In this document: piece by piece, positions 1 through 64,000 of the stretch
How positions within the stretch are numbered: position 1 is the stretch's first letter
How the letters are laid out: every line of letters starts with the position of its first letter
DNA from: Streptacidiphilus sp. ASG 303
GTDB lineage: Bacteria > Actinomycetota > Actinomycetes > Streptomycetales > Streptomycetaceae
Assembly: GCF_020991365.1 (NCBI RefSeq)
Contig: NZ_JAJLRA010000014.1
Coordinates: 62,001 to 126,000, forward strand
DNA: 64,000 nucleotides
Reading direction: 5' to 3'
Translations under genes and position numbers: made by a program
Notes under the pieces: generated by a model
Told to the model about the DNA's origin: nothing
Databases searched by the model: none
What the model saw: only the letters and a program-made list of their open reading frames with translations

Positions 1-489
1 CATGCCGGCGGGCTCGACCGTGAGGCGGTAGCGGACGTCCAGGTCCGCGCCCGGCGCCAGCCGCCGCCCGGCGGCGGGGATGGCGGTGTACAGGGTGCCG
101 GTCTGGGTGCCCAGGGCCATGGGGGCCCAGGTGCGGGTCGCCGGGTCGAACCGCTCCAGCCGCAGGTCGGAGGGGGCCAGGTACGGGTCGGCGTCGGGCG
201 ACTCGACGAGGACCTGGGGGGCGACGGTGCGGGCGGCGGTCCCCGTGTTCCGGTAGTGCACGGTGAGCTCGTGGGCCGCGCCGTCGTCCGCGACCGGCCG
301 CGCGGGCAGGTCGACGAAGCCGGTCGGGGCCCCCGCGGGCGAGGACTGCGCCTCCTGCGAGCCCGGTGCGGCTGCCGCCGGGGACGGCGCGGGGGCGCCG
401 GAGGCGGTGGTCGCGGCGGCGGTGAGGCCGCAGGCCAGGAGGAGCGAGGTCGCCGCGGCCGCGGCCGCGCGCTGGGGGGAACGGGGCAC
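1..489 (-). CDS. secreted protein with signal peptide, 3' end cut by window edge
   Basis: The reading frame is open from a GTG at 489 down to the left edge, giving 163 residues without a stop. The start is supported by an AGGAGG ribosome site five bases upstream. The N-terminus is a signal peptide: basic MPRSPQR, an Ala/Leu-rich core, then an Ala/Pro/Ser linker. The following region (about residues 60-163) reads as a beta-rich extracytoplasmic domain with phrases such as ELTVHYRNTGTAARTV and DVRYRLTVEPAG, like bacterial surface or cell-wall-associated domains. No catalytic motif is visible and the function is unknown. It is transcribed divergently from fdhA. This gene is too alanine-rich to assign further without its C-terminus. 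Confidence 0.7.
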   Translation of the reverse strand, partial: MPRSPQRAAAAAATSLLLACGLTAAATTASGAPAPSPAAAAPGSQEAQSSPAGAPTGFVDLPARPVADDGAAHELTVHYRNTGTAARTVAPQVLVESPDADPYLAPSDLRLERFDPATRTWAPMALGTQTGTLYTAIPAAGRRLAPGADLDVRYRLTVEPAGM

Positions 490-845
490 AGTGCCTCCTG
501 TCGGTCGTCGCCCGGCGTCGGGGCGGGCGGTGCCGGGACGGGCGGTGTCGGGCCCGGGGCGGCCGGGCCGCTCCCGGGTCGCAGTCCGTCCTTCCCGTCG
601 TGCCCGATATGACACCTCTCGCCCCGGAAAAGTACGCAGCGTGACCCGTGTGTCGCCTCCGTGTCACACCGCGGCGGGCAGCGGGGACGGCAGTGAACGG
701 CGCCGGGCGGCGACCTGCGGCCGCGGCCCGGCGGGGCCACCCTGGAAGGAGGGGCCCGCTCCGGACGGAGGGGCGCGGCCCGCACGGAGCGGAGGGAGGT
801 GCACGGGAGTCCGAGCAGCCCACGAGCGGCACGGGAGGACGAACC
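490..845. other. divergent intergenic region between the secreted-protein gene and fdhA
   Basis: This 356-base gap separates two divergent starts and must hold both promoters. Its less GC-rich centre (about 605-670) contains TGACAC and GTGTCA elements roughly 50 bases apart. They could be half-sites of a regulator, but the pattern is too weak to call an operator. A GGAGG ribosome site for fdhA lies at about 834-838. No gene or RNA was recognised. Confidence 0.4.
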
Positions 846-2066
846 ATGCCGGGCAACAAGGCGGTCGTGTACAAGGAGCCGGGCCGGGTCGAGGTCGAGA
901 GCACCGACTACCCGGGCTTCGTGCTGAAGGACGGGCCGGGCGTGAACCCGGCCAACGTGGGACGCGAGTGCCACCACGGCGTCATCGTGAAGTGCGTCGC
1001 CACCAACATCTGCGGCAGCGACCAGCACATGGTGCGCGGCCGCACCACCGCCCCGCCCGGGCTGGTGCTGGGGCACGAGATCACCGGCGAGGTGGTGGAG
1101 ACCGGCCGGGACGTGGAGTTCGTCAAGGTCGGAGACCTGGTCTCGGTGCCCTTCAACATCGCCTGCGGCCGGTGCCGCAACTGCAAGGAGGGCAAGACGG
1201 GCATCTGCCTGAACGTGAACCCGGACCGCCCGGGCTCCGCCTACGGCTACGTGGACATGGGCGGCTGGGTCGGCGGCCAGGCGCAGTACGTGCTGGTGCC
1301 GTACGCCGACTGGAACGTCCTGGTCTTCCCGGACCGCGACCGGGCCCTGGAGAAGATCCGCGACCTGACGATGCTCTCGGACATCTTCCCGACCGGCTTC
1401 CACGGCTGCGTCACCGCCGGCGTCACGGTCGGCTCGACCGTGTACGTCGCCGGGGCGGGCCCGGTGGGACTGGCGGCGGCGGCCGGGGCCCAGCTCCTCG
1501 GCGCGGCCGTGGTGATCGTGGGCGACCTCAACCCGGAGCGGCTGGCGCAGGCCCGCAGCTTCGGCTGCGAGACCGCCGACATCTCCCAGGGCGAGCCGCG
1601 GGACCAGATCGAGCAGATCCTGGGGGTGCCCGAGGTGGACTGCGCGGTGGACGCGGTCGGCTTCGAGGCCCGCGGCCACGGCGGCGAGGCCGCCACCGAG
1701 CGCCCGGCGACGGTGCTGAACACCGTCATGGACGTCACGGCGGCGGGCGGCGCGGTCGGCATCCCGGGCCTGTACGTCACCGGCGACCCGGGCGCCGCCG
1801 ACGAGGCCGCCCAGCAGGGGTCGCTCTCCATCCGGATCGGGCTGGGCTGGGCGAAGTCGCTGTCGTTCGCGACCGGCCAGTGCCCGGTGATGCGCTACCA
1901 CCGGCGGCTGATGCAGGCGATCCTGCACGAGAAGGTGCACATCGCGGACGCGGTGAACGCCACGCCCATCCCGCTGGAGGAGGCGCCGCGCGGCTACCGG
2001 GAGTTCGACGCGGGCGCCGCCCGCAAGTACGTCCTGGACCCGCACGGGATGATCCCGGCCGCCTGA
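846..2066 (+). CDS. fdhA: glutathione-independent, zinc-dependent formaldehyde dehydrogenase
   Basis: The 406-residue product is a medium-chain, zinc-type alcohol dehydrogenase of the Pseudomonas FdhA / formaldehyde dismutase branch, which oxidises formaldehyde with tightly bound NAD. Catalytic-zinc ligands are visible as Cys56 (in CGSDQH) and His77 (in GHE). The structural zinc site is Cys107, 110, 113 and 121. The Rossmann motif GAGPVG lies near residue 198. The length matches the family (about 400). The ATG at 846 is chosen because it has a GGAGG site seven bases upstream; the longer upstream reading is low-complexity. The gene appears monocistronic and is followed by a hairpin. A role in formaldehyde detoxification is family knowledge, not shown here. 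Confidence 0.92.
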   Translation: MPGNKAVVYKEPGRVEVESTDYPGFVLKDGPGVNPANVGRECHHGVIVKCVATNICGSDQHMVRGRTTAPPGLVLGHEITGEVVETGRDVEFVKVGDLVSVPFNIACGRCRNCKEGKTGICLNVNPDRPGSAYGYVDMGGWVGGQAQYVLVPYADWNVLVFPDRDRALEKIRDLTMLSDIFPTGFHGCVTAGVTVGSTVYVAGAGPVGLAAAAGAQLLGAAVVIVGDLNPERLAQARSFGCETADISQGEPRDQIEQILGVPEVDCAVDAVGFEARGHGGEAATERPATVLNTVMDVTAAGGAVGIPGLYVTGDPGAADEAAQQGSLSIRIGLGWAKSLSFATGQCPVMRYHRRLMQAILHEKVHIADAVNATPIPLEEAPRGYREFDAGAARKYVLDPHGMIPAA

Positions 2067-2067
2067 C

Positions 2068-2090
2068 CGGACCGGGCGGGCCCCGGTCCG
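2068..2090. terminator. hairpin between convergent fdhA and amidase genes
   Basis: CGGACCGGG and CCCGGTCCG form perfect 9-bp arms around a short loop directly after the fdhA stop. It lies between two convergent genes and could serve both. There is no T-run, as is usual in Streptomyces. Confidence 0.55.
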
Positions 2091-2108
2091 CCCCGGGCGG
2101 CGACCGCC

Positions 2109-3464
2109 TCAGTCGAGCGGCGCCGTCCGGGGCCAGGGGCGGGCCTCCTCCAGCTCCGCGGCGAGGCGGAGCAGGACCTCCTCGCCGCCGGGCGGGGCGA
2201 CGAGCTGCACCGCGTACGGCAGCCCGTCCGCGCGGCTCCCGGCGGGGACCGCGAGGGCGGGCCAGCCGGCCAGGTTCCAGGCCGGGGTGAACGGCGAGAA
2301 GCGGGTGTTGGTGAGGAGGTTGGCGGTCCAGCCGCGGCGGCTCCAGGCCCTGGCGGCGGGGACGGGGCCGGCCAGGGCGGGGGTGAGCAGCACGTCGTGC
2401 CGGTCGAAGAAGGGCCGCAGCCGCTCGCGCAGCAGGGCCCGGTGGTCGGTGCGCAGCAGCGGGGTGCGGGCCGCGAGGCGCCCGACGGCGGCGTGGCGGC
2501 GGGTGCGGGGGGCGAGCCGGGCCGGGTCGCAGGCGGCCGCGTCGGCGGCGGTCCCGGCGGTCCAGCGGGCGAGGACGGCGGCGGGGAGCCAGGCCGGGTA
2601 GGGCGGGTGCGCGGCCTCGACCCGGTGGCCCGCCCCGGCGAGCAGCCGGCCGCTGTCGCGGGCGGCCGCGGCCCAGCCGCGGCCGACGGGCACGCCGGGG
2701 AAGGGGCTGCGGGTGGAGACGGCGATCCGCAGCGGACCGGCGGGCGGGGCGGCCGGGGCCGCGGGGTCCGGTCCGCCGGCGAGGGCGCGGAAGGCGAGGC
2801 GCAGGTCGGCGGCGGTGGTGGCGAGGGGGCCGTTGACGGCCATGCCGTACCAGTCGTTGGGCCCCAGGCCGGCGGGGACGGCCCCCTGCCCGGGCTTGAG
2901 ACCGAGCAGTCCGCAGGCGGCGGCGGGGATGCGGATGGAGCCCATGCCGTCGGCGGCCAGCGCGAGCGGCGCGAAGCCGGCGGCGACGGCCGCGGCGCTG
3001 CCGCCGGAGGAGCCGCCGGCGCTGCGGTCGGGCCGCCGGGGGTTGCGGGTGATCCCGTGGTCGCCGTCGGTGGTGCCGAAGACGCACAGCTCGGGCACGT
3101 GGGTGAGGCCGACGACGACGGCCCCGGCGGCGCGCAGGCGGCGGACGGCCTCGTGGTCGGCGGCGGCGGGTGCGGCGGGCGAGGCGGCACTGCCGTTGCG
3201 GACGGCGTGCCCGGCGACGGCGACGTTGTCCTTGACCGCGACGGGCACGCCGGCCAGCGGCAGGTCCGCGAGGCCGGGGTGCGCGGCGAGGGCGTCGGCG
3301 GCGGCGAGCGCCTCCTCGCCGAGGACGGCGCGGAAGGCGTTGACGCGTCCGTCGAGGCGGCGGATCCGCTCCAGGTGGTCCGCGACCACCTGACGGGGCG
3401 TCACCTCGCCTCGGCGCACCGCCTCGGCGATGTCCGCGGCGGTACGGCCGGTCCAACCGCTCAC
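2109..3464 (-). CDS. amidase (amidase-signature family)
   Basis: The 451-residue protein carries the Ser-cisSer-Lys machinery of amidase-signature hydrolases, which cleave carboxylic amides. Lys78 lies in VPVAVKDN, the cis-Ser in the GGSSGGS loop (about residues 150-156), and the nucleophile Ser176 in DGMGSIRIP, where the family usually has DTGGSIR. Length is normal for the family (450-500). It lacks GatB and GatC neighbours, so it is not the tRNA amidotransferase subunit. It is the last gene of a padR - acyl-CoA dehydrogenase - amidase series on the minus strand, 118 bases after the dehydrogenase. The substrate is unknown. Confidence 0.88.
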   Translation of the reverse strand: MSGWTGRTAADIAEAVRRGEVTPRQVVADHLERIRRLDGRVNAFRAVLGEEALAAADALAAHPGLADLPLAGVPVAVKDNVAVAGHAVRNGSAASPAAPAAADHEAVRRLRAAGAVVVGLTHVPELCVFGTTDGDHGITRNPRRPDRSAGGSSGGSAAAVAAGFAPLALAADGMGSIRIPAAACGLLGLKPGQGAVPAGLGPNDWYGMAVNGPLATTAADLRLAFRALAGGPDPAAPAAPPAGPLRIAVSTRSPFPGVPVGRGWAAAARDSGRLLAGAGHRVEAAHPPYPAWLPAAVLARWTAGTAADAAACDPARLAPRTRRHAAVGRLAARTPLLRTDHRALLRERLRPFFDRHDVLLTPALAGPVPAARAWSRRGWTANLLTNTRFSPFTPAWNLAGWPALAVPAGSRADGLPYAVQLVAPPGGEEVLLRLAAELEEARPWPRTAPLD

Positions 3465-3582
3465 AGGGCCTCCCGGGACGGGGGCGCGCGGCGGGGTGCG
3501 CGCGCCGCTGGTCGTGGCGGCCGACCCTACCGGGACCGGCGCCCCCGCGGGAGGGGCGCCGGTCCGGAGGGGCGTGCGGAGG

Positions 3583-5304
3583 TCAGGGCTGCATCTCGTA
3601 GGCGCCCGCCAGCGCCTCGACCCGGGCCCAGACGCGGGCGGCCCGCCCGGCGTCGGCGACGGGGCGGCGGACGTGCGCCAGCGCCCAGGCGGCCTGCTCC
3701 TCGGTGGCGGACGCCTTGCCGTGCAGCTCGGTGGCGTGCGCGGAGAAGTCCCGGACCAGCACGTCGAAGACCTCGTCCAGCAGGTCGCGGTCCAGGCCGG
3801 TGGCCTCCGCCTGCTCCAGCACCAGCTGGCCGTAGACGACCAGCGCGAAGAGCTGGCCGAGGGCGAGCAGGAAGTCGAGGTCCTGCTGCTGGGCCTCGTC
3901 GGGGGCGTGGGAGAGCAGCAGCGCGCAGAGGCCGTCGGCCTGCTCGCGGAAGCGGGCCACGTTGGGGACGTCCGCGTGGGCGTCGTAGGCGGTGCGCCAG
4001 TCGTGGAAGCGGATCGCGCCGAGGCCGCGGGCGGGGCCCTGGGCGAAGAGGAACGCGTCGTCGGCCGCGTCGTGGCGGGTGGGGACGGGCGCGTACTCGG
4101 CCGGGGCGAAGAGGTAGTTGCCCATGAACTTGAGGATCAGGGCGAGGTTGACGTGGACCGTGCCCTCCAGCTTCGGCAGGCCGCGGATGTCCTTGGCGGC
4201 CTTCTCGAAGTAGGTGTCGGCCTCGAAGCCCTTGGCCGCGATGACGTCCCACAGGAGGTCGATGACCTTCTCGCCCTCGGTGGTGACCTTCATCTTGGTC
4301 ATCGGGTTGAAGAGGAGGTACCGGCGGTCGTCGGGCCCGGCGGAGCGGAAGTAGTCGACGGCGCGGTCGCTGAAGAGCTTCATCGCCGTCAGGCGGGCGT
4401 AGGCGTCGGCGAGCTCGCGGCGGACGTGCGGGAAGTCGGTGACGCGCCTCCCGTACAGCACCCGCTGGTGGGCGTGGGTGACGGCCTCGTACATCGCGTG
4501 CTCGCAGATGCCGACGGAGGCCGTGCAGAGGTTGAACTTGCCGACGTTGACGGTGTTCAGGGCCGCGTCGAAGGCGGCGCGGCCGGTGTGCAGCACGTCC
4601 TCGGCGCGGACCGGGTAGTCCTCCAGGCGGAACTCGCTGACGTACATCTGCGCGTTCACGACGTTCTTGACGAGGTGGTAGTCCGGGTGGCGGCTGTCGG
4701 CGGCGAAGAAGACGTAGCCCTCGGGGCCCTCGACGTCCGCGCGGCGGCCGAAGACCGAGACCAGGCCGGCGACGTTGCCGTTGCCGATGTAGTACTTGGA
4801 GCCGGTGGCGCGGAAGCCGCCCTCGCCGTCGGGGGTGAGGACCATGTCGGTGGAGTAGATGTCGGCGCCGTGGGCGCGCTCGGAGAGGCCGAACGCCATG
4901 ACGTGGCCCTCGTCGAGCAGGGCGGCGGCGCGGGCGCGGGCGGCCTGGTTGGCGCTCTGCCACACCGGGCCGAGGCCGAGGACGGTGACCTGCCAGGTGT
5001 ACCAGTAGCCCAGGCCGTAGAAGCCGAGGACCTCGCTGAGGGCGGCGTTGCGGGCGGTGTCCCAGCGCTTGTCCGGGTCGCCGGCGGCGTCGGCGGCCGG
5101 GGTGAGGAACGTGGCGAACAGGCCCTCCTTGGCGGCGAACTCCAGGAAGTCCGCGTACCAGGTCCGGTCGATGGAGGTGTCGATCAGTGCCTTCTTGCCG
5201 CGCGACTCGAACCAGTCGACCGTGGCGCGCAGCAGGCGGCGCGACTCGGGGTCGAGGTGGGCGGGGTCGTAGGTGCGCGGGTTGAGGAGCGGCGAGTCCG
5301 CCAT
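3583..5304 (-). CDS. acyl-CoA dehydrogenase family flavoprotein
   Basis: The 573-residue product has the acyl-CoA dehydrogenase layout: an N-terminal helical domain, a middle beta domain with MAFGLSERAHGADIYS (FAD/substrate contact) and GSKYYIGNGN, then a long C-terminal helical domain. It is longer than the usual 380-400 residues, like the acyl-CoA oxidase / long ACAD branch. A longer open frame exists, but the ATG at 5304 (MADSPLLNPRTYD) is chosen because a purine-rich AGGAAGGGAAG precedes it and because upstream sequence belongs to padR. It sits 56 bases downstream of padR in the same direction and is probably controlled by it. The natural substrate, fatty-acyl or otherwise, cannot be read. 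Confidence 0.88.
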   Translation of the reverse strand: MADSPLLNPRTYDPAHLDPESRRLLRATVDWFESRGKKALIDTSIDRTWYADFLEFAAKEGLFATFLTPAADAAGDPDKRWDTARNAALSEVLGFYGLGYWYTWQVTVLGLGPVWQSANQAARARAAALLDEGHVMAFGLSERAHGADIYSTDMVLTPDGEGGFRATGSKYYIGNGNVAGLVSVFGRRADVEGPEGYVFFAADSRHPDYHLVKNVVNAQMYVSEFRLEDYPVRAEDVLHTGRAAFDAALNTVNVGKFNLCTASVGICEHAMYEAVTHAHQRVLYGRRVTDFPHVRRELADAYARLTAMKLFSDRAVDYFRSAGPDDRRYLLFNPMTKMKVTTEGEKVIDLLWDVIAAKGFEADTYFEKAAKDIRGLPKLEGTVHVNLALILKFMGNYLFAPAEYAPVPTRHDAADDAFLFAQGPARGLGAIRFHDWRTAYDAHADVPNVARFREQADGLCALLLSHAPDEAQQQDLDFLLALGQLFALVVYGQLVLEQAEATGLDRDLLDEVFDVLVRDFSAHATELHGKASATEEQAAWALAHVRRPVADAGRAARVWARVEALAGAYEMQP

Positions 5305-5360
5305 GGCAGGGGCTTCCCTTCCTGGGAGGTGGGTGGTGTTCCGGGAGGGCCGACCGGGCG

Positions 5361-5906
5361 TCAGCCCAGGCGCCGGAGGGTGGCGAGCACGTCGTCGAGC
5401 CAGGCGACGGTCATCCGCTCGTACTCGATGCCGCCGCGCAGCACCACGTGCTGGAGGGCCTGCGCGGCGTCGAGGACGTCCGGGTCGGGGAAGTCGCGCC
5501 GCTCGCCGGCGAGGTAGCGGGCGAGGAGCGCGGCGTGGGCGGCCCGGTGGCGCTCGACCTCGGCGGCCAGCCCGGCGGTGCCGGCGGGGTCGAAGGCGGC
5601 ACCGCGGATCCGCACGGCCAGCTCGTGGCGGACGGTCTCCGGCTCGACGGGGGCGCGGAGCCACGCCGTGAGGGCGTCGCGGCCGGGGGCGGCGGCGGAG
5701 TACACCCGCTTGTCGGGGCGCCCCTCCTGGGCGACCTCCTCCGCGGTGATCCAGCCGTCCGCCTCCATGCGCTTGAGGACGCGGTAGATCTGCTGGTGGG
5801 TGGCGGTCCAGAAGCGCCCGATGGAGCGGTCGAAGCGGCTCGCGAGCTCGTAGCCGGAGCCGGGCTTCTCCAGCAGGGAGACGAGGATCGCGTGCTCGAG
5901 TGCCAT
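5361..5906 (-). CDS. PadR family transcriptional regulator
   Basis: The 181-residue protein begins MALEHAILVSLLEKPGSGYELASRFDRS, the classical PadR winged-helix opening. It continues with ATHQQIYRVLKRMEADGWI (recognition helix) and a wing with RPDKRVYS. The C-terminal half, about residues 90-175, is the helical dimerisation domain PadR_C. An upstream alternative start would include the operator palindrome, so the ATG at 5906 is preferred. The gene leads the acyl-CoA dehydrogenase - amidase series. A perfect palindrome 13 bases upstream of the start points to autorepression. Confidence 0.92.
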   Translation of the reverse strand: MALEHAILVSLLEKPGSGYELASRFDRSIGRFWTATHQQIYRVLKRMEADGWITAEEVAQEGRPDKRVYSAAAPGRDALTAWLRAPVEPETVRHELAVRIRGAAFDPAGTAGLAAEVERHRAAHAALLARYLAGERRDFPDPDVLDAAQALQHVVLRGGIEYERMTVAWLDDVLATLRRLG

Positions 5907-5918
5907 GGCGGTGATCCT

Positions 5919-5940
5919 GCTATGCAACTCGTTGCATAGC
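5919..5940. promoter_or_regulatory. perfect palindrome, probable PadR operator
   Basis: GCTATGCAAC - TC - GTTGCATAGC has 10-bp perfect arms with a 2-base centre. It stands immediately upstream of padR in otherwise GC-rich sequence. Its inner ATGCAA/TTGCAT resembles known PadR-family sites. Binding is inferred. Confidence 0.75.
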
Positions 5941-6000
5941 AACCGGCCGGTAACCTACTGAGACGCAGCTCACGGCGTGCCGCCCGGCGGGGCGGCGGCG

Positions 6001-6080
6001 GGGCGGCGGGGCGGCGGGGCGCCGCGGCGGGGGCGGCGGGGCGGCGGGGCGCCGCGGCGGGGGCAGCGGGGCGGCGGGGC
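6001..6080. repeat. 30-bp perfect tandem repeat, 2.7 copies
   Basis: Bases 6001-6030 and 6031-6060 are identical 30-mers, and a diverged third copy runs from 6061 to about 6080. The unit is almost pure G and C (motif GGCGGGGCGGCGGGGCGCCG). It lies in the gap between padR and the PARG-like gene, where no reading frame looks real. It could form strong secondary structure and is likely length-variable between strains. Confidence 0.8.
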
Positions 6081-6169
6081 AGACGACGACGCGGCCCGAC
6101 CGGTCGCGGGGACCGGACGTGGCTGCGGGCCGCCGGGCGGGGTGCGAGCGGGGTGCGGGCGGAGGTGTG

Positions 6170-7075
6170 TCAGCGCGTCGGCTGCTGCTGCGGACCGGGG
6201 AAGGCCGTGCGGAAGGCCTCGCGGACCGGGGAGCCGGGTCGGGGGTCCAGGACCGCGAAGACGACCTCGGTGAAGCGGCCCGCGAGCGGCGCGCCGGGGG
6301 CCAGGTGCACCCGGAACGCCTCCGCGACGCGGGCGGGGTCGTTGCGGAAGACGCCGCAGCCCCAGGCGCCCAGCACCAGTCGGCGCAGGCCGTGGGCGGC
6401 GGCGGTCTGCAGGGCGCGTTCGGCCCGGGTGCGCAGCACGGCGGGGACGCGGGCGGCGAGGCGGGGGGAGCGGTCGGCGGCGGCGCCCGCGTTGGGTGCG
6501 GCGGCGACCAGGAAGTCCACCGCGTACGGCTCCTCCAGGAGCGCACCGCGGTCGTCGCGGAAGACGGGCACGGCGGGGGCGTGGAGGACGCGGTCCGAGT
6601 AGAGGGGGCTGGGGTCGGCGCGGTGGGCGGCGTAGAACTCCGGGACGGCGCGCAGGCAGGCGTGGAGCGCGGAGGCGCGGCAGAGCGCCTCCTCCTGGGC
6701 CTGGGCGCCGTTGAGGAAGCCGCCGCCCGCGTTGCGGGCCGAGGCGAAGTCGAGGACGGCGACCGGCTCCGGGGAGTCGGTGAGCATCCGGCGGGCGGCC
6801 TGGAGGCTGCTCTCGCCGGTCACGTGGACGCGGGGCGCGGCGGGCTCCCGCACGCCGGGAACCGGGGCCGGTCCGGGGGCGACGGGTCCGGGGTCGACCG
6901 GCCCGGGGACGACCGGCCCGGGGACGACCGGCCCGGGGCCGTGCAGCCGGGTGCCCGCGACCGCGGCCGCGACCTGCCGGCCGATGTCGACCACGCCGCC
7001 CCCGGGCGCCCGGTAGCGGCCCTCGGCGGTGATGGCCGCCGTCTCCCGCGCGATGCCGCGCAGCCGTGCGCTCAC
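6170..7075 (-). CDS. TIGR02452-type macrodomain protein, bacterial PARG-like
   Basis: The 301-residue protein shows the signature of microbial poly(ADP-ribose) glycohydrolases: GGG at residues 117-119, then QEE at 127-129 within NAGGGFLNGAQAQEEA, preceded by VAVLDFASA. The end, LGAWGCGVFRNDPARVAEAF, matches the adenosine-binding tail of the TIGR02452 family. These enzymes remove ADP-ribose polymers. The GTG at 7075 is chosen because GGGGGGAG precedes it by five bases and the N-terminus (LRGIARETAAITAEGRY) fits the family. Unusual: residues 46-74 are a Gly-Pro-Val repeat (GPVVP units) inserted before the macrodomain. No ADP-ribosyltransferase partner lies nearby. Confidence 0.87.
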   Translation of the reverse strand: MSARLRGIARETAAITAEGRYRAPGGGVVDIGRQVAAAVAGTRLHGPGPVVPGPVVPGPVDPGPVAPGPAPVPGVREPAAPRVHVTGESSLQAARRMLTDSPEPVAVLDFASARNAGGGFLNGAQAQEEALCRASALHACLRAVPEFYAAHRADPSPLYSDRVLHAPAVPVFRDDRGALLEEPYAVDFLVAAAPNAGAAADRSPRLAARVPAVLRTRAERALQTAAAHGLRRLVLGAWGCGVFRNDPARVAEAFRVHLAPGAPLAGRFTEVVFAVLDPRPGSPVREAFRTAFPGPQQQPTR

Positions 7076-7233
7076 TGCCGCTCCCCCCGTGGGCCCTCCG
7101 CACGGCCCCTCCGCAGCGCGTGGCCGGCGCGGACGGCCGGCAGGCCCCAGGATGGCGGACCGGGACGGCCGGGGACCAAGGGTTTTCGCCCTGCCGCCGG
7201 CCTCTCCCCCGGCCCCGGGCCCCTCAGGCTCGC

Positions 7234-9582
7234 TCAGGCCCCGCCCGCCGCGCCGCCGGGCCCTGCGGCGCCGCCCGTACCGGCGGCGCGGGCCTCGGAC
7301 TCCTCCCGCAGCCGCCGCCGCAGCACCTTGCCGAGCATGTTGCGGGGCAGCGGGTCGGTCCGGAACTCCACGATCTTGGGGACCTTGTACGCCGTCAGCC
7401 GGTCCGAGCAGTACGCCTCCAGCTCCTGCGCCGACAGCACGCCCCCCTGCCGCAGGACCACGCACGCCTTGACCGTCTCGCCCCGGTAGGTGTCGGGCAC
7501 GCCGATCACCGCCGCCTCGGCCACCGCCGGGTGGCCGAGCAGCACCTCCTCGATCTCGGCGGGGAAGATGGAGAAGCCGCTGGCGATGATGACGTCCCGC
7601 TTGCGGTCGATGACGGTGACGTAGCCGTCGGGGCTCATCACCCCGATGTCGCCGGTGGAGAGCCACCCGTCGTGGAGCATGCGGGTGGAGTCCTCGCGTT
7701 CGTGCCAGTACCCCGCGAAGACCTGCGGGCCGCGCACCAGCAGCTCCCCCGCCACGCCGGGCGGCTGCTCGCGGCCGGGGTCGTTCTCGTCCACGATCTT
7801 CGCCTCGGTGCCGGGGAGCGGGATGCCGACCGTGCCGGGGCGGGCGTTGGCGTTGAACGGGTTGCAGAGCACCACCGGGGCGGCCTCGGTCAGCCCGTAC
7901 CCCTCCACCAGCTGCGCCCGGGTGGCGCCCTCGAAGCGGTCGACCGTCTCCGGCGGCAGGCGCATGGCGCCGGAGATGCAGCTCCGCACCGAGCGCAGGG
8001 CCTTCAGCTCGCCGGGGCCGCGGCGCAGCAGCTGGTCGTACATGGGCGGCACGCCGGGGAAGAGGGTGGGCCGGTAGCGGCGGGCGGCGCGCAGGACGAG
8101 GTCCACGTCGAAGGAGGGGAGCAGCACGCTGCGGTTGCCCGCGGCGATGCCGACGGTGAGGCCGAGGGTCATCCCGTACACGTGGAAGAAGGGCAGCACG
8201 GCGAGGGCGGTCTCGCGGCCCTCGCGCCGCTGCGGGTACCAGGACTTCACCTGGTGGGCGTTGGCGACCAGGTTGCGGTGGGTGATCATGGCGCCCTTGG
8301 GCGTGCCGGTGGTGCCGCCGGTGTACTGCAGCACGGCGACCCGCCGCGGGTGGACGTCGGCCTGCGGCACGCCGCCGCGGGGGGCGCGGGTGCGGGCGAC
8401 GGTCGCGAACGGCACCGTGCCGTCGTCCGGCGGCGGCGTCGGCCCCAGCCGCTCCTGCGCGGCCCGGGCGCGGGCGAGCGGGAGCCGCAGCAGCAGGCGC
8501 CGCCAGAGCGGGAACTCCTCGCTGAGCCGGGTGGTGACCACGTGCCGCAGGGCGGTGTCCCCCCGCACGGAGGCGACGGTCGGGTAGGCGCCGTCGTGGA
8601 CGACGGCGAGCACGGCGCCGGAGTCGGTGAGCTGGTGGCGCAGCTCGCTGGCGGTGTAGAGGGGGTTGGCGGGGACGACGACGGCGCCGATGCGCTGGGC
8701 GGCGTAGAAGGCGACCACGAACTGCGGGCAGTTGGGCAGGATCACCGCCACCCGGTCGCCGCGGGTGACGCCCAGCTCCAGCAGGCCGGCGGCGAAGCGG
8801 TCCACGGCGCGGTGCAGGGCGCGGAAGCTGGTGCGGCGGCCGAAGAAGACCAGGGCGGTGCGGCGGCCGTGGCGGGCGGCGGCCTCGTCGAGCAGGCCGG
8901 TGACGGGGGTCTCGGGGATGTGGACGCGGCGCGGGACGCCGTGGGCGTAGAAGCGGTGCCAGGGCCGCTCGCGGCGGCGGGGGGTGGACGGCGGTCGGTC
9001 GGGCGGGGCGGGGATGCCGGGAGGACCGGGGGCCCGGGGCGTATGGGGGGCGCCGGGCGGGCGGAGGCCGTCGGGCGGGGCGAGGGTACCGGGAGGACCG
9101 GGGGCGCCGGACGGGCCGGACGCGCCGGATACGCCGGGCGGGGCCTCGGGGCGGGGGCCGGGGTGCCCGTCCGGCCGCCCGGCGGGCTGCCGCGCGGGCC
9201 GGCCCCCGGGGCTCCCGTCCGGGCGGCGGGACGCGTCCCGGCCCGGCAGGGCTTTCGGGCCCGGCGGCGCTTCGGGGAGCCGCAGCGGGGCCCGTTCCCG
9301 GGGACGGATCAGCGCGGGGGCGCGGAACGGCCCGGGGCGGCGGGCCGGCGGGCCCGCGTCCGTACCGGTGGCGGTGCCGGTGCCGGTGCCGGTGTCCGTG
9401 CCGGTGCCGGTGGCGGTGCCGGTGTCCGTACCGGTGGCGGTGTCCGTGTCCGTGTCGGTGTCCACGTCCTCCTCTACGTCCGCGTCGACGATCCGGGTCG
9501 GCAGCAGGGGGCGGTGGGCGTCCGGACCGCCCGGGCCGTCCTCCGGAGAGTCGCCGTCCCCCCTGGTCGCTCGCGCATCCAC
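7234..9582 (-). CDS. long-chain fatty-acid-CoA ligase with repetitive N-terminal extension
   Basis: Residues from about 230 onward form a complete ANL-superfamily acyl-CoA synthetase: P-loop LQYTGGTTGTPKGAM, LVEGYGLTEAAP, STGDIG and the C-terminal hinge IDRKRDVIIASGF with PRNMLGKVLRRRL. It activates fatty acids to acyl-AMP and then acyl-CoA. The total of 782 residues greatly exceeds the usual 520-560. The first ~220 residues are low complexity: a Thr/Asp/Gly stretch, then a Pro/Gly/Ala, collagen-like segment. The GTG at 9582 is chosen because AGGGGGAG lies nine bases upstream; an ATG further up would overlap the divergent gene. No good start exists closer to the catalytic domain, so the extension may be real. 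Translation of it needs proof. Confidence 0.85.
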   Translation of the reverse strand: MDARATRGDGDSPEDGPGGPDAHRPLLPTRIVDADVEEDVDTDTDTDTATGTDTGTATGTGTDTGTGTGTATGTDAGPPARRPGPFRAPALIRPRERAPLRLPEAPPGPKALPGRDASRRPDGSPGGRPARQPAGRPDGHPGPRPEAPPGVSGASGPSGAPGPPGTLAPPDGLRPPGAPHTPRAPGPPGIPAPPDRPPSTPRRRERPWHRFYAHGVPRRVHIPETPVTGLLDEAAARHGRRTALVFFGRRTSFRALHRAVDRFAAGLLELGVTRGDRVAVILPNCPQFVVAFYAAQRIGAVVVPANPLYTASELRHQLTDSGAVLAVVHDGAYPTVASVRGDTALRHVVTTRLSEEFPLWRRLLLRLPLARARAAQERLGPTPPPDDGTVPFATVARTRAPRGGVPQADVHPRRVAVLQYTGGTTGTPKGAMITHRNLVANAHQVKSWYPQRREGRETALAVLPFFHVYGMTLGLTVGIAAGNRSVLLPSFDVDLVLRAARRYRPTLFPGVPPMYDQLLRRGPGELKALRSVRSCISGAMRLPPETVDRFEGATRAQLVEGYGLTEAAPVVLCNPFNANARPGTVGIPLPGTEAKIVDENDPGREQPPGVAGELLVRGPQVFAGYWHEREDSTRMLHDGWLSTGDIGVMSPDGYVTVIDRKRDVIIASGFSIFPAEIEEVLLGHPAVAEAAVIGVPDTYRGETVKACVVLRQGGVLSAQELEAYCSDRLTAYKVPKIVEFRTDPLPRNMLGKVLRRRLREESEARAAGTGGAAGPGGAAGGA
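9364..9466. repeat. hexanucleotide microsatellite inside the ligase gene
   Basis: About 17 tandem 6-base units of GGTGCC, GGTGTC and GGTGGC type run here. On the minus strand they encode an alternating Thr/Gly/Asp/Ala stretch (DTDTDTATGTDTG). Because the unit is 6 bp, gain or loss of copies would change length without breaking the frame. Confidence 0.85.
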
Positions 9583-9703
9583 CGCTGGCACTCCCCCTGT
9601 CGCCCGAGGCCTGACTCCCTGCCGGGGTGTGGCGAATGGTTGCAGGGGGGCGTACGGGAGTCCAGAGGGTGAACCGGACGGATTCGGCGGGGCGGCGGCC
9701 CCG

Positions 9704-9709
9704 TACGGT
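9704..9709 (+). promoter_or_regulatory. -10 hexamer of a leaderless transcript
   Basis: TACGGT lies exactly 6 bases before the ATG at 9716 and no ribosome site is present, so the transcript probably starts at the initiation codon. No good -35 is visible. Confidence 0.5.
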
Positions 9710-9715
9710 GTCCGC

Positions 9716-10069
9716 ATGGAGATCTGGCTCAACCCCGCCTGCTCGAAGTGCCGCTCGGCCGTGGAGCTGCTCGACGGCGCCGGCGCGGAGTACACCGTCC
9801 GCCGGTACCTGGAGGACCCGCCGGACGAGGCGGAGATCGCCGCGGTGCTGGACCGGCTCGGCCTGGAGCCGTGGGACGTCACCCGCACCGGCGAGCCCGC
9901 CGCGGCGGAGCTGGGCGTGGCCTCCTGGCCGCGCGGCGCGGAGGACCGGCCCCGGTGGATCGCCGCGCTGGCGGCCCACCCGTCCCTCATCCAGCGGCCC
10001 ATCATCACCGCGGACGACGGCCGCGCGGTGGTGGGCCGCTCGGAGGAGGCGGTCCGCTCGGTGCTCTGA
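9716..10069 (+). CDS. ArsC/Spx-family thioredoxin-fold reductase
   Basis: The 117-residue protein starts MEIWLNPACSKCRSAVELL, the C-x-x-C version of the glutaredoxin-like ArsC/Spx/YffB fold. The C-terminal half has SLIQRPIITADDGRAVVGR, the conserved arsenate-reductase-like RP motif. Known relatives are glutaredoxin-coupled arsenate reductases or unknown reductases. It is far from the arsenic locus at 36-40 kb, so an arsenate role is not implied. It is a lone plus-strand gene, divergent from the ligase gene, apparently leaderless, and 19 bases from the end of the convergent ABC gene. Confidence 0.88.
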   Translation: MEIWLNPACSKCRSAVELLDGAGAEYTVRRYLEDPPDEAEIAAVLDRLGLEPWDVTRTGEPAAAELGVASWPRGAEDRPRWIAALAAHPSLIQRPIITADDGRAVVGRSEEAVRSVL

Positions 10070-10088
10070 CGGACCGGCACGCGGGCGC

Positions 10089-11963
10089 TCAGCCGGCCGG
10101 GGCCTCCACCGGCACAGGCGTGCGGGCGGGAGCGGGCGTGCGGGCGGGAGCGGGCGGACCGGCCGCGTCCTCGCGGGCGACCAGGGCGGCGTAGCGGCCG
10201 CCGAGGGCGACGAGCTCGTCGTGCGTGCCGCGCTCGGCGATGCGGCCGCCGTCGAGGACGACGATCTGGTCGGCGTCGCGGACGGTGGAGAGCCGGTGGG
10301 CGATGGTGATCGTGGTCCGGTCCGCGGCGAGGGCGTCGACGGCCTGCTGCACGGCGTGCTCGGTGCGGTTGTCGAGGGCGCTGGTGGCCTCGTCGAGGAT
10401 GAGGACGGGCGGGTTGCGCAGCAGGGTGCGGGCGATGGCGAGCCGCTGCTTCTCGCCGCCGGAGAAGCGGTGGCCGCGCTCGCCGACCAGGGTGTCGTAG
10501 CCGTCGGGCAGGGCGGCGATCCGGTCGTGGATCTGGGCGGCGCGGGCGGCGGCGACGAGTTCGGCGTCGGTGGCGCCGGGCTTGGCGAAGCGCAGGTTGT
10601 CGGCGACGGAGGCGTGGAAGAGGTACGTCTCCTGGGAGACCACGCCCACCGCCGCGGCCAGGGTGTCGAAGGACAGGTCGCGCACGTCGGTGCCGTCCAG
10701 GGCGACCCGGCCGCCGGTCACGTCGTACAGGCGCGGCACCAGCATGCCGAGGGTGGTCTTGCCGGAGCCGGTCTCCCCCACGACGGCGAGGGAGCCGCCC
10801 GCGGGCACGGCGAGGTCGATGCCGGTGAGGGCGGGGCGCCCGGCGGCGGGGCCGTAGGAGAAGTGCACGTCCTCGAAGCGGACCTCGCCGCGGATCCGGG
10901 CCGGCCGCACCGGGTCGGCGGGCTCGGTGATGTCGACGGGCAGGTCCAGGTACTCGAAGATGCGCTGGAACAGCGCCAGGGACGCCTGCACCTGCACGCC
11001 CGTGGAGAGCAGGGAGACCGTGGGCCGGAAGAGGCCCTGCTGGAGCGAGACGAAGGCGACGAGGGTGCCGAGCGAGACGACGGGGCTGCCGGCGGCGGTG
11101 GCCAGGCCCGCCGCCCAGTAGACGACGGCGGGCATCGCGGCCATGACGATCTGGATGGTCGACATCCGCCACCGCCCGGCCATGCTCGAACGGACCTCCA
11201 GGTCGGCCAGGCCGTCGGACTGCGCCGCGAACTCCCGCGACAGCGAGTCGGACCGGCCCATGGTGCGGCCCAGCAGGATGCCGCTGACCGAGAGCGACTC
11301 CTGGACGGCGGCGGACATGGCGGCGAGCTGCTTCTGCCGCTGCGCGGTGATCCTCTTGCGCTCGTTGCCGACGCGCCGGCTGATCCGGACGAAGAGCGGC
11401 AGCAGGAGCAGGGAGACCACGGTCAGCCGCCAGTCGAGGGCGACCATGGCGGCCACGGTGGCGGTCACCCCGGTCAGGTTGGAGACCAGCGAGGTGGCGG
11501 TGGAGGTGACGGTGGACTGCATGCCGCCGATGTCGTTGGCGATCCGCGACTGCACCTCGCCGGTGCGGGTGCGGGTGAAGAAGGCCAGGGACATGCGCTG
11601 CAGGTGGCTGTAGACGGCGGTGCGCAGGTCGTGCATGACGCGCTGGCCGACGGTGGTGGAGATCAGGGTCTGCAGCACGTTGAGGACGCTGGTGAGGACG
11701 GCGGTGGCCACCATCCCGAGGGCCAGCAGGCTGAGCAGGGCCGTGCGGCCCTGGGGTATGGCGGTGTCCAGCATCGCGCGCAGCAGGAACGGGGTGGCCA
11801 CCGAGACCAGCGAGGAGAGCCCCACCAGCAGGCCGACGACCGCGAGGCGGGCGCGGTAGGGGCGGAAGAGGCCGAGGATGCGGCGCACCTGGGCGGGCGG
11901 CCGCTCATCGCCGGGCGCGGGGGCGGGGGTGGGCGGGGTCGGGTCGGTTCCCTGGGGTTTCAC
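10089..11963 (-). CDS. ABC exporter, fused permease and ATPase
   Basis: A half-size exporter of 624 residues. The N-terminal membrane domain starts near VRRILGLFRPYRARLAVVGLL and has about six helices. The ATPase domain has Walker A GETGSGKTT, signature FSGGEKQRLAIAR and Walker B VLILDEATSALD, ending in an Ala/Pro tail. It resembles multidrug or lipid exporters of the MsbA/BmrA type and would act as a dimer. A farther ATG at 12062 is possible, but the GTG at 11963 (preceded by CGGAG) leaves the inverted repeat at 12033-12047 and a TATGCT -10 in the promoter, so it is preferred. The substrate is unknown; the iron-box-like repeat hints at metal or siderophore traffic, which is speculative. Confidence 0.85.
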   Translation of the reverse strand: MKPQGTDPTPPTPAPAPGDERPPAQVRRILGLFRPYRARLAVVGLLVGLSSLVSVATPFLLRAMLDTAIPQGRTALLSLLALGMVATAVLTSVLNVLQTLISTTVGQRVMHDLRTAVYSHLQRMSLAFFTRTRTGEVQSRIANDIGGMQSTVTSTATSLVSNLTGVTATVAAMVALDWRLTVVSLLLLPLFVRISRRVGNERKRITAQRQKQLAAMSAAVQESLSVSGILLGRTMGRSDSLSREFAAQSDGLADLEVRSSMAGRWRMSTIQIVMAAMPAVVYWAAGLATAAGSPVVSLGTLVAFVSLQQGLFRPTVSLLSTGVQVQASLALFQRIFEYLDLPVDITEPADPVRPARIRGEVRFEDVHFSYGPAAGRPALTGIDLAVPAGGSLAVVGETGSGKTTLGMLVPRLYDVTGGRVALDGTDVRDLSFDTLAAAVGVVSQETYLFHASVADNLRFAKPGATDAELVAAARAAQIHDRIAALPDGYDTLVGERGHRFSGGEKQRLAIARTLLRNPPVLILDEATSALDNRTEHAVQQAVDALAADRTTITIAHRLSTVRDADQIVVLDGGRIAERGTHDELVALGGRYAALVAREDAAGPPAPARTPAPARTPVPVEAPAG

Positions 11964-12009
11964 GGGCGGCTCCGGCGGGGTGCGGGGACGGGTCGGGGCG
12001 GGCGGTGCC

Positions 12010-12015
12010 GAGCAT
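12010..12015 (-). promoter_or_regulatory. -10-like TATGCT for the ABC exporter
   Basis: TATGCT on the minus strand sits about 17 bases downstream of the inverted repeat, which would cover the -35 region. This supports the internal GTG start of the exporter. Confidence 0.4.
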
Positions 12016-12032
12016 ACCGAGCAAGGCTCACT

Positions 12033-12047
12033 GTTAGGGAACCTAAC
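12033..12047. promoter_or_regulatory. inverted repeat GTTAGG-GAA-CCTAAC, operator candidate
   Basis: Perfect 6-bp arms stand in an AT-richer patch upstream of the ABC exporter. The minus strand reads TTAGGTTCCCTAAC, which shares its first seven bases with the DmdR iron box but diverges after that. It is an operator by position; a DmdR assignment is weak. Confidence 0.5.
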
Positions 12048-12200
12048 GGTAAGCCCGGTCATTCCCGTTCCGCACCCCGGAGTGCCCGCCGCACCCCGGA
12101 CCGGCGCTCGCGCCCGGGCCCGCGCCCCTGCTCCCCCACGTCCGGCACCGGGGCCCGCCCGCGCGACCGGCCCGCACGGGCCTGCCGGTGCGGTGCCGGC

Positions 12201-12974
12201 TCAGTCGGTGCGGTACTGGCGCCCGGCCCGGGACGACGCCCCGCCGAGCATCCCCTGCGGCACCAGCCGGCCGAGCCCCACGACCGCCCGGTACCGCAGG
12301 CCCGGGACGGAGAGGGTCCGCCCCCGGGCGAGGTCGCGCAGCGCCTCGCGGACGACCTGGTCGACGGAGAGCCACATCCAGCCGGGGATGTTCGAGGTGC
12401 CCATGCCCGCCCGCTCGTGGAACTCGGTGCGCGTGAACCCCGGGCAGAGCGCCATCAGCCGCACCCCCGAGCCCACCAGGTCGCGCGCCACGCCCTGGGT
12501 GAAGCTGACCACCCACGCCTTGGTGGCCCCGTACGTGCCGCGCGGGAAGAAGGCCGCCACCGACGCCACGTTCACCACCCAGCCGCGGCGGCGCTCGCGC
12601 ATCCCCGGCAGCGCGGCGGTCGTCAGGCGCAGCACCGCCTCCACGTGGACCTTGAGCATGGTGAGCTCGTCCGCGAGCGGCACGTCCAGGAAGGCGCCGC
12701 GGTTGCCGAAGCCCGCGTTGTTCACCAGCACGTCCACCGGGCGGGCGGCGTCGGCGAGCCTGCGCTCGACGGCCGTGATGCCCTCCTCGGTGGCGAGGTC
12801 CGCCACCAGCACCTCGACCTCGCGGCCGCGCACCTGACGCAGCCGCGCGGCGGCCTCCTCCAGCCGCTTGCCGTCCCGGGCGACCAGCACCAGGTCGTGC
12901 CCGTCCGCCGCCAGCCGCTCCGCGAAGGCCGCGCCGATCCCGGCGGTGGCGCCGGTGATGAGAGAAGTCGTCAT
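12201..12974 (-). CDS. short-chain dehydrogenase/reductase
   Basis: The 257-residue classical SDR has the cofactor motif TGATAGIGAAF at the N-terminus, NNAG near residue 88, a catalytic Ser in VNVASVAAF and YGATKA with the Tyr-Lys pair. The middle Arg in VARDG suggests NADP preference. The C-terminus (about 225-257) is hydrophobic to basic, as in the DltE/YqjQ-like SDRs. It stands alone between the ABC exporter and the decayed island. The substrate is unknown. Confidence 0.88.
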   Translation of the reverse strand: MTTSLITGATAGIGAAFAERLAADGHDLVLVARDGKRLEEAAARLRQVRGREVEVLVADLATEEGITAVERRLADAARPVDVLVNNAGFGNRGAFLDVPLADELTMLKVHVEAVLRLTTAALPGMRERRRGWVVNVASVAAFFPRGTYGATKAWVVSFTQGVARDLVGSGVRLMALCPGFTRTEFHERAGMGTSNIPGWMWLSVDQVVREALRDLARGRTLSVPGLRYRAVVGLGRLVPQGMLGGASSRAGRQYRTD

Positions 12975-13134
12975 ACCGGCGACGTTAGCCGGTGCGCCGC
13001 CGCGGTGCGCCCCCACGAGGAGCCCGTCCCCGGCCGCCGCCGCGCGACAGGCCGGGGACGGGCTCCGCCCGTGACGCCGGGGGCACGCCCGCCGCGCCGG
13101 GTGCGCCCGCGGCGGCACCGCGGGCGCCGGGTCG

Positions 13135-13314
13135 TCAGGCGGGCCGGACGGTGACGGTGCAGAGGCGCTTGGTGGCCCGGGTCAGGGCCACTTACAGGTC
13201 CCTCTCCCCGCCGGGGCGGGCCGCGGTGATCCCCTCGGGGTCCACGACGACGACCCCGTCGAACTCCAGGCCGCGCGCCTCGGACGCCGGCACGACGCGT
13301 GCGTGGCGGCCGAG
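13135..13314 (-). pseudogene. 3' remnant of a HelR/UvrD-like helicase with a nonsense codon
   Basis: The minus strand encodes ARGLEFDGVVVVDPEGI then, after about ten residues, DL-stop-VALTRATKRLCTVTV and a final TGA at 13135. This is the C-terminal end of HelR-type superfamily 1 helicases (typically KGLEFD...VVVV..P and LYVALTRATKRL). The conserved Tyr codon TAC is TAA at 13192-13194. Everything upstream of about 13314 is lost, and a hairpin at 13369 belongs to the next gene. HelR is known in Streptomyces as an RNA polymerase recycling factor linked to rifamycin tolerance; this copy is dead. Confidence 0.75.
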
Positions 13315-13368
13315 GCCCCGGGCCCTTGCCGCCGCTCGCCGCCCGACCCGCCGGACACGGAGGACGCG

Positions 13369-13410
13369 CCGGTGCCGCCGGAGACCTGTTCGGGTCTCCG
13401 ACGGCACCGG
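13369..13410. terminator. imperfect hairpin after the PH-like gene
   Basis: GGTGCCG-CGGAGACC and GGTCTCCG-CGGCACC pair with one mismatch each side around a TGTTCG loop. Position fits a terminator for the minus-strand gene ending at 13437. Confidence 0.55.
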
Positions 13411-13436
13411 ACGGCACGGGGGGCGTCACCGCCGGG

Positions 13437-13811
13437 TCAGCGGCCGGCCACGGCTTCCAGCAGGCTGTCCGCGGCTTCGCGATGGGTGGGGCTGAGGTGC
13501 ATGGTCTTCTTGCGTCCGTCATCCATCAGGACCTCGATCTGCCGGGGACGGGAGGCGGGGCGCACCTCCGACACCGGGCGTTCGAACCAGACACGTCCGG
13601 GCAGCGCCTTGACCGGGGTGGCCAGGAAGCCGATGAGGCGCCGATCGGTGAGCGCCAGGTAGCAGGTGGCGGGCAGGAGCGCGTACGGCATGCGGGGCCG
13701 GCCCACCTTGGCCGGAGCCGCCGCCCTCAGGACCTCGCCGGCTTGCAGCATCCCCCTCGCGTGCGCGGCGATCCTGTCGGGCAGGTCGGCGTGGAGTGCG
13801 TCAGGAAGCAC
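13437..13811 (-). CDS. small PH-domain-like protein of unknown function
   Basis: The 124-residue protein starts at a GTG with AGGAGG five bases upstream. The sequence YLALTDRRLIGFLATP near the centre, followed by short beta strands (RVWFERPVSEVR, QIEVLMDDGRKK), is typical of bacterial PH-like domains, which often bind membranes or peptides. The N-terminal 40 residues look helical. It is downstream of the small membrane gene in the decayed island, about 90 bases away, and uses slightly less extreme GC than its neighbours. No function can be named. Confidence 0.7.
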   Translation of the reverse strand: MLPDALHADLPDRIAAHARGMLQAGEVLRAAAPAKVGRPRMPYALLPATCYLALTDRRLIGFLATPVKALPGRVWFERPVSEVRPASRPRQIEVLMDDGRKKTMHLSPTHREAADSLLEAVAGR

Positions 13812-13897
13812 GGATCCTCCTGGAGTCGTGTCGGGAAGCGGTGTCGCAGGTTGCGGCCCGGGACGGTGCCCCCCGGCACAAGCCGCCGAGGCCGCAC

Positions 13898-14080
13898 CTA
13901 TGACGCACCCGTCACGGCGACCGCCCTGACCAGGGCAACGAGGTTGAGCACGAGCACGGCGACGACGACGGACAGGGCGACTGTGTCGGCTCCCATGAGG
14001 AGCACCAGCACGAGTGCCGCCGTCGCAACCGTGACCCCTGCCAGGGCCAGCCTGATGCGGGTGGTGCGGGACTTCTTCAT
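13898..14080 (-). CDS. small two-helix membrane protein, possible Rhs immunity partner
   Basis: The 60-residue product has a basic start (MKKSRTTRIR) followed by two hydrophobic segments at about residues 11-31 and 33-54. The ATG directly follows the TAG of the Rhs remnant with no intervening base, so translation was probably coupled. Small membrane proteins just after an Rhs tip are often immunity proteins, and the tip here is itself hydrophobic. That role is inference. It could also be a leftover with no function. Confidence 0.6.
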   Translation of the reverse strand: MKKSRTTRIRLALAGVTVATAALVLVLLMGADTVALSVVVAVLVLNLVALVRAVAVTGAS

Positions 14081-15788
14081 CTACATCGCCATCCATGCGA
14101 GAAGGCCGCCTGCGACGGCGCCGACGGCACCCCAGGTGGCGCAGGACTCCAGGTCCTCGGTGCCCGTGCCGCCGCCCAGGCTCGTGGCAACGGCCGCACC
14201 GGCGCAGCCGGCGATCGCTCCGCCCGCGACGGCCGCACCGAGCGGGTTGTCGAACAGGAGCGACCCTGCGACGAGACCGGCGCCGCCGGTCAGTGCTGCG
14301 GCGAGGTCCGAGGACCAGGAGTACGTCCCGTCGGGGTCCATGCGGTTGACGGGGCCGCCCGCCGCGTAGAGGTAGGTGTTGGTCTCCCTGCCCGAGGGGT
14401 CGGGCTGGGTGAAGCGGGCGGTGGCGGGGTCGTAGTAACGGGCGCCCATCTTGTACAGGCCGGTGTCGTCGAGGTAGGCGCCGGTGCAGCCGAAGGGCTG
14501 GGGAACACCGGCGCCCGCCGTGCCGCGGGCGTCGCCGACCGGACCGGAGGACCAGGAGCCGGCCCTGGTCCCGGCGCCGTCGACCAGGACGAGCGGAGCC
14601 CCCTGGTTGTCCGTCAGGTAGTAGTAGGCCTTGCCGCCGCTCGTCACACCGATGAGCGTGCCCGCGGGGTCGCGGACGAATCCCGTCCTCGCGCCGCCGG
14701 TGGTGGTGGTGGAGATGCCGAGCGGTCCCTCGTCGACGGAGGTGGTGTCGGCGGTGAGGCGGTCGGAGGAGTCGGTGCCCGCATAGGTGTAGTGGTGGGT
14801 GGTGCCGCCGGTGGTGAGGGCGGTGAGCTGGTTGAAGTCGTTGTAGGTCTCGCCGGTGCGGGCGCCGGATCCGCCCGAGGCGGTCTCATTGCCGTCGGCG
14901 TCGTGGGACCAGCCCGTGGAGTCGCCGTTGACGGGGGTGATCTGGTTGGCGGTGTTGTAGCCGTAGTGGGTCAGGCCGCTGTCGGAGCAGGAGCCGGCCG
15001 TGCGGGAGGTGTCGGTGAGGTTGCCGGCCTTGTCGTGGCAGTAGAGCCAGGAGGCGGTCCGGGTGCCGCTGCCGTCCTTCTCCCGCGCGTAGGTCAGGCG
15101 GGACTGGCTGTCGTAGGTGTAGGTGAGGACCGATCCGGTGCCGGGGTCGGTGCGGGACTGGATCTGCTCGGTGTCGGTGCCGTCGGGCAGCCTGTAGGCG
15201 AAGGTGTGGTTGACGTAGGTGGCCGTGGCGGTCGTGGCCTTGACCGAGGTGGGACGGTCGGAGTTGTCCCATCCGGCGGTCTGGGTGGTGCCGCCGGGGT
15301 AGCTCGTGCTCTTGCGGTTGCCGTCCTCGTCGTAGGCGAAGGTGGTCCTGCCGCCCGTGGGGTCGGTGAGCGAGGTGAGCTCGTTGCCCGCGTCGTACCC
15401 GTAGGAGGTGGTGCCGTTCGGGTCGGTGGCGGTCTGCAGGTTGCCCGCCGGGTCGTAGGCGAGGGTGTGGGCGGCGCCGTCGGCGAGGGTGCGGGTGGCC
15501 TCGCGGCCGAGTGCGTCGTAGGTGTGGGTGATGGTGCCGGAGGCGTCGGTCCGGGTGAGCAGGTTGCCGTCGCCGTCGTAGGTGCGGGCGACGCGCAGGT
15601 TCCTGGTGCCGCCGGAGGTGGCGACACTGGTGACGCGGTCGTGGGCGTCGTCGCCGTAACGACGGTGCGCGGTTCACCCCTGCGGGGACCGCCGGCGCCG
15701 CAGGTCGCGACGGGCCTCCGGGCGCCGCGGCGGCGGGCACCGCTGCGAGCGGCACCAGCACCCCGACCGCCGCCAGCGCTGCCGTCAC
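14081..15788 (-). pseudogene. Rhs/YD-repeat protein, frameshifted and internally truncated
   Basis: From about 15668 down to 14081 one frame encodes successive YD repeats (YDALGREATRTLADG, YDPAGNLQTATDPNGTT, YDEDGNRKST) and the Rhs core RYYDPATARFTQPDPSGRETN with YLYAAGGPVNRMDPDG. The tip after the core is about 80 residues of Gly/Ala-rich hydrophobic sequence. A Sec signal peptide (VTAALAAVGVLVPLAAVPAAAA) starts near the GTG at 15788 but lies in a different frame. The Rhs frame has an in-frame TGA at 15674-15676. Only about 35 residues separate signal and repeats, whereas full proteins have over 1,000, so a large internal deletion plus frameshift is inferred. An internal GTG at 14647 could still give a 188-residue tail. 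Confidence 0.8.
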
Positions 15789-16165
15789 CGCGATGCGTGA
15801 CCGTCCGCGCCCGCCCCGCGGTGCGGGGAGGCGGGCTTGCGGATACGGCCTGATGTGCAGGAAAACCGATGTCCCTGAACATGGTTGAGTTCACGTCAGC
15901 CCTGATGGCTCGTAGGCGAACCAACCGCGTCAGGGTCATCACAATCCCGCCGCGCCTTTCCCCGACTCCGGCGACGTGACAAACCGCATAAGCATGCGGT
16001 CCGCAGGTCCGGGTAGACGGAGTGGCCGTCAGGGCCGCGGCGGGAGGGCCCCGGGCTGTCGGGAAGGGCCGCCGGGGGACCGCCCGGCTGGGCGCCGCGT
16101 CCGCAGCGGCGTGACGGGACGCCGCGTCACGGACGGATGTCGGTGGGGCGTGGTTCACTGCGGGG
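15789..16165. other. gap upstream of the Rhs remnant and the YdeI-like gene
   Basis: This 377-base region holds the former promoter of the Rhs gene. It includes a relatively AT-rich minus-strand stretch at about 15850-15980 with several TGAAC/GTTCA words. The right part is featureless GC-rich sequence. A leaderless-type -10 for the next gene lies at its end. No gene was recognised. Confidence 0.4.
16154..16159 (+). promoter_or_regulatory. -10-like hexamer before YdeI-like gene
   Basis: TTCACT ends exactly 6 bases before the ATG at 16166, with no ribosome site, so the transcript is probably leaderless. Confidence 0.4.
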
Positions 16166-16753
16166 ATGGCCGATGACCTGGAGACCGTCGAGTTCGCGTC
16201 CGCCGAGGAGTTCGAGGAGTGGCTCCGCGCCCACTGCTCCTCCTCGCCCGGGATCCTGCTGAAGCTCCGGAAGAAGCAGCCGGGGGTCGCCGCCCTGGAC
16301 TACGCGCAGGCGCTCGACGTGGCGCTCTGCCACGGCTGGATCGACGGGCGGAAGGAGGCGTTCGACGACCGGCACTGGCTGCAGCGGTTCACCCCGCGCA
16401 GGCCGCGGAGCAGGTGGTCGAAGGTGAACCGCGCCAAGGCGGAGGCTCTGATCGCGCAGGGGCGGATGGGGCCGGCGGGGCTCGCCGAGGTCGAACGCGC
16501 CCGGGCGGACGGCCGGTGGGACGCCGCGTACGACGGGCAGGCCGCGGCCGTCGTGCCGGACGACCTGGCCGCGGCCCTGGCGGCCAACCCCGACGCCGCG
16601 GCGTTCTTCGCCACCCTGGACGGCCGGAACCGCTACTCGGTCCTGCACCGCGTCCAGGAGGCGAAGCGGCCGGAGACCCGGCTGCGGCGGATCGAGACGT
16701 ACGTGGCGATGCTGGCCGAGGGGAGGACGATCCACCCCCGGAAGACGTCCTGA
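16166..16753 (+). CDS. YdeI/OmpD-associated family protein
   Basis: The 195-residue protein has the YdeI signature: SAEEFEEWLRAH near the N-terminus, LDYAQALDVALCHGWIDGRK at about 45-65, and RFTPRRPRSRWSKVNRAKAEALI. The C-terminal part, about 125-180, is the helical bacteriocin-protection-like segment with FFATLDGRNRYSVLHRVQEAKRPETR. The Staphylococcus and E. coli relatives are linked to bacteriocin or polymyxin tolerance, but the molecular activity is unknown. It is convergent with the ATP-grasp gene, only 24 bases apart. Confidence 0.88.
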   Translation: MADDLETVEFASAEEFEEWLRAHCSSSPGILLKLRKKQPGVAALDYAQALDVALCHGWIDGRKEAFDDRHWLQRFTPRRPRSRWSKVNRAKAEALIAQGRMGPAGLAEVERARADGRWDAAYDGQAAAVVPDDLAAALAANPDAAAFFATLDGRNRYSVLHRVQEAKRPETRLRRIETYVAMLAEGRTIHPRKTS

Positions 16754-16777
16754 CGGCCCGCCGGGCGGAGGGGAGGG

Positions 16778-17578
16778 TCAGCCCACCGCCTCGGGCAGCC
16801 GCCGGGCGAAGGGCAGGTCGCACGGACCGGCCTCGGCGGCCGGTCCGGCGGCGCGGAGCACGACGTCCAGCACCCGGTCCGGGTCGCAGGCGTAGCCGCC
16901 GCTCGCCCAGGCCGGGTTGGCCTCCACCACCGCCCAGCGGCCGTCGTCGAGCAGGCCGACGTCCACCACGGCGGCCGACGGCAGGGAGCCGCCGGCCGCC
17001 GTGAGCAGGTCGCGGGCGAAGGCGAGGACGTCGGCGTGGTGCGGGTCCTCCTCCAGCGGGGCGGTGTCCAGGGCGGGCCCGACGGCGTAGCGGGACGCCG
17101 TGCGGACGGCGCCGTCCAGGACGAGGAGCCGGTACTCGCGGACGAAGCGGACGATGTCGCTGACCAGGACCGGCAGGTCGTCGTCCAGGGCGTCGGGGCC
17201 GGGCAGCCGGGAGCCGTCGGTGTGGATGCGCGCCGGGAAGTGCTTGTCGACCGGCGGCTTGACGAAGGCGGGCCGCCGCAGCCGGCGGGCCTCGGCCAGG
17301 GTCACCGCCTCCACCCGGCGGCACGTCAGCTCCTGCGGGAGCCGCGCGAGCCAGTCGGCGGGCGGCTCCAGCAGGACGAGGCCGAGGGCGCCGCCGACGG
17401 AGTCGGCGAGCAGCGGGCCGCCGTAGAGGTGGGCGGGGGTGCCGGGTCCGGCCTCCTCGGGCCGCCGCCAGCCGTGGGCGGTCACGGCCCGCAGGCCGCG
17501 CCGGTGGGCGGCGGCGGCGAGCTGGAGCCGGGTGTCGGTGACGCGGGGGGCGAGGATCAGCAGGCGGCCGGTGGTCAT
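16778..17578 (-). CDS. ATP-grasp domain protein
   Basis: The 266-residue protein has an N-terminal Rossmann-like part and an ATP-grasp core: RRPAFVKPPVDKHF (ATP-contacting Lys), a middle LPVLVSDIVRFVREYRLLVLDG, and the metal-binding end VVDVGLLDDGRWAVVEANPAWASGGY with Glu and Asn. The short arrangement is like the R2K clade, often linked to peptide or polymer ligation. It has no grasp partner such as a leader peptide or membrane gene next to it. The substrate is unknown. The start ATG is at 17578. Confidence 0.8.
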   Translation of the reverse strand: MTTGRLLILAPRVTDTRLQLAAAAHRRGLRAVTAHGWRRPEEAGPGTPAHLYGGPLLADSVGGALGLVLLEPPADWLARLPQELTCRRVEAVTLAEARRLRRPAFVKPPVDKHFPARIHTDGSRLPGPDALDDDLPVLVSDIVRFVREYRLLVLDGAVRTASRYAVGPALDTAPLEEDPHHADVLAFARDLLTAAGGSLPSAAVVDVGLLDDGRWAVVEANPAWASGGYACDPDRVLDVVLRAAGPAAEAGPCDLPFARRLPEAVG

Positions 17579-17657
17579 GGTCCGTGATGGTGCCGGTCGG
17601 GCGCCGGGTGGCGGTACCGGTTTTCCGTCCCCGGGCTCCCCGGCCGCAGGGCGCGGG

Positions 17658-18641
17658 TCAGCGCCCGGTGCGGCCGAACCGCGCGACCGCCTCGCCGATG
17701 GCGTCGCGCATGGCGGGGCTGCCGGTGTGACCGGAGTCGTCGACGACCTTCAGTTCGGCGCCGGGCCACGCCTTCGCCAGCTCCCAGGCGGTCGTCAGGG
17801 GGCTGCCCAGGTCGAGGCGGCCGTGGACGAGCACCGCCGGGATGCCGGCGAGCCGGTGCGCGTCGCGCAGCAGCTGCCCGTCCTCCAGCCAGGCGTCGTG
17901 CGCGAAGTAGTGGGCGCAGATCCGGACGAAGGCCGTCAGGGCGTCGTCGGGCCGGTCGCTGTAGGCGCCGGGGCGGCCCAGGGCCTCGTGGGCGATGACG
18001 GCGTCCTCCCAGGCGGCCCAGTCCCGGACCGCCTTGGCGCGGACCGCGGCGTCCGGGCTGTTCAGCAGCCGGTCGTAGGCGGCGACGAGGTTCCCGTCCC
18101 GGTCGGCCTCCGGCAGAGCGTCGCGGAACGCCTCCCAGAGGCCGGGCAGCAGGCGGCCGACGCCGCGGTAGAGCCAGTCGGTCTCCTCAGGGCGGGTCGT
18201 GGTGACGCCGACCAGCACGGCCTCGGAGACCCGCTCGGGGTACCGCTCGGCGTAGGCGAGGATCAGCGTCGAGCCCCAGGAGCCGCCGTACAGCATCCAG
18301 CGGTCGACGCCGAGGTGCTCGCGCAGCCGCTCCATGTCGGCGACGAGGTGGTGGGTGGTGTTGTGCTCCAGGCCCACGGCCGGGTCGGAGGCGTGGGGCA
18401 GGCTCTCGCCGCAGCCGCGCTGGTCGAAGAGGACGATCCGGAAGACCTCGGGGTCGAACGTCCTGCGGCTGCCCCGGCTCCCGCCGGCGCCGGGGCCGCC
18501 GTGCACGCACAGCACGGGCTTGCCGTCGGGGTTGCCGCTGGTCTCCCAGTAGACCCGGTTGCCGTCGCCGACGTCGAGCAGGCCGCGGTCGTACGGTTCG
18601 ATCGGCGGGAACGGCGGGGTCACGGCGGTCTCCTCGTGCAC
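17658..18641 (-). CDS. pip: prolyl aminopeptidase
   Basis: The 327-residue alpha/beta hydrolase belongs to peptidase family S33 and removes N-terminal proline. It has the oxyanion motif HGGPG at 47-51, DQRGCGES at about 73-80, and the nucleophile Ser121 in GGSWGS. The Asp lies in LVHGRLDLGSP and His in DSGHTGS near the C-terminus. The internal RPEETDWLYRG and WAAWEDAVI are typical of the proline iminopeptidase cap. The GTG seven codons in is an alternative start. It appears monocistronic and cytoplasmic. Confidence 0.92.
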   Translation of the reverse strand: MHEETAVTPPFPPIEPYDRGLLDVGDGNRVYWETSGNPDGKPVLCVHGGPGAGGSRGSRRTFDPEVFRIVLFDQRGCGESLPHASDPAVGLEHNTTHHLVADMERLREHLGVDRWMLYGGSWGSTLILAYAERYPERVSEAVLVGVTTTRPEETDWLYRGVGRLLPGLWEAFRDALPEADRDGNLVAAYDRLLNSPDAAVRAKAVRDWAAWEDAVIAHEALGRPGAYSDRPDDALTAFVRICAHYFAHDAWLEDGQLLRDAHRLAGIPAVLVHGRLDLGSPLTTAWELAKAWPGAELKVVDDSGHTGSPAMRDAIGEAVARFGRTGR

Positions 18642-18747
18642 GTGGGGGAAGCGGCCCCGTGAGGCTACTCACCCGCGGGGGCCGCGGCACCCGCATTCCG
18701 CGGCCGGAGGGCGGCGGCCGAACCGGCCGCCGCCGCGCGACGGGGCG

Positions 18748-19641
18748 TCAGGAACGGGCCTTGCGGGCCTCGGTGTCGGCCGCGCCGCCCGCGCCGACCG
18801 GGCCGAGGCGGCGGGCGGCGGTGGCGCGCAGGCGGGGCTCCAGGCGGCGGATCTCGCGCGGGCCGAGGCGCCCGATCACCGAGGGGACGAGGCCGCGCAC
18901 GGCCTGCATGCCGCGCAGCCACCCCTGGGCGTAGACGTGCGGGGAGCGGCGGGCGACGCCGGCGACGAGGCGGTCGACGGCGGGCTCCAGCGGGTAGGTC
19001 CGGTTGGCGGGCCAGGGCAGGCGGGCGCGCATCTCCCGCAGCACCTCGTCCTCGTCGGCGCCGCGGACCATGTCGGTGTCGGTCCAGCTGAGGTACCCGA
19101 CGCCGACCCGGACCCCGCGGTGGGCGACCTCGGCGCGCAGGGAGTGGGCGAAGGCCTCGACGCCGGACTTGCTGGCGCAGTACGCGGACATCAGGGGAGC
19201 GGGGGTGATGGCGGCGAGGGAGGCGATCTGGAGCAGGTAGCCGCGGGAGTCGGTGAGGGCGGGGAGGAAGGCGCGGGCGGTGGCGACGCTGCCCAGCAGG
19301 TTGACCTCGACGACGCGGCTGAACGCGGCGTGGTCGGAGTCGAGGAGCGGGCCGCCGAGGGCGATGCCGGCGTTGGCGACGACGGTGTCGACGCGTCCGT
19401 GGTGGGCCTGGATGCGGCGGGCGGCGTCGGTGAGGGCGTCGAGGTCGGTGACGTCGGCCTCCCAGTGGGTGGCGCCGGGGCCGCAGGCGGCGGCGGTGCG
19501 GGCCAGCTCCTCCGGTTCGAGGCCGACGAGGGCGACGGTGGCGCCGCGGTCGGCGAGCCTGCGGGCGAGCAGGGCGCCGACGCCGCGGGCGGCCCCGGTG
19601 ACGACGGCGACCTGGGAGGACAGCGGCGGGGTGGGGGTCAT
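18748..19641 (-). CDS. SDR oxidoreductase, third gene of the BVMO operon
   Basis: The 297-residue protein is a classical SDR with TGAARGVGALLARRLADRG, NAG (in VVANAGIALGG), Ser in IASLAAITPAPL and YCASKS with the active-site Tyr-Lys. The C-terminal 60 residues are the long basic tail seen in SadH-type enzymes. It overlaps the upstream hydrolase by four bases (ATGA), so the two are translationally coupled. With the monooxygenase and hydrolase it forms the same order as mycobacterial mymA-lipR-sadH. A role in oxidising an alcohol or ketone substrate is inferred. Confidence 0.88.
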   Translation of the reverse strand: MTPTPPLSSQVAVVTGAARGVGALLARRLADRGATVALVGLEPEELARTAAACGPGATHWEADVTDLDALTDAARRIQAHHGRVDTVVANAGIALGGPLLDSDHAAFSRVVEVNLLGSVATARAFLPALTDSRGYLLQIASLAAITPAPLMSAYCASKSGVEAFAHSLRAEVAHRGVRVGVGYLSWTDTDMVRGADEDEVLREMRARLPWPANRTYPLEPAVDRLVAGVARRSPHVYAQGWLRGMQAVRGLVPSVIGRLGPREIRRLEPRLRATAARRLGPVGAGGAADTEARKARS

Positions 19642-20681
19642 GCGGTGGCGCTCCTCTGCTGGTGCGGGGCGGCGGCGGGGACGGGCTGCTCGGTGGGGAC
19701 GGGCTGCTCGGCGGTGTCCTGCGGGACGGCGGTGTCCTGCGGGGCGGCCGTGCCCTGCGGGGCCGCAGGCCGGTGCAGGTGGTCGGCGACGAGGCGGCGG
19801 ATCTCGTCCGCGACGGCGTCGGGCCGCTCGACGGGCGACATGTGGCCGGTGCCGGGGAGTTCGGTGAGGCGCTCGGGCCGGGGCAGCACGGCGTGCAGGC
19901 GGTGGGCGAGGACGGGCGGGGTGAGGCGGTCGGCGGCGCCGACGAGGACGGCCGTCGGGGCGTCGAGCCGCCCGGCCTCGGCGTGCAGGTCGAGGGTGCC
20001 GAGGACCTGGGCCCAGGCGGCCCGGACCCGGCGGGGGCAGGCGTGCACGATGCGGGCGCAGGCCTCGACCCGATCGGCGGGGGCGGCCGGCCCCATGACG
20101 GCGTACTTGAGGACGGCGCGGCTCAGCCCGGTGACCGGGCCGAGCGGCAGGCGGGAGGCCAGCAGGGCGCGGTGGGCGGCGAACCGGGCCCGGGGGGCGC
20201 GTCCGGCGAACGGCAGGACGAGCAGTTCGGCGAGGAGGGAGCCGCTGCCGGTGCTGGCGAGGAGGACGGCGGCGGTGCGGTCGCGGACGGCGGACCGGTC
20301 GGCGGCGGCCATCACCGTCATGCCGCCCATGCTGTGCCCGGCGAGGACGGCGCGCGAGCCGTGGGCGACGGTGGCCTCGACGACGGCCTCCAGGTCGTCG
20401 GCGAGGGCGCCGGTGCCGTACCCGGCCGGGGAGGCGGGGGCGTCGCTGCGGCCGTGGCCGCGCTGGTCGTAGGCCACCAGGCGGTGGTCGGCGGCCAGGC
20501 GGTGCAGGACGGGGGCCCAGAAGGCGGTGGAGCAGGTCCAGCCGTGGGCGAGGACGACGGTGGGGGCGTCCTCGGGGCCGTGGACCTCGGCGTGGAGCCA
20601 CGTGCCGTCGGCGGACCGGACCCGCAGCTCGCGGCGCGGGTCGGGCGGGACGCAGTCGCGGGGGAGCTGGGGGCGGCTCAC
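19638..20681 (-). CDS. alpha/beta hydrolase (esterase-like), second gene of the BVMO operon
   Basis: The 347-residue protein has VLAHGWTCSTAFW (oxyanion region), YDQRGHGRS, nucleophile elbow GHSMGG, and a catalytic His in PGTGHMSPVERPD. The tail, about residues 310-347, is a low-complexity Ala/Pro/Gln/Thr repeat. Both ends overlap neighbours by four bases: the GTG start at 20681 with the monooxygenase stop, and its stop with the SDR start. The natural job would be to cleave the ester made by a Baeyer-Villiger reaction; that is inference from order. Confidence 0.87.
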   Translation of the reverse strand: MSRPQLPRDCVPPDPRRELRVRSADGTWLHAEVHGPEDAPTVVLAHGWTCSTAFWAPVLHRLAADHRLVAYDQRGHGRSDAPASPAGYGTGALADDLEAVVEATVAHGSRAVLAGHSMGGMTVMAAADRSAVRDRTAAVLLASTGSGSLLAELLVLPFAGRAPRARFAAHRALLASRLPLGPVTGLSRAVLKYAVMGPAAPADRVEACARIVHACPRRVRAAWAQVLGTLDLHAEAGRLDAPTAVLVGAADRLTPPVLAHRLHAVLPRPERLTELPGTGHMSPVERPDAVADEIRRLVADHLHRPAAPQGTAAPQDTAVPQDTAEQPVPTEQPVPAAAPHQQRSATA

Positions 20682-22273
20682 GGGGCGGACTCCTCGGCGG
20701 TCGGGGCGGCGGGCCCGGCACCGGCGGGACCCGCCGGGGACGCGGTGGAGGCGGCGGCTCCGGCGGGGACGGGCCGGCGGGCGGCGGGGCGCGGGACGAG
20801 GTCGTACTCGGCGAGGTCGACGCGGCGGGTCTCGCGGCGGAACCGGCCGGTGGTGCCGGGCCAGACGGTGGTGTTGCGGCCGTTCGCGTCGAGGTACCAG
20901 CTGGTGCAGCCGCCGGTGGCCCAGACGGTGGAGCGCATCCGCCGCTGGACCTCGTCGTTCCACCGCCGCTGCGCCTCGGGCCGGGCGTCGATCGCGGCGA
21001 CGCCGAGGGCGTCGATGCGGGTGAGGGCGTCGACGATGTAGTTCAGCTGCGACTCGATCATGAGGATCATCGAGCTGTTGCCGAGGCCGGTGTTGGGACC
21101 GATGACGAAGAAGAGGTTGGGGAAGCCGTGCACGGTGGTGCCGCGCAGGGCCTCCATGGTGCCGTCCCACTCCTCGGCGAGGGTGCGGCCGGCGGCGCCG
21201 GTGACGCGGTCGGCGATCGGCATGTCGGTGACGTGGAAGCCGGTGCCGAAGACGACGGCGTCGGCCTCGGTCTCGGTGCCGTCGGCGGCGACGAGGGTGG
21301 AGCCGCGGACCTCGGCGAGCCCGGAGGCGACGACGTCGGTGGTGGGGGCGGCGAGTGCCGGGTAATAAGTGTTGCTCAGCAGGATGCGCTTGCAGCCGAT
21401 GCGGTAGTCGGGGGTGAGGCGGGCGCGCAGCTCCGGGTCGGCGACGGCGCGGCGCAGGTGGCGCTCGGCCATGGCCTGGACGGCGCCGAGCAGGCGGGGC
21501 CGGTTGACGAAGGCGTCGACCTGGAGCTCGCGGACGGCGAAGAGGAGGGCGCGGCGCAGGGCGCCGGACGGCGGCATCCTGGCGTGCAGCCACTTCTCGG
21601 CGGCGGAGATCTCGCGGTCGGCGCGGGGCAGCACCCAGGCGGGGGTGCGCTGGAAGACGGTGAGGCGCTTCACGCGGGGCTGGACGGCGGGAATGATCTG
21701 GATGGCGGAGGCGCCGGTGCCGACGACCGCGAGGCGCTTGCCGTCGAGGTCGTAGTCGTGGTCCCACCGGGAGGAGTGGAAGATCCGGCCGGGGAAGGTG
21801 TCGAGGCCCTTGATGTCGGGGATCCGCGGGTCGGAGAGGGGGCCGGTGGCGGAGACGACCGCGTCGGCGGTCCAGTCGCCGGCGGTGGTGGCGAGGTGCC
21901 AGCGGGCGGTGCGGGCGTCCCAGCGGGCGGCGGTGACCTCGGCGTGGAAGCGCAGGTGGGGGCGGAGGCCGAAGGTGTCGGCGACGCGCTCCAGGTAGGC
22001 GCGGATGTGGGGCTGGCCGGAGAAGCTGCGGGGCCACTCGGGGTTGGGCGCGAAGGAGAAGGAGTACAGGTGGGAGGGGACGTCGCAGGCGCAGCCGGGG
22101 TAGTCGTTGTCGCGCCAGGTGCCGCCCACGGAGGCGGCGCGCTCCAGGATCACGAAGTCGGTGATGCCGGCGCGGCGCAGCCGCACCCCCGCGCCGAGGC
22201 CTCCGAAGCCGGATCCGATGACGGCGACGCGCACGTGGGGGGCGGCCGCGCCGGGTTCTGCTGCGGATGCCAT
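20678..22273 (-). CDS. flavin monooxygenase of the Baeyer-Villiger type
   Basis: The 531-residue protein has FAD motif GSGFGGLG and the NADPH-binding GTGASA. It carries the Baeyer-Villiger fingerprint FPGRIFHSSRWD (pattern FxGxxxHxxxWD). The sequence VGGTWRDNDYPGCACDVPSHLYSFSF is typical of MymA- and cyclohexanone-type enzymes. It inserts oxygen next to a ketone using NADPH. GGAGGAGG lies upstream of the ATG at 22273. The 35-residue C-terminal Ala/Pro stretch is low complexity. The gene heads the operon and faces a MerR gene, with a perfect inverted repeat in between. Confidence 0.9.
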   Translation of the reverse strand: MASAAEPGAAAPHVRVAVIGSGFGGLGAGVRLRRAGITDFVILERAASVGGTWRDNDYPGCACDVPSHLYSFSFAPNPEWPRSFSGQPHIRAYLERVADTFGLRPHLRFHAEVTAARWDARTARWHLATTAGDWTADAVVSATGPLSDPRIPDIKGLDTFPGRIFHSSRWDHDYDLDGKRLAVVGTGASAIQIIPAVQPRVKRLTVFQRTPAWVLPRADREISAAEKWLHARMPPSGALRRALLFAVRELQVDAFVNRPRLLGAVQAMAERHLRRAVADPELRARLTPDYRIGCKRILLSNTYYPALAAPTTDVVASGLAEVRGSTLVAADGTETEADAVVFGTGFHVTDMPIADRVTGAAGRTLAEEWDGTMEALRGTTVHGFPNLFFVIGPNTGLGNSSMILMIESQLNYIVDALTRIDALGVAAIDARPEAQRRWNDEVQRRMRSTVWATGGCTSWYLDANGRNTTVWPGTTGRFRRETRRVDLAEYDLVPRPAARRPVPAGAAASTASPAGPAGAGPAAPTAEESAP

Positions 22274-22303
22274 GGGGCCTCCTCCGGGGAGCTCGGGAAC
22301 CGC

Positions 22304-22319
22304 GCCAGTGTTCACTGGC
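22304..22319. promoter_or_regulatory. palindrome GCCAGTG-TT-CACTGGC between BVMO and merR genes
   Basis: Seven-base perfect arms flank TT, in the divergent gap 30 bases from the monooxygenase start. It is a likely operator for the adjacent MerR protein or another dimeric regulator. Confidence 0.65.
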
Positions 22320-22372
22320 ATGATGGGGAGCGTAGACCGAGCGCATTGTTGACGGAAGGTCCAATACAGCCT

Positions 22373-23242
22373 GTGACGCAGGACACATCCCCCGTCGGGG
22401 GCGGCGAGGGGACCCGGGAGGGCGCGCCGGAGGGCGCACCGGAGCCGCCGCGCGAGTACCGCGTGGAGGAGCTGGCCGAGGCGGCCGGCATCACCGTGCG
22501 CACCCTGCGCTTCTACCGCGAGCGCCGCCTGCTCCCCCCGCCCCGCCGCAAGGGCCGCATCGCCTGGTACACCCAGGAGCACCTCGACCGGCTGCGCGTC
22601 GTCGCCGCCCTGCTGGAGCGCGGCCACACCCTCGGCGGCATCGCCGAGCTGCTCGCGGCCGGCGAGGAGGGCCGGCACGTCGCCGAGCTGATCGGCCTGG
22701 AGCGGGCCATCACCGCCCCCTGGACGGACGAGGTGCCGGTCCGGCTGACCTGGGAGGAGGTGGAGGCCGCGTTCCCCGGCGAGGCCGGCGCGGAGGCCGT
22801 CCGCGCCTCCGTGGGCCTCGGCTACGTCACCGCCGACCGCGACGGCGTCACCCACGTCAGCCGGCGGCTGCTGGACGCCACCGTCGCCCTCGTCCGGGAG
22901 GGCGTCCCGCTCGCCGGCGTGCTGGAGGTGGCCCGCCGCACCCAGGAGTACGCGGACGCGGTCGCCGACCTCTTCGTCCGGCTGGTGGGCGAGCGGCTGC
23001 TGGCCGGGCTGGAGGACGGCACCCCGAGCGCGGACGAGGCGCACCGGCTGACCGAGAGCGTGCTGCGGGTCCGCCCGCTGGGCCGCGCGGTCGCCGACGC
23101 CCAGTTCACCCTGGCCATGGACCGCCGGGTCCGGGAGGAGTACGAGAAGGTGCTCCGCCACCGCCTCGACCCCGGGACGGACGGCGGGCCCGGCGGCGGG
23201 ACGGACGGCGGGCGGGGCGCCGCCGGGGCGGGCCCGGACTAG
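22373..23242 (+). CDS. MerR family regulator
   Basis: The 289-residue protein has an N-terminal MerR winged helix after about 25 flexible residues: YRVEELAEAAGITVRTLRFYRERRLLPPPRRKGRIAWYTQEHLDRL. The remaining ~180 residues are a helical effector part, and it ends in a Gly/Asp-rich tail. The GTG at 22373 is chosen because upstream sequence is shadow; GGAAGG lies about 14 bases before it, rather far. It is divergent from the BVMO operon and probably controls it. No metal-binding Cys pair is visible. Confidence 0.87.
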   Translation: MTQDTSPVGGGEGTREGAPEGAPEPPREYRVEELAEAAGITVRTLRFYRERRLLPPPRRKGRIAWYTQEHLDRLRVVAALLERGHTLGGIAELLAAGEEGRHVAELIGLERAITAPWTDEVPVRLTWEEVEAAFPGEAGAEAVRASVGLGYVTADRDGVTHVSRRLLDATVALVREGVPLAGVLEVARRTQEYADAVADLFVRLVGERLLAGLEDGTPSADEAHRLTESVLRVRPLGRAVADAQFTLAMDRRVREEYEKVLRHRLDPGTDGGPGGGTDGGRGAAGAGPD

Positions 23243-23329
23243 ACACCCCGGACCGGACGCCCCGGGCCCGCCCGGCCGCGTTCCCGCGGTCGGGCGCGTG
23301 GGCGCCCCTCCCCCCGCCGCCGGATCGCC

Positions 23330-23335
23330 TACGCT
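23330..23335 (+). promoter_or_regulatory. -10 hexamer TACGCT, leaderless
   Basis: TACGCT lies exactly 6 bases before the ATG at 23342. There is no ribosome site, so the mRNA probably begins at the start codon. Confidence 0.5.
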
Positions 23336-23341
23336 GCCGCC

Positions 23342-25567
23342 ATGGTGACCCAGCCCGCCCAGGACGCCCGCCCCGGCACCGCCGGCCCCTACCCGCCCGC
23401 CCGCCGCACCGACACCGCCGACGACCTCTTCGGCCACCGGGTCGAGGACCCCTACCGCTGGCTGGAGGACCCGGACAGCCCGGAGACCCGCCGCTGGTCC
23501 GAGGCCCAGGACGCCCTGCTGGAGTCCGCCCGGCGGGGCTGGCGCGGCCGGGAGCGCACCGCCGCCCGCCTCGCCGAGCTCAACGGCGCCGGCTTCGAGG
23601 GCAGCCCGTTCTGGTGCGGCGGCCACCGCTTCCTCACCCGCCGCTCCCCCGGACAGGAGCACGCGGTGCTGCTCACCGCCGACCCCGGCGGGGACGGCGG
23701 TCCCGGCCCGCGCGGCGCGGCGGAGCGGGTCCTGGTCGACCCGATGCGGGTGGACCCGGCCGGCACCACCACCCTCGACGCCTGGTCGCCCTCGCACGAG
23801 GGGCGCCTGCTGGCGTACCAGCTCTCCGAGGGCGGCACCGAGGAGTCGGCGCTGCGGGTGCTGGACACCGCCACCGGCGAGGCCGTCGACGGCCCGATCG
23901 ACCGCACCCGCTACTCCCCCGTCGCCTGGCTGCCGGGCGGCGAGGCCTTCTACTACGTGCGGCGGCTCGCGCCCCACCTGGTGCCCGAGGGCGAGGAGCA
24001 GTACCACCGCCGGGTGCACCTGCACCGGCTGGGCACCGACCCCGACGAGGACCCGGAGGTCTTCGGCGCCGGGCTGCCCGCCACCAACTACTACGACGTG
24101 CGGGTCAGCCGCGACGGCCGCTGGCTGACCGTCAGCGCCTCGGCGGGCACCGCCCCGCGCAGCGACCTGTACCTCGCCGACCTGCACGCCTCCCCGGCCG
24201 AGCGGCCCGCGCTGCGGCCGCTGCGCACCGGCCGCGACGACCAGACCTCGCTCGGCGTCGGCCACGACGGCCGCGCCTACGTCTTCACCGACGCGGACGC
24301 GCCGCGCGGCCGGGTGCTGGTCGGCGACCCGGCGGAGCTGTACGCGGCGGCCGGCGGGCCGGACGGCGTGCCGCAGGAGGAGTGGGACCGGCTCCTCACC
24401 GACCTGGTGCCGCAGGACCCCGAGGCCGTCCTGGAGGACGTCGCCGTGCTGCACGGCGACGGGAGCGACCCGGACTGGCGGCCCCGGCTGCTGGTCTGCC
24501 GCAGCCGGCACGCCGTCTCCGAACTGGCCGTGCACGACCTGGCCACCGGGGAGCGGCTGCACACCGTGGAGCTGCCGGGGCTCGGCAGCGTCGGCAGCCT
24601 GTCGCCGTCGGACCCGCTGGTGCCGGGCGGCGGGTACGAGGTGTGGTTCGGCTACGGCGACCACACCGCCCCCGACCGGGTGCTGCGCTACGACGGCCGC
24701 ACCGGCGCGGTCGACGTCTGGGCGGAGGCGCCGGGCCGGGTGGAGCTGCCGCCGGTGGCGGTCCGCCAGGTCGTGTACCCGTCGGCGGACGGGACCGGGG
24801 TGCGGATGTTCCTCGTCGCCCGCACCGACCTGCCTCCGGGCCCGCGCCCCACGGTGCTGTACGGCTACGGCGGCTTCCAGGTGTCGCTGACCCCCGGCTT
24901 CTCCGCGAACATCCTCGCCTGGGTGGAGGCGGGCGGCGTCTACGCGGTCGCCAACCTGCGCGGCGGGCTGGAGGAGGGCGAGGAGTGGCACCGCGCGGGG
25001 ATGATGGGGAGCAAGCAGAACGTCTTCGACGACTTCCACGCCGCCGCGCGGTGGCTGCTCGACAACGGCGTCTGCGAGCCCGGCGGCCTCGGGATCTCGG
25101 GCGGCTCCAACGGCGGGCTGCTGGTCGGCGCCGCCGTCACCCAGCGCCCCGACCTGTACGCGGCCGCGGTCTGCTCCGCGCCCCTGCTGGACATGGTCCG
25201 GTACGAGCGGTTCGGCCTCGGCCGCACCTGGAACGAGGAGTACGGCACCGCCGACGACCCGGAGCAGCTGGCCTGGCTGCTGGCGTACTCCCCCTACCAC
25301 CGGGTGCGGAAGGACACCGCGTACCCGGCGGTGCTCTTCACCGTCTTCGACCAGGACACCCGGGTCGACCCGCTGCACGCCCGCAAGCTCTGCGCCGCCC
25401 TGCAGTGGGCGACCTCCGCCGACCCGGCGGAGCGGCCGGTGCTGCTGCGCCGCGAGAAGGACGTCGGCCACGGCGCCCGCTCCGTCTCCCGCACGGTCGG
25501 CCTCGCCGCCGACACCCTCTGCTTCCTGGCCGACCGGCTCGGCCTGGACCTGGAGGCGACGCCGTAG
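23342..25567 (+). CDS. prolyl oligopeptidase family serine peptidase (S9A)
   Basis: The 741-residue cytoplasmic peptidase shows the S9A layout. The N-terminus LFGHRVEDPYRWLEDPDSPETRRWSEAQ is the conserved start, then a seven-bladed propeller (about 75-430). The hydrolase part has Ser589 in GGSNGG, Asp in DQDTRVDPLHA and His in VGHGARS. It cleaves after proline in short peptides. Length matches the family (about 700-750). It appears leaderless and monocistronic, and a strong hairpin follows. Confidence 0.92.
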   Translation: MVTQPAQDARPGTAGPYPPARRTDTADDLFGHRVEDPYRWLEDPDSPETRRWSEAQDALLESARRGWRGRERTAARLAELNGAGFEGSPFWCGGHRFLTRRSPGQEHAVLLTADPGGDGGPGPRGAAERVLVDPMRVDPAGTTTLDAWSPSHEGRLLAYQLSEGGTEESALRVLDTATGEAVDGPIDRTRYSPVAWLPGGEAFYYVRRLAPHLVPEGEEQYHRRVHLHRLGTDPDEDPEVFGAGLPATNYYDVRVSRDGRWLTVSASAGTAPRSDLYLADLHASPAERPALRPLRTGRDDQTSLGVGHDGRAYVFTDADAPRGRVLVGDPAELYAAAGGPDGVPQEEWDRLLTDLVPQDPEAVLEDVAVLHGDGSDPDWRPRLLVCRSRHAVSELAVHDLATGERLHTVELPGLGSVGSLSPSDPLVPGGGYEVWFGYGDHTAPDRVLRYDGRTGAVDVWAEAPGRVELPPVAVRQVVYPSADGTGVRMFLVARTDLPPGPRPTVLYGYGGFQVSLTPGFSANILAWVEAGGVYAVANLRGGLEEGEEWHRAGMMGSKQNVFDDFHAAARWLLDNGVCEPGGLGISGGSNGGLLVGAAVTQRPDLYAAAVCSAPLLDMVRYERFGLGRTWNEEYGTADDPEQLAWLLAYSPYHRVRKDTAYPAVLFTVFDQDTRVDPLHARKLCAALQWATSADPAERPVLLRREKDVGHGARSVSRTVGLAADTLCFLADRLGLDLEATP

Positions 25568-25582
25568 GAGCCCCTGCCGTAC

Positions 25583-25617
25583 GCCCCCGCGGCGGCCCCG
25601 CCGGCCGCTGCGGGGGC
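25583..25617 (+). terminator. hairpin after prolyl oligopeptidase
   Basis: GCCCCCGC-GCGGCC and GGCCGC-GCGGGGGC pair as an imperfect stem about 15 bases after the stop. No T-run. Confidence 0.5.
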
Positions 25618-25689
25618 CCGGCGCGCTCCGTGGCGCACAGCCGGGAAGGACCCGTTCAGCGGGGCTCGGCGTTCAGCGGGGCTGGGCGC

Positions 25690-25962
25690 TCAGCGGGGGC
25701 CGCCGGAGGGCGGGGGCGGGGGCGGGGCGTCCACCTGCCGCCCGCCGCCGCGGGCCCCCTCCTGCGGGGTGCGCCCGTCCCGCCGCCCCGACCGGACGGC
25801 CGCCGCGGCGAAGCACGCCGCCGCGATCCCGGCACCGGCGGCGCCGGCCCACTGCAGCGGGCCGGAGCGTCCCCCGACGAGTCCCACGACGTCCAGGACG
25901 CACACCACCGACCAGGCCGCGGCCGCCACGCCCTCCAGCCGTCGGCGCACGGTCCGCTCCAT
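25690..25962 (-). CDS. small membrane protein of unknown function
   Basis: The 90-residue product has a basic N-terminus (MERTVRRRLE), two hydrophobic segments at about residues 11-29 and 37-58, and a Pro/Gly-rich tail after residue 65. The start ATG has no clear ribosome site. It lies upstream of the 26042 gene's end and is separated by 79 bases from it, in the same direction. No family recognised. Confidence 0.55.
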   Translation of the reverse strand: MERTVRRRLEGVAAAAWSVVCVLDVVGLVGGRSGPLQWAGAAGAGIAAACFAAAAVRSGRRDGRTPQEGARGGGRQVDAPPPPPPSGGPR

Positions 25963-26041
25963 GCCGCCACCCCCGTGCCGCCGTCCCTGCGGGCCGTCTG
26001 CCCCCTTGCACGCGGGTGAACCCCGCGCGTCGGGGTGCCGG

Positions 26042-26866
26042 TCAGTCCGGGCGGATCCAGACGCGGAGGGGACCGGCGGCGCGGAAGCCGTGGCGGAGCG
26101 CCCCGTCCAAGTCGCCGCCGTGCTCGTACCCGACGACGGCCAGGGTCGGCCGGCGGGCGGCGAGGACCGCGAGCAGGCCGGGCCAGGCGGGCTCCGGGTG
26201 GTCCGGGGCGGTGAAGACGTTGGAGACGCCGGCCGCAGCGCCGCCGAGGTGGGCGACGGCACCCGCGACGAGGCGGCCGCCGCGGTGCGCGGCGAGGACC
26301 CGCACGGCGGGGTCGTCGAGCAGGGCGGGGCGGAAGAGGTCCGGCGGGCCGTCGGGGGCGGCCCACGCCCGCTGCCACTCCTCCAGCCCGGCAGCCGTCC
26401 TGACGGCGCGCCAGACCGCTCCGTCCGCGGGGGCCGGGGGAACGGGTGCGCCGGGCGGGCGGTGGATCCACTGCGCATCGAAGAGGACGCGGAAGCCGGC
26501 CGGGGCGAGGTCCAGGTCGGCGAAGGAGTCCTTCACCGTGCAGCCGGGGGACGCGTGGTCGATCCGGGCGAGCAGGGCGGCGGGGTCGGCGCCGGGGCGC
26601 AGGGTGACGGCGTCGGGGTAGTACGGCGGGGTGCGGCGGGGGCTGGTCCAGGCGTCGGCGGTCTCCTCCCCCGGCAGTCCGTGGGTGCGGCACAGCGCGC
26701 GGCACCACCCGGCGTTGTCGCGGGCGGCGGCGAGGGCGGCCGCGGAGGGGGCGCTGCGGGCCGGGGCCGGGCTGCGGTCGGGGGCCGGGCTGCGGTCGGG
26801 GGCCGGTTCGGGGGCGGGGGCCGGGCTGCGGTCGGGGGCCGGTTCGGGGGCGGGGGCGTCGGGCAC
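26042..26866 (-). CDS. GNAT-like protein, unknown substrate
   Basis: The 274-residue protein has a C-terminal half like an N-acetyltransferase: VRVLAAHRGGRLVAGAVAHLGG, then GVSNVFTAPDHPEPAWPGLLAVLAARRPTLAVVGYEHGGDLDGALRHGFRAAGPLRVWIRPD. The N-terminal 30 residues are a Pro/Ala/Asp repeat (PAPDRS, PAPEPAP) from a tandem DNA repeat. The GTG at 26866 is the likeliest start, but the repetitive N-terminus makes it uncertain. It could acetylate a small amine; no partner gene indicates which. Confidence 0.65.
   Translation of the reverse strand: MPDAPAPEPAPDRSPAPAPEPAPDRSPAPDRSPAPARSAPSAAALAAARDNAGWCRALCRTHGLPGEETADAWTSPRRTPPYYPDAVTLRPGADPAALLARIDHASPGCTVKDSFADLDLAPAGFRVLFDAQWIHRPPGAPVPPAPADGAVWRAVRTAAGLEEWQRAWAAPDGPPDLFRPALLDDPAVRVLAAHRGGRLVAGAVAHLGGAAAGVSNVFTAPDHPEPAWPGLLAVLAARRPTLAVVGYEHGGDLDGALRHGFRAAGPLRVWIRPD
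26758..26863. repeat. GC-rich tandem repeat at the 5' end of the GNAT-like gene
   Basis: Degenerate copies of GGGCTGCGGTCGGGGGCC and GGTTCGGGGGCGGGGGCC alternate. In the minus frame they give PAPDRS and PAPEPAP units. Confidence 0.7.
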
Positions 26867-27070
26867 CGCGCCATCCTGGCGGCCACGGGCGCCGGGGGCA
26901 ACCGGACCGCGGACCGGCGGGTGGCGGGAACCGGCGGGTGGCGGAGCCGGGCCGGGGCGGCCGGACGGCCCGTGGCGTGCGGTCCGCCGCGCCGGGCCGC
27001 GGGCGCGTCCCCGGCCCGGCACGGCGATCACCGGCATGGGAGAGTTGGGGGAAGCGAGAGGAGCGGGCGC

Positions 27071-27874
27071 GTGGTGTTCGAGAAGGTGGCGGAGATCCTC
27101 GCCGAGACGGCGGCCGAGGTGATCGAGCCGCGGTTCCGGGCGCTCGCCGCCGGCGACGTGGTGGAGAAGGCCCCGGGCGAGCTGGTGACCGTCGCCGACC
27201 GCGAGGCGGAGCTGATCATCGCCGAGCGGCTGCGCGGGCTGCTGCCGGTGCCGGTGGTCGGCGAGGAGGCGGTCTCGGCCGACCCCTCGCTCGTGGAGGC
27301 GGTGCGGACCGAGCCCGCGGTGTGGCTGGTCGACCCGCTCGACGGCACGGGCAACTTCGTCGCGGGCAAGGGGGACTACGCGGTGATGGCCGCCCTGGTC
27401 CGCGACGGCGAGGCGGTGGCGGCCTGGATATGGCAGCCGGTCTGCGGCGTCGGGTACGCGGCGGAGAAGGGCGGCGGCGCCTGGCGCGACGGCGAGCGGC
27501 TGCGGCGGGCGCCCGCCGGGGACGGGCCGGAGCGGTGGCGGGGAGCGGTGCTGGGCCGCTTCCTGGGTCCGGAGATGCGTGCCGTGGTGACGGAGGGGGC
27601 CCGCGGGTTCGCGTCCGTGACGGGCGGCAGCGGGGCCGCGGGGGTGGAGTACCCGCGGGTCGCCGCCGGGGAGCAGGACTTCACGCTCTTCTGGCGGACC
27701 CTGCCGTGGGACCATGCGCCGGGTTCGCTGCTGGTCCGCGAGGCGGGCGGCGTCTCGGCCCGGCTGGACGGGGATCCGTACCGGCCCGGCCGCAACGTGG
27801 AGGGGCTGCTGGTGGCGGCCGACGAGGACTGCTGGCGGCAGGTGCGCGAGCGGCTGCTCGGCATGGCGCCCTGA
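27071..27874 (+). CDS. inositol monophosphatase family protein
   Basis: The 267-residue protein carries all metal-site motifs of the family: GEEAVSAD (Glu), DPLDGTGNF and WDHAPGSLLVREAGG. These Mg-dependent phosphatases act on inositol phosphate, 3'-phosphoadenosine phosphate or histidinol phosphate. The start is the first of two adjacent GTG codons, with GAGAGGAG about seven bases upstream. The gene is isolated and converges on the siderophore operon across a terminator hairpin. Which phosphate it uses cannot be told. Confidence 0.9.
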   Translation: MVFEKVAEILAETAAEVIEPRFRALAAGDVVEKAPGELVTVADREAELIIAERLRGLLPVPVVGEEAVSADPSLVEAVRTEPAVWLVDPLDGTGNFVAGKGDYAVMAALVRDGEAVAAWIWQPVCGVGYAAEKGGGAWRDGERLRRAPAGDGPERWRGAVLGRFLGPEMRAVVTEGARGFASVTGGSGAAGVEYPRVAAGEQDFTLFWRTLPWDHAPGSLLVREAGGVSARLDGDPYRPGRNVEGLLVAADEDCWRQVRERLLGMAP

Positions 27875-27886
27875 ACGGCGCACCAG

Positions 27887-27937
27887 CCCCCGGACGGCGG
27901 GCGGGGCGGCCCCCCGCCCCGCCCCCCCGTCCGGGGG
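27887..27937. terminator. large hairpin between convergent genes
   Basis: CCCCCGGACGG and CCGTCCGGGGG form the outer stem and a GC-rich inner stem follows. It lies between the phosphatase gene and the end of the siderophore operon and could end both. Confidence 0.6.
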
Positions 27938-27944
27938 GCCCGCC

Positions 27945-29390
27945 TCAGCGCCGGTCGGCGCCGTGCATCCGCTGCTCCCCGCCCCCGGGGGCGGCGGCCG
28001 CGGGCCGGTCCTCCGGCACGCCGAAGGTGGTCCAGGCCGTGCGGGCGGGCAGCCGCAGCACGGTCCGGCCGGCGGCGGCGTTGAGGATGACGGCGGCGCG
28101 CCAGGCGCCCAGGGTGAGGTCGGGGGCGCCGACGCCGTGGGTGTGCATCTCGGCGTTCTGCACGAAGAGGGTGCCGGTGACCCGCGGGTCCAGGGCGACC
28201 TGGTAGTCGCCGTCGACCCGGTAGCGGCCCTGCCCGTCCCAGTCCACCAGGTGGGCGACCGGCTCCAGGAAGGGCGGCCGGACGGCGGCGTACCCGGTGG
28301 CGAGGACGATCCGGCCGGTCCGCACGGCGGACTCCGCGTCCTGCCGGGTGTGGCGGCAGGTCAGCCGGTAGCCGTCGCCGTCCCGCTCGGCGGCGGTGAC
28401 CTCGGTGGCCGGGTGCAGGGCGGCGCGGGGCGCGCCGCCGCCGACGGTGCGCTCGTACAGCTCGTCGTGGATCGCGCCGAGCGTGTCGCCGCTGACGCCC
28501 TTGTACAGCTGCCACTGCTCGCGGACCATGCGGTCGCGCACCTCGCCGGGCAGCCGCCGGAACCAGCCGACGTAGTCGGGCGTGAAGTGCTCCAGCCCGA
28601 TCTTGGAGTACTCCATCGGGGCGAAGGCCGCGGTGCGGGCCAGCCAGCGCACGTACGGCCCGCCGCGCCCGTCGCCGTCCTGGCGGCGCAGCAGGTCGAG
28701 GACCACCTCGGCGCCGGACTGGCCCGCGCCGACCACGGTGACGTCGTCCGCGGCGGCGAGGGCGTCGCGGTGGGCGAGGTAGTCGGCGCTGTGCAGGACC
28801 CGGCCGGGCTCAAGGAGGTGCCGCAGCGGTCCGGGCACCACGGGCCGGGTGCCCACCCCGAGCACCACCCGGCGGGCCAGGACGCGGCGGGGTCCGCCCG
28901 CGCCGCCGTGGACGACGGCGAAGGCACCGGCGGCGTCGTCCCACTCCAGGGCGGTGACGGGGGCGTCGAAGCGGCAGGAGGGGAGGTGCCCGGCGACCCA
29001 GCGGCAGTAGTGGTCGTACTCGCGGCGCGGGACGTGGAACCGCTCGGAGAAGAAGAACGGGAAGAGCCGGTCGTGGGCGCGCAGGTAGTTGAGGTACGAC
29101 CAGCGGCTGGTGGGGTCGGCCAGGGTGACCAGGTCGGCGAGGAAGGGCACCTGGAGGGTGGTGCCCTCCAGGAGCAGGCCGGGGTGCCAGGAGAAGGCGG
29201 GTTTCGCGTCGAGGAAGAGGGCGCGCAAGCCCGGCACGGCGTCGGCGAGGGCGGCGAGGGAGAGGTTGAACGGGCCGATGCCGACGCCGACGAGGTCGAG
29301 GACCCCGGCGTCGGGACCGTCGGGGCGGGACACGGCGGGGGCCGGGCGGGGGACGGCGTCGGCGGCGGGGGCGGGGCGGGGCAGGGTCAC
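27945..29390 (-). CDS. flavin N-monooxygenase of the lysine/ornithine hydroxylase family
   Basis: The 481-residue protein is a siderophore-type amine hydroxylase. FAD motif GVGIGPFNLSLAAL lies near residue 35, then LQVPFLADLVTLADPTSRWSYLNYL, NADPH motif VVGAGQSGAEVVLDLL, and the C-terminal VLATGYAAVRPPF. Relatives hydroxylate the side-chain amine of lysine, cadaverine, ornithine or 1,3-diaminopropane. With a diaminobutyrate aminotransferase and decarboxylase upstream, 1,3-diaminopropane is the likely substrate (as RhbE). It is the last gene of the iron-box operon, 76 bases after the decarboxylase. The first ~25 residues are a low-complexity Pro/Ala extension. Confidence 0.88.
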   Translation of the reverse strand: MTLPRPAPAADAVPRPAPAVSRPDGPDAGVLDLVGVGIGPFNLSLAALADAVPGLRALFLDAKPAFSWHPGLLLEGTTLQVPFLADLVTLADPTSRWSYLNYLRAHDRLFPFFFSERFHVPRREYDHYCRWVAGHLPSCRFDAPVTALEWDDAAGAFAVVHGGAGGPRRVLARRVVLGVGTRPVVPGPLRHLLEPGRVLHSADYLAHRDALAAADDVTVVGAGQSGAEVVLDLLRRQDGDGRGGPYVRWLARTAAFAPMEYSKIGLEHFTPDYVGWFRRLPGEVRDRMVREQWQLYKGVSGDTLGAIHDELYERTVGGGAPRAALHPATEVTAAERDGDGYRLTCRHTRQDAESAVRTGRIVLATGYAAVRPPFLEPVAHLVDWDGQGRYRVDGDYQVALDPRVTGTLFVQNAEMHTHGVGAPDLTLGAWRAAVILNAAAGRTVLRLPARTAWTTFGVPEDRPAAAAPGGGEQRMHGADRR

Positions 29391-29466
29391 CGGGGGGCCT
29401 CCGGGCGGGTGGCGGGCAGGGGTGCCGGGGCGGGTCGGGCGGACAGGGGTGCCGGGGCGGGGGCGG

Positions 29467-31164
29467 TCACGCGGCGGCCTCCTCGGCCTGGCCGGCGGCG
29501 GCGACGGCGTGGAGCAGCCGCTCGACGTCGGCGGGGGTGGTGTGCGGGTTGAGCAGGGTGAGCTTGAGCCGCACCCGGCCGGGCCCCTCGCCGGGCAGTT
29601 CGGTGCGGCCGACGACGGCGCGCCCCTCCCGCAGCAGGCGGCGGCGCAGGGCGGCGTTGAGGGCGTCGCGGGCGGCGGGGCCGTGCAGGCCCGGGTGCTG
29701 CGGGCGGTAGTGGAACAGGACCGTGGTGAGGACGGGAGGGGCGTGGAGTTCCAGCAGGGGGTGGGCGTCGGCGGTGGCGGCGGCGTGGCGGGCGAGGCCG
29801 TGGCAGGCGTCGACGAGCCGGCCGAGTCCCTCGCGGCCCAGGGTGCGCAGCGTCACCGCGATCTTGAACGCGTCGGGGCGGCGGGTGGTGCGCAGCGAGA
29901 GGCCGAGGAGGCTGGGGTAGCCGGCGTCCTCGTCGTCGGCGGGGTTGAGGTAGGCGGCGCGGCGGGCCAGCGGCGCGTACGCCTCGGCGCGGCGGACGAG
30001 GAAGACGCCCGCAGCGGCGGGCTGCCAGCCGAGCTTGTGCCAGTCCAGGGCGACGGAGTCGGCGCGGGCGGTGCCGTCGAGGAGCGGGGCGAGGCGGTCG
30101 GAGAGCAGGGCCCCTCCACCGTAGGCGGCGTCGACGTGGAACCAGGCGCCGTGGGCGGCGGCGAGGTCGGCGGCGCGGTGCAGGGGGTCGACCGCGCCGG
30201 TGTCGGTGGTGCCCGCGGTGGCGACGACGGCGACGGGGGTCTCGCCGCGGTCCGCGCAGCCGCGCAGGGCGGCGCCGAGGGCGTCGGCGTCCATCCGCAG
30301 GCCGCGGTCGACGGGGACGGGGACGACGGCGCGCTCGCCGAGGCCGAGGAGGGCGGCGGCGCGCTGCACGGAGAAGTGGGCGGCTGCGGAGGCGAGGATG
30401 CGCGGGGTGCGGCCGGGGGGCAGGCCGTCGCGTTCGACGGACCGGCCCGGGCCGCCGCCGGCGGCGCTGCCGGCGGCGCTGCCGTCCCGGGTGCCGCCGC
30501 CGGTTCCGCCGAGGACGTGGTCGCGGGCGAGCATCAGGCCCATGAGGTTGGACTCGCTGCCCCCGGAGGTGAGGACGCCCGCGGCGTCGTCGGGGTCGTA
30601 CCCGACCAGGGCGGCCAGGTCCCGGACGAGCAGCGTCTCCAGGGCGGTGGCGGCCGGGGCCTGGTCCCAGGAGTCCTGGGAGGGGTTGAGGGCGCTCGCG
30701 GCGAGGTCGGCGGCGACGGCGAGGGCGAGCGGCGGGCAGTGCAGGTGGGCGGCGCAGGAGGGGTCGGCGGGGTCGGCGCTGCCGTGGGCGAGGAGGGCGG
30801 TGAGCCGGTGGAGGGGTTCGGGTCCGCCGGTGCCGGCCACGGTGGCGAACTCGTCGGCGACCCGCGCGGCGAGCTCCTGCGGGGCGCCGGCGGGGAGCGG
30901 GCCGCCGCGCCGGGCGGCGCCGTCGGCGAGCGCGTCGAGGACGGTCTCCAGGAGCGGGCGCAGCGCCCGGGGCCCCTCGGCGCCGCCGGAGAGGGCGATG
31001 GTCCGGGCGGCGCCGGCCAGGCACGCGGCCGCGTCGGACAGGGACGGGCCGGACGGGGACGGGGCGGACGGGGACGGGCCGGACGGGGACGGGCCGGACG
31101 GGGACGGGCCGGACGGGGCAGCGGCGGGGGCGGGCGCGGTGCCCGCGGGGACGGCGGCGTTCAC
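29467..31164 (-). CDS. ddc: PLP-dependent decarboxylase, probably L-2,4-diaminobutyrate decarboxylase
   Basis: The 565-residue group II decarboxylase has the PLP lysine in LDWHKLGWQP, upstream AHFSVQRAAALLGLG, VATAGTTDTGAVDPL and HVDAAYGGG. This is the DesA/RhbB/Ddc branch used in hydroxamate siderophore precursor pathways. It would remove CO2 from 2,4-diaminobutyrate to give 1,3-diaminopropane. The GTG at 31164 overlaps the aminotransferase stop by four bases, so the pair is coupled. Residues about 16-45 are a Pro-Ser-Gly repeat from a 15-bp DNA repeat. Lysine is an alternative substrate, but the neighbour makes diaminobutyrate more likely. Confidence 0.85.
   Translation of the reverse strand: MNAAVPAGTAPAPAAAPSGPSPSGPSPSGPSPSAPSPSGPSLSDAAACLAGAARTIALSGGAEGPRALRPLLETVLDALADGAARRGGPLPAGAPQELAARVADEFATVAGTGGPEPLHRLTALLAHGSADPADPSCAAHLHCPPLALAVAADLAASALNPSQDSWDQAPAATALETLLVRDLAALVGYDPDDAAGVLTSGGSESNLMGLMLARDHVLGGTGGGTRDGSAAGSAAGGGPGRSVERDGLPPGRTPRILASAAAHFSVQRAAALLGLGERAVVPVPVDRGLRMDADALGAALRGCADRGETPVAVVATAGTTDTGAVDPLHRAADLAAAHGAWFHVDAAYGGGALLSDRLAPLLDGTARADSVALDWHKLGWQPAAAGVFLVRRAEAYAPLARRAAYLNPADDEDAGYPSLLGLSLRTTRRPDAFKIAVTLRTLGREGLGRLVDACHGLARHAAATADAHPLLELHAPPVLTTVLFHYRPQHPGLHGPAARDALNAALRRRLLREGRAVVGRTELPGEGPGRVRLKLTLLNPHTTPADVERLLHAVAAAGQAEEAAA
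31035..31120. repeat. 15-bp tandem repeat in the decarboxylase N-terminus
   Basis: Units of GGACGGGGACGGGCC repeat about five times. In frame on the minus strand they encode (S/P)SGPSP units, just after the start codon. Confidence 0.8.
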
Positions 31165-32612
31165 GCGTGCTCCCGGGAGTCGGCGGAGGCGGTACCTGCG
31201 GAGGCGGCGGCCGTGCCGGCGGAGGCGGAGGCCTCGGCGACGGCGTCGGCGAGCCGGTCGAGGACGGCCTCGGCCTGCCCGTCGGTGATGGTCAGGGGCG
31301 GCAGGAGCCGGACGACGGCGTCGTGGCGGCCGCCGAGTTCGACGATCAGGCCGCGCGCCAGGCAGGCGGCCCGCACCCGGACGGCCAGGGCGGGGGAGGG
31401 CGGCAGCGCGCCGCAGCGGTCCGGGACGCCCTCCGGGTCGACCAGTTCGACGCCGATCATGAGGCCGCGCCCCCGGACGTCGCCGATCGCCGGGAGCTCC
31501 GTCCGCAGGGCGGTGAGCCGCGCGGCCATGCGGGCGCCGACCTCGGCGGCCCGGCGGGCCAGGCCCTCCGCGGCGACGAACCGCAGGGTGGCCGCGCCGG
31601 CCGCCATCGCCAGGGTGTTGCCGCGGAAGGTGCCCGTGTGGGCGCCGGGCAGCCAGCCGTCGTACTCCTCGCGGTAGACGACGACCGCGAGCGGCAGCGA
31701 CCCGCCGATGGCCTTGGAGAGCACCATCGCGTCGGGGACGACGCCGCTGTGCTCCACCGCCCACATGGCCCCGGTGCGTCCGACGCCGGTCTGCACCTCG
31801 TCGAGGACCAGCGGGACGGAGCGCTCGGCGGTGATCCGGCGCATCTCGCGCAGCCAGGCGTCGGGGGCGGGGACGGCGCCGCCCTCGCCCTGCACGGCCT
31901 CCACGATCATCGCGGCGGGGGCGGTGACGCCGCCCCCGGGGTCGTCGAGCAGCCGCTCGGTGTAGACGGCGGAGAGCTCGGCGCCGCGCTCGCCGCCGAC
32001 GCCGAAGGGGCAGCGGTAGGAGTACGGGTAGGGCAGGCGGGTGACCTCGCCGCAGGACGGCAGCGGCTCCTTGACCGCGGTGCTGCCGGTGGCGGCGAGC
32101 GCCCCGGCGGTCATGCCGTGGTAGGCGCCGGTGAAGGCGAGGACGCCGCGGCGGCCGGTCGCGGTCTGCATGAGCTTGAGGGCCGCCTCGACGGCGTCGG
32201 TGCCGGCGGGGCCGCAGAAGTGGATGCGGGCCCGGTCGGCGAAGGCGGGCGGCAGGGTCTCGAAGAGGGCGGTGGTGAAGTCGTCCTTCTCCGCGGTGGC
32301 GAGGTCGAGGACGTGCAGCGGGGCGCCGCTGTCGAGGGTGCGCCGGACGGCCTCGAGGACCACGGGGTGGTTGTGGCCGAGGGCGAGGGTGCCCGCGCCG
32401 GAGAGGCAGTCGAGGTAGCGGCGGCCGTCGGCGCCCTCGACGGTCATGCCCTGGGCGCGCACCGGGACGATGGGGAACGAGCGGGCGTAGGTGCGGGCGG
32501 AGGACTCGCGGGCGCGCTGGCGGCGCAGCACGGCCTCCCCGGCGGGGAGCGGCGGGGCGGAGCGGCCCGGGGGGACGGGGCGGTCGAGGGGGGTGCCGAC
32601 GGCGGGTGTCAT
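31161..32612 (-). CDS. dat: diaminobutyrate-2-oxoglutarate aminotransferase
   Basis: The 483-residue class III aminotransferase has GAGTLALGHNHPVV near the N-terminus, AYHGMTAGALA, LVLDEVQTGVGRTG, the PLP lysine in VLSKAIGGSLPLAVV and HTGTFRGNTLA. The last segment matches the 4-aminobutyrate/diaminobutyrate subgroup (RhbA, EctB-like). It transfers an amino group from glutamate to aspartate semialdehyde, giving 2,4-diaminobutyrate. EctABC partners are absent, so ectoine is not meant. It is the first gene of the operon. Its ATG at 32612 lies about 158 bases from the iron box. The Ala/Ser tail is low complexity. Confidence 0.9.
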   Translation of the reverse strand: MTPAVGTPLDRPVPPGRSAPPLPAGEAVLRRQRARESSARTYARSFPIVPVRAQGMTVEGADGRRYLDCLSGAGTLALGHNHPVVLEAVRRTLDSGAPLHVLDLATAEKDDFTTALFETLPPAFADRARIHFCGPAGTDAVEAALKLMQTATGRRGVLAFTGAYHGMTAGALAATGSTAVKEPLPSCGEVTRLPYPYSYRCPFGVGGERGAELSAVYTERLLDDPGGGVTAPAAMIVEAVQGEGGAVPAPDAWLREMRRITAERSVPLVLDEVQTGVGRTGAMWAVEHSGVVPDAMVLSKAIGGSLPLAVVVYREEYDGWLPGAHTGTFRGNTLAMAAGAATLRFVAAEGLARRAAEVGARMAARLTALRTELPAIGDVRGRGLMIGVELVDPEGVPDRCGALPPSPALAVRVRAACLARGLIVELGGRHDAVVRLLPPLTITDGQAEAVLDRLADAVAEASASAGTAAASAGTASADSREHA

Positions 32613-32770
32613 GGCGGGGCTCCGGGGTGGTGCGGTCGGGCGGGCGGCTGGAGGGGGTGCGGGGTGGTGCGGTCGGGCGGGACGGACGGCGGGGGGTGCG
32701 GGGCCGGTACGGCGGGGCGGGTACGCGGGGAGGCGGGGGATACGCGGGCGGGGACGCCCGGGGTTCACTC

Positions 32771-32790
32771 TTTAGGTAAGGCTAACCTTA
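32771..32790. promoter_or_regulatory. iron box (DmdR/DtxR-type operator)
   Basis: TTAGGTAAGGCTAACCTTAA is a near-perfect palindrome that matches the actinobacterial iron box TTAGGTTAGGCTAACCTAA closely. It sits upstream of the siderophore-precursor operon. Repression by DmdR/DtxR with Fe(II) is well established for such sites, and binding here is inferred from the match. Confidence 0.9.
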
Positions 32791-33170
32791 ATTGACGCCT
32801 CCTCGGGCCGATCCTCCGCCACGCGGGACCGGCCGCCGGAGAGTGCGCCGGCCCACCCCCGACCGCCTTGACCGGCAGCACTCCCGACGCCGGTCCGCAC
32901 GTCCGGCACCCTGTCCAACGCGCCCGCGCCGCCCGGGGCACGGCCCGGCACCGGACGGCCCGCGTCCGGCCGCCCGGACGCGGCCGGTGCGGCCGCGGGT
33001 GTCACCCGTTCGGCCCTACGTGCTGGCGGGCCCCGAGGCCCGTCCCTACGGTGGCGGCAGGTGACTCGAACAGCCGCCCGGCAGCCGGGGCGTCCCGCCC
33101 CGCACGACCCCGGGCCGCACGTCCTCCGGGGGACGGCGCCGCGGCGCAGGTCCCGCGCCGCCGCCCCGCA

Positions 33171-33196
33171 GCCCCGCACGGACCTCCGTGCGGGGC
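33171..33196 (+). promoter_or_regulatory. perfect 12-bp hairpin in the protease leader
   Basis: GCCCCGCACGGA - cc - TCCGTGCGGGGC lies 50 bases before the protease start, extended by outer GCC/GGC pairs. It may be an mRNA leader structure or an upstream terminator. Confidence 0.55.
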
Positions 33197-33245
33197 GGCG
33201 GCGCGGTACGGAGCCCGCGCGGCACCGCGGAACCGAGGAGGAGAC

Positions 33246-34382
33246 GTGACCGACCACCGTCCGCCGCTCCGGCGGCTGCGCTCCCGCGCACCGCTCGCCG
33301 CCGCGGCCCTGCTGCTCGCGGGCGTCCTCGCCCCGGCGGCCGCCGCGGCCCCCGCCGCCGGCAGCCCCGCGCACGACGCCGCCCGCCCCCGGCCGACCGC
33401 CACCGCCTCGGCCGGCGTCACCGCGAGCCGGGCCGAGGCCGCACGCATCGACGCGTACTGGACGAAGGCCCGGATGCGCGCCGCCAGGGCCATGCCGATG
33501 CCCCGGGCGCAGCACGCGCCGAAGGGCGCCGCCGGGGCCCCCTCCACCGCCGGGAAGCCGGAGAGGCCCGGGACGCCCCGCAGCGTCCCCGGCAGCGCCC
33601 CCGAGCAGGTGCAGCGGGACAGCTCCGGCCCGGAGAACGCCACCGGCCCGCTCCAGGTGCCCACCGCCCGCCGCTGGGGCGGCCAGGGAATGATGCCGGC
33701 CCGCAGCATCGGCCAGCTGTACTTCACCACCCCCGTCGGGGACGCCCGGTGCAGCGCCGCCGTCGTCAGCGCCGAGAACCGCGACACGGTGTGGACCGCC
33801 GGCCACTGCGTCCACCCGGGCGCCGGCGGGAAGGCCGCCTTCTACCGCAACTTCGTCTTCGTGCCGGACGCGGGCGGCGGCACGGAGCCGTACGGCCGCT
33901 GGACCTTCCGGTACGCGGGCACCACGCCCGCCTGGCAGAACACCGGCGACTGGCACTACGACGTCGCCGCCCTCGCCTTCTACCCGCAGGCGGCCCGCGG
34001 CGACCTGGAGGACACCGTCGGCGCGCAGGGCATCCGCTTCGACGGCGGCACGTCCTTCTCCGACGTGTTCACCTTCGGGTACCCGCTCGACGGCTACCGG
34101 CGGACGGACCTCGACGGCCAGGACCTCTGGTACTGCGAGGGGCCCGTCTCCCCCGTCGGCGCGGCCGACGACACCCTGGTCCTGCGGTGCGACATGGGCC
34201 ACGGCTGCAGCGGCGGCCCCTGGGTCGCCGGCCTGGGGCTCGGCCGCGGCTGGGGCTGGATCGTGGGCGTCAGCAGCCACCGCGACACCGACTCCACCGG
34301 GGCTTGGACCAACGGCCTGCTCTACGGCACCCACCAGGGCACCGCGGCGGCCCGCGTCTACGACGACGTGTCCACGCACTGA
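33246..34382 (+). CDS. secreted trypsin-like serine protease
   Basis: The 378-residue protein starts at a GTG with a purine run GAGGAGGAGAC before it. It has a basic start, a hydrophobic Ala-rich signal segment (about 14-34) and a low-complexity propeptide (about 35-135). The mature domain has the chymotrypsin-fold triad: His in WTAGHCV, Asp in HYDVAAL and Ser in HGCSGGPW. A Cys pair with CSAAVV and AGHC fits a disulfide. It resembles V8-type glutamyl endopeptidases that Streptomyces secretes. Length is within the family. It is followed by a strong hairpin. Confidence 0.9.
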   Translation: MTDHRPPLRRLRSRAPLAAAALLLAGVLAPAAAAAPAAGSPAHDAARPRPTATASAGVTASRAEAARIDAYWTKARMRAARAMPMPRAQHAPKGAAGAPSTAGKPERPGTPRSVPGSAPEQVQRDSSGPENATGPLQVPTARRWGGQGMMPARSIGQLYFTTPVGDARCSAAVVSAENRDTVWTAGHCVHPGAGGKAAFYRNFVFVPDAGGGTEPYGRWTFRYAGTTPAWQNTGDWHYDVAALAFYPQAARGDLEDTVGAQGIRFDGGTSFSDVFTFGYPLDGYRRTDLDGQDLWYCEGPVSPVGAADDTLVLRCDMGHGCSGGPWVAGLGLGRGWGWIVGVSSHRDTDSTGAWTNGLLYGTHQGTAAARVYDDVSTH

Positions 34383-34410
34383 CCCGGGACCCGGCCGGAC
34401 CCCGTCCCGG

Positions 34411-34453
34411 CCCGCCCGCCCCGGACCCGCGCGGCCCGTCCGGGGCGGGCGGG
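34411..34453 (+). terminator. perfect 16-bp hairpin after the protease
   Basis: CCCGCCCGCCCCGGAC and GTCCGGGGCGGGCGGG pair perfectly around an 11-base loop, ending in TTGCT. It lies 30 bases after the protease stop. Confidence 0.8.
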
Positions 34454-34544
34454 TTGCTCCGTACACCTCTCGACGCCGCGCCGCGGCCTGGCTAGTCTGC
34501 GCGCACCGGGCGGCCCGCGCCGCGCCCGCACCCCGAGGAGGACC

Positions 34545-35318
34545 GTGGTGACGACCGCCGACGAGGACGCGTTCTACGTCCTCACCGGGCTGCTGCTGAC
34601 CCCCGCGCAGTTCCCGAGCGTGCTCGCCGACGACTACCCGGCCGCCTGCGGGGCGCTCGCCCTGGAGCCGTGGGAGGCGGGGTACGGGCTCGTCCTCGGG
34701 CAGGACGCCGCCGGCGCCCGCTGGACCCTGGTCACCCACGACGCGGCGCTCGTCGGCTGCGCCGTCGCGGCCTGGGACTGCGGCCTGGAGTACGACCTCG
34801 ACCCGCCGGAGCGGACCGTGGTGGCGACCCGGGCCGGCTGGCCGCTGGCCCTCGCCGTGCAGGCCCCCGGCGTGCCCGCGCCGCACGACCCGGAGGGCGC
34901 CGACGGGCCGCTGCTGGCCCCGCCCGACCCCGGGGCGTGGGGGCCCGCCCAGCGGCGCATGGGCGCCGACGACGTGGGCCGCGACTGGCGCGCCTGGCGC
35001 GGCTCCACCGACGCCGGGGTGCGGTTCGCCGCACCGGGGAGCGGCCCCGGGCACGAGGGCGTCGCCCGGGTGCTCCGCGAGGCCGCCGCCTACCTCGGGG
35101 ACCCACCCCCGCCCGGCCGGGTGCGCTCCGCCCCCGCCGCGGACGGCGCCCGCACCGTCCGCGCCGACGGGCCCGGCTGGAGCCTGGTCGCCCGCACGGA
35201 CGACATCGCCTTCGTCCTCCTCGACGAGGAGCCCGGCCAGGTGCTGCCCGTGGGCCGCGGGCCCTCCCTCCCCGGCCTCCTGGAGGGCCTGGACCGGCTG
35301 GCCCGCGAGCACGGCTGA
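34545..35318 (+). CDS. hypothetical protein, no family recognised
   Basis: The 257-residue soluble protein starts at GTG with AGGAGG four bases upstream. A second GTG directly follows. It is acidic, with alternating beta-like (AGYGLVLGQD, RWTLVTHD, LVGCAVAAWDCGLEYDLDPP) and helical segments, and has no signal peptide or membrane helix. The middle (about 105-180) is Pro/Gly-rich. It lies between the protease and the CDF-like gene with no clear operon link. No family was recognised, so no function is proposed. Confidence 0.7.
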   Translation: MVTTADEDAFYVLTGLLLTPAQFPSVLADDYPAACGALALEPWEAGYGLVLGQDAAGARWTLVTHDAALVGCAVAAWDCGLEYDLDPPERTVVATRAGWPLALAVQAPGVPAPHDPEGADGPLLAPPDPGAWGPAQRRMGADDVGRDWRAWRGSTDAGVRFAAPGSGPGHEGVARVLREAAAYLGDPPPPGRVRSAPAADGARTVRADGPGWSLVARTDDIAFVLLDEEPGQVLPVGRGPSLPGLLEGLDRLAREHG

Positions 35319-35385
35319 CGCGGCGTCACCCGGCCTCCCCCCGCAGGGCGCCCGGCCCGGCCGCGGGCGGCCGGCGGGGCTCTGG

Positions 35386-35391
35386 GACAAT
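35386..35391 (+). promoter_or_regulatory. -10-like GACAAT, leaderless
   Basis: GACAAT ends 6 bases before the GTG at 35398 and no ribosome site is present. Confidence 0.45.
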
Positions 35392-35397
35392 CGCGCG

Positions 35398-35997
35398 GTG
35401 GCCCGCACCGATGACACCGCCCGCCGGAGCCTGCTCCGCCGCGGCCTCGCCCTGGAGTACGCCACCCTCGGCTGGAACGTGGCCGGCATCGCGGTGCTCG
35501 CCGTCGCGGCGGTCGCGGCGCGGTCGGTCGCCCTGGCCGGGTTCGGCCTGGACTCGCTGATCGAGATCGGCGCCTCCGCCGTCGTGGTCTGGGAGCTGTC
35601 CGGCACCGGGGAGGAGCGCCGCAGGCGCGCACTGAAGCTGATCGGCGGGGGCTTCGCGCTGCTGGCCGCCTACCTGCTGGTGCAGTCCACCTGGGTGCTG
35701 GCCGCCGGCTTCCGCCCGCACCCCTCGCCGCTGGGCATCGCCTGGACCGCGGTGACCGCCGCGGTGATGCTCGCGCTCGCCGCGGGCAAGGCCCGGATCG
35801 GCGGCGCGCTGGACAACCCGGTGCTGAGGACCGAGGGCCGGGTCACCCTGGTCGACGGCCTGCTGGCCGCCGCCGTGCTGGCCGGCCTGGTGCTCAACTC
35901 CCTGGCCGGCTGGTGGTGGGCCGACCCGGCGGCCGGGTACGTCCTGGTGGCCTACGCGGTGCGCGAGGCCGGGGAGGTCCTCCTCGGCGGCCCCTGA
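35398..35997 (+). CDS. CDF-like cation-efflux membrane protein without cytoplasmic domain
   Basis: The 199-residue protein has about five to six hydrophobic segments. LAGFGLDSLIEIGASAVVVWEL near residue 50 matches helix 2 of cation diffusion facilitators, with an Asp in the usual metal position. TEGRVTLVDGLLAAAVLAGLVLN matches helix 5. The C-terminal cytoplasmic metal-sensing domain is missing; the protein ends shortly after the last helix. CDF proteins export Zn, Co, Fe or Mn. It is upstream of the arsenic locus but no evidence joins them. Start at a GTG with leaderless -10. Confidence 0.82.
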   Translation: MARTDDTARRSLLRRGLALEYATLGWNVAGIAVLAVAAVAARSVALAGFGLDSLIEIGASAVVVWELSGTGEERRRRALKLIGGGFALLAAYLLVQSTWVLAAGFRPHPSPLGIAWTAVTAAVMLALAAGKARIGGALDNPVLRTEGRVTLVDGLLAAAVLAGLVLNSLAGWWWADPAAGYVLVAYAVREAGEVLLGGP

Positions 35998-36119
35998 GGG
36001 CTCCCGCCGGCCGGCGGCGCGGCTCCCGGCCCCCACGGCCGGCCGCCGGGGGCCGGGCCCTCCCGGAGCCGGCGGAGCGGACGTCGGCGCGGGCCGGCGC
36101 GGTGCCGGCCGCGGGGGTG

Positions 36120-36542
36120 TCAGCCCTCCTGCCCGGACCGGGCGTCGATCTCGGCGACGAGGCCCTCGACGAGGCCCCTGATCTCGTCGCGGATCGGGCG
36201 GACGGCCTCGACTCCACGGCCGGCCGGGTCGTCGAGCGTCCAGTCGAGGTACTTCCTGCCGGGGAAGTACGGGCAGGCGTCGCCGCAGCCCATGGTGATG
36301 ACGTAGTCGGACGCCTGGACGGCCTCGGTGGTGAGGATCCTCGGGATCCGGTCGGAGATGTCGATGCCCAGCTCGGCCATCGCGGCGACGGCGGCCGGGT
36401 TGACCCGGTCGCCGGGGGCCGAGCCGGCGGAGCGGACCTCGACGCGGTCGCCGGCGAGGTGGCGCAGGAAGCCGGCGGCCATCTGCGAGCGGCCGGCGTT
36501 GTGGATGCAGACGAACAGCACGGAGGCGGCGGGAGCGGGCAT
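36120..36542 (-). CDS. arsC: arsenate reductase, LMW-phosphatase type
   Basis: The 140-residue protein has the phosphatase loop VCIHNAGRSQMA, with nucleophile Cys12 and Arg18. It also has ITMGCGDACPYFPG with further Cys residues and DDPAG near the C-terminus. This is the ArsC2/Acr2-like actinobacterial fold, which reduces arsenate to arsenite with thioredoxin or mycothiol. The pattern WTLDDPAGRGVEAV is diagnostic for arsenate reductase. It is transcribed away from arsR (36640), sharing a 97-base gap. The pump that would remove the arsenite is not in the window. Confidence 0.9.
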   Translation of the reverse strand: MPAPAASVLFVCIHNAGRSQMAAGFLRHLAGDRVEVRSAGSAPGDRVNPAAVAAMAELGIDISDRIPRILTTEAVQASDYVITMGCGDACPYFPGRKYLDWTLDDPAGRGVEAVRPIRDEIRGLVEGLVAEIDARSGQEG

Positions 36543-36639
36543 CGTCGTGGTTCCTTCGATGGGTGCGGCTCAGTGCCCCGGGGGGCGGCCGGGGAGGGGA
36601 CTCGCCAGGCGGGCCCGGCGCCCGGTAACGTATCAGCCC

Positions 36640-36951
36640 ATGGTGACGTCAGTCGACGGTGATGTGTTGAAGGTGCTGGCCGACCCGCTGCGGATGCAGA
36701 TCGTGCGGCTCCTCGCCCGTGAGGCGCTGTGCACGACGCACCTGGTGGAGGAGACCGGCGCCAAGCAGACCAACCTGTCCAACCACCTCAGGGCCCTGCG
36801 GGACGCGGGCCTGGTCGACACCGAGCCCTGCGGGCGTTTCACCTACTACTCGCTGCGTCCCGAGGCCATCGCGGCCCTGGCGGCGGAGCTCGCCGGGCTG
36901 GCGGCCACCGCCCGCGAGGCCTCCGCGGCCGGCCGCAGGCGGTCCTGCTGA
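36640..36951 (+). CDS. arsR: ArsR-family regulator
   Basis: The 103-residue winged-helix protein has VLKVLADPLRMQIVRLLAREALCTTHLVEETGAKQTNLSNHLRALRDAGLVDTEP, the ArsR/SmtB fold. A Cys at residue 31 lies where the CVC arsenite site is in other family members, but only one of the Cys residues is here; others are at 71 and the very C-terminus. It precedes the aquaporin gene and is divergent from arsC, so it may regulate both. Start ATG at 36640 follows a TAACGTAT -10-like stretch and looks leaderless. Confidence 0.87.
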   Translation: MVTSVDGDVLKVLADPLRMQIVRLLAREALCTTHLVEETGAKQTNLSNHLRALRDAGLVDTEPCGRFTYYSLRPEAIAALAAELAGLAATAREASAAGRRRSC

Positions 36952-37016
36952 ACCACCCCGGTCCCGACCCGGCGGCACGCCCCGCCCCGCCCCGCCCCCC
37001 GCACAGGAGTGCCCTG

Positions 37017-37805
37017 ATGAACGCCACAGACGCGGCCGTACCCGAGACCACCGCGGCGGGGGCCGACCCGGCCCCCGACCGGGGGGACCCCCGCGCCGCC
37101 GAGCCGCCGGCGGCCCCGCTGGCGAACCGGGTGGCGGCCGAGCTCGTGGGCACCGCCGCACTGGTCGCGGTGGTGGTGGGCTCCGGCATCCAGGCCGCCG
37201 GGCTCAGCAGGGACGTCGGCCTGCAGCTGCTGGCCAACTCGCTGGCCACCGTGTTCGGCCTCGGCGTGCTCATCCTGCTGCTCGGCCCGGTATCGGGCGC
37301 GCACTTCAACCCGGTCGTCACGCTCGCCGCGTGGTGGACCGGCCGCAGGGACCCGAGGGGCCCGGGCCCGCGCGAGGTCGCCGCCTACATCGCGGCGCAG
37401 GTCGCGGGGGCGATCGGCGGGGCGGTCCTGGCGGACGCCATGTTCGGCCGGGCGCTGGTGGAGTGGTCGGCCCACGACCGCTCGGCCGGACACCTGCTGC
37501 TCGGCGAGGCCGTCGCCACCGCCGGCCTGGTGCTGCTGGTCCTCGGCCTGGCCAGGACCGACCACCTCCGGTTCGCACCCGTCGCGGTCGCCTCCTACAT
37601 CGGCGCCGCGTACTGGTTCACCTCCTCCACCTCCTTCGCCAACCCGGCGGTGTCGATCGGCCGCGCGTTCACCGACACCTTCGCCGGCATCGCGCCGGGC
37701 TCGCTGCCCGGCTTCATCGCCGCGCAGCTGGTCGGCGGGGCGGCCGGCCTGCTCCTGGTCGCGCCGGTCTTCGGCCGCCGCCGCGCGGCCGCCCCGGCCG
37801 AGTAG
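37017..37805 (+). CDS. aquaporin / aquaglyceroporin family channel
   Basis: The 262-residue membrane protein has two asparagine boxes: NPV at 98-100 (in AHFNPVV) and NPA at 209-211 (in SFANPAV). The first is a variant, as in several MIP channels of arsenic operons such as AqpS. It has a Pro/Ala-rich start of about 35 residues and then six helices. It lies 65 bases after arsR, with AGGAG nine bases upstream. In rhizobia such channels release arsenite downhill after ArsC reduces arsenate. The same role is a good hypothesis here. Glycerol or water transport is the default alternative. Confidence 0.82.
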   Translation: MNATDAAVPETTAAGADPAPDRGDPRAAEPPAAPLANRVAAELVGTAALVAVVVGSGIQAAGLSRDVGLQLLANSLATVFGLGVLILLLGPVSGAHFNPVVTLAAWWTGRRDPRGPGPREVAAYIAAQVAGAIGGAVLADAMFGRALVEWSAHDRSAGHLLLGEAVATAGLVLLVLGLARTDHLRFAPVAVASYIGAAYWFTSSTSFANPAVSIGRAFTDTFAGIAPGSLPGFIAAQLVGGAAGLLLVAPVFGRRRAAAPAE

Positions 37806-37826
37806 CCGCACCCCCGCCGCACGCCG

Positions 37827-37856
37827 ACGGCCCCGCCCCGGACGGGGCGGGGCCGT
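37827..37856. terminator. perfect 14-bp hairpin after the aquaporin
   Basis: ACGGCCCCGCCCCG and CGGGGCGGGGCCGT pair around a 2-base loop between convergent aquaporin and GNAT genes; flanking GC extends it imperfectly. It is a bidirectional terminator. Confidence 0.8.
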
Positions 37857-37872
37857 CTGCGTGCGCACGGGG

Positions 37873-38376
37873 TCAGTCGACGACGGGGCTGCGGCGCTCG
37901 ATCAGCAGCACGTCGCGCCAGGTCCCGCGGTGGCGGGCGACACGCTCGCGGGTGCCGATCACCCGGAACCCCGCCCGGGCGTGGAGGGCGAGGCTCGCGG
38001 TGTTCTCCGGGAACACCCCGGACTGGATGGTCCAGATCCCGGCCGCCTCGGTCGAGGCGATCAGCTCCCGGAGCAGGGCGCCGGCGACGCCGCGGCCGCG
38101 CGCGCCGGGGTGCACGTACACGGAGTGCTCGACGACGCCCGCGTACGCGGGCCGGGCGGAGACCGCGCTCACCGCGGCCCAGCCCAGCACCTCGCCGGCC
38201 GCCCCCAGCGCGACGTGCCGGTGGCCGGGGAGCCGGGCGGCGTCGAAGGCGTCCCAGGCCGGGGCGGCGGTCTCGAAGGTGGCGTTGCCCTCCTCGATGC
38301 CCGCCCGGTAGATCGCGAGGACCTGCTCGGCGTGCTCGGGCCCCATCGGGCCGAGGGTGGCGGCGGCGTGCGGCAC
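37873..38376 (-). CDS. arsN1: GNAT acetyltransferase, arsinothricin/phosphinothricin resistance type
   Basis: The 167-residue protein matches the Pat/Bar/ArsN1 branch: IYRAGIEEGNATFETAAP at the start, VLGWAAVSAVSARPAYAGVVEHSVYVHP, the acetyl-CoA motif RGRGVAGALLREL, and HARAGFRVIGTRERV. These enzymes N-acetylate the glutamate-analogue antibiotics phosphinothricin and arsinothricin. It is coupled to an arsenic regulator (arsR2, 16 bases away, same direction), which supports ArsN1 over a plain methionine-sulfoximine acetyltransferase. The stop is at 37873, close to the terminator. Confidence 0.82.
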   Translation of the reverse strand: MPHAAATLGPMGPEHAEQVLAIYRAGIEEGNATFETAAPAWDAFDAARLPGHRHVALGAAGEVLGWAAVSAVSARPAYAGVVEHSVYVHPGARGRGVAGALLRELIASTEAAGIWTIQSGVFPENTASLALHARAGFRVIGTRERVARHRGTWRDVLLIERRSPVVD

Positions 38377-38392
38377 CGGGTGCTCCTCCGGG

Positions 38393-38746
38393 TCAGCGGG
38401 ACAGGTCGAGCAGGGCGGCCATCCCGGCCACCACCGAGGGTGCGACCCGGTAGTAGACCCAGGTGCCGCGCCGCTCGCTGGTGAGCAGGCCCGCCTCGCG
38501 GAGCTTCTTCAGGTGGTGGGAGACGGTCGGCTGGGACACCCCCACGTCCTGGATGTCGCACACGCACGCCTCCCCGCCGGGGTGCGAGGCGACCCTGGAG
38601 AAGAGCCGCAGCCGGACCGGGTCGGACAGCGCCTTGAACATCGCGGCCATCCGCACCGCGTCCTCGGCGGACAGCTCGGCCGAGGTGATCGGCGGGCAGC
38701 ACGGCGCGGCGTCCGGCTCCAGGACCGGCACCTTCGGATTCGACAT
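38393..38746 (-). CDS. arsR: ArsR-family arsenite-responsive regulator
   Basis: The 117-residue regulator has the arsenic site Cys61-Val-Cys63 within GEACVCDIQDVGVSQPTVSHHLKKLREAGLL, overlapping the recognition helix region. The N-terminus carries an additional vicinal Cys16-Cys17. It is the usual 110-120 residue ArsR. The ATG at 38746 is preferred; upstream the reading frame would run through the operator. It is followed by arsN1 and faces the oxidoreductase gene at 38872. Two inverted repeats in that gap are probable operators. Confidence 0.9.
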   Translation of the reverse strand: MSNPKVPVLEPDAAPCCPPITSAELSAEDAVRMAAMFKALSDPVRLRLFSRVASHPGGEACVCDIQDVGVSQPTVSHHLKKLREAGLLTSERRGTWVYYRVAPSVVAGMAALLDLSR

Positions 38747-38762
38747 GTGTCTATGTTGACAC
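38747..38762. promoter_or_regulatory. inverted repeat GTGTC-N6-GACAC, ArsR operator candidate
   Basis: Perfect 5-bp arms with spacer TATGTT sit directly upstream of the arsR2 start codon. The position suits autoregulation. Confidence 0.55.
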
Positions 38763-38801
38763 CGGTCGATCCCGGGTGGCAAGGTCGGGACCGCCAGCAC
38801 A

Positions 38802-38815
38802 TCGACGCTTGTCGA
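38802..38815. promoter_or_regulatory. inverted repeat TCGAC-N4-GTCGA, second ArsR operator candidate
   Basis: TCGAC - GCTT - GTCGA lies about 40 bases from the first site and 57 bases before the oxidoreductase start. It may control the divergent gene. Confidence 0.5.
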
Positions 38816-38871
38816 ATCAGCCGGGGGGCGGGAGTGCCGCCGCCCCGCCCACCGCGAAGGGGACCATCGCC

Positions 38872-40254
38872 ATGCCCGAAGGCTCCGACCTGCCCGTCCT
38901 CGTCATCGGCGCCGGCCCGGTCGGGCTCGCCGCCGCCGCCCACCTCACCGGGCGCGGCCTGCCCGCCCTGGTGCTCGAAGCGGGCCCGGCCGCCGGCAGC
39001 GCGGTGCGCGCGTGGGGCCACGTGCGGCTGTTCTCCCCCTGGGCCGAACTGGTCGACCCCGCCGCCGAGAAGCTCCTCGCCCCCACCGGCTGGACCCGCC
39101 CCGACCCCGCCTCCTACCCGACCGGCGCCGACTGGGTGGAGCTGTACCTGCAGCCGCTCGCCGACGCCCTCGGCGACAGGGTCCGCTGCGGCGCCCGGGT
39201 CACCGGCGTCGCCCGCGCCGGCCGCGACCGCGTCGTCGACTCCGGCCGCGAGGACCAGCCCTTCACCGTCCACGTCACCCGCGCCGACGGCACCGAGGAG
39301 CGGATCACCGCCGCCGCGGTCGTCGACGCCTCCGGCACCTGGTCCACCCCCGGCCCCCTCGGCGCCGACGGCCTGCCCGCGGTCGGCGAGAGGACCCACG
39401 CCGCCCGCATCTCCTACCGCGTCCCGGACCTGGGGGACCCCGCCGTCCGCGCCCGGTACGCCGGCCGGCGCACCGCCGTCGTCGGCTCCGGCGCCTCCGC
39501 CTTCACCGCCCTGGCCGCACTCGCCGGCCTGGCCGAGGAGGAGAGCGGCACCCACGCCGTGTGGGTCCTGCGCCGCGGCATCACCGGCTCGACCTTCGGC
39601 GGCGGAAGCGCCGACCAGCTCCCCGCCCGGGGCGCCCTCGGGCTCGCCGCCAGGGCCGCCGTCGAGAGCGGCCACGCCGTCGCCCTGACCGGCTTCCGCA
39701 CCGCCGCCGTCGAGCGGAGCGGCGACAGGCTCGCCCTCGTCTCCGAGGACGGCCGCCGCGCCGGGGACCTGGACGAGATCGTCGTCCTGACCGGCCTGCG
39801 CCCCGACCTGTCCTTCCTGACCGAGCTGCGGCTCGGTCTGGACGAGCGCCTCGAGGCCTCCGCCGCCCTCGCGCCGCTGATCGACCCCAACCGGCACTCC
39901 TGCGGCACCGTCCCGCCGCACGGCGCGGGCGAGCTCTCCCACCCCGAGCGGGGCGTCCACCTGGTCGGCATGAAGTCCTACGGCCGTGCCCCGACCTTCC
40001 TCGCCATGACCGGCTACGAGCAGGTCCGCTCCGTCGCCGCCCACCTCGCCGGCGACCGGGAGGCCGCCGAGCGCGTCGAGCTCACCCTGCCGGAGACCGG
40101 CGTGTGCGGCGGCGCAGGCCTCTTCGACCGGCCCGACGCGCAGCAGGACGCGGGCGGCGGCTGCTGCGCGGCCCCGGCCGCCGCCCCCGTCCCGGTCGCC
40201 CTCGGCACCGGCGCCCCGCCCCAGGAGGCGCCGGGCGCCGGGGGCTGCTGCTGA
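38872..40254 (+). CDS. arsO: FAD-dependent NAD(P)H oxidoreductase, ArsO-like
   Basis: The 460-residue flavoprotein has the FAD motif VIGAGPVGLAAAAHL at the start and the NAD(P)H motif VVGSGASAFTALAAL. The middle has AWGHVRLFSPWAELVDPA, typical of flavin-binding monooxygenase-like proteins annotated ArsO in Streptomyces arsenic clusters. The N-terminal 430 residues look like a complete two-dinucleotide-domain enzyme. The tail has vicinal Cys pairs at about 435 and at the very end (GGCC), which is unusual. Activity is unproven, even in known ars clusters. The operator region is shared with arsR2. Confidence 0.78.
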   Translation: MPEGSDLPVLVIGAGPVGLAAAAHLTGRGLPALVLEAGPAAGSAVRAWGHVRLFSPWAELVDPAAEKLLAPTGWTRPDPASYPTGADWVELYLQPLADALGDRVRCGARVTGVARAGRDRVVDSGREDQPFTVHVTRADGTEERITAAAVVDASGTWSTPGPLGADGLPAVGERTHAARISYRVPDLGDPAVRARYAGRRTAVVGSGASAFTALAALAGLAEEESGTHAVWVLRRGITGSTFGGGSADQLPARGALGLAARAAVESGHAVALTGFRTAAVERSGDRLALVSEDGRRAGDLDEIVVLTGLRPDLSFLTELRLGLDERLEASAALAPLIDPNRHSCGTVPPHGAGELSHPERGVHLVGMKSYGRAPTFLAMTGYEQVRSVAAHLAGDREAAERVELTLPETGVCGGAGLFDRPDAQQDAGGGCCAAPAAAPVPVALGTGAPPQEAPGAGGCC

Positions 40255-40518
40255 CCCGGCCCCGGGACGGCGGCCGCCGCAGCCGGGCTGCCGGTCGCGG
40301 CGGCCGCGCCAGCGGCTGCGGCGGGCGGGTCGGCGGCCGCGGGAGGGGCCCGCGGGGTGCGTGCACGCCCTGCGGGCGGGGGCGGCTCCCCGGGCCGGGA
40401 CCGTGGAGGCGGGACAGGCCGGCCGGAAGACGGCCGCGGGCCGGCGGCGGGCGGCCCCCGGCCGGCAGGCGGCCCGTACGATGCGGGCACGGTCGGATGC
40501 AGGCGGAGGGAGCGATCC

Positions 40519-41805
40519 GTGGCGGTGCTGGTGGTCGAGCACGGGGCCGGTGAGGGCCCCTACGCGGCGGGCGACGCGCTGCGGCGGGCCGGGCTGGAGC
40601 TGCGGCACTGCCGCACGCACCTGGGCGAGGAGGTGCCCGGCGAGCTGCTGGACGTCGACGCGCTCGTGGTGATGGGCGGTCCGCAGGACGCCTGGCGCGA
40701 CGAGGGCTTCCCCTCCCGGCGGGCGGAGCTGGCGCTGCTGCGGCTGGCCCTCGCGGCCGAGCTGCCGGTCCTCGGCCTCTGCCTGGGCGCGCAGCTGCTC
40801 GCGGAGGCCGCGGGCGGCGCCGCGCGGCGGGGGGAGGCGGGCCCGGAGGTGGGCTGGGAGCCGGTGCGGCCGACCGCGGCGGCGGCGTCCGACCCGCTGT
40901 TCGCCGGGTCCGGACCGGACGACCGCCGGGTGCTGCAGTGGCACAGCGACACGGTGGCGCTGCCGCCGGGCGCGGTCCTGCTGGCCACGGGCGACCGCTA
41001 CCCGGTGCAGGCGTACCGGGTGGGCGCGTCGGCGTGGGGGCTGCAGTTCCACCTGGAGGCGGTGGCGGAGACCGTGGAGGTGTTCGCCGCGGAGGAGCCG
41101 GGGGCCCACGGCGGCGGGGCGGCACTGGAGGCCGCGCCGCGGCGGCTGGCCGAGCTGGCCCCGTGGCGGGACGCGGTGCTGGACCGGTTCGCCGCGCTGG
41201 TGGCGGCACGGTCGGAGCACACGCGCACCCGGGCGTTCTTCACCCCGCGCGCCGCGGACTGGGAGGAGCGCTTCCCCGACGACGGCCCCCGCTACGCGAA
41301 GGCCGTCGCCGAACTCGGCCTGACGGAGGGTCAGGCGGTGCTCGACGCGGGCTGCGGCACCGGCCGCGCCCTGCCGGCGCTGCGTGCCGCCGTCGGCGAC
41401 GGCGGCACGGTCCTCGGCGCCGACCTCACCCCGGCGATGCTGCGCGCCGCGGCCGCCGCAGGCCGCGGCGGCACGGCCGGGCTGCTGGTGGCGGACTGCG
41501 CCCGGCTCCCGCTGCCGGACGCCCGCCTGGACGCGGTCTTCGGCGCCGGGCTCGTCTCCCACCTGCCGGACCCGGCCGCCGCCCTGGCCGAACTGGCCCG
41601 CGTCACCCGGCCCGGCGGGCGGCTGGCGCTGTTCCACCCGGTCGGCCGGGCCGCGCTCGCGGCCCGCCACGGGCGCGCCCTCACCCCGGACGACCTGCGC
41701 GCCGAGCCCAACCTGCGGCCGGTGCTGGCCGCCGCCGGCTGGGACCTCGCGCGCTACACGGACGCGGACGACCGCTACCTGGTGCTGGCGGACCGCCGGG
41801 CCTGA
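40519..41805 (+). CDS. fusion of class I glutamine amidotransferase and SAM methyltransferase
   Basis: The 428-residue protein has two complete domains. Residues 1-190 are a class I GATase: Cys88 in GLCLGAQ, His178 and Glu180 in LQFHLEA, plus VVMGGPQDAW. This is the GMP-synthase-like subgroup. From about residue 240 a class I methyltransferase begins: motif I LDAGCGTGRAL at 275-285, VLGADLTPAMLRAA, and LVADCARLPLPDARLDAVF. The join is in one open frame, through RTRAFFTPRAADWEERFPD. GGAGGG lies about eight bases before the GTG at 40519. No acceptor gene is adjacent. I know of no function for this fusion. It might act on a small molecule, but this is open. Confidence 0.85.
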   Translation: MAVLVVEHGAGEGPYAAGDALRRAGLELRHCRTHLGEEVPGELLDVDALVVMGGPQDAWRDEGFPSRRAELALLRLALAAELPVLGLCLGAQLLAEAAGGAARRGEAGPEVGWEPVRPTAAAASDPLFAGSGPDDRRVLQWHSDTVALPPGAVLLATGDRYPVQAYRVGASAWGLQFHLEAVAETVEVFAAEEPGAHGGGAALEAAPRRLAELAPWRDAVLDRFAALVAARSEHTRTRAFFTPRAADWEERFPDDGPRYAKAVAELGLTEGQAVLDAGCGTGRALPALRAAVGDGGTVLGADLTPAMLRAAAAAGRGGTAGLLVADCARLPLPDARLDAVFGAGLVSHLPDPAAALAELARVTRPGGRLALFHPVGRAALAARHGRALTPDDLRAEPNLRPVLAAAGWDLARYTDADDRYLVLADRRA

Positions 41806-41971
41806 GCGGGGCCGGCCGCCGAGGCCCGGTGGCGGGGACCGCCGGGGGCGCCGCACGGCGGGGTGCGGCGCCGGCCGCCCCGCAGGGCACCGGGTGCCCC
41901 GGAGGGCGCCGGGCGGCGGCAGCGCACACGGCAGGGCCGCCGCCCGCCGCGGGGCGGCCGTGCGCCTGCCG

Positions 41972-42490
41972 TCACTGGACGGCGAGCCTCGCGGCGTCGG
42001 GGGCGTAGACGGTCATCCAGTGCGGGTGCAGCCGGTAGAAGACCACGTCGCCGTCCCAGTCGAAGGCGTCCTCGCCGTAGACGCCCTTGACGTACGCGAG
42101 CAGGTCCGGCCAGTCCGCAGCCGGCCCGCCGGCCTCGGGGTTGAGGGTCTCCACCGTGCCGTGCGTGAACACGCCCAGGTCCTCGCCGCGCATGTGCGCG
42201 ACGCTGGCGGCAGGGCGGGCGGCCAGGTGGCGGGCCTTGGCGGCGCTGCGCGCCGTGCCGAAGCACCACGTGCCGTGCAGGAAGTGCCCGTCCACACCGC
42301 TGATGCGCGGCTCGCCCCCCGCCGTCACGGTGGACAGGGCGAGCGTGCACACGCCGGTCAGGACCCGGGTGAGCTGCTCCGCGGTCAGGGTGTGCCCGGC
42401 CGTGATCGAGCGGAGGTGGGCGGAGGAGCGGGACAGGGAGGCGTCGAGCAGGGCCTGGAGTGCGGCGAGCTCCTCGGGTGTTTCACGCAC
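41972..42490 (-). CDS. pyridoxamine 5'-phosphate oxidase-like flavin-binding protein
   Basis: The 172-residue protein has the split-barrel pattern CTLALSTVTAGGEPRISGVDGHFLHGTWCFGTA, then ARHLAARPAASVAHMRGEDLGVFTHGTV and WDGDVVFYRLHPHWMTVYAP. The N-terminal ~40 residues are helical, unlike the short starts of most relatives. Family members bind FMN, F420 or heme. The GTG at 42490 has no good ribosome site; an ATG at 42526 is an alternative start. Lone gene between the fusion gene and the CitB-type regulator. Confidence 0.75.
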   Translation of the reverse strand: MRETPEELAALQALLDASLSRSSAHLRSITAGHTLTAEQLTRVLTGVCTLALSTVTAGGEPRISGVDGHFLHGTWCFGTARSAAKARHLAARPAASVAHMRGEDLGVFTHGTVETLNPEAGGPAADWPDLLAYVKGVYGEDAFDWDGDVVFYRLHPHWMTVYAPDAARLAVQ

Positions 42491-42665
42491 CGGGCCACTG
42501 TAGCCGGGGCGGGCCCGCCCCGGCATCGGGTCGGCGGCGGCTCCGGCCGCGGCCCGCCGGCACCTCCGGCCTCCACGGGCCGCTCCGGGGCCGTGGCACG
42601 GCGGCGGTCCGCCCCTGGGGCACGCCCCGGCGGGGCCGACGCGTCCACGCGGGGCCGGCGGCCCG

Positions 42666-43415
42666 TCAGACGGCCGGGCCGCCCTGCCAGCGGTAGCCGA
42701 GTTCGGGGCGGCCGACCTGGCCGTACCGGGGCTCACGGGCGGCCAGGCCCGCGGCGGCCAGGTGCTCCAGGTAGCGGCGGGCGGTGATCCGGGAGACCCC
42801 GACCTGCTCGGCGACCGTGCGGGCGGAGAGCGGTTCGGCGGCGTCCCGCAGCGCGGCGGTGACCGCGTCGAGGGTGGGCGCGCTGAGGCCCTTGGGCAGG
42901 CCGGTCCGCTCGGGCGTGCGCAGCGCGGCGAAGGCCTGGTCGACCTCGTCCTGCCCGGCGGCCTCGCCCGGCCGGGCGAGGGTGTCGCGGAAGCGGGCGT
43001 ACCGCTCCAGGCGGTCGCGCAGCGCGGCGCCGCCGAACGGCTTGAGCAGGTACTGCACCACCCCGGCGGAGACCGCCTGCCGGACCATGCCCAGGTCGCG
43101 GGCCGAGGTGACGGCGATGACGTCGGTGGTGTGCCCGGCGGCGCGCAGGGCGCGGCAGAGCCCGAGGCCGTGGCCGTCCGGCAGGTACAGGTCGAGGAGC
43201 AGCAGGTCGACGGGGGTGCCCTCGTCGCGCCGCCGGTCCAGGAGGAGGCGGGCGGCGGCCGCGGTGTGGACGGTGCCGACGGGTCGGAAGCCGGGCGTGC
43301 GCCCGACGTGGAGGGTGTGGGCGGCCGCCGCGACCGGGTCGTCCTCGACGACCAGCACGTCGAGGGCGCGCCTGCCGCCGGGCGCGGCTTCGGGGGTCGC
43401 TCCCGGGGCCGTCAC
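42666..43415 (-). CDS. CitB/DcuR-type response regulator
   Basis: The 249-residue protein has an N-terminal receiver: VLVVEDDPVAA, phospho-acceptor Asp in LLLLDLYLPDGHG, VTSARD and the Lys in YLLKPF. The C-terminal half has the HTH DAAEPLSARTVAEQVGVSRITARRYLEHL, typical of the CitB family that controls C4-dicarboxylate and citrate transport. It overlaps the sensor gene by four bases. Its likely target is the dctA gene next to it. Confidence 0.9.
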   Translation of the reverse strand: MTAPGATPEAAPGGRRALDVLVVEDDPVAAAAHTLHVGRTPGFRPVGTVHTAAAARLLLDRRRDEGTPVDLLLLDLYLPDGHGLGLCRALRAAGHTTDVIAVTSARDLGMVRQAVSAGVVQYLLKPFGGAALRDRLERYARFRDTLARPGEAAGQDEVDQAFAALRTPERTGLPKGLSAPTLDAVTAALRDAAEPLSARTVAEQVGVSRITARRYLEHLAAAGLAAREPRYGQVGRPELGYRWQGGPAV

Positions 43416-45307
43416 GGCTGCTCCGCCCCGCCCGCTGCGGCGGCCTGCGGGACGGCGGACGGCGGGGCGGCGGACGGCGGGGCGGCGGACGGCGGGGCGG
43501 CGGACGGCGGGGCGGCGGCCTCCGGGGCGGCGGCTTCCGGGGCGCTTCTGGCCGCGGCGGGCCGCGGACCGCGGGCCAGCGGCAGCCGCACGGTGAAGAC
43601 GGCGCCGCCGTCCTCACCGCCGCCGGCCTCGACGGTGCCGCCGTTGCGCCGGGCGGCCTGGGCGACCAGGGCGAGGCCGAGGCCGCGGCCGTGGGCGCGG
43701 GCCCCGGAGGGCCCGGCGTCGTGCTTGGTGGACCAGCCCCGGTCGAAGACCCGCCGGAGGGCGTCCGGGTCGAGGCCGGGACCGGTGTCGGCGACCCGCA
43801 GGAGCAGGGCGGGGCCCTCGGTGCGGGCGGTGACGGTGACGGCGGGCGGGCCCGGGTGGCGGGCGGCGCCCTCGACGGCGGCGTCCACCGCGTTGTCGAC
43901 GAGGTTGCCGAGGACGGTGACCAGGTCGCGGGCGGGGAGGGTGTCGGGGAGGACCCGGTCGTCGATGCGGCTGTCCTCGGTGAGGGCGAGGTCGACGCCG
44001 CGCTCGGCGGCCTGGGCGGCCTTGCCGAGGAGCAGGGCGGCGAGGACGGGTTCGGAGACGGCGCCGACGACGCGGTCGGTGAGCTCCTGGGCGAGGGCGA
44101 GTTCGGCGGTGGCGAACTCGACGGCCTGGTCGGTGCGGCCCAGTTCGATCAGCGAGACCACGGCGTGCAGCCGGTTGGCGGCCTCGTGGGCCTGGGAGCG
44201 CAGGGACTCGGCGAAGCCGCGGACGGAGTCGAGTTCGCCGCTGAGCGCCTGCAGCTCGGTGTGGTCGCGGAGGGTGACGACGGTGCCGAGCCCGCGGCCC
44301 CCGCCGGCGGTCGCGTCGCCGGTCGTGTCACCCGTCGCGCCGCCGGCGGCGTCACCGGGGGCCGGGGTGTCGCCGATGGCGGAGGTGTTGAGCACGACCA
44401 CCCGCTCGGCGGTGAGGTGGACCTCGTCGCGGCGGGGCGGGGCGCCGAGGAGCGCCGCGGTGAGCGGGGCGGGCAGGCCGAGCCGGTCGACGGGCAGGCC
44501 CTCGGCGTCGTCGGGGAGGGCGAGCAGGGCGCGGGCGGCGTCGTTGCACAGGGCGACCCGGTGGTCCCCGTCGAGGAGGAGCAGGCCCTCGCGCACGGAG
44601 TGGAGGGTGGCCTGGTGGTACTCGTACATCCGCGCCAGTTCGGCGGCGCCCATGCCGTGGGTGTGGCGGCGCAGCCGGGCGTTGGCCACGTAGGTGGCGA
44701 GGCCGCCGGCGGCGAGGGCGGCCGCGGCGACGGCGGCCACGGCGAGGAGCAGGGGGCGCAGCCGGGCGCTGATGGAGCCGACGGTGATGCCGGCGCTGAC
44801 GAGGGCGACGACCCGGTGGCGCCCGTCGAGGACAGGGGTGACGACGCGGACGGAGGGGCCGAGGGTGCCGGTCCAGGTCTCCTGGACCGTGCCCCCGGCG
44901 AGGGCGCCGTCGATGTGGCCGAGGAACGGCTCGCCGATCCGGGACGGGTCGGGGTGGGTCCAGCGGATGCCGCGGGTGTCCATGATGGTGACGAAGTCGA
45001 CGCCCGTGTCGCGCCGGACGCGCTCGGCGTACGGCTGGAGGAGCGCGGAGGGGTCGGGGGCGCGGACGGCGGCGAGGACCGAGGGCGAGTCGGCGACGGC
45101 GCGGGCGGCGGAGACGGCCTGGCGGCGGGCGGCGTCCTCGGCGCGGGCGGCGGCGCTGAACCAGGCGAGGAGCGCGCCGCCGGCGACGACGGCGGCGACG
45201 ATGACGGTCTGGACCGCGAAGAGCTGCCCGGCGAGGCTGCGGGGGCGCCCGCGGCGCGGGGCTCGGCGGCGCGGGGCGCGGCGCGGGCGGGCGGGGCGTG
45301 CGGTCAT
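43412..45307 (-). CDS. CitA/DcuS-type sensor histidine kinase
   Basis: The 631-residue protein has a basic N-terminus, a first membrane helix at about 28-50, a periplasmic sCache-like domain (about 50-185) with VTIMDTRGIRWTHPDPSRIGEPF, a second helix (about 190-212), a PAS domain and a kinase. The phosphorylated His is in RSQAHEAANRLHAV, and the ATPase has NLVDNAVDAA and GRGLGLALV. The DcuS/CitA family detects C4-dicarboxylates or citrate. The C-terminus is extended by PSAAPPSAA repeats from tandem DNA repeats. It is coupled to the regulator and divergent from dctA. Confidence 0.9.
   Translation of the reverse strand: MTARPARPRRAPRRRAPRRGRPRSLAGQLFAVQTVIVAAVVAGGALLAWFSAAARAEDAARRQAVSAARAVADSPSVLAAVRAPDPSALLQPYAERVRRDTGVDFVTIMDTRGIRWTHPDPSRIGEPFLGHIDGALAGGTVQETWTGTLGPSVRVVTPVLDGRHRVVALVSAGITVGSISARLRPLLLAVAAVAAAALAAGGLATYVANARLRRHTHGMGAAELARMYEYHQATLHSVREGLLLLDGDHRVALCNDAARALLALPDDAEGLPVDRLGLPAPLTAALLGAPPRRDEVHLTAERVVVLNTSAIGDTPAPGDAAGGATGDTTGDATAGGGRGLGTVVTLRDHTELQALSGELDSVRGFAESLRSQAHEAANRLHAVVSLIELGRTDQAVEFATAELALAQELTDRVVGAVSEPVLAALLLGKAAQAAERGVDLALTEDSRIDDRVLPDTLPARDLVTVLGNLVDNAVDAAVEGAARHPGPPAVTVTARTEGPALLLRVADTGPGLDPDALRRVFDRGWSTKHDAGPSGARAHGRGLGLALVAQAARRNGGTVEAGGGEDGGAVFTVRLPLARGPRPAAARSAPEAAAPEAAAPPSAAPPSAAPPSAAPPSAVPQAAAAGGAEQP
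43446..43515. repeat. 15-bp tandem repeat at the kinase C-terminus
   Basis: GGCGGACGGCGGGGC occurs four to five times in a row. In frame it gives PPSAA repeats just before the kinase stop codon. Confidence 0.85.
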
Positions 45308-45403
45308 GCCCCACAGTGTGCCCCGGGCCGGGCCGGCGGCCGTCCCCGGGTTCGGCGGGCCCGCCCGGCGGCCGCCCGGCGGCCGGGCGACGCGTGCGGG
45401 CAT

Positions 45404-45456
45404 GGGCGGGTGCGTGCGGGTGCGTGCGGGTGCGTCCGGGCACGTCCGGGCACGCA
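45404..45456. repeat. 10-bp direct repeats in the dctA upstream region
   Basis: GGTGCGTGCG is present in four to five direct copies and merges into CGTCCGGGCA copies. Function unknown. Confidence 0.6.
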
Positions 45457-45512
45457 CTGGTGCGCGGCCTGCCGCACGCCGCGCGGGAGCGGGGCGGCGG
45501 GGCGGCGGGGCG

Positions 45513-45534
45513 TGAACGTTATGAACGCAAACGT
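45513..45534. promoter_or_regulatory. TGAACG direct repeats with ACGTT/AACGT dyad
   Basis: TGAACG occurs at 45513 and 45522, and ACGTT (45516) mirrors AACGT (45530). The cluster lies about 95 bases before dctA in the only AT-rich patch, so it fits a response-regulator site. Confidence 0.45.
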
Positions 45535-45627
45535 GACCCGGCTCACTCCGCCCCCCATAGTCGGAGCGGCCCACCACCCGGGCCGCCGTCGAAGCCCGCC
45601 GCTGCCGCCGGGCCGAAGGAGCCGCTC

Positions 45628-47010
45628 ATGACGTCCGCCGCCCCCGAGGCGGGCCCCGTACCGGGCCGCCGCCGGGACAGAACCCACTACCTCTACCTCG
45701 CGGTCATCGCCGCCGTGGTCGCCGGCATCGTGCTGGGGCTGACCGCGCCGGGCGTCGCCGTGGAGCTGAAGCCGCTCGGCACGGGCTTCGTCAACCTGAT
45801 CAAGATGATGATCAGCCCGGTGATCTTCTGCACGATCGTGCTGGGCATCGGCTCGGTCCGGAAGGCCGCCAAGGTCGGCGCCGTCGGCGGCCTGGCCATC
45901 GGCTACTTCATGGTGATGTCGACCGTGGCGCTGGCCATCGGCCTGGTGGTCGGCAACCTGGTCCACCCCGGCTCCGGCCTGCACCTCACCGAGGCGATCG
46001 GCAAGGCGGGACAGGCCCAGGCGGGCGGTGCCGCGGAGGGCACCACCGACTTCCTGCTCGGCATCATCCCCACCTCGCTGGTCTCGGCCCTCACCGAGGG
46101 CGAGGTGCTGCAGACGCTGCTGGTGGCCCTGCTGGTCGGCTTCGCGCTCCAGGCGCTGGGCCCGGCGGGCGAGCCGGTGCTGCGCGGGGTGAAGCACCTG
46201 GAGCGGCTGGTCTTCCGCATCATGCAGATGATCATGTGGGCGGCCCCGGTCGGCGCCTTCGGCGCGATGGCCGCGGTGGTCGGGGCGACGGGCGTCGACG
46301 CCCTGAAGAGCCTGGCGATGATCATGCTCGGCTTCTACGCCACCTGCCTGCTCTTCGTCCTGGTCGTGCTCGGCGGCCTGCTGCGGCTGGCGGCCGGGGT
46401 GAACATCCTCGCGCTGCTCCGCTACCTCGGCCGCGAGTTCCTGCTCATCCTCTCCACGTCCTCCTCCGAGAGCGCCCTGCCCCGACTCATCGCCAAGATG
46501 GAGCACCTCGGTGTGAGCCGTCCGGTCGCCGGCATCACCGTGCCGACCGGGTACTCCTTCAACCTCGACGGCACCGCCATCTACCTCACCATGGCGGCGC
46601 TCTTCATCGCCGAGGCCATGGACCGGCCGCTCTCCGTCGGCCAGCAGGTCTCGCTGCTCCTCTTCATGGTCGTCGCCTCCAAGGGCGCGGCCGGCGTCAC
46701 CGGCGCCGGCATGGCCACCCTGGCGGGCGGCCTGCAGTCGCACCGCCCGGAGCTGGTGGACGGCGTCGGCCTGATCGTCGGCATCGACCGCTTCATGTCG
46801 GAGGCCCGCGCGCTCACCAACTTCGCGGGCAACGCCGTGGCGACCGTCCTGATCGGCCACTGGACGAAGGAGCTGGACCGCGAGCAGCTGGAGGCCGTGC
46901 TCTCCGGCGACCGGCCGTTCCGCGAGGACGGCGCCGACGCCGGGGAGCCGCACCCCGGCGCGGAGGAGGCCGCCGTCCCGGCCCAGCACGGCGAGCCCGC
47001 CGCGTTGTAG
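45628..47010 (+). CDS. dctA: dicarboxylate/cation symporter
   Basis: The 460-residue membrane protein belongs to the DAACS family. It has the conserved LSTSSSESALPRLIAKMEHLGV serine-rich hairpin, TVPTGYSFNLDGTAIYLT, and MATLAGGL, and around eight helices. It takes up C4-dicarboxylates such as succinate with protons or sodium. The ATG at 45628 has AAGGAG about seven bases upstream. Adjacency to CitAB-type genes supports induction by dicarboxylates. The C-terminal tail is acidic and short. The gene is closed by an 18-bp perfect hairpin. Confidence 0.92.
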   Translation: MTSAAPEAGPVPGRRRDRTHYLYLAVIAAVVAGIVLGLTAPGVAVELKPLGTGFVNLIKMMISPVIFCTIVLGIGSVRKAAKVGAVGGLAIGYFMVMSTVALAIGLVVGNLVHPGSGLHLTEAIGKAGQAQAGGAAEGTTDFLLGIIPTSLVSALTEGEVLQTLLVALLVGFALQALGPAGEPVLRGVKHLERLVFRIMQMIMWAAPVGAFGAMAAVVGATGVDALKSLAMIMLGFYATCLLFVLVVLGGLLRLAAGVNILALLRYLGREFLLILSTSSSESALPRLIAKMEHLGVSRPVAGITVPTGYSFNLDGTAIYLTMAALFIAEAMDRPLSVGQQVSLLLFMVVASKGAAGVTGAGMATLAGGLQSHRPELVDGVGLIVGIDRFMSEARALTNFAGNAVATVLIGHWTKELDREQLEAVLSGDRPFREDGADAGEPHPGAEEAAVPAQHGEPAAL

Positions 47011-47046
47011 CCCTGCGCGCCGCGCCGCAGGGCGGCGCGCCCGGAC

Positions 47047-47085
47047 CGCAGCGGCCCCGCCCGGACCCCGGGCGGGGCCGCTGCG
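47047..47085. terminator. perfect 18-bp hairpin between convergent dctA and cvnD
   Basis: CGCAGCGGCCCCGCCCGG and its reverse complement pair with a 3-base loop. It is the strongest hairpin in the window and can serve both genes. Confidence 0.85.
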
Positions 47086-47119
47086 TCCCCCGTGCGGCCG
47101 CCGCCCGTGCGGGACGGGG

Positions 47120-47776
47120 TCAGCGGGCCGCGGGGCCGCTCCCGGACGTCTCCAGCAGGCGGGCGGCGTGCACCCGCCCGGCGTGCTCCACCAGCCGGAT
47201 CAGGACCTCCTTGCCGGACGCCCGGCTGCGGGCGTCGCACAGCATCACCGGTGTGCCCGGGTCCAGGTCGAGGGCGAGCGCCACGTCCTCCGCCGCGTGG
47301 TCGGGGGCGCCGGTGAAACGGTTCACCGCCACCACGAACGGGATGCCGCGCCGCTCGAAGAAGTCCACCGCCGGGAAGCAGTCGTCCAGCCGCCGGGTGT
47401 CGGCGAGCACGACCGCCCCCAGGGCGCCCTGGGCGAGCTCGTCCCACAGGAACCAGAAGCGGTCCTGGCCGGGGGTCCCGAAGAGGTAGACCGACAGCCC
47501 CTCCCGGATGGTGATCCGGCCGAAGTCCATGGCGACCGTGGTGGTGGTCTTCTGCTCCACGCCGTCCAGGTCGTCCACGCCCGCACCGGCCTCGGTCAGC
47601 TGCTCCTCGGTGCGCAGCGGCCGGATCTCGCTGACCGCGCCGACCAGGGTGGTCTTGCCGACGCCGAAGCCGCCGGCCACCAGGATCTTCAGCGCCAGCA
47701 CCTGGCCGTCCCCGCCGCCCCCCTCCGGTGCGGCGGCGGGGGCGTGCGGGGATCTCTCAGAGCGCACGGAGTCCAT
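47120..47776 (-). CDS. cvnD: conservon GTPase-like protein CvnD
   Basis: The 218-residue protein has the P-loop GGFGVGKTTLVGAVSEI, VYLFGTPGQDRFWFLWDEL (G3) and VVAVNRFTGAP (a variant of NKxD). This is the CvnD family, the Ras-like GTP-binding component of Streptomyces conservons, which works with CvnABC in signalling. The first ~25 residues are low complexity. It overlaps the DUF742 gene by 20 bases. It is the last gene of the conservon and ends at the strong terminator. Confidence 0.92.
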   Translation of the reverse strand: MDSVRSERSPHAPAAAPEGGGGDGQVLALKILVAGGFGVGKTTLVGAVSEIRPLRTEEQLTEAGAGVDDLDGVEQKTTTTVAMDFGRITIREGLSVYLFGTPGQDRFWFLWDELAQGALGAVVLADTRRLDDCFPAVDFFERRGIPFVVAVNRFTGAPDHAAEDVALALDLDPGTPVMLCDARSRASGKEVLIRLVEHAGRVHAARLLETSGSGPAAR

Positions 47777-48269
47777 TGATCACTTCCCTGAGGATGTGCT
47801 CGTCGGGGAGCAGGGCGGGCGGCAGCGGCCGGCTGACACGGATGTACGCGGCGTCCAGCAGGTCGGCCAGCAGCACCCGGACCACGCCGAGCGGCAGGTC
47901 CAGTCCGGCGGCGACCTCCGCCACCGAGAGCGGGCCGGACCGGCACAGGTCGAGGATGGCCGCCTGCTCGGGCCCGACCGGCGGGTCCTCGTGGGGCAGG
48001 ACCTCGCTGGCGACCTGGGCGATCAGGTCGAAGGCGCCGTCGGCCGAGCCGGTCCGGCCGCGGGTGACGGCGTACGGGCGGACCAGCGGTCCGGCGTCGT
48101 CGTCGAACCAGCGCGCCGGGTGCCGCGGCCGCCCCGGCCACCCCGGCCGGGCGGCCGGGGCGGCGGGGTCGGGCGGCTCCTCGTACGGGGGGCCGGCCGG
48201 CGGCCCGTACGAGGGGTCCGGCGGCTCCCCGCGCGGGGGGCCGGGCGGCGGGCCGGGCGGGAACAGCAC
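47757..48269 (-). CDS. cvnC: DUF742 conservon protein CvnC
   Basis: The 170-residue protein has a Pro/Gly-rich first half (GPPPGPPRGEPPDPS) and a C-terminal winged-helix-like DUF742 domain: LVRPYAVTRGRT, LDLCRSGPLSVAEVAAGLDLPLGVVRVLLADLLDAAYIRV. The start GTG at 48269 is 7 bases from the cvnB stop. Overlap with cvnD indicates coupling. It is part of the four-gene conservon signalling complex. Confidence 0.88.
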   Translation of the reverse strand: MLFPPGPPPGPPRGEPPDPSYGPPAGPPYEEPPDPAAPAARPGWPGRPRHPARWFDDDAGPLVRPYAVTRGRTGSADGAFDLIAQVASEVLPHEDPPVGPEQAAILDLCRSGPLSVAEVAAGLDLPLGVVRVLLADLLDAAYIRVSRPLPPALLPDEHILREVINGLRAL

Positions 48270-48275
48270 CGCAGG

Positions 48276-48698
48276 TCAGCCCGCCGCGCCGCTGCCGGCG
48301 GCGGCACGCGGCGGCGTGTACAGGTGCTCGCCGACCCTGCGGACCAGGCGGGCCATCTCGTACGCGACCAGGCCGAGGTCGGCGTCGGCGGAGCTGAAGA
48401 CGGCCAGGCAGCTGCCCTCCCCCGCCGCGGCGACGAAGAGGAAGCCGCCCTCCAGCTCGACCATGGTCTGGCGCACGTCGCCGGCGCCGAAGTGCCGCCC
48501 GGCGCCCTTGGCCAGGCTGTGGAAGCCGGAGGCGACCGCCGCAAGGTGCTCGCCGCCCTCGCGGCCGAGGGCCGCCGAGGCCCCCATGGCGAGGCCGTCC
48601 GCCGAGAGGACCACGGCGTGCTGGACCTCGGCCACCCGGTCCACCAGTTCGTCCAGCAGCCAGTTCAGCTCGCCGGAGTTGTGGGTCGTCCCGATCAT
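48276..48698 (-). CDS. cvnB: roadblock/LC7 protein CvnB
   Basis: The 140-residue protein has the roadblock fold: LNWLLDELVDRVAEVQHAVVLSADGLAMGAS, LAAVASGFHSLAKGAGRHFGAGDVRQTMVELEGGFLFVAAAGEGSCLAVFSS. In conservons it links the sensor to the GTPase. It starts at the ATG 48698 and overlaps cvnA by four bases. Confidence 0.92.
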   Translation of the reverse strand: MIGTTHNSGELNWLLDELVDRVAEVQHAVVLSADGLAMGASAALGREGGEHLAAVASGFHSLAKGAGRHFGAGDVRQTMVELEGGFLFVAAAGEGSCLAVFSSADADLGLVAYEMARLVRRVGEHLYTPPRAAAGSGAAG

Positions 48699-51600
48699 CC
48701 TGCGTCTCCTTCGTACGGCCGGTCGGGTGCGGAGCGGCGGGCGGGCGAGGGGCGGCCGGTGCCGCGGGCCCAGCCGCTCTGGAAGGCGGACATGGCCGCG
48801 CGGGCCTGCTCCGGGGTGCGTCCGGCGGGGGCGGGCCGACGGCCCGCCACGGGCGCCGGTGCCTCCCGCAGTTGAGGGGCGATACTAGCCTGCCGGACCC
48901 GCCGCGGCAGCCCTGTCGAGGCACCGGCTGCGGGGGCACCGCCTGGGGTCGCGGCGGCGGTTGCGGGGGCGGTCGCGGCAGGGGCTGCGCCGGGGGTCCC
49001 GGCGGGAATCCCGCCCGGGGTGGCGTCCGGTGGTCCGGCGGGGGCCGCCGGGGACCCGGGCGGACCGCCGTCGGCGGCCCGGAAGGGGACGGGGCGCAGC
49101 ACCCCGGGGCTGCGGCCGTCGGCACCGAACGGGCGCAGCACGCCGGTCTGCCGGGGCAGCGGCCGGGGTCCCTGGGCGGGGCGGCGGGGCGGGGGCGTCC
49201 GCCCGGAGTCACCGGCGGCGGGGCGCGGCGCGGCGGCCGCGGGCCGGAGGGGCAGGGGCTGCCCGGGGGCGTGCGGGCCGTGCGGTCCGGACGGGGCCGG
49301 ACCGGAGGGGGGCGGGCCGGACGGGAGCGGGCCGGGCCCCGCGGCGCCGGGTGCGGCCGGCTGCGGAACGGGCTCCCCGTGCGCGGCGGGCCCGTGCGCC
49401 GGCTCCCCGTGCGCGGGCGCCGCGTCAGGGGTCTGCCCGTGGGCCGGCCGCTCGTGGGCCGGCCGCTCGTGCGCGGCGGGCCCGGCGGGGCCCGGGACGG
49501 CGGGGCGGACCGGTCCGGGCGGGGCGGACGGGACGGGGACCGGCCCCGCGGGAGCGGCACCGGGGCCGGCGGGCCGGACGGCGCCGCCGGGGGCGGGGCG
49601 GACGCCCGGACGCGCCCCGCCGGACCGGGCCGGACCGGCCGCGGCCTGCTCCAGCAGCGCCGTCGGCAGCAGCACCACGGCCGTGGTCCCCCCGTAGGCG
49701 GAGGGCCGCAGCGACACCTTGACCTGGTGCCGGCGGGCCAGGCGGCTGACCACGTAGAGGCCCAGCCGGTCGCTGTCGAAGAGGTCGAGCTGTTCGGCGG
49801 CCGCGATACGGCGGTTGGCGTCCGCCATGGCCTCGGCGCCCATGCCGAGTCCGCGGTCCTCGACCTCCAGGACGTAGCCGTTGCCGACCTGCTCGCCGCG
49901 GACGTGGACCCGCGTGTGCGGGGGTGAGAAGGCGGTGGCGTTCTCCACCAGTTCGGCGACGAGGTGGGTGAGGTCGGCGACCGCGGACCCGGCGACGGCG
50001 GCGTGCGGCATGCGGTGCACCTCGACCCGGGCGTAGTCCTCGACCTCGGAGACCGCCGCGCGGACGACGTCGAGCATCGGGACCGGCTTGCGCCAGGCGC
50101 GGCCGGGGGCGGCGCCGGAGAGGATGATCAGGCCCTCGGCGTGGCGCCGCATGCGGGTCGTCAGGTGGTCGAGGCGGAAGAGGTCGGCGAGCTCCGCCGG
50201 GTCCTCGGTGCGGCGCTCCATGGCGTCCAGCAGGGTGAGCTGACGGTGCACCAGGACCTGGCTGCGGCGAGCGAGGTTGACGAAGACGCCCGAGACGCCC
50301 GACAGGACCTCGGCGCGCTCGACGGCGGCCTTGAGGGCGGCCCGGTGCACGGTCTCCAGGGCGCCGGCGACCTGGGCGATCTCGTCGTCGCCGCGGCCCG
50401 CGGAGAGCGGCGCCTCGGCCTCGACGTCGATCTCCTCCCCGGCCAGCAGCCGCCGCATGGCGGCCGGCAGGCGGCGGCCCGCCAGGTCCAGGGCGGAGTT
50501 GCGCAGGCCGACGAGCTCGCCGACCAGGGCCCGCCCCACCTGCACGGAGATCAGCAGCGACGCGAGGACGGCGACCAGGCCGAGGGCGACGGCCGCGCCG
50601 GACCGGGTGAACACGCCCATCACGTACGGGTCGGCACGGCCCGCGGCGGCCCGTCCGGCCTGCTCCTCCACCGCGCGCACGGTCCGGGCGGCGGTCCCCG
50701 CGGCGGCGTCCCACCGGGCGGCCGGGGCGGCGCCGGCGGCGGCCCGTCCGGCGGGCGCGGCGGCGACGGCGTCCTCCAGGGACGCGAGGGCCTTCCACTC
50801 CGCGGAGTCGGCGACGGCCTGCCAGGCGGAGCGGTCGGCGGGGCGGAGGTCGGCGGCGGACTGCAGGTAGAGGTCGCGGCGGGTGTGGGCGGCCCCGGTG
50901 AACTCCCGCTGCTCGGCGGCCGGGAGGCGGCCCGAGGTGTGGGCGGCGCCCAGCAGGGCGTCCTCGCGGGCGAGCATCTCGCGGCCGCGGGAGAACTCCA
51001 GCAGCACCCGAGCGTCGGAGGCCGCGTCGTGGTCCTGGAGGCCCGTCAGGGAGCCGGTGACGGCGAAGGCGCCGTCCACGGCGTCGCCGTACGCACGGTA
51101 GGCGGCGGGCCAGTCGAGCCGCCGTGACTCGACGCCCCGGCGGACCGCGGCCAGGCCCCGGAGCCGGGTGACGAGGGCGGAGACCCGGGCGCCGGCGTCC
51201 GCACCGAGCCCGGCGGCGTCGGCGCTGGTGTAGTCGCGACCGAGGTCCAGCGGGGCGGCGGCGCGATCGGTGGCCGCGGCCCGGCCGCGGAGGACGGCAC
51301 GGGCGGCGGGGGTGGGCGCGGCCAGGTAGCGGCCCGCCGCGGCGCGTTCGGCCTGGAGCGCGGTGACGGTGTCCTCGACGGGGTCGAGGAGGGTGCGGTG
51401 GACCTCCTTGAGCCGCAGCAGGTCCCAGACGTCCTGCGCGGTGCTGACGGTGGCGAAGGCCCACAGGGCCATCAGCGAGACCACCGGGACCATCAGCAGG
51501 GCGACCGTCTTCGCGCGGACGGAGCGGGGGCGCAGGGAGCGGAGGAGGGGGCGCGGCGCCCGCGGGGCGGCGGCCCGCACCGGCCGGGGCGGGGGCGCGG

Positions 51601-51856
51601 TCCCGGCCGGTGCGGTGTCCCGGGGGGCGGACCGTTCGCGGGCGGGGCGGTCCTGTGCGGACTGCTGGTGTGCGGGCCGCTCGTGGGCCGCCGGCCGCTC
51701 CTCCGCCGCGCGCGGGCCGGCGTGGGCGCCGCGGCGGTGGGTGCGGGCGGCCCTCCGGGGGCCCTCGTGGCGGGCGGGCGCGCCGGTGTCGGGGGCCGGC
51801 GCGCCGGCGCGCGGGGCGTCCGGGGAGCCGCCTGGCGGCCTGCGGGGAAGTCGCAT
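48695..51856 (-). CDS. cvnA: conservon sensor kinase-like protein CvnA
   Basis: The 1053-residue protein has an N-terminal low-complexity cytoplasmic part (about 1-110), one membrane helix, a nitrate/nitrite-sensor-like extracytoplasmic domain (about 140-410), a second helix at about 415-440, HAMP-like RNSALDLAGRRLP, and a histidine-kinase ATPase domain (N box VAELVENATAFSPP, DRGLGMG). The final ~330 residues are a Pro/Gly/Ala-rich tail. It is longer than most CvnA proteins because of these disordered ends. It starts the cvnABCD operon, 83 bases after the MHYT gene. Confidence 0.92.
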   Translation of the reverse strand: MRLPRRPPGGSPDAPRAGAPAPDTGAPARHEGPRRAARTHRRGAHAGPRAAEERPAAHERPAHQQSAQDRPARERSAPRDTAPAGTAPPPRPVRAAAPRAPRPLLRSLRPRSVRAKTVALLMVPVVSLMALWAFATVSTAQDVWDLLRLKEVHRTLLDPVEDTVTALQAERAAAGRYLAAPTPAARAVLRGRAAATDRAAAPLDLGRDYTSADAAGLGADAGARVSALVTRLRGLAAVRRGVESRRLDWPAAYRAYGDAVDGAFAVTGSLTGLQDHDAASDARVLLEFSRGREMLAREDALLGAAHTSGRLPAAEQREFTGAAHTRRDLYLQSAADLRPADRSAWQAVADSAEWKALASLEDAVAAAPAGRAAAGAAPAARWDAAAGTAARTVRAVEEQAGRAAAGRADPYVMGVFTRSGAAVALGLVAVLASLLISVQVGRALVGELVGLRNSALDLAGRRLPAAMRRLLAGEEIDVEAEAPLSAGRGDDEIAQVAGALETVHRAALKAAVERAEVLSGVSGVFVNLARRSQVLVHRQLTLLDAMERRTEDPAELADLFRLDHLTTRMRRHAEGLIILSGAAPGRAWRKPVPMLDVVRAAVSEVEDYARVEVHRMPHAAVAGSAVADLTHLVAELVENATAFSPPHTRVHVRGEQVGNGYVLEVEDRGLGMGAEAMADANRRIAAAEQLDLFDSDRLGLYVVSRLARRHQVKVSLRPSAYGGTTAVVLLPTALLEQAAAGPARSGGARPGVRPAPGGAVRPAGPGAAPAGPVPVPSAPPGPVRPAVPGPAGPAAHERPAHERPAHGQTPDAAPAHGEPAHGPAAHGEPVPQPAAPGAAGPGPLPSGPPPSGPAPSGPHGPHAPGQPLPLRPAAAAPRPAAGDSGRTPPPRRPAQGPRPLPRQTGVLRPFGADGRSPGVLRPVPFRAADGGPPGSPAAPAGPPDATPGGIPAGTPGAAPAATAPATAAATPGGAPAAGASTGLPRRVRQASIAPQLREAPAPVAGRRPAPAGRTPEQARAAMSAFQSGWARGTGRPSPARRSAPDRPYEGDAG

Positions 51857-51938
51857 GGGTTCCTCGATCCCGTGTGCGGTGGTCCTGCCGGGGGGCGGGG
51901 AGGGGCGGTGGTGCGGGGAGGGGCGGAGCGGGGACCGC

Positions 51939-52715
51939 TCAGACGGAGGCCGGGTCGCCGCGCAGCCCGTCCGCCGACGCGTACGCGGCCCGCTCCCGCG
52001 CGGTGGGCGAGAGCGCGACGAAGGCCGAGGTCAGGAAGAGGAACGAGCCGAGGCCGACCGCCAGCGGGAAGATGAACTGCATGGCGGTGGCGCCGCCCAG
52101 GGCGGCCCGCGCGGGGTCCATCCGGATGTGGACGGCCGCCATGCCGGTGTAGTGCATGCTGCTCACCGCGACGCCCATGACGAGCGAGGCGCCCGCCGCC
52201 GCGGCGCCGCCCCGGACGGTGAGGGCGGCCCACAGGGCGGCGGTGGCGGCGACGACCGCGATCAGCACCGAGAGCACCACCAGCGGCGGGTCGTAGCCGA
52301 CGGAGCCGTGCAGCCGCAGCGCCGCCATCCCGAGGTAGTGCATGCAGGCGACACCGACGCCGGTGGTGAGGCCCCCGACCGCCAGCGACCGGCTGCGGTG
52401 GCGCCCGTACCCCACGGCGAACACGCCGAGGCCCGTCACCAGCATCGCCACCACCAGGCTGAGCACGGTCAGCGGCACGTCGTACCGCAGTTCGGTGCCG
52501 GAGACGCTGAAGCCCAGCATGGCGACGAAGTGCATGGTCCAGATGCCGGAGCCGATCGCCACGGCGCCGGTGACCAGCCAGTTGCGGCGCGCGCTGCCCG
52601 TGGCGGCCAGGGCCCGCACGGTGCAGCGCAGGCCGAGCGCCGAGCCGACGCACGCCATGACGTACGAGATCACGGGGGTCAGCCAGCCGAAGCTGAAGTG
52701 GTTCATGTCGCCCAT
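51939..52715 (-). CDS. MHYT-domain membrane protein
   Basis: The 258-residue integral membrane protein has three MHYT-type motifs: MHFVAMLGF, MHYLGMAAL and MHYTGMAAV, about 60-80 residues apart, and seven helices. MHYT domains are thought to bind copper and sense oxygen, CO or NO, but this copy has no attached signalling domain. GAGGGAGG stands before the ATG at 52715. It precedes cvnA in the same direction, which suggests co-transcription with the conservon. Co-function is inferred. Confidence 0.9.
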   Translation of the reverse strand: MGDMNHFSFGWLTPVISYVMACVGSALGLRCTVRALAATGSARRNWLVTGAVAIGSGIWTMHFVAMLGFSVSGTELRYDVPLTVLSLVVAMLVTGLGVFAVGYGRHRSRSLAVGGLTTGVGVACMHYLGMAALRLHGSVGYDPPLVVLSVLIAVVAATAALWAALTVRGGAAAAGASLVMGVAVSSMHYTGMAAVHIRMDPARAALGGATAMQFIFPLAVGLGSFLFLTSAFVALSPTARERAAYASADGLRGDPASV

Positions 52716-52846
52716 GGGGCCTCCCTCACTCACCGGGTGGCGGGGACGCTACTCACCGTCCCGGTTCCGTTACGGGAGGTTCCGGAAAGTGGGCCCCGGT
52801 CGGCGCGGGTTGTGCTCGAATGGACGGGTCCTGCGCGAACGGGCGA

Positions 52847-52868
52847 CCCTGCGGCGTACGCCGCAGGG
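52847..52868. terminator. 22-bp perfect palindrome CCCTGCGGCG-TA-CGCCGCAGGG
   Basis: Ten-base perfect arms flank TA. It could be a terminator for the LPMO transcript running leftward, or an operator for the MHYT gene 130 bases away. The choice is open. Confidence 0.5.
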
Positions 52869-53212
52869 GTGATGCGGCACCCGCCGCCGTGACGCGGCCG
52901 GGCACTCCCCCGGCACGGCTCCCGTCCTGCGCACGGCGCCCGCCCTGCGCGCGGCGCCCGCCCGCGGTACCGCCGGGCACGTGCCGGGGCACCGCGCCTG
53001 TTCGAGGGACGCGCCCGGGCGGCAGCGCTGCCGGGCAGGACGCCCCGGCCGGGTGCGCTGCGGGCCGGACCGGACTCCGCGGACGGAATCCGCGGACCGC
53101 CGGCGCGGGGAGGGGCCGCGGTCCACGGTCCCCGGCGGGCACGCCCGCGCCGGAGCCGGACGGCAGGGCTGTGCGGCGGCAGTCGGGCAGTCGGGCACGA
53201 CGGTCGGGACCA

Positions 53213-53270
53213 CCGATCGGGACGGGCCGCCGATCGGGACGGGCCGCCGGTCGGGCCGCCGGTCGGGCCG
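53213..53270. repeat. tandem repeats after the LPMO gene
   Basis: CCGATCGGGACGGGCCG (17 bp) occurs twice in a row, followed by CCGGTCGGGCCG (12 bp) twice. They lie just past the LPMO stop codon. Confidence 0.75.
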
Positions 53271-53282
53271 CGTGACGGCGGA

Positions 53283-54299
53283 TCAGGCGGCGTGACGGCG
53301 GGGGCGCCTGCCGGAGCGGCCGCGGCGGCGCCGTGCACCGAGGACGGCGGCGACCGCGGCGAGCAGGACGGCGGCCGCACCTCCGACGGCCAGGGGCGCT
53401 CCCCCGGAGGTCGGGGCGGTGGCGGCGGCGGGCGCGGCCTGCGGATCCGCGGAGGGCCCGCCGGCCCCGGAGGGCGCCGGGGACCCGGCCGCCGCGGGGG
53501 CGGAGGTGCGGCCGGCGGACGGCGGCGGGGCGGGGGCCGCCGGGGAGGCGGGGACCGCCGGAGAAGCGGGGCCTGCCGGGACCGCCGTGGAGGCGGTGGA
53601 CGCGCGGCTCCCCGGGGTGGCGTGCGTCCGGGCGGCGGGGGCGGCGGCCCGGGAGGCCCGGAGGACAACGTCGGAGCAGGAGTAGTAGGTGTCCGGCGTG
53701 CTGGTGGTCTGCCAGACGGTGTAGACCAGGTGCCGCCCCGTCCGGTCCTGCGGCACGCGGCCGGTCATCACGTACGCGCCGTCGCGTACCGGCGGGTCGG
53801 CGGCCTGGAGGAACGGCTGCGCGTCCAGGTCGGACCAGCGCAGCGGCCGGGCCGGGTCCCAGCCGTCCCGGGTGAGGTAGAGCCGGAAGACGCCCTGGTG
53901 CGGGATGGTGGTGCGGTAACGGAAGGTGAAGGTCGCGCCGGACGTCAAGGGTGCGGCGGGCCAGTCGGCGCGGGCCAGGTCGAGGCCGTGGTAGGCCGGG
54001 ATGCCGCCGCTGCACAGCCGGCCGTCCGGGATCAGCTGCCGGTCGCGGCCCGCCACCCCGGCGACGCGGAGATCGTCCCACCGCCGGACGGCGCCCGGGT
54101 CGCTCGCGGCCACCGCGGCGGCGCAGGCCGGGGAGGCCGCGGCGGCGGCGCCCTCCGGGCCGCACTCCACGGTCCTGCTCGGCGGGTCGGCCATGGCGCC
54201 GTGCGCGGCCGCGGGGCCCGCCGCCGCCCAGCCGAGCAGGACCGCTGCGACGCCGGCGAGTGCTCCTGTCGTCCTCCGACGCACCGCCACCGGGCGCAC
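53283..54299 (-). CDS. AA10-type lytic polysaccharide monooxygenase with C-terminal membrane anchor
   Basis: The 338-residue protein has a signal peptide ending just before His33, the first copper ligand (mature N-terminus HGAMADPPSR). The second His is His134 in IPHQGVFRLYLT. The axial-position motif is TYYSCSDVV. Paired Cys and RWDDLRVAGVAGRDRQLIPDG match the chitin/cellulose-active AA10 family of Streptomyces. After the catalytic domain (to about 225) come a Pro/Ser/Ala linker, a hydrophobic segment near 300-320 and a basic tail. There is no carbohydrate-binding module. It would act at the cell surface on chitin or cellulose by copper-dependent oxidation. Alternative GTG starts lie nearby. 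Confidence 0.88.
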   Translation of the reverse strand: MRPVAVRRRTTGALAGVAAVLLGWAAAGPAAAHGAMADPPSRTVECGPEGAAAAASPACAAAVAASDPGAVRRWDDLRVAGVAGRDRQLIPDGRLCSGGIPAYHGLDLARADWPAAPLTSGATFTFRYRTTIPHQGVFRLYLTRDGWDPARPLRWSDLDAQPFLQAADPPVRDGAYVMTGRVPQDRTGRHLVYTVWQTTSTPDTYYSCSDVVLRASRAAAPAARTHATPGSRASTASTAVPAGPASPAVPASPAAPAPPPSAGRTSAPAAAGSPAPSGAGGPSADPQAAPAAATAPTSGGAPLAVGGAAAVLLAAVAAVLGARRRRGRSGRRPRRHAA

Positions 54300-54536
54300 C
54301 GCCTTCCGTCCGCCGCCCGCCTGCGCGGGCGGGTCCGGGCCGGACCGCTGCGGACCGGCCGGGGCCGGGCCCGGGCGGCGGCGCGGTTGCGGTGCGCCGC
54401 CGCCCGGCGACCACCGCCCCTCTGTACGCGGGGCGGCGCCGGAGGGTTCACGGGTCTCCCGGTCGGGACGGCCGGGGAGAGGGGCAGGAGGCGGAGGGGC
54501 GGGGGCCGGACCGGGCGGCGGGGCGGCGGGGCGGCG

Positions 54537-55811
54537 TCACCCGGGCGGCCGGCCGGCGAGGTTGCGGGCGATGTCGAAGGTGAGGCGGTGCCAGGGGCGG
54601 CGCGGGTCGCGGCCGGTGAGCTCGCGGATGCGGCGCAGCCGGTAGCGGAGGGTCTGCGGGTGGAGGTGGAGCGCCTCGGCTGCGGCGGTGGCGGACCCGG
54701 TGTCGAGGTAGGCGTCGAGGGCCTCGGCGAGGTGGCGCCGGTCCGGGCGCAGCAGCGGGCCGAGGACGGCCCGGGCCACGCGGTCGGGTGCGGCGCCGGG
54801 GCGCGCCGCCAGCAGGGCCAGGACGTGGGCGTCGGCGTCCCCGAGCAGGGGGGTGGCGCCGTAGGCGTGGGCTGGGGCGGTGTCGAGGGCGTCGGCGGCG
54901 AGCCGGTACGCCGCGGGGATGCCCTCGGCGGGTTCGCCGGTGACGGCGCAGCCGCGCCAGTGGAGGGCGGCGAGCGCGTCGGGGAGCGCGCCGGCGGCCT
55001 CGGCGGGGAGCAGGAGGACCGCGCGGGGGCCGCGGGCGGTGACCAGGACGGAGCAGGCGTCGGGGGTCTGCCCGGCGGCGGGCGCCTCGGCGGGCGCGAC
55101 GGTGATCGCGTCGGCGAGGGCGGCTGCCGCGGCGGCGGCCGCCGCCTCCGGCGCGACGGCCCCACGGACGGGGCCGGGGCCGCCGGTTCGGGATCCGCCG
55201 GGGTCGGGTCCGCCGGGGTCGGGTTCGGCGACGAGGAGGCGGTACGGGTCGGGGAGCCGCACGCCGAGCCGGGCGGTGCGGTCGGCGACGGCGCCGGCCG
55301 AGGCGTGGCGGCCGGTGACGAGGTCGTCGAGGAGGTCGCGCAGGGCCCGGTTGCGGTCGCCGGAGAGCCGTTCGGCGGCGGCGGTGTAGCCCGCGTACAG
55401 GGACTCCGAGAGGGAGTCGAGGGCGGTGAGCCACAGCCGGGCGAGGGCGAAGACGTCGTCCGGCTCCAGCAGGCCGGCGGTGCGCGCGGACAGGTGCTCC
55501 AGCAGGGCGGTGGCGGCGACCCGGTAGGCGCGGAGCACGGCGGGCAGGGGGCGCCCGTCCGCGGCGCGGGCCGCACCGATGCCGCGGAACCGGGCGAGGT
55601 CGGCGGTCGTGAAGCAGCCGCCGTCGACCCAGAGTTCGAGGCTGCGGGCGAGGACCCAGGCCGCGATGGCCCGCACCTCGGGCAGCCTGCTGCCGTCCAG
55701 GGCCCGGTAGGCGGGCACCTGGGAGCGGACGGCGCCGACCAGGGCCTCCACCAGCGGGCCGGGGTCGGCCATGACCTCGCGCCGGACCCGTCCGCGCGCC
55801 TCGTGCCCCAT
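54537..55811 (-). CDS. PucR/CdaR-type transcriptional regulator
   Basis: The 424-residue protein ends with the PucR-type HTH: YLDTGSATAAAEALHLHPQTLRYRLRRIRELTGRDP, after a GGDEF-like middle domain and an N-terminal helical RsbT-like part. Such proteins respond to small metabolites such as purines or organic acids. GGGGAGGG precedes the ATG at 55811. It faces the DUF962 gene across a TTGTCA dyad, so that gene is a likely target. Activation or repression is unknown. Confidence 0.88.
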   Translation of the reverse strand: MGHEARGRVRREVMADPGPLVEALVGAVRSQVPAYRALDGSRLPEVRAIAAWVLARSLELWVDGGCFTTADLARFRGIGAARAADGRPLPAVLRAYRVAATALLEHLSARTAGLLEPDDVFALARLWLTALDSLSESLYAGYTAAAERLSGDRNRALRDLLDDLVTGRHASAGAVADRTARLGVRLPDPYRLLVAEPDPGGPDPGGSRTGGPGPVRGAVAPEAAAAAAAAALADAITVAPAEAPAAGQTPDACSVLVTARGPRAVLLLPAEAAGALPDALAALHWRGCAVTGEPAEGIPAAYRLAADALDTAPAHAYGATPLLGDADAHVLALLAARPGAAPDRVARAVLGPLLRPDRRHLAEALDAYLDTGSATAAAEALHLHPQTLRYRLRRIRELTGRDPRRPWHRLTFDIARNLAGRPPG

Positions 55812-55848
55812 GCGGGCCCTCCCCGCCGGGCACCCCGGGGCGCCCGGC

Positions 55849-55909
55849 TTGTCACCGGCTGACAACACGGTCCTCGCGTCGTGCGCAGGGACGTTGTCGG
55901 GGATTGTCA
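55849..55909. promoter_or_regulatory. TTGTCA-N5-TGACAA dyad plus TTGTC repeats, PucR operator candidate
   Basis: A perfect dyad TTGTCA-CCGGC-TGACAA (55849-55865) is followed by TTGTC at 55894 and TTGTCA at 55904, 10 bases apart, all in the gap between pucR and the DUF962 gene. The repeated half-site suits a dimeric or oligomeric regulator. Confidence 0.65.
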
Positions 55910-55967
55910 CCCGCGCCAGTATGCGGCGGGAAGACCCCCCTGCCGACCCCTACCGGAAGGAGCACCC

Positions 55968-56324
55968 GTGGCAACCGTCGACGTGGAGCCCGAGGTCCCG
56001 CCGCGCGAGGCGCCGTTCGCGGAGAAGATGGAGTACTACCGGTCGCAGCACACCAGCCGGGGCATCCGGATGACGCACCTGGTGGGCATCCCGGGCGTGG
56101 CGGTGTCGCTGCCGCTGCTGTTCGCCCGGCCGAAGGTGGGCGTCCCCCTGTTCGCGGCGAGCTGGGCGCTGCAGGTCGCCGGGCACAAGCTGTTCGAGAA
56201 GAACAACCCGGCGCTGACCAAGGGGTTCGTCTCCTTCCAGCTGTGCGGGCTGGCCTTCTGGTGCGAGGAGGTCGGCGAGCTGATCGCCGGCCGCGGCATC
56301 GGCGGCGGCCCCTCGAAGCACTGA
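55968..56324 (+). CDS. DUF962 (Mpo1-like) membrane protein
   Basis: The 118-residue protein has FAEKMEYYRSQHTSRGIRMTHLVGIPGVAVSLPLLF, then two or three hydrophobic helices and ALQVAGHKLFEKNNPALTKGF. The His residues at the motifs YRSQH, THLVGIP and GHKLFEKNNPA are the metal-binding pattern of the Mpo1/YGL010w family, fatty acid alpha-dioxygenase relatives in yeast. The GTG at 55968 has GGAAGGAG before it. The bacterial role is unknown; a lipid oxygenase role is only a hypothesis. It is divergent from pucR. Confidence 0.8.
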   Translation: MATVDVEPEVPPREAPFAEKMEYYRSQHTSRGIRMTHLVGIPGVAVSLPLLFARPKVGVPLFAASWALQVAGHKLFEKNNPALTKGFVSFQLCGLAFWCEEVGELIAGRGIGGGPSKH

Positions 56325-56344
56325 CGGCCGGACCGGCCGCTCCT

Positions 56345-56367
56345 GCCCGCTCCGGGCGGGAGCGGGC
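56345..56367 (+). terminator. hairpin after the DUF962 gene
   Basis: GCCCGCTCC and GGAGCGGGC form perfect 9-bp arms around a GGGCG loop, about 20 bases after the stop. Confidence 0.6.
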
Positions 56368-56447
56368 GTCGGCGGTCCGGGGCTCGCGGTCGGGTGCTCG
56401 GCGTCCGGCGTCCGGCGTCCCGGGTTCGGCCGGGTGGTGCCCGGGGG

Positions 56448-56478
56448 TTGACCTCAAGGGAGCTTGAGGTCCTACGGT
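56448..56478 (+). promoter_or_regulatory. MerR/SoxR-type promoter with 19-bp spacer
   Basis: The -35 TTGACC (56448-56453) and -10 TACGGT (56473-56478) are separated by 19 bp, the extended spacing of MerR-activated promoters. The spacer holds the perfect dyad ACCTCAAG-GGAG-CTTGAGGT (56451-56470). This matches the known SoxR box CCTCAAG-N4-CTTGAGG. It drives the VOC gene at 56518. Confidence 0.85.
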
Positions 56479-56517
56479 CGGACCGTCCCGCGACGGCGCG
56501 AACCGAGGAGACCCGCC

Positions 56518-56991
56518 ATGAGCAGCCACGTCGTTCCCGACCGCTACCGCTACGCGGCGGTTCCCCACGTCATGGTCGACGACGCGGACGCCGCGCTCGG
56601 CTTCTACCGGGAGGCGTTCGGCGCCAGGGAGCTGTTCCGCGTCCCAGGTCCGGAGGGCGGCGTCATGCACGCGGAGTTCGCCGTCGGGGAGTCGGTCGTC
56701 ATGGTCGGCGACGCGGGGGGAGTCCTCACGACGCCGAGCGCCGGGGGCGGTCCGTCGGTGGGCCTGCATGTGTTCGTCGAGGACGTCGACGCCCTCTGCC
56801 GGCGGGCCGTGGGCGCAGGGGCGGAGCAGCTGCAGCCGCCGACGGACATGTTCCACGGCGACCGGACGGCGATCCTCCGCGACCCGTCCGGACACGTCTG
56901 GATCTTCCTGACCCACCAGGAGGACCCGTCGGCGGAGGAGGTCCTCCGGCGCGCCGCCGGACTCCCGTCCGGAACCGGGCACCACGCCTGA
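56518..56991 (+). CDS. VOC (glyoxalase/bleomycin-resistance fold) protein
   Basis: The 157-residue protein shows the VOC repeats: YAAVPHVMVDDADAALGFYREAFGARELFRVPGPEGG, then GLHVFVEDVDALCRRAVGAGAEQLQPPTDMFHGDRTAILRDPSGHVWIFLTHQED. His and Glu positions for a metal are present in part. The family covers dioxygenases, glyoxalases and antibiotic-binding proteins. AGGAG lies in front of the ATG. The SoxR-type box makes it likely that it responds to redox-active compounds. No soxR gene is in the window. Confidence 0.88.
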   Translation: MSSHVVPDRYRYAAVPHVMVDDADAALGFYREAFGARELFRVPGPEGGVMHAEFAVGESVVMVGDAGGVLTTPSAGGGPSVGLHVFVEDVDALCRRAVGAGAEQLQPPTDMFHGDRTAILRDPSGHVWIFLTHQEDPSAEEVLRRAAGLPSGTGHHA

Positions 56992-57195
56992 CCCGGCCTG
57001 GGGACCGCCGGTACAGCCGCCGTCGCCGGGATCGGCCTCCGGGTGACCGCCCCGCCGTGAATCCCACGCCCGATCAGGCCGCCCGGCGGGCTGTCCGCCG
57101 GGCTCCGGGCCGACGGCATCCGGCTCGGGCTCCTCGCCGCCCCGCCCGACGGCCTCCACGGCCCCGACGCGGCCCCGGGCCGGGTCCGCCCGTGG

Positions 57196-57201
57196 CACAG
57201 T
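57196..57201 (+). promoter_or_regulatory. -10-like CACAGT, leaderless
   Basis: CACAGT ends 6 bases before the GTG at 57208 and no ribosome site is visible. Confidence 0.35.
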
Positions 57202-57207
57202 GGGCCC

Positions 57208-57906
57208 GTGAGGACGATCGGACTGCTCGGGGGCATGAGCTGGGAGTCCACCGCGGAGTACTACCGGCTGGTCAACCGGCTCACGCGTGAGCGGCTGGGC
57301 GGCCTCCACTCCGCCAGGTGCGTGGTGTACTCCCTGGACTTCGCGGACGTCGAGCGGCTGCAGGCCGAGGGGCGCTGGGACGAGGCCGGGGAGCTCCTGG
57401 CCGGGGCGGCCGCGGCGCTGGAGTCGGCGGGTGCGGAGCTGCTGCTGATCTGCACCAACACCATGCACAAGGTGGCCGACCGGGTGGCCGCGGCCGTGGG
57501 GGTGCCGTTGCTGCACCTGGCGGACACCACGGCGGACGCCGTGCTGGCGGCGGGGATCCGCCGCGTCGGCCTGCTGGGCACCGCGTTCACCATGGAGCAG
57601 GACTTCTACCGCGGCCACCTGGAGGCCCGCGGCATCGAGGTGCGCGTCCCGGACGCGGAGGGGCGCAGGACCGTGCACCGGGTGATCTACGAGGAGCTGT
57701 GCGCGGGGATCGTCCGGGAGGAGTCCCGCGCCGCCTACCGGGAGGTCATGCGGGACCTCGCCGACGGCGGGGCCGAGGGGATCGTGCTGGGCTGCACCGA
57801 GATCGAGCTGCTCGTCGGCCCGGAGGACAGCCCGCTCCCGGTGTTCCCCACCACGCGGCTGCACGCGGAGGCGGCCGTGGCGTGGGCGCTGTCCGACGGA
57901 CCGTAG
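57208..57906 (+). CDS. aspartate/glutamate racemase family protein
   Basis: The 232-residue protein begins TIGLLGGMSWESTAEYYRLVN, characteristic of the RacX/YgeA branch. It has the two catalytic Cys residues in LICTNTMHK and VLGCTEIELL. This family interconverts L- and D-amino acids with no cofactor, so it may supply D-amino acids for the cell wall or for signalling. The GTG at 57208 looks leaderless. It stands alone. Confidence 0.9.
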   Translation: MRTIGLLGGMSWESTAEYYRLVNRLTRERLGGLHSARCVVYSLDFADVERLQAEGRWDEAGELLAGAAAALESAGAELLLICTNTMHKVADRVAAAVGVPLLHLADTTADAVLAAGIRRVGLLGTAFTMEQDFYRGHLEARGIEVRVPDAEGRRTVHRVIYEELCAGIVREESRAAYREVMRDLADGGAEGIVLGCTEIELLVGPEDSPLPVFPTTRLHAEAAVAWALSDGP

Positions 57907-58090
57907 GGGCCGCCGGGACCGGGGGAACCGGGGAGACCGGGGGGGACCGGCGGGCGTCCCCGTGAGACGGCGGCCCGCGAGGCGGCCGGCCGTGCCGCGC
58001 CCTCCCCCCGGACCGCCGCGCGGCTGCGGGCCGCGGCCTGCGCCCACGCGGATCGGCTCCGCCTCCGGCGCCGGACCCGCTGAACCGCCG

Positions 58091-58741
58091 TCAGCCGCGG
58101 GGCGCCCCGTACCAGCGCCACTCGCTGCGGCGGCCCAGGCCAGGCAGTTCCGTGCGGCCGGTGCACCACAGGAGGGCGGCCCAGGGGTCGGTACCGTCCG
58201 GGGCGTCGGGGAAGAGCCTGGCCAGGGCCCGTGCGCAGAGGTCGGCGGGCGGCGTCCAGCCGACGCCCAGGCCCTCGGCGATGTCGTGGGTGTGCACCAG
58301 GGTCTCGACGACGCCCATCGCGGCGAACCCCTCGGGGTCGGCCGCGCCGAAGACGTGGTGGGAGCGGACCGTCGGCGGCGTGGCCCGGACGACGGCCGCC
58401 AGCAGGGCGCCGCAGGCCTCCAGCACCTGGAGCAGGCCGGTCGGGCCGGCGTCGCGGTCCGCGAAGACGGCGTTCGCCGGTCCGCCGGGTCTGCGGCGGC
58501 TCCAGGCGAGCGGGACGTGGGCGTCCGGCGGCGGCTCGGCGGGCCCGAGCTGGACGGCGTAGGAGAGCAGGTCGTCGGCGAGGTGCTCGGCGGTCTCCCA
58601 GCAGTCCCACTCCAGGGATCCGGCCCGGGTGTGCCAGTCCCGCGCGTCCGCCCCGGCCAGGGCGGCGACCGCGAGGCGGACGGCGTGCAGGACGTCGGCC
58701 GCGGTGACGGGCCCGGTCGGTGGTCGGTGTGTCTCGGCCAT
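58091..58741 (-). CDS. DinB/maleylpyruvate-isomerase-like protein
   Basis: The 216-residue protein has SLEWDCWETAEHLADDLLSYAVQLG (the His-containing helix of the mycothiol-dependent maleylpyruvate isomerase N-terminal domain) and MGVVETLVHTHDIAEGLGVGW in the second half. These are typical DinB/MDMPI metal-binding positions. Actinobacterial members are often thiol-S-transferases using mycothiol. The C-terminus (RSEWRWYGAPRG) matches the TIGR03086-type ending. The substrate is unknown. Confidence 0.83.
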   Translation of the reverse strand: MAETHRPPTGPVTAADVLHAVRLAVAALAGADARDWHTRAGSLEWDCWETAEHLADDLLSYAVQLGPAEPPPDAHVPLAWSRRRPGGPANAVFADRDAGPTGLLQVLEACGALLAAVVRATPPTVRSHHVFGAADPEGFAAMGVVETLVHTHDIAEGLGVGWTPPADLCARALARLFPDAPDGTDPWAALLWCTGRTELPGLGRRSEWRWYGAPRG

Positions 58742-58945
58742 CGCGGGACCGTACCAGGGCGGGCCCTGCCTCCGGGAACCGTTTTCCCGCCGGGGTGCCG
58801 GAGGCGCCGGGCCCGGCGGCCGGCCGGGCCGTACCGCCGGGGTGCGCCGCCGGGCCGTACCGCCGGGGTGCGCCGGCAGCAGGCCGGTCCCGCGGACCGG
58901 CGGGGCGGCCCCTGCACGTCGCGTGCCGCGGACCGTCGGCGGCGC

Positions 58946-60991
58946 TCACCTCCTCCCCTCCCCCGCTGCGCCCGGCCGGGGCGCGTCCCCCGGGCCCGGT
59001 GCGCCGGTCCGGTACTGGTCGGCCTGCATGCCGTACAGCTCGGCGAAGTGCCCTCCGGCGGCGAGGAGTTCGGCGTGGGTGCCCTCCTCGACCAGGCGGC
59101 CGCGGGAGAGCACGTAGATCCGGTCGGCGTGGCGGACGGAGGCCAGCCGGTGGGTGATCAGGACGATCGACTGCCCCTCGTCGGCGAGGCGGCGGATGCG
59201 CTCGAAGACGTCGATCTCGGCCCGCGGGTCGAGGGCGGCGGTGGGCTCGTCGCAGATGAGCAGCGGCGCGGCCCGGTAGTGGGCGCGGGCCAGGCCGAGC
59301 CGCTGCCACTGGCCGCCGGACAGCTGCACGCCGCCGGCGAACTCGCGGGCGAGCAGGGTGTCCCAGCCCGCGGGCAGGTCCTTCAGGAGGGGGCCGGCGT
59401 CGGCCTGGCGGACCGCGTGCTCCAGGCGGTCGTCGCCGCCGGGGGCGCCGGGCCGGCCGATGGTGACGTTGACCCGGGCGGTGAACGGCCAGCGGTGGAA
59501 GTCCTGGGAGACCAGGGCGACGCGGTCGAAGAGCTGGTCGCGGTCGAGGTCGGCGGCGTCGACGCCGTCCCAGAGGATCCGGCCCTCGGTGGGCGGGTGG
59601 AGGCCCGCGAGGAGCTTGGCGAGGGTGGACTTGCCGGAGCCGTTCTCGCCGACCAGGGCGACGATCTCGCCGCGCCGCAGGGTCATGCTCACCCCGTCGA
59701 GCGCCGGTTCGCTGCGGTCCGGGTACCGGAAGCCCACCCGTTCGACCCGGACGAGCTGCGGCCGGGCCGCCACGTCCGCCCCGCCCGCGGGGATGGCCCG
59801 GCGCCCGGCCTCCTCGACGACGCGCTCCAGGTCCTGGAAGAACAGCGCCTGCTCGTAGAGGAAGTTGACCTGCATGACCAGCGAACCCAGGTCGGCGGTG
59901 CCCGTGCGGACGGCGAGCACGGCGGTGCCGGCGACCGCCAGCGGCATGCCGCCGGAGAGCAGCAGCAGCCCGAGCGCGGTGTAGGTGGCGCCGGCCGCGA
60001 CGCCGGCGAGCGCGGAGGCCGCCACCTCGGTGGCGGCCTCCGCGCGGGCGAGCCGGGTCTGCTCGGCCTCGGCCCGCGCCGCCATCCGCTCGTAGTGGTC
60101 GAGGACGAACGCGCCCGCCCCGTGCACCCGCACCTCCTGGGCGGCCTCCCGGCCGGTGATCAGCTCGGAGAGGACGCGGCGGGCGCGGGCGTGCTCCAGC
60201 CACACCAGGAACGACCCGTAGCGGCGGCGCGCCGAGCGCACCGACGCCCAGCCGCGGGGCAGCGCGATGAGCAGCAGCAGCGGCAGCAGCACCGGGTGCA
60301 GCACGAGGAGGACGCCGCCCGCGGCGGCGAGCGCGAACACCGCGTTGAGCACGCCCACGCTGTAGCCGACCATCCGACGGGCGGCCTCGGCGCCGTACTG
60401 GGCGGAGGCCAGCAGCCGGTGGACCTCGGCGTCCTCGACCGCCTCCAGCTCCACCCGCGCGGCACGCCGCAGGTAGCGGACGGTGGCGAGCCGCTCCACC
60501 TTGGGCTGCAGGGTGCCGGTGGCGGCGGTGGACCAGGCGGCCAGCAGCGCGGCGAGCGCGCCGGCGGCGGCGACCCAGGCCAGGGCGGGCAGCGCGGAGC
60601 GGACCCGCTGCGGGGTGGGCCCGGCGGCGAACAGCTGCACCAGCACGCCGTTGGTGGCGAGCAGCCCGAAGGCCCGGGCCGCGCCCTGCCCGAGCTCGGC
60701 GGCGAGGACGGAGGCCAGGGCGCGCCGGTCGGCCTCCCAGGCGAGGCGGAACGCCTGCCAGGCGCTGCGCGGCAGGCGGCGCGCCATGGCCAGGAAGGAC
60801 ATGCCCACCCAGGCCAGCTCGTGCTGCGACCAGCCGCCCGCGTACCGCAGGGGCCCGCCGAACAGCAGCTCCTCGCTGCCGCCGGAGGCGTCCTCCCGCC
60901 CGGGCTCCCGCCCGTCCCCTCCCCGCCGCCGCGCACCGGGCCGCACCCGCGTCCACGCCCCCGCACGGGCCCGCGTCCGCACGTCCGCCAT
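58946..60991 (-). CDS. ABC transporter, fused permease and ATPase
   Basis: The 681-residue half-transporter has about 40 flexible N-terminal residues, then six membrane helices (roughly 55-360), and an ATPase with Walker A GENGSGKST, signature LSGGQWQRLGLAR and Walker B LLICDEPTAALD. The signature has Trp where Glu or Lys is common. The sequence resembles exporters near peptide-natural-product genes, but none are present here. GGGGGAGG lies before the ATG at 60991. It is divergent from the MFS gene, with the long inverted repeat in between. The substrate is unknown. Confidence 0.87.
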   Translation of the reverse strand: MADVRTRARAGAWTRVRPGARRRGGDGREPGREDASGGSEELLFGGPLRYAGGWSQHELAWVGMSFLAMARRLPRSAWQAFRLAWEADRRALASVLAAELGQGAARAFGLLATNGVLVQLFAAGPTPQRVRSALPALAWVAAAGALAALLAAWSTAATGTLQPKVERLATVRYLRRAARVELEAVEDAEVHRLLASAQYGAEAARRMVGYSVGVLNAVFALAAAGGVLLVLHPVLLPLLLLIALPRGWASVRSARRRYGSFLVWLEHARARRVLSELITGREAAQEVRVHGAGAFVLDHYERMAARAEAEQTRLARAEAATEVAASALAGVAAGATYTALGLLLLSGGMPLAVAGTAVLAVRTGTADLGSLVMQVNFLYEQALFFQDLERVVEEAGRRAIPAGGADVAARPQLVRVERVGFRYPDRSEPALDGVSMTLRRGEIVALVGENGSGKSTLAKLLAGLHPPTEGRILWDGVDAADLDRDQLFDRVALVSQDFHRWPFTARVNVTIGRPGAPGGDDRLEHAVRQADAGPLLKDLPAGWDTLLAREFAGGVQLSGGQWQRLGLARAHYRAAPLLICDEPTAALDPRAEIDVFERIRRLADEGQSIVLITHRLASVRHADRIYVLSRGRLVEEGTHAELLAAGGHFAELYGMQADQYRTGAPGPGDAPRPGAAGEGRR

Positions 60992-61179
60992 GGCTGCCTC
61001 CCCCGAGTCGGCCGCGCTCCCCCTCCCCGCCGGGGACCGCGGCATGGCCACTGCCCGGCAGCGTACGGGCACCCTCCGACAATCCGTCCGATCCCCGGCG
61101 CGGCCGGCGGCCCCCGCTCCCACCGCGCGCCCCGGGACCGCCCGCGCACACCCGCGCGCCCCGGTCCGGCCCGGGTCCC

Positions 61180-61217
61180 GTCCTCGACCCCCTAGCATTG
61201 ACTTGGGGGTCGAGGAC
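61180..61217. promoter_or_regulatory. 13-bp inverted repeat flanking TAGCAT, operator candidate
   Basis: GTCCTCGACCCCC and GGGGGTCGAGGAC are perfect 13-bp arms around a 12-base loop that contains the -10-like TAGCAT. It lies in the divergent gap between the ABC and MFS genes. A dimeric repressor bound to the arms would block a promoter in the loop. Confidence 0.7.
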
Positions 61218-61290
61218 CGGGCACCATCGGCGCGGGACGGGGCCGCCGGAGCCGACGGGGCCGAGGGACCTCCGTGCGGAAGGGGAGCGC

Positions 61291-62700
61291 ATGGGCGGGC
61301 CGGAAAAGCGCGGACGCCGGGCGGGGCGGGGGCGGTGGGCCGTGCTCGCCCACCGGGACTTCCGTGTCTTCTACGCGGGCTTCGCCACCTCGCTGTTCGG
61401 GACCTCCATGGCGTCGGTGGCCCTGGCCTTCGCGGTCCTGGACGGCGGCGGCTCGCTCACCGGCCTCGGCGCGGTGATGACGGCCCGGATCCTGCCCCTG
61501 GTGGCGGGCCTGCTCGGCGGCGGCCTGCTCGGCGACCGGCTGCCCCGCCGCCGGGTGATGCTCGCCGCCGACCTGCTCCGGGCGGGGGCCCAGGCCGGGA
61601 TCGCCGCGCTGTTCCTGGGCGGCGGGTTCCCGCCGATGGGGCTGCTGCTGGCCCTGAGCGCGGCCTCCGGCATCGGCGAGGCGCTGTTCAGCCCCTCGCT
61701 GGAGGGGCTGGTCCCCGAGCTGGCCCCGGCCGGATCCCTGCAGGACGCCAACTCCCTGCTGGGGCTGGCCCGGTCGGCCGCCACGGTCGGCGGCCCCGCG
61801 GTCGCCGGGCTGCTGGTCGCCGCGGTGAGTCCGGCGGCGGTGCTCGCGGTGGACGCCGCCAGCCACCTGGTGAGCGTCGCCTCCCTGCTCCTGCTGCGGA
61901 TCCCCGGCACCGCGCGGCAGGCCGGCACCGGGGTGCTGCAGGACCTGCGGGACGGCTGGGACCTCTTCCGCTCCCGCACCTGGCTGTGGGCGCTCACCGT
62001 CCAGGGCGCCCTGTTCAACCTGGCCGTCTGGGCGCCCTTCCTGGTCCTGGGCCCGGCGGCGGCCCGGGCGGACCACGGCGGCGCCGGCGCGTGGGGCGCG
62101 GTCATGGCCCTGTACGGGGCGGGCTCGGCCGTCGGGGGCCTGGCGATGCTGGGCCGCAGGCCCTCCCGGCCGCTGGCGGTGTCCACCGCGGCCGCGTTCG
62201 GCTGGGGTGCGCCCTCCGCCTGCCTGGCGCTGCACGCGCCCTTCCCGGTCCTGGCCGCGGGCGCGCTGGCGGCGGGGGCGGCCAACGCGGTGGGCGGCAC
62301 CCTGTGGACGACGACGGTGCAGCAGCAGGTCCCGGCCGAGGCCCTGTCGAGGGTCATGTCCTACGTGTACGTCGGGGCGTTCGCGCTCGGTCCCCTGGGG
62401 CTGGCGGCCGCCGGGCCGCTGGCGGAGCAGGCCGGGATCGGGACCGTGCTCGCCGCCGGGGCCGTCTGGCAGACGCTCTCCACCGCGGCCGTGCTCGCCC
62501 TCCCCTCGGTGCGGCGGATGCCCGCCGGGGAGCCGGCGGGGACCGGGGGGCCCGCGGCCGGGGAGCCCGCGGCGGCCGGCCCCGGGGAGGGGGCCGGTGC
62601 GGTGCGGGCGGCCGGGACGGACGGGACGGCGGGAACGCCTGCCGGGACGGGGGCGGCGGCCGGGACGGGGGCCGGGCACTCCGCCGCCGGTCCGGCGTGA
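61291..62700 (+). CDS. MFS transporter
   Basis: The 469-residue protein has ~12 hydrophobic segments and the MFS loop GDRLPRRRVMLAADLLRAG between helices 2 and 3. The start RDFRVFYAGFATSLFGTSMASVALAFAVLDGGGSL and VPELAPAGSLQDANSLLGLARSAA are typical of the drug-efflux/enterobactin-exporter EntS-like group. The last ~45 residues are a Gly/Ala/Thr-rich tail. AAGGGGAG stands five bases before the ATG. It is followed after 15 bases by an ArsR-type regulator. The drug or metabolite exported is unknown. Confidence 0.88.
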   Translation: MGGPEKRGRRAGRGRWAVLAHRDFRVFYAGFATSLFGTSMASVALAFAVLDGGGSLTGLGAVMTARILPLVAGLLGGGLLGDRLPRRRVMLAADLLRAGAQAGIAALFLGGGFPPMGLLLALSAASGIGEALFSPSLEGLVPELAPAGSLQDANSLLGLARSAATVGGPAVAGLLVAAVSPAAVLAVDAASHLVSVASLLLLRIPGTARQAGTGVLQDLRDGWDLFRSRTWLWALTVQGALFNLAVWAPFLVLGPAAARADHGGAGAWGAVMALYGAGSAVGGLAMLGRRPSRPLAVSTAAAFGWGAPSACLALHAPFPVLAAGALAAGAANAVGGTLWTTTVQQQVPAEALSRVMSYVYVGAFALGPLGLAAAGPLAEQAGIGTVLAAGAVWQTLSTAAVLALPSVRRMPAGEPAGTGGPAAGEPAAAGPGEGAGAVRAAGTDGTAGTPAGTGAAAGTGAGHSAAGPA

Positions 62701-62715
62701 GCTTTACTTGCCCCT

Positions 62716-63240
62716 GTGAGTGCGACCGATCCCGTCCTGCGGGCCCTGGCCCACCCGGTGCGGCTGCGCATGATGTCGCTGCTGTGGACCGTGCCGATGT
62801 CCGCCGCCGAACTCGCCCGCGAACTGGGTCTCTCCCACGCCCTCGCCAGCCAGCACCTGCGCACCCTGCACGCGGCGGGCCAGGTGGAGCTGGCCGAGGT
62901 GCGGGTGCGGCGCGGCGGCCGGGAGCGCCGGTACCGGGCCGTGCACGGCTCGCCGCTCTCCGACCGGCAGGAGGGCGCCCCGCTGCTGGCCGAGGCGCTG
63001 GCGCACAACCTGCGGGAGCGGGCCGCGCGGCGCCTCCCGGGGTGCCCCGGCGTCACCACCGACGCCGAGCTGTGGGTGGCGCCCGAGGTCTGGGAGGACG
63101 TCCGCGGCCGCCTGGCCGCGCTGCTGGACGAACTGCACGACGCGGCGCAGCCCCCACACGCCCCCGGCACGGTCCGGGTGGGGGCCACGGTGACGGCGTT
63201 CCCGCTGCGGGAGGACCGGCCCGACCCGGCGGAGGACTGA
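62716..63240 (+). CDS. ArsR-type helix-turn-helix regulator
   Basis: The 174-residue protein has DPVLRALAHPVRLRMMSLLWTVPMSAAELARELGLSHALASQHLRTLHAAGQVEL and a C-terminal helical extension of ~90 residues. No Cys metal site is present, so it is not an arsenic sensor. A TTACTT hexamer is 6 bases before the GTG at 62716, which hints at a second leaderless start besides readthrough from the MFS gene. It probably regulates the MFS gene next to it. Confidence 0.85.
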   Translation: MSATDPVLRALAHPVRLRMMSLLWTVPMSAAELARELGLSHALASQHLRTLHAAGQVELAEVRVRRGGRERRYRAVHGSPLSDRQEGAPLLAEALAHNLRERAARRLPGCPGVTTDAELWVAPEVWEDVRGRLAALLDELHDAAQPPHAPGTVRVGATVTAFPLREDRPDPAED

Positions 63241-63363
63241 CCCGGCGGAGGACCGGCCCGGCCGCCCCGCCCCGCGGGGGCGGCGGGAGCGGTGCCTGCC
63301 GCGAAGCCGCCGTGCCGGCTGCGGCTGCCCGCGAGGGGCCGCGGCCGGCGCGTCCGGACGACG

Positions 63364-63756
63364 TCAGCCGAGGACGGCGTCGACCTCCACCTCGACGAGC
63401 CACGCGGGATCGATGAAGCGTGAGACCCCGACGAAGGTGCAGGCCGGCCGGACCGACGCGAACCGCTCTCCGTGCGCTCGCGCGGCCTCCTCCCAGCGGG
63501 TCACGTCGGTGAGCATGATGCGGGTCCGCACGACGTCCTCCAGCGACGCACCCGCCTCCTTCAGCGCGGCCTCGGCGATGTCCAGGCACCGGACGGTCTG
63601 GGCGTGGACGTCGCCCCGCCCCACGGTCGTCCCGTCGTCCCCGAGGGGAGCGGTCCCGGCGACCGCGACGTGCGCCCCTCTGCGGACCGCCCGGGAGAAC
63701 CCGATGCGCGGTTCGAGCGGAGACCCGGAACTGACTGTCTGTCGAACACGGTTCAT
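63364..63756 (-). CDS. RidA/YjgF-family protein
   Basis: The 130-residue protein has VAVAGTAPLGDDGTTVGRGDVHAQTVRCLDIAEAALKEAGASLEDVVRTRIMLTDVTRWEEAARAHGERF, with the Arg in RTRIML that RidA enzymes use to hydrolyse reactive enamines and imines. The C-terminal ACTFVGVSRFIDPAWLVEVEVDAV matches the family. ATG at 63756 is preferred over a farther start. Confidence 0.9.
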   Translation of the reverse strand: MNRVRQTVSSGSPLEPRIGFSRAVRRGAHVAVAGTAPLGDDGTTVGRGDVHAQTVRCLDIAEAALKEAGASLEDVVRTRIMLTDVTRWEEAARAHGERFASVRPACTFVGVSRFIDPAWLVEVEVDAVLG

Positions 63757-63796
63757 GCCGCCATGCTCACACACCGCCGCACCCGCGGGACGGGCG

Positions 63797-64000
63797 TCAG
63801 GGCCAGACCATCTCCAGGGTGTGCTCGGAGACGGTGTACCCGGCCCGGCGGAAGGCGGCGGCCATCGGCGTGTTCGTGGTGTCGGTCGCCGCGCGGATGC
63901 GCGGGACGCCCTCGGCGGCCAGGACGCGGGTGCCCTCGGCCAGGACCTCGTCGATCCAGCCGCGGCCGCGGTGCTCGGGCAGCACGCCGAGGTAGGCGAT
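63797..64000 (-). CDS. GNAT acetyltransferase, C-terminal part, cut by window edge
   Basis: The open frame enters from the right edge. It reads LGVLPEHRGRGWIDEVLAEGTRVLAAEG, with the acetyl-CoA loop RGRGW. It ends TPMAAAFRRAGYTVSEHTLEMVWP, typical of GNAT C-termini. The N-terminal part lies outside the window. Substrate unknown. Confidence 0.8.
   Translation of the reverse strand: MAYLGVLPEHRGRGWIDEVLAEGTRVLAAEGVPRIRAATDTTNTPMAAAFRRAGYTVSEHTLEMVWP

Follow-up and report, generated by a model that had tools for sequence, protein, structure and literature searches.

Results

An exact match to the SoxR operator lies in the promoter of a VOC gene

In the window, by which we mean the whole 64,000-nucleotide stretch of DNA that was analyzed, a gene for a VOC protein is preceded by a promoter whose dyad is very probably the operator of an unlinked SoxR that activates the gene on oxidation. 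The assignment to the SoxR-type promoters is supported by the exact box, by the presence of SoxR in the genome, by the promoter shared with ecaA, and by conservation upstream of orthologous VOC genes. On the forward strand, the −35 element TTGACC (56448–56453) and the −10 element TACGGT (56473–56478) are separated by a 19-nt spacer, TCAAGGGAGCTTGAGGTCC (56454–56472), and the sequence read confirmed this arrangement together with the perfect dyad, both of which had been claimed in the preliminary description. The dyad, GACCTCAAG-GGAG-CTTGAGGTC (56450–56471), lies within the spacer and also overlaps its edge; its arms are 9 bp long, one base more per side than had been described, giving a perfect 9-4-9 repeat. 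Its core, CCTCAAG-N4-CTTGAGG (56452–56469), matches the SoxR operator exactly, and the spacing agrees with that of SoxR promoters, in which the operator is situated in a spacer of 19 to 20 bp. A ribosome-binding site, GAGGAG (56505–56510), stands upstream of the ATG at 56518, where the 157-aa VOC gene begins (56518–56991, forward strand). The product was correctly named as a VOC protein, since it matches PF00903, of the glyoxalase/bleomycin-resistance superfamily, with 69.4 bits.

That the inverted repeat arose by chance, in intergenic DNA rich in G+C, and that the promoter is constitutive or absent altogether is hardly conceivable. Perfect 9-4-9 dyads are not rare in the window, which has a G+C content of 78% and contains 11 of them, but the one discussed here is an exact known operator, set in register within a spacer of 19 bp and conserved with the VOC clade in Streptomycetaceae and Micromonosporaceae, so that a chance origin is strongly disfavored. 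When ACCTCAAG-N4-CTTGAGGT was searched with up to three mismatches, the VOC-promoter site was the only match within the window, against an average of 0.07 in shuffled sequences, and only one promoter of the form TTGACN-N19-TANNNT was found there, both strands counted. The exact sequence CCTCAAG-N4-CTTGAGG is expected about 0.007 times in a genome of this size (7 Mb, at the G+C content of the window) and was found twice, while a reversed control pattern had no match in the same genome; across 150 genomes of the family, 62 exact sites were found versus 5 for the control pattern.

Another perfect dyad, GCTATGCAACTCGTTGCATAGC (5919–5940), coincides with the start of a minus-strand PadR-like gene (ORF 5361–5942) and looks like an operator for PadR autoregulation. 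An acyl-CoA-dehydrogenase-like ORF lies downstream of that gene; both names were read from the translations.

SoxR and its likely binding sites in the genome

The preliminary description had rightly placed the regulator gene outside the window and had proposed searching the genome for soxR and for further copies of the dyad, and both were found. A single SoxR is encoded in the genome, on a contig other than that of the VOC gene; it matches TIGR01950 with 192.8 bits (cut-off, 116.9) and carries the four-cysteine [2Fe-2S] motif CIGCGCLSLRTC (C-x2-C-x-C-x5-C). Exact boxes occur at only two places in the 7-Mb genome, namely the VOC promoter and the promoter of soxR itself, the latter box lying in the gap that separates soxR from a divergently oriented transketolase-like gene. 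With the third-best site, which has one mismatch and is situated upstream of an ABC transporter gene orthologous to SCO7008 (ecaA), these are the three best sites genome-wide. The ecaA-like promoter, TTGACCTCAAGCCCGGTTGAGGCCCTACGGTC (L003), agrees with the VOC promoter in its −35 element, in its spacer length, and in its −10 element, TACGGT. SCO7008 is a SoxR target in Streptomyces coelicolor, and a SoxR box is present at the transketolase gene SAV_1623 of Streptomyces avermitilis (PMC4146615).

An unrelated MerR-family gene does occur in the window (about 22388–23242, forward strand; PF13411, 78.5 bits). It is divergent from a flavin-monooxygenase-like ORF, and no SoxR-type dyad was found at its promoter.

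Conservation upstream of VOC relatives

Relatives of the VOC protein were drawn from public genomes and from the 150-genome family sample. A match of 14 or more of the 19 operator bases was found upstream of 53 of the 55 relatives that share at least 58% identity and upstream of none of the 17 more distant ones; a match of 13 of 19 turned up in 0.8% of random 230-nt stretches. TTGAC of the −35 element is invariant in the site-bearing orthologues, and the TA of the −10 element stands at the same 19-bp register in all 43 site-bearing loci checked. In the phylogenetic tree, the VOC gene of the window belongs to a group of 51 rows, all of which bear the box (support 98/92). The preliminary description had named two findings that would refute it, the lack of a SoxR homologue and the lack of the dyad before orthologous VOC genes, and both checks left it standing. 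Conservation of the promoter before those genes holds and spans both of the families named above, with half-sites that have drifted by one to four bases in most cases, commonly to CCTGAAC or CTTGAGC/T; exact sites are only three, the one reported here and those at L023 and L162. The site is missing upstream of two close relatives (L030 and L031), although SoxR is present in both genomes.

SoxR scored above the cut-off in all 38 other VOC-bearing genomes searched and was also present in all 15 family-sample genomes with close VOC relatives, which partly overlap the 38; this co-occurrence gives weak support because SoxR is present in 128 of the 150 family genomes. SoxR is also encoded in both other genomes of the genus, in which neither a VOC relative at E ≤ 1e-20 nor an exact box was found, so that the genus offers no direct test; in one of them ecaA is accompanied by a box with one mismatch (L244).

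The drift of the half-sites has to be weighed against another explanation, in which the VOC clade is under the control of a different unlinked activator of the MerR family that reads CTSAAS-type half-sites, while the exact SoxR match in this genome is a coincidental convergence. Most VOC orthologues indeed have half-sites resembling CCTGAAC or CTTGAGC rather than the exact SoxR box, and in two family genomes (L112 and L210, at about 1460–1540) an exact box lies between a methyltransferase gene and a gene for a short MerR protein that lacks the C-x2-C-x-C-x5-C motif of SoxR. This non-SoxR regulator seems to share the SoxR operator, and an exact box alone is therefore not proof of SoxR; no close relative of that MerR protein was found among the MerR loci of the present genome. 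We nevertheless regard such an activator as unlikely. This genome has 21 MerR-type genes, and a CTCAAG-type dyad was found near soxR alone; the other 20, considered as sources of an alternative regulator, were rejected on this ground. A motif pattern and tblastn with SoxR disclosed no linked MerR regulator within 4 kb of 50 VOC loci. In the VOC-bearing genomes, moreover, boxes of the same degenerate class mostly precede genes resembling published SoxR targets, as exemplified by TTGACCTGAACCTTGGTTGAGG before an ecaC-like gene.

The degeneracy is consistent with the reading as SoxR operators, in that the boxes of putative SoxR targets from those genomes differ at some of these positions as well, and a matrix built from the non-VOC putative regulon sites only scored the VOC operators mostly within the range of those sites. 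VOC boxes also tend to end in CTTSAA where the box of soxR itself does, in Kitasatospora-like genomes and Catellatospora (5 of 8 versus 2 of 38; Fisher p about 0.0008, a small post hoc comparison of hand-entered counts from related sequences).

SoxR-type boxes across the family

TTGACC serves as the −35 element at 58 of the 62 exact boxes in the 150 family genomes. The genes downstream of the family boxes include soxR, a ferredoxin gene divergent from soxR, a transketolase gene, and relatives of ecaA, ecaC, ecaD, SCO2478, and SCO0320; each was named from its translated start by its likeness to published targets, without a formal orthology test.

SoxR-type promoters were also seen before two further small gene families (L222, L234, and L269; L227 and L260), which are candidates for additional SoxR targets. 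One of these families is MarR-like, with QPAGYWTW near the start, and the other begins with MRTLVLGRTPARV; no Pfam match was obtained for residues 1 to 60 of one member per family. In genome G072, a second, different VOC-like gene (L257) has a SoxR-type promoter, TTGACGTGAAGCGGACTTGAAGTCCTA, and on one contig of genome G047 (C4; L152 and L246) the VOC gene proper and the ecaA-like transporter gene, about 8.5 kb apart, both have SoxR-type promoters.

Structural relatives of the VOC protein

The AlphaFold2 model of the VOC protein (mean pLDDT, 85.5) gave 317 fold matches at E ≤ 0.001, and the protein combines the glyoxalase domain with the VOC fold that define the superfamily. Its nearest solved structure is TioX (3itw), by sequence (E = 4.9e-15) and as the first-ranked fold match, followed among the top matches by bleomycin N-acetyltransferase. 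TioX captures thiocoraline in the organism that produces it (PMC4052310). TnmS1/TnmS3, UcmS2, and the mitomycin-binding MRD are found within the top 50 fold matches. On the basis of sequence and model, the protein is grouped with antibiotic-binding or antibiotic-modifying VOC proteins, and it perhaps sequesters or processes redox-active antibiotics.

SoxR might bind as proposed and yet control an ordinary metal-dependent lyase or dioxygenase, acting for instance on methylglyoxal or a quinone, an alternative that concerns function only and that we consider somewhat improbable while taking it seriously. The His and Glu residues H17, H51, E53, and H84 show little or no variation within the close family, and the fold matches also include glyoxalases with bound metal (GloA2, E. 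coli glyoxalase I, and FosX), whereas TioX heads both the sequence and the fold matches and bleomycin N-acetyltransferase comes next, with the antibiotic binders named above in the top 50. Because those 50 hold antibiotic binders and also metal enzymes, glyoxalase I and FosX among them, sequestration by the VOC protein is no more than a reasonable guess.

Discussion

That SoxR binds at the VOC promoter, what induces the gene, and what the VOC protein does are inferred here, and the mode of activation is taken from established SoxR biology. A SoxR dimer whose [2Fe-2S] cluster is reduced would occupy the over-long 19-bp spacer, with the promoter off. Oxidation of the cluster by a redox-active compound would cause SoxR to distort the DNA and bring the −35 and −10 elements into register, and RNA polymerase could then use the promoter to transcribe the VOC gene. 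Going by the known biology of SoxR, redox-active antibiotics may be the inducers. The VOC protein may sequester or process compounds of the kind that induces it, and the ABC transporter EcaA, putatively under SoxR control as well, would act beside it.

The classical SoxR consensus, known from SoxR and the soxS promoter in Escherichia coli, is CCTCAAG-N4-CTTGAGG in a 19-bp spacer, and the VOC box matches both that consensus and that spacing. E. coli possesses a soxS cascade, however, whereas here no cascade is proposed and SoxR would act on the VOC gene directly. A further close parallel is the SoxR regulon of S. coelicolor, which comprises SCO7008 (ecaA), SCO1909 (ecaB), SCO1178 (ecaC), SCO4266 (ecaD), SCO2478, and SCO0320ext (PMC4146615). 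The regulator family, the operator, and the long-spacer promoter are the same as those described here, and the ecaA orthologue is the second putative target in the present genome. The two systems differ in that here the promoter of soxR carries a box while S. coelicolor soxR is not autoregulated, and in that none of the six published targets is a VOC gene (PMC4146615).

The VOC gene is absent from the published S. coelicolor regulon and from the accompanying survey (PMC4146615), and none of the papers searched mentions SoxR together with "vicinal oxygen chelate". That cross-species survey would have missed a VOC target, because it looked only for homologues of the S. coelicolor targets. From this absence, and as far as sequences can tell, the view that the VOC gene is a new target of a known regulator and a known promoter type is supported. 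The VOC protein has the same fold as TioX, BlmA, MRD, and TnmS1/S3; TioX serves a thiocoraline producer (PMC4052310), whereas the VOC gene described here stands alone behind a SoxR-type promoter, with drug binding by its product being putative.

A broader possibility, to which we would give slightly less than an even chance, is that actinomycete SoxR controls a conserved drug-sequestering VOC protein in addition to export and redox enzymes, so that the sensing of a redox-active antibiotic would directly induce its capture in Streptomycetaceae and some Micromonosporaceae. The small SoxR regulon of actinomycetes would thereby gain a conserved gene, and because the closest solved relative of its product captures an antibiotic, the gene may provide a testable link between the sensing of redox-active antibiotics and their binding.
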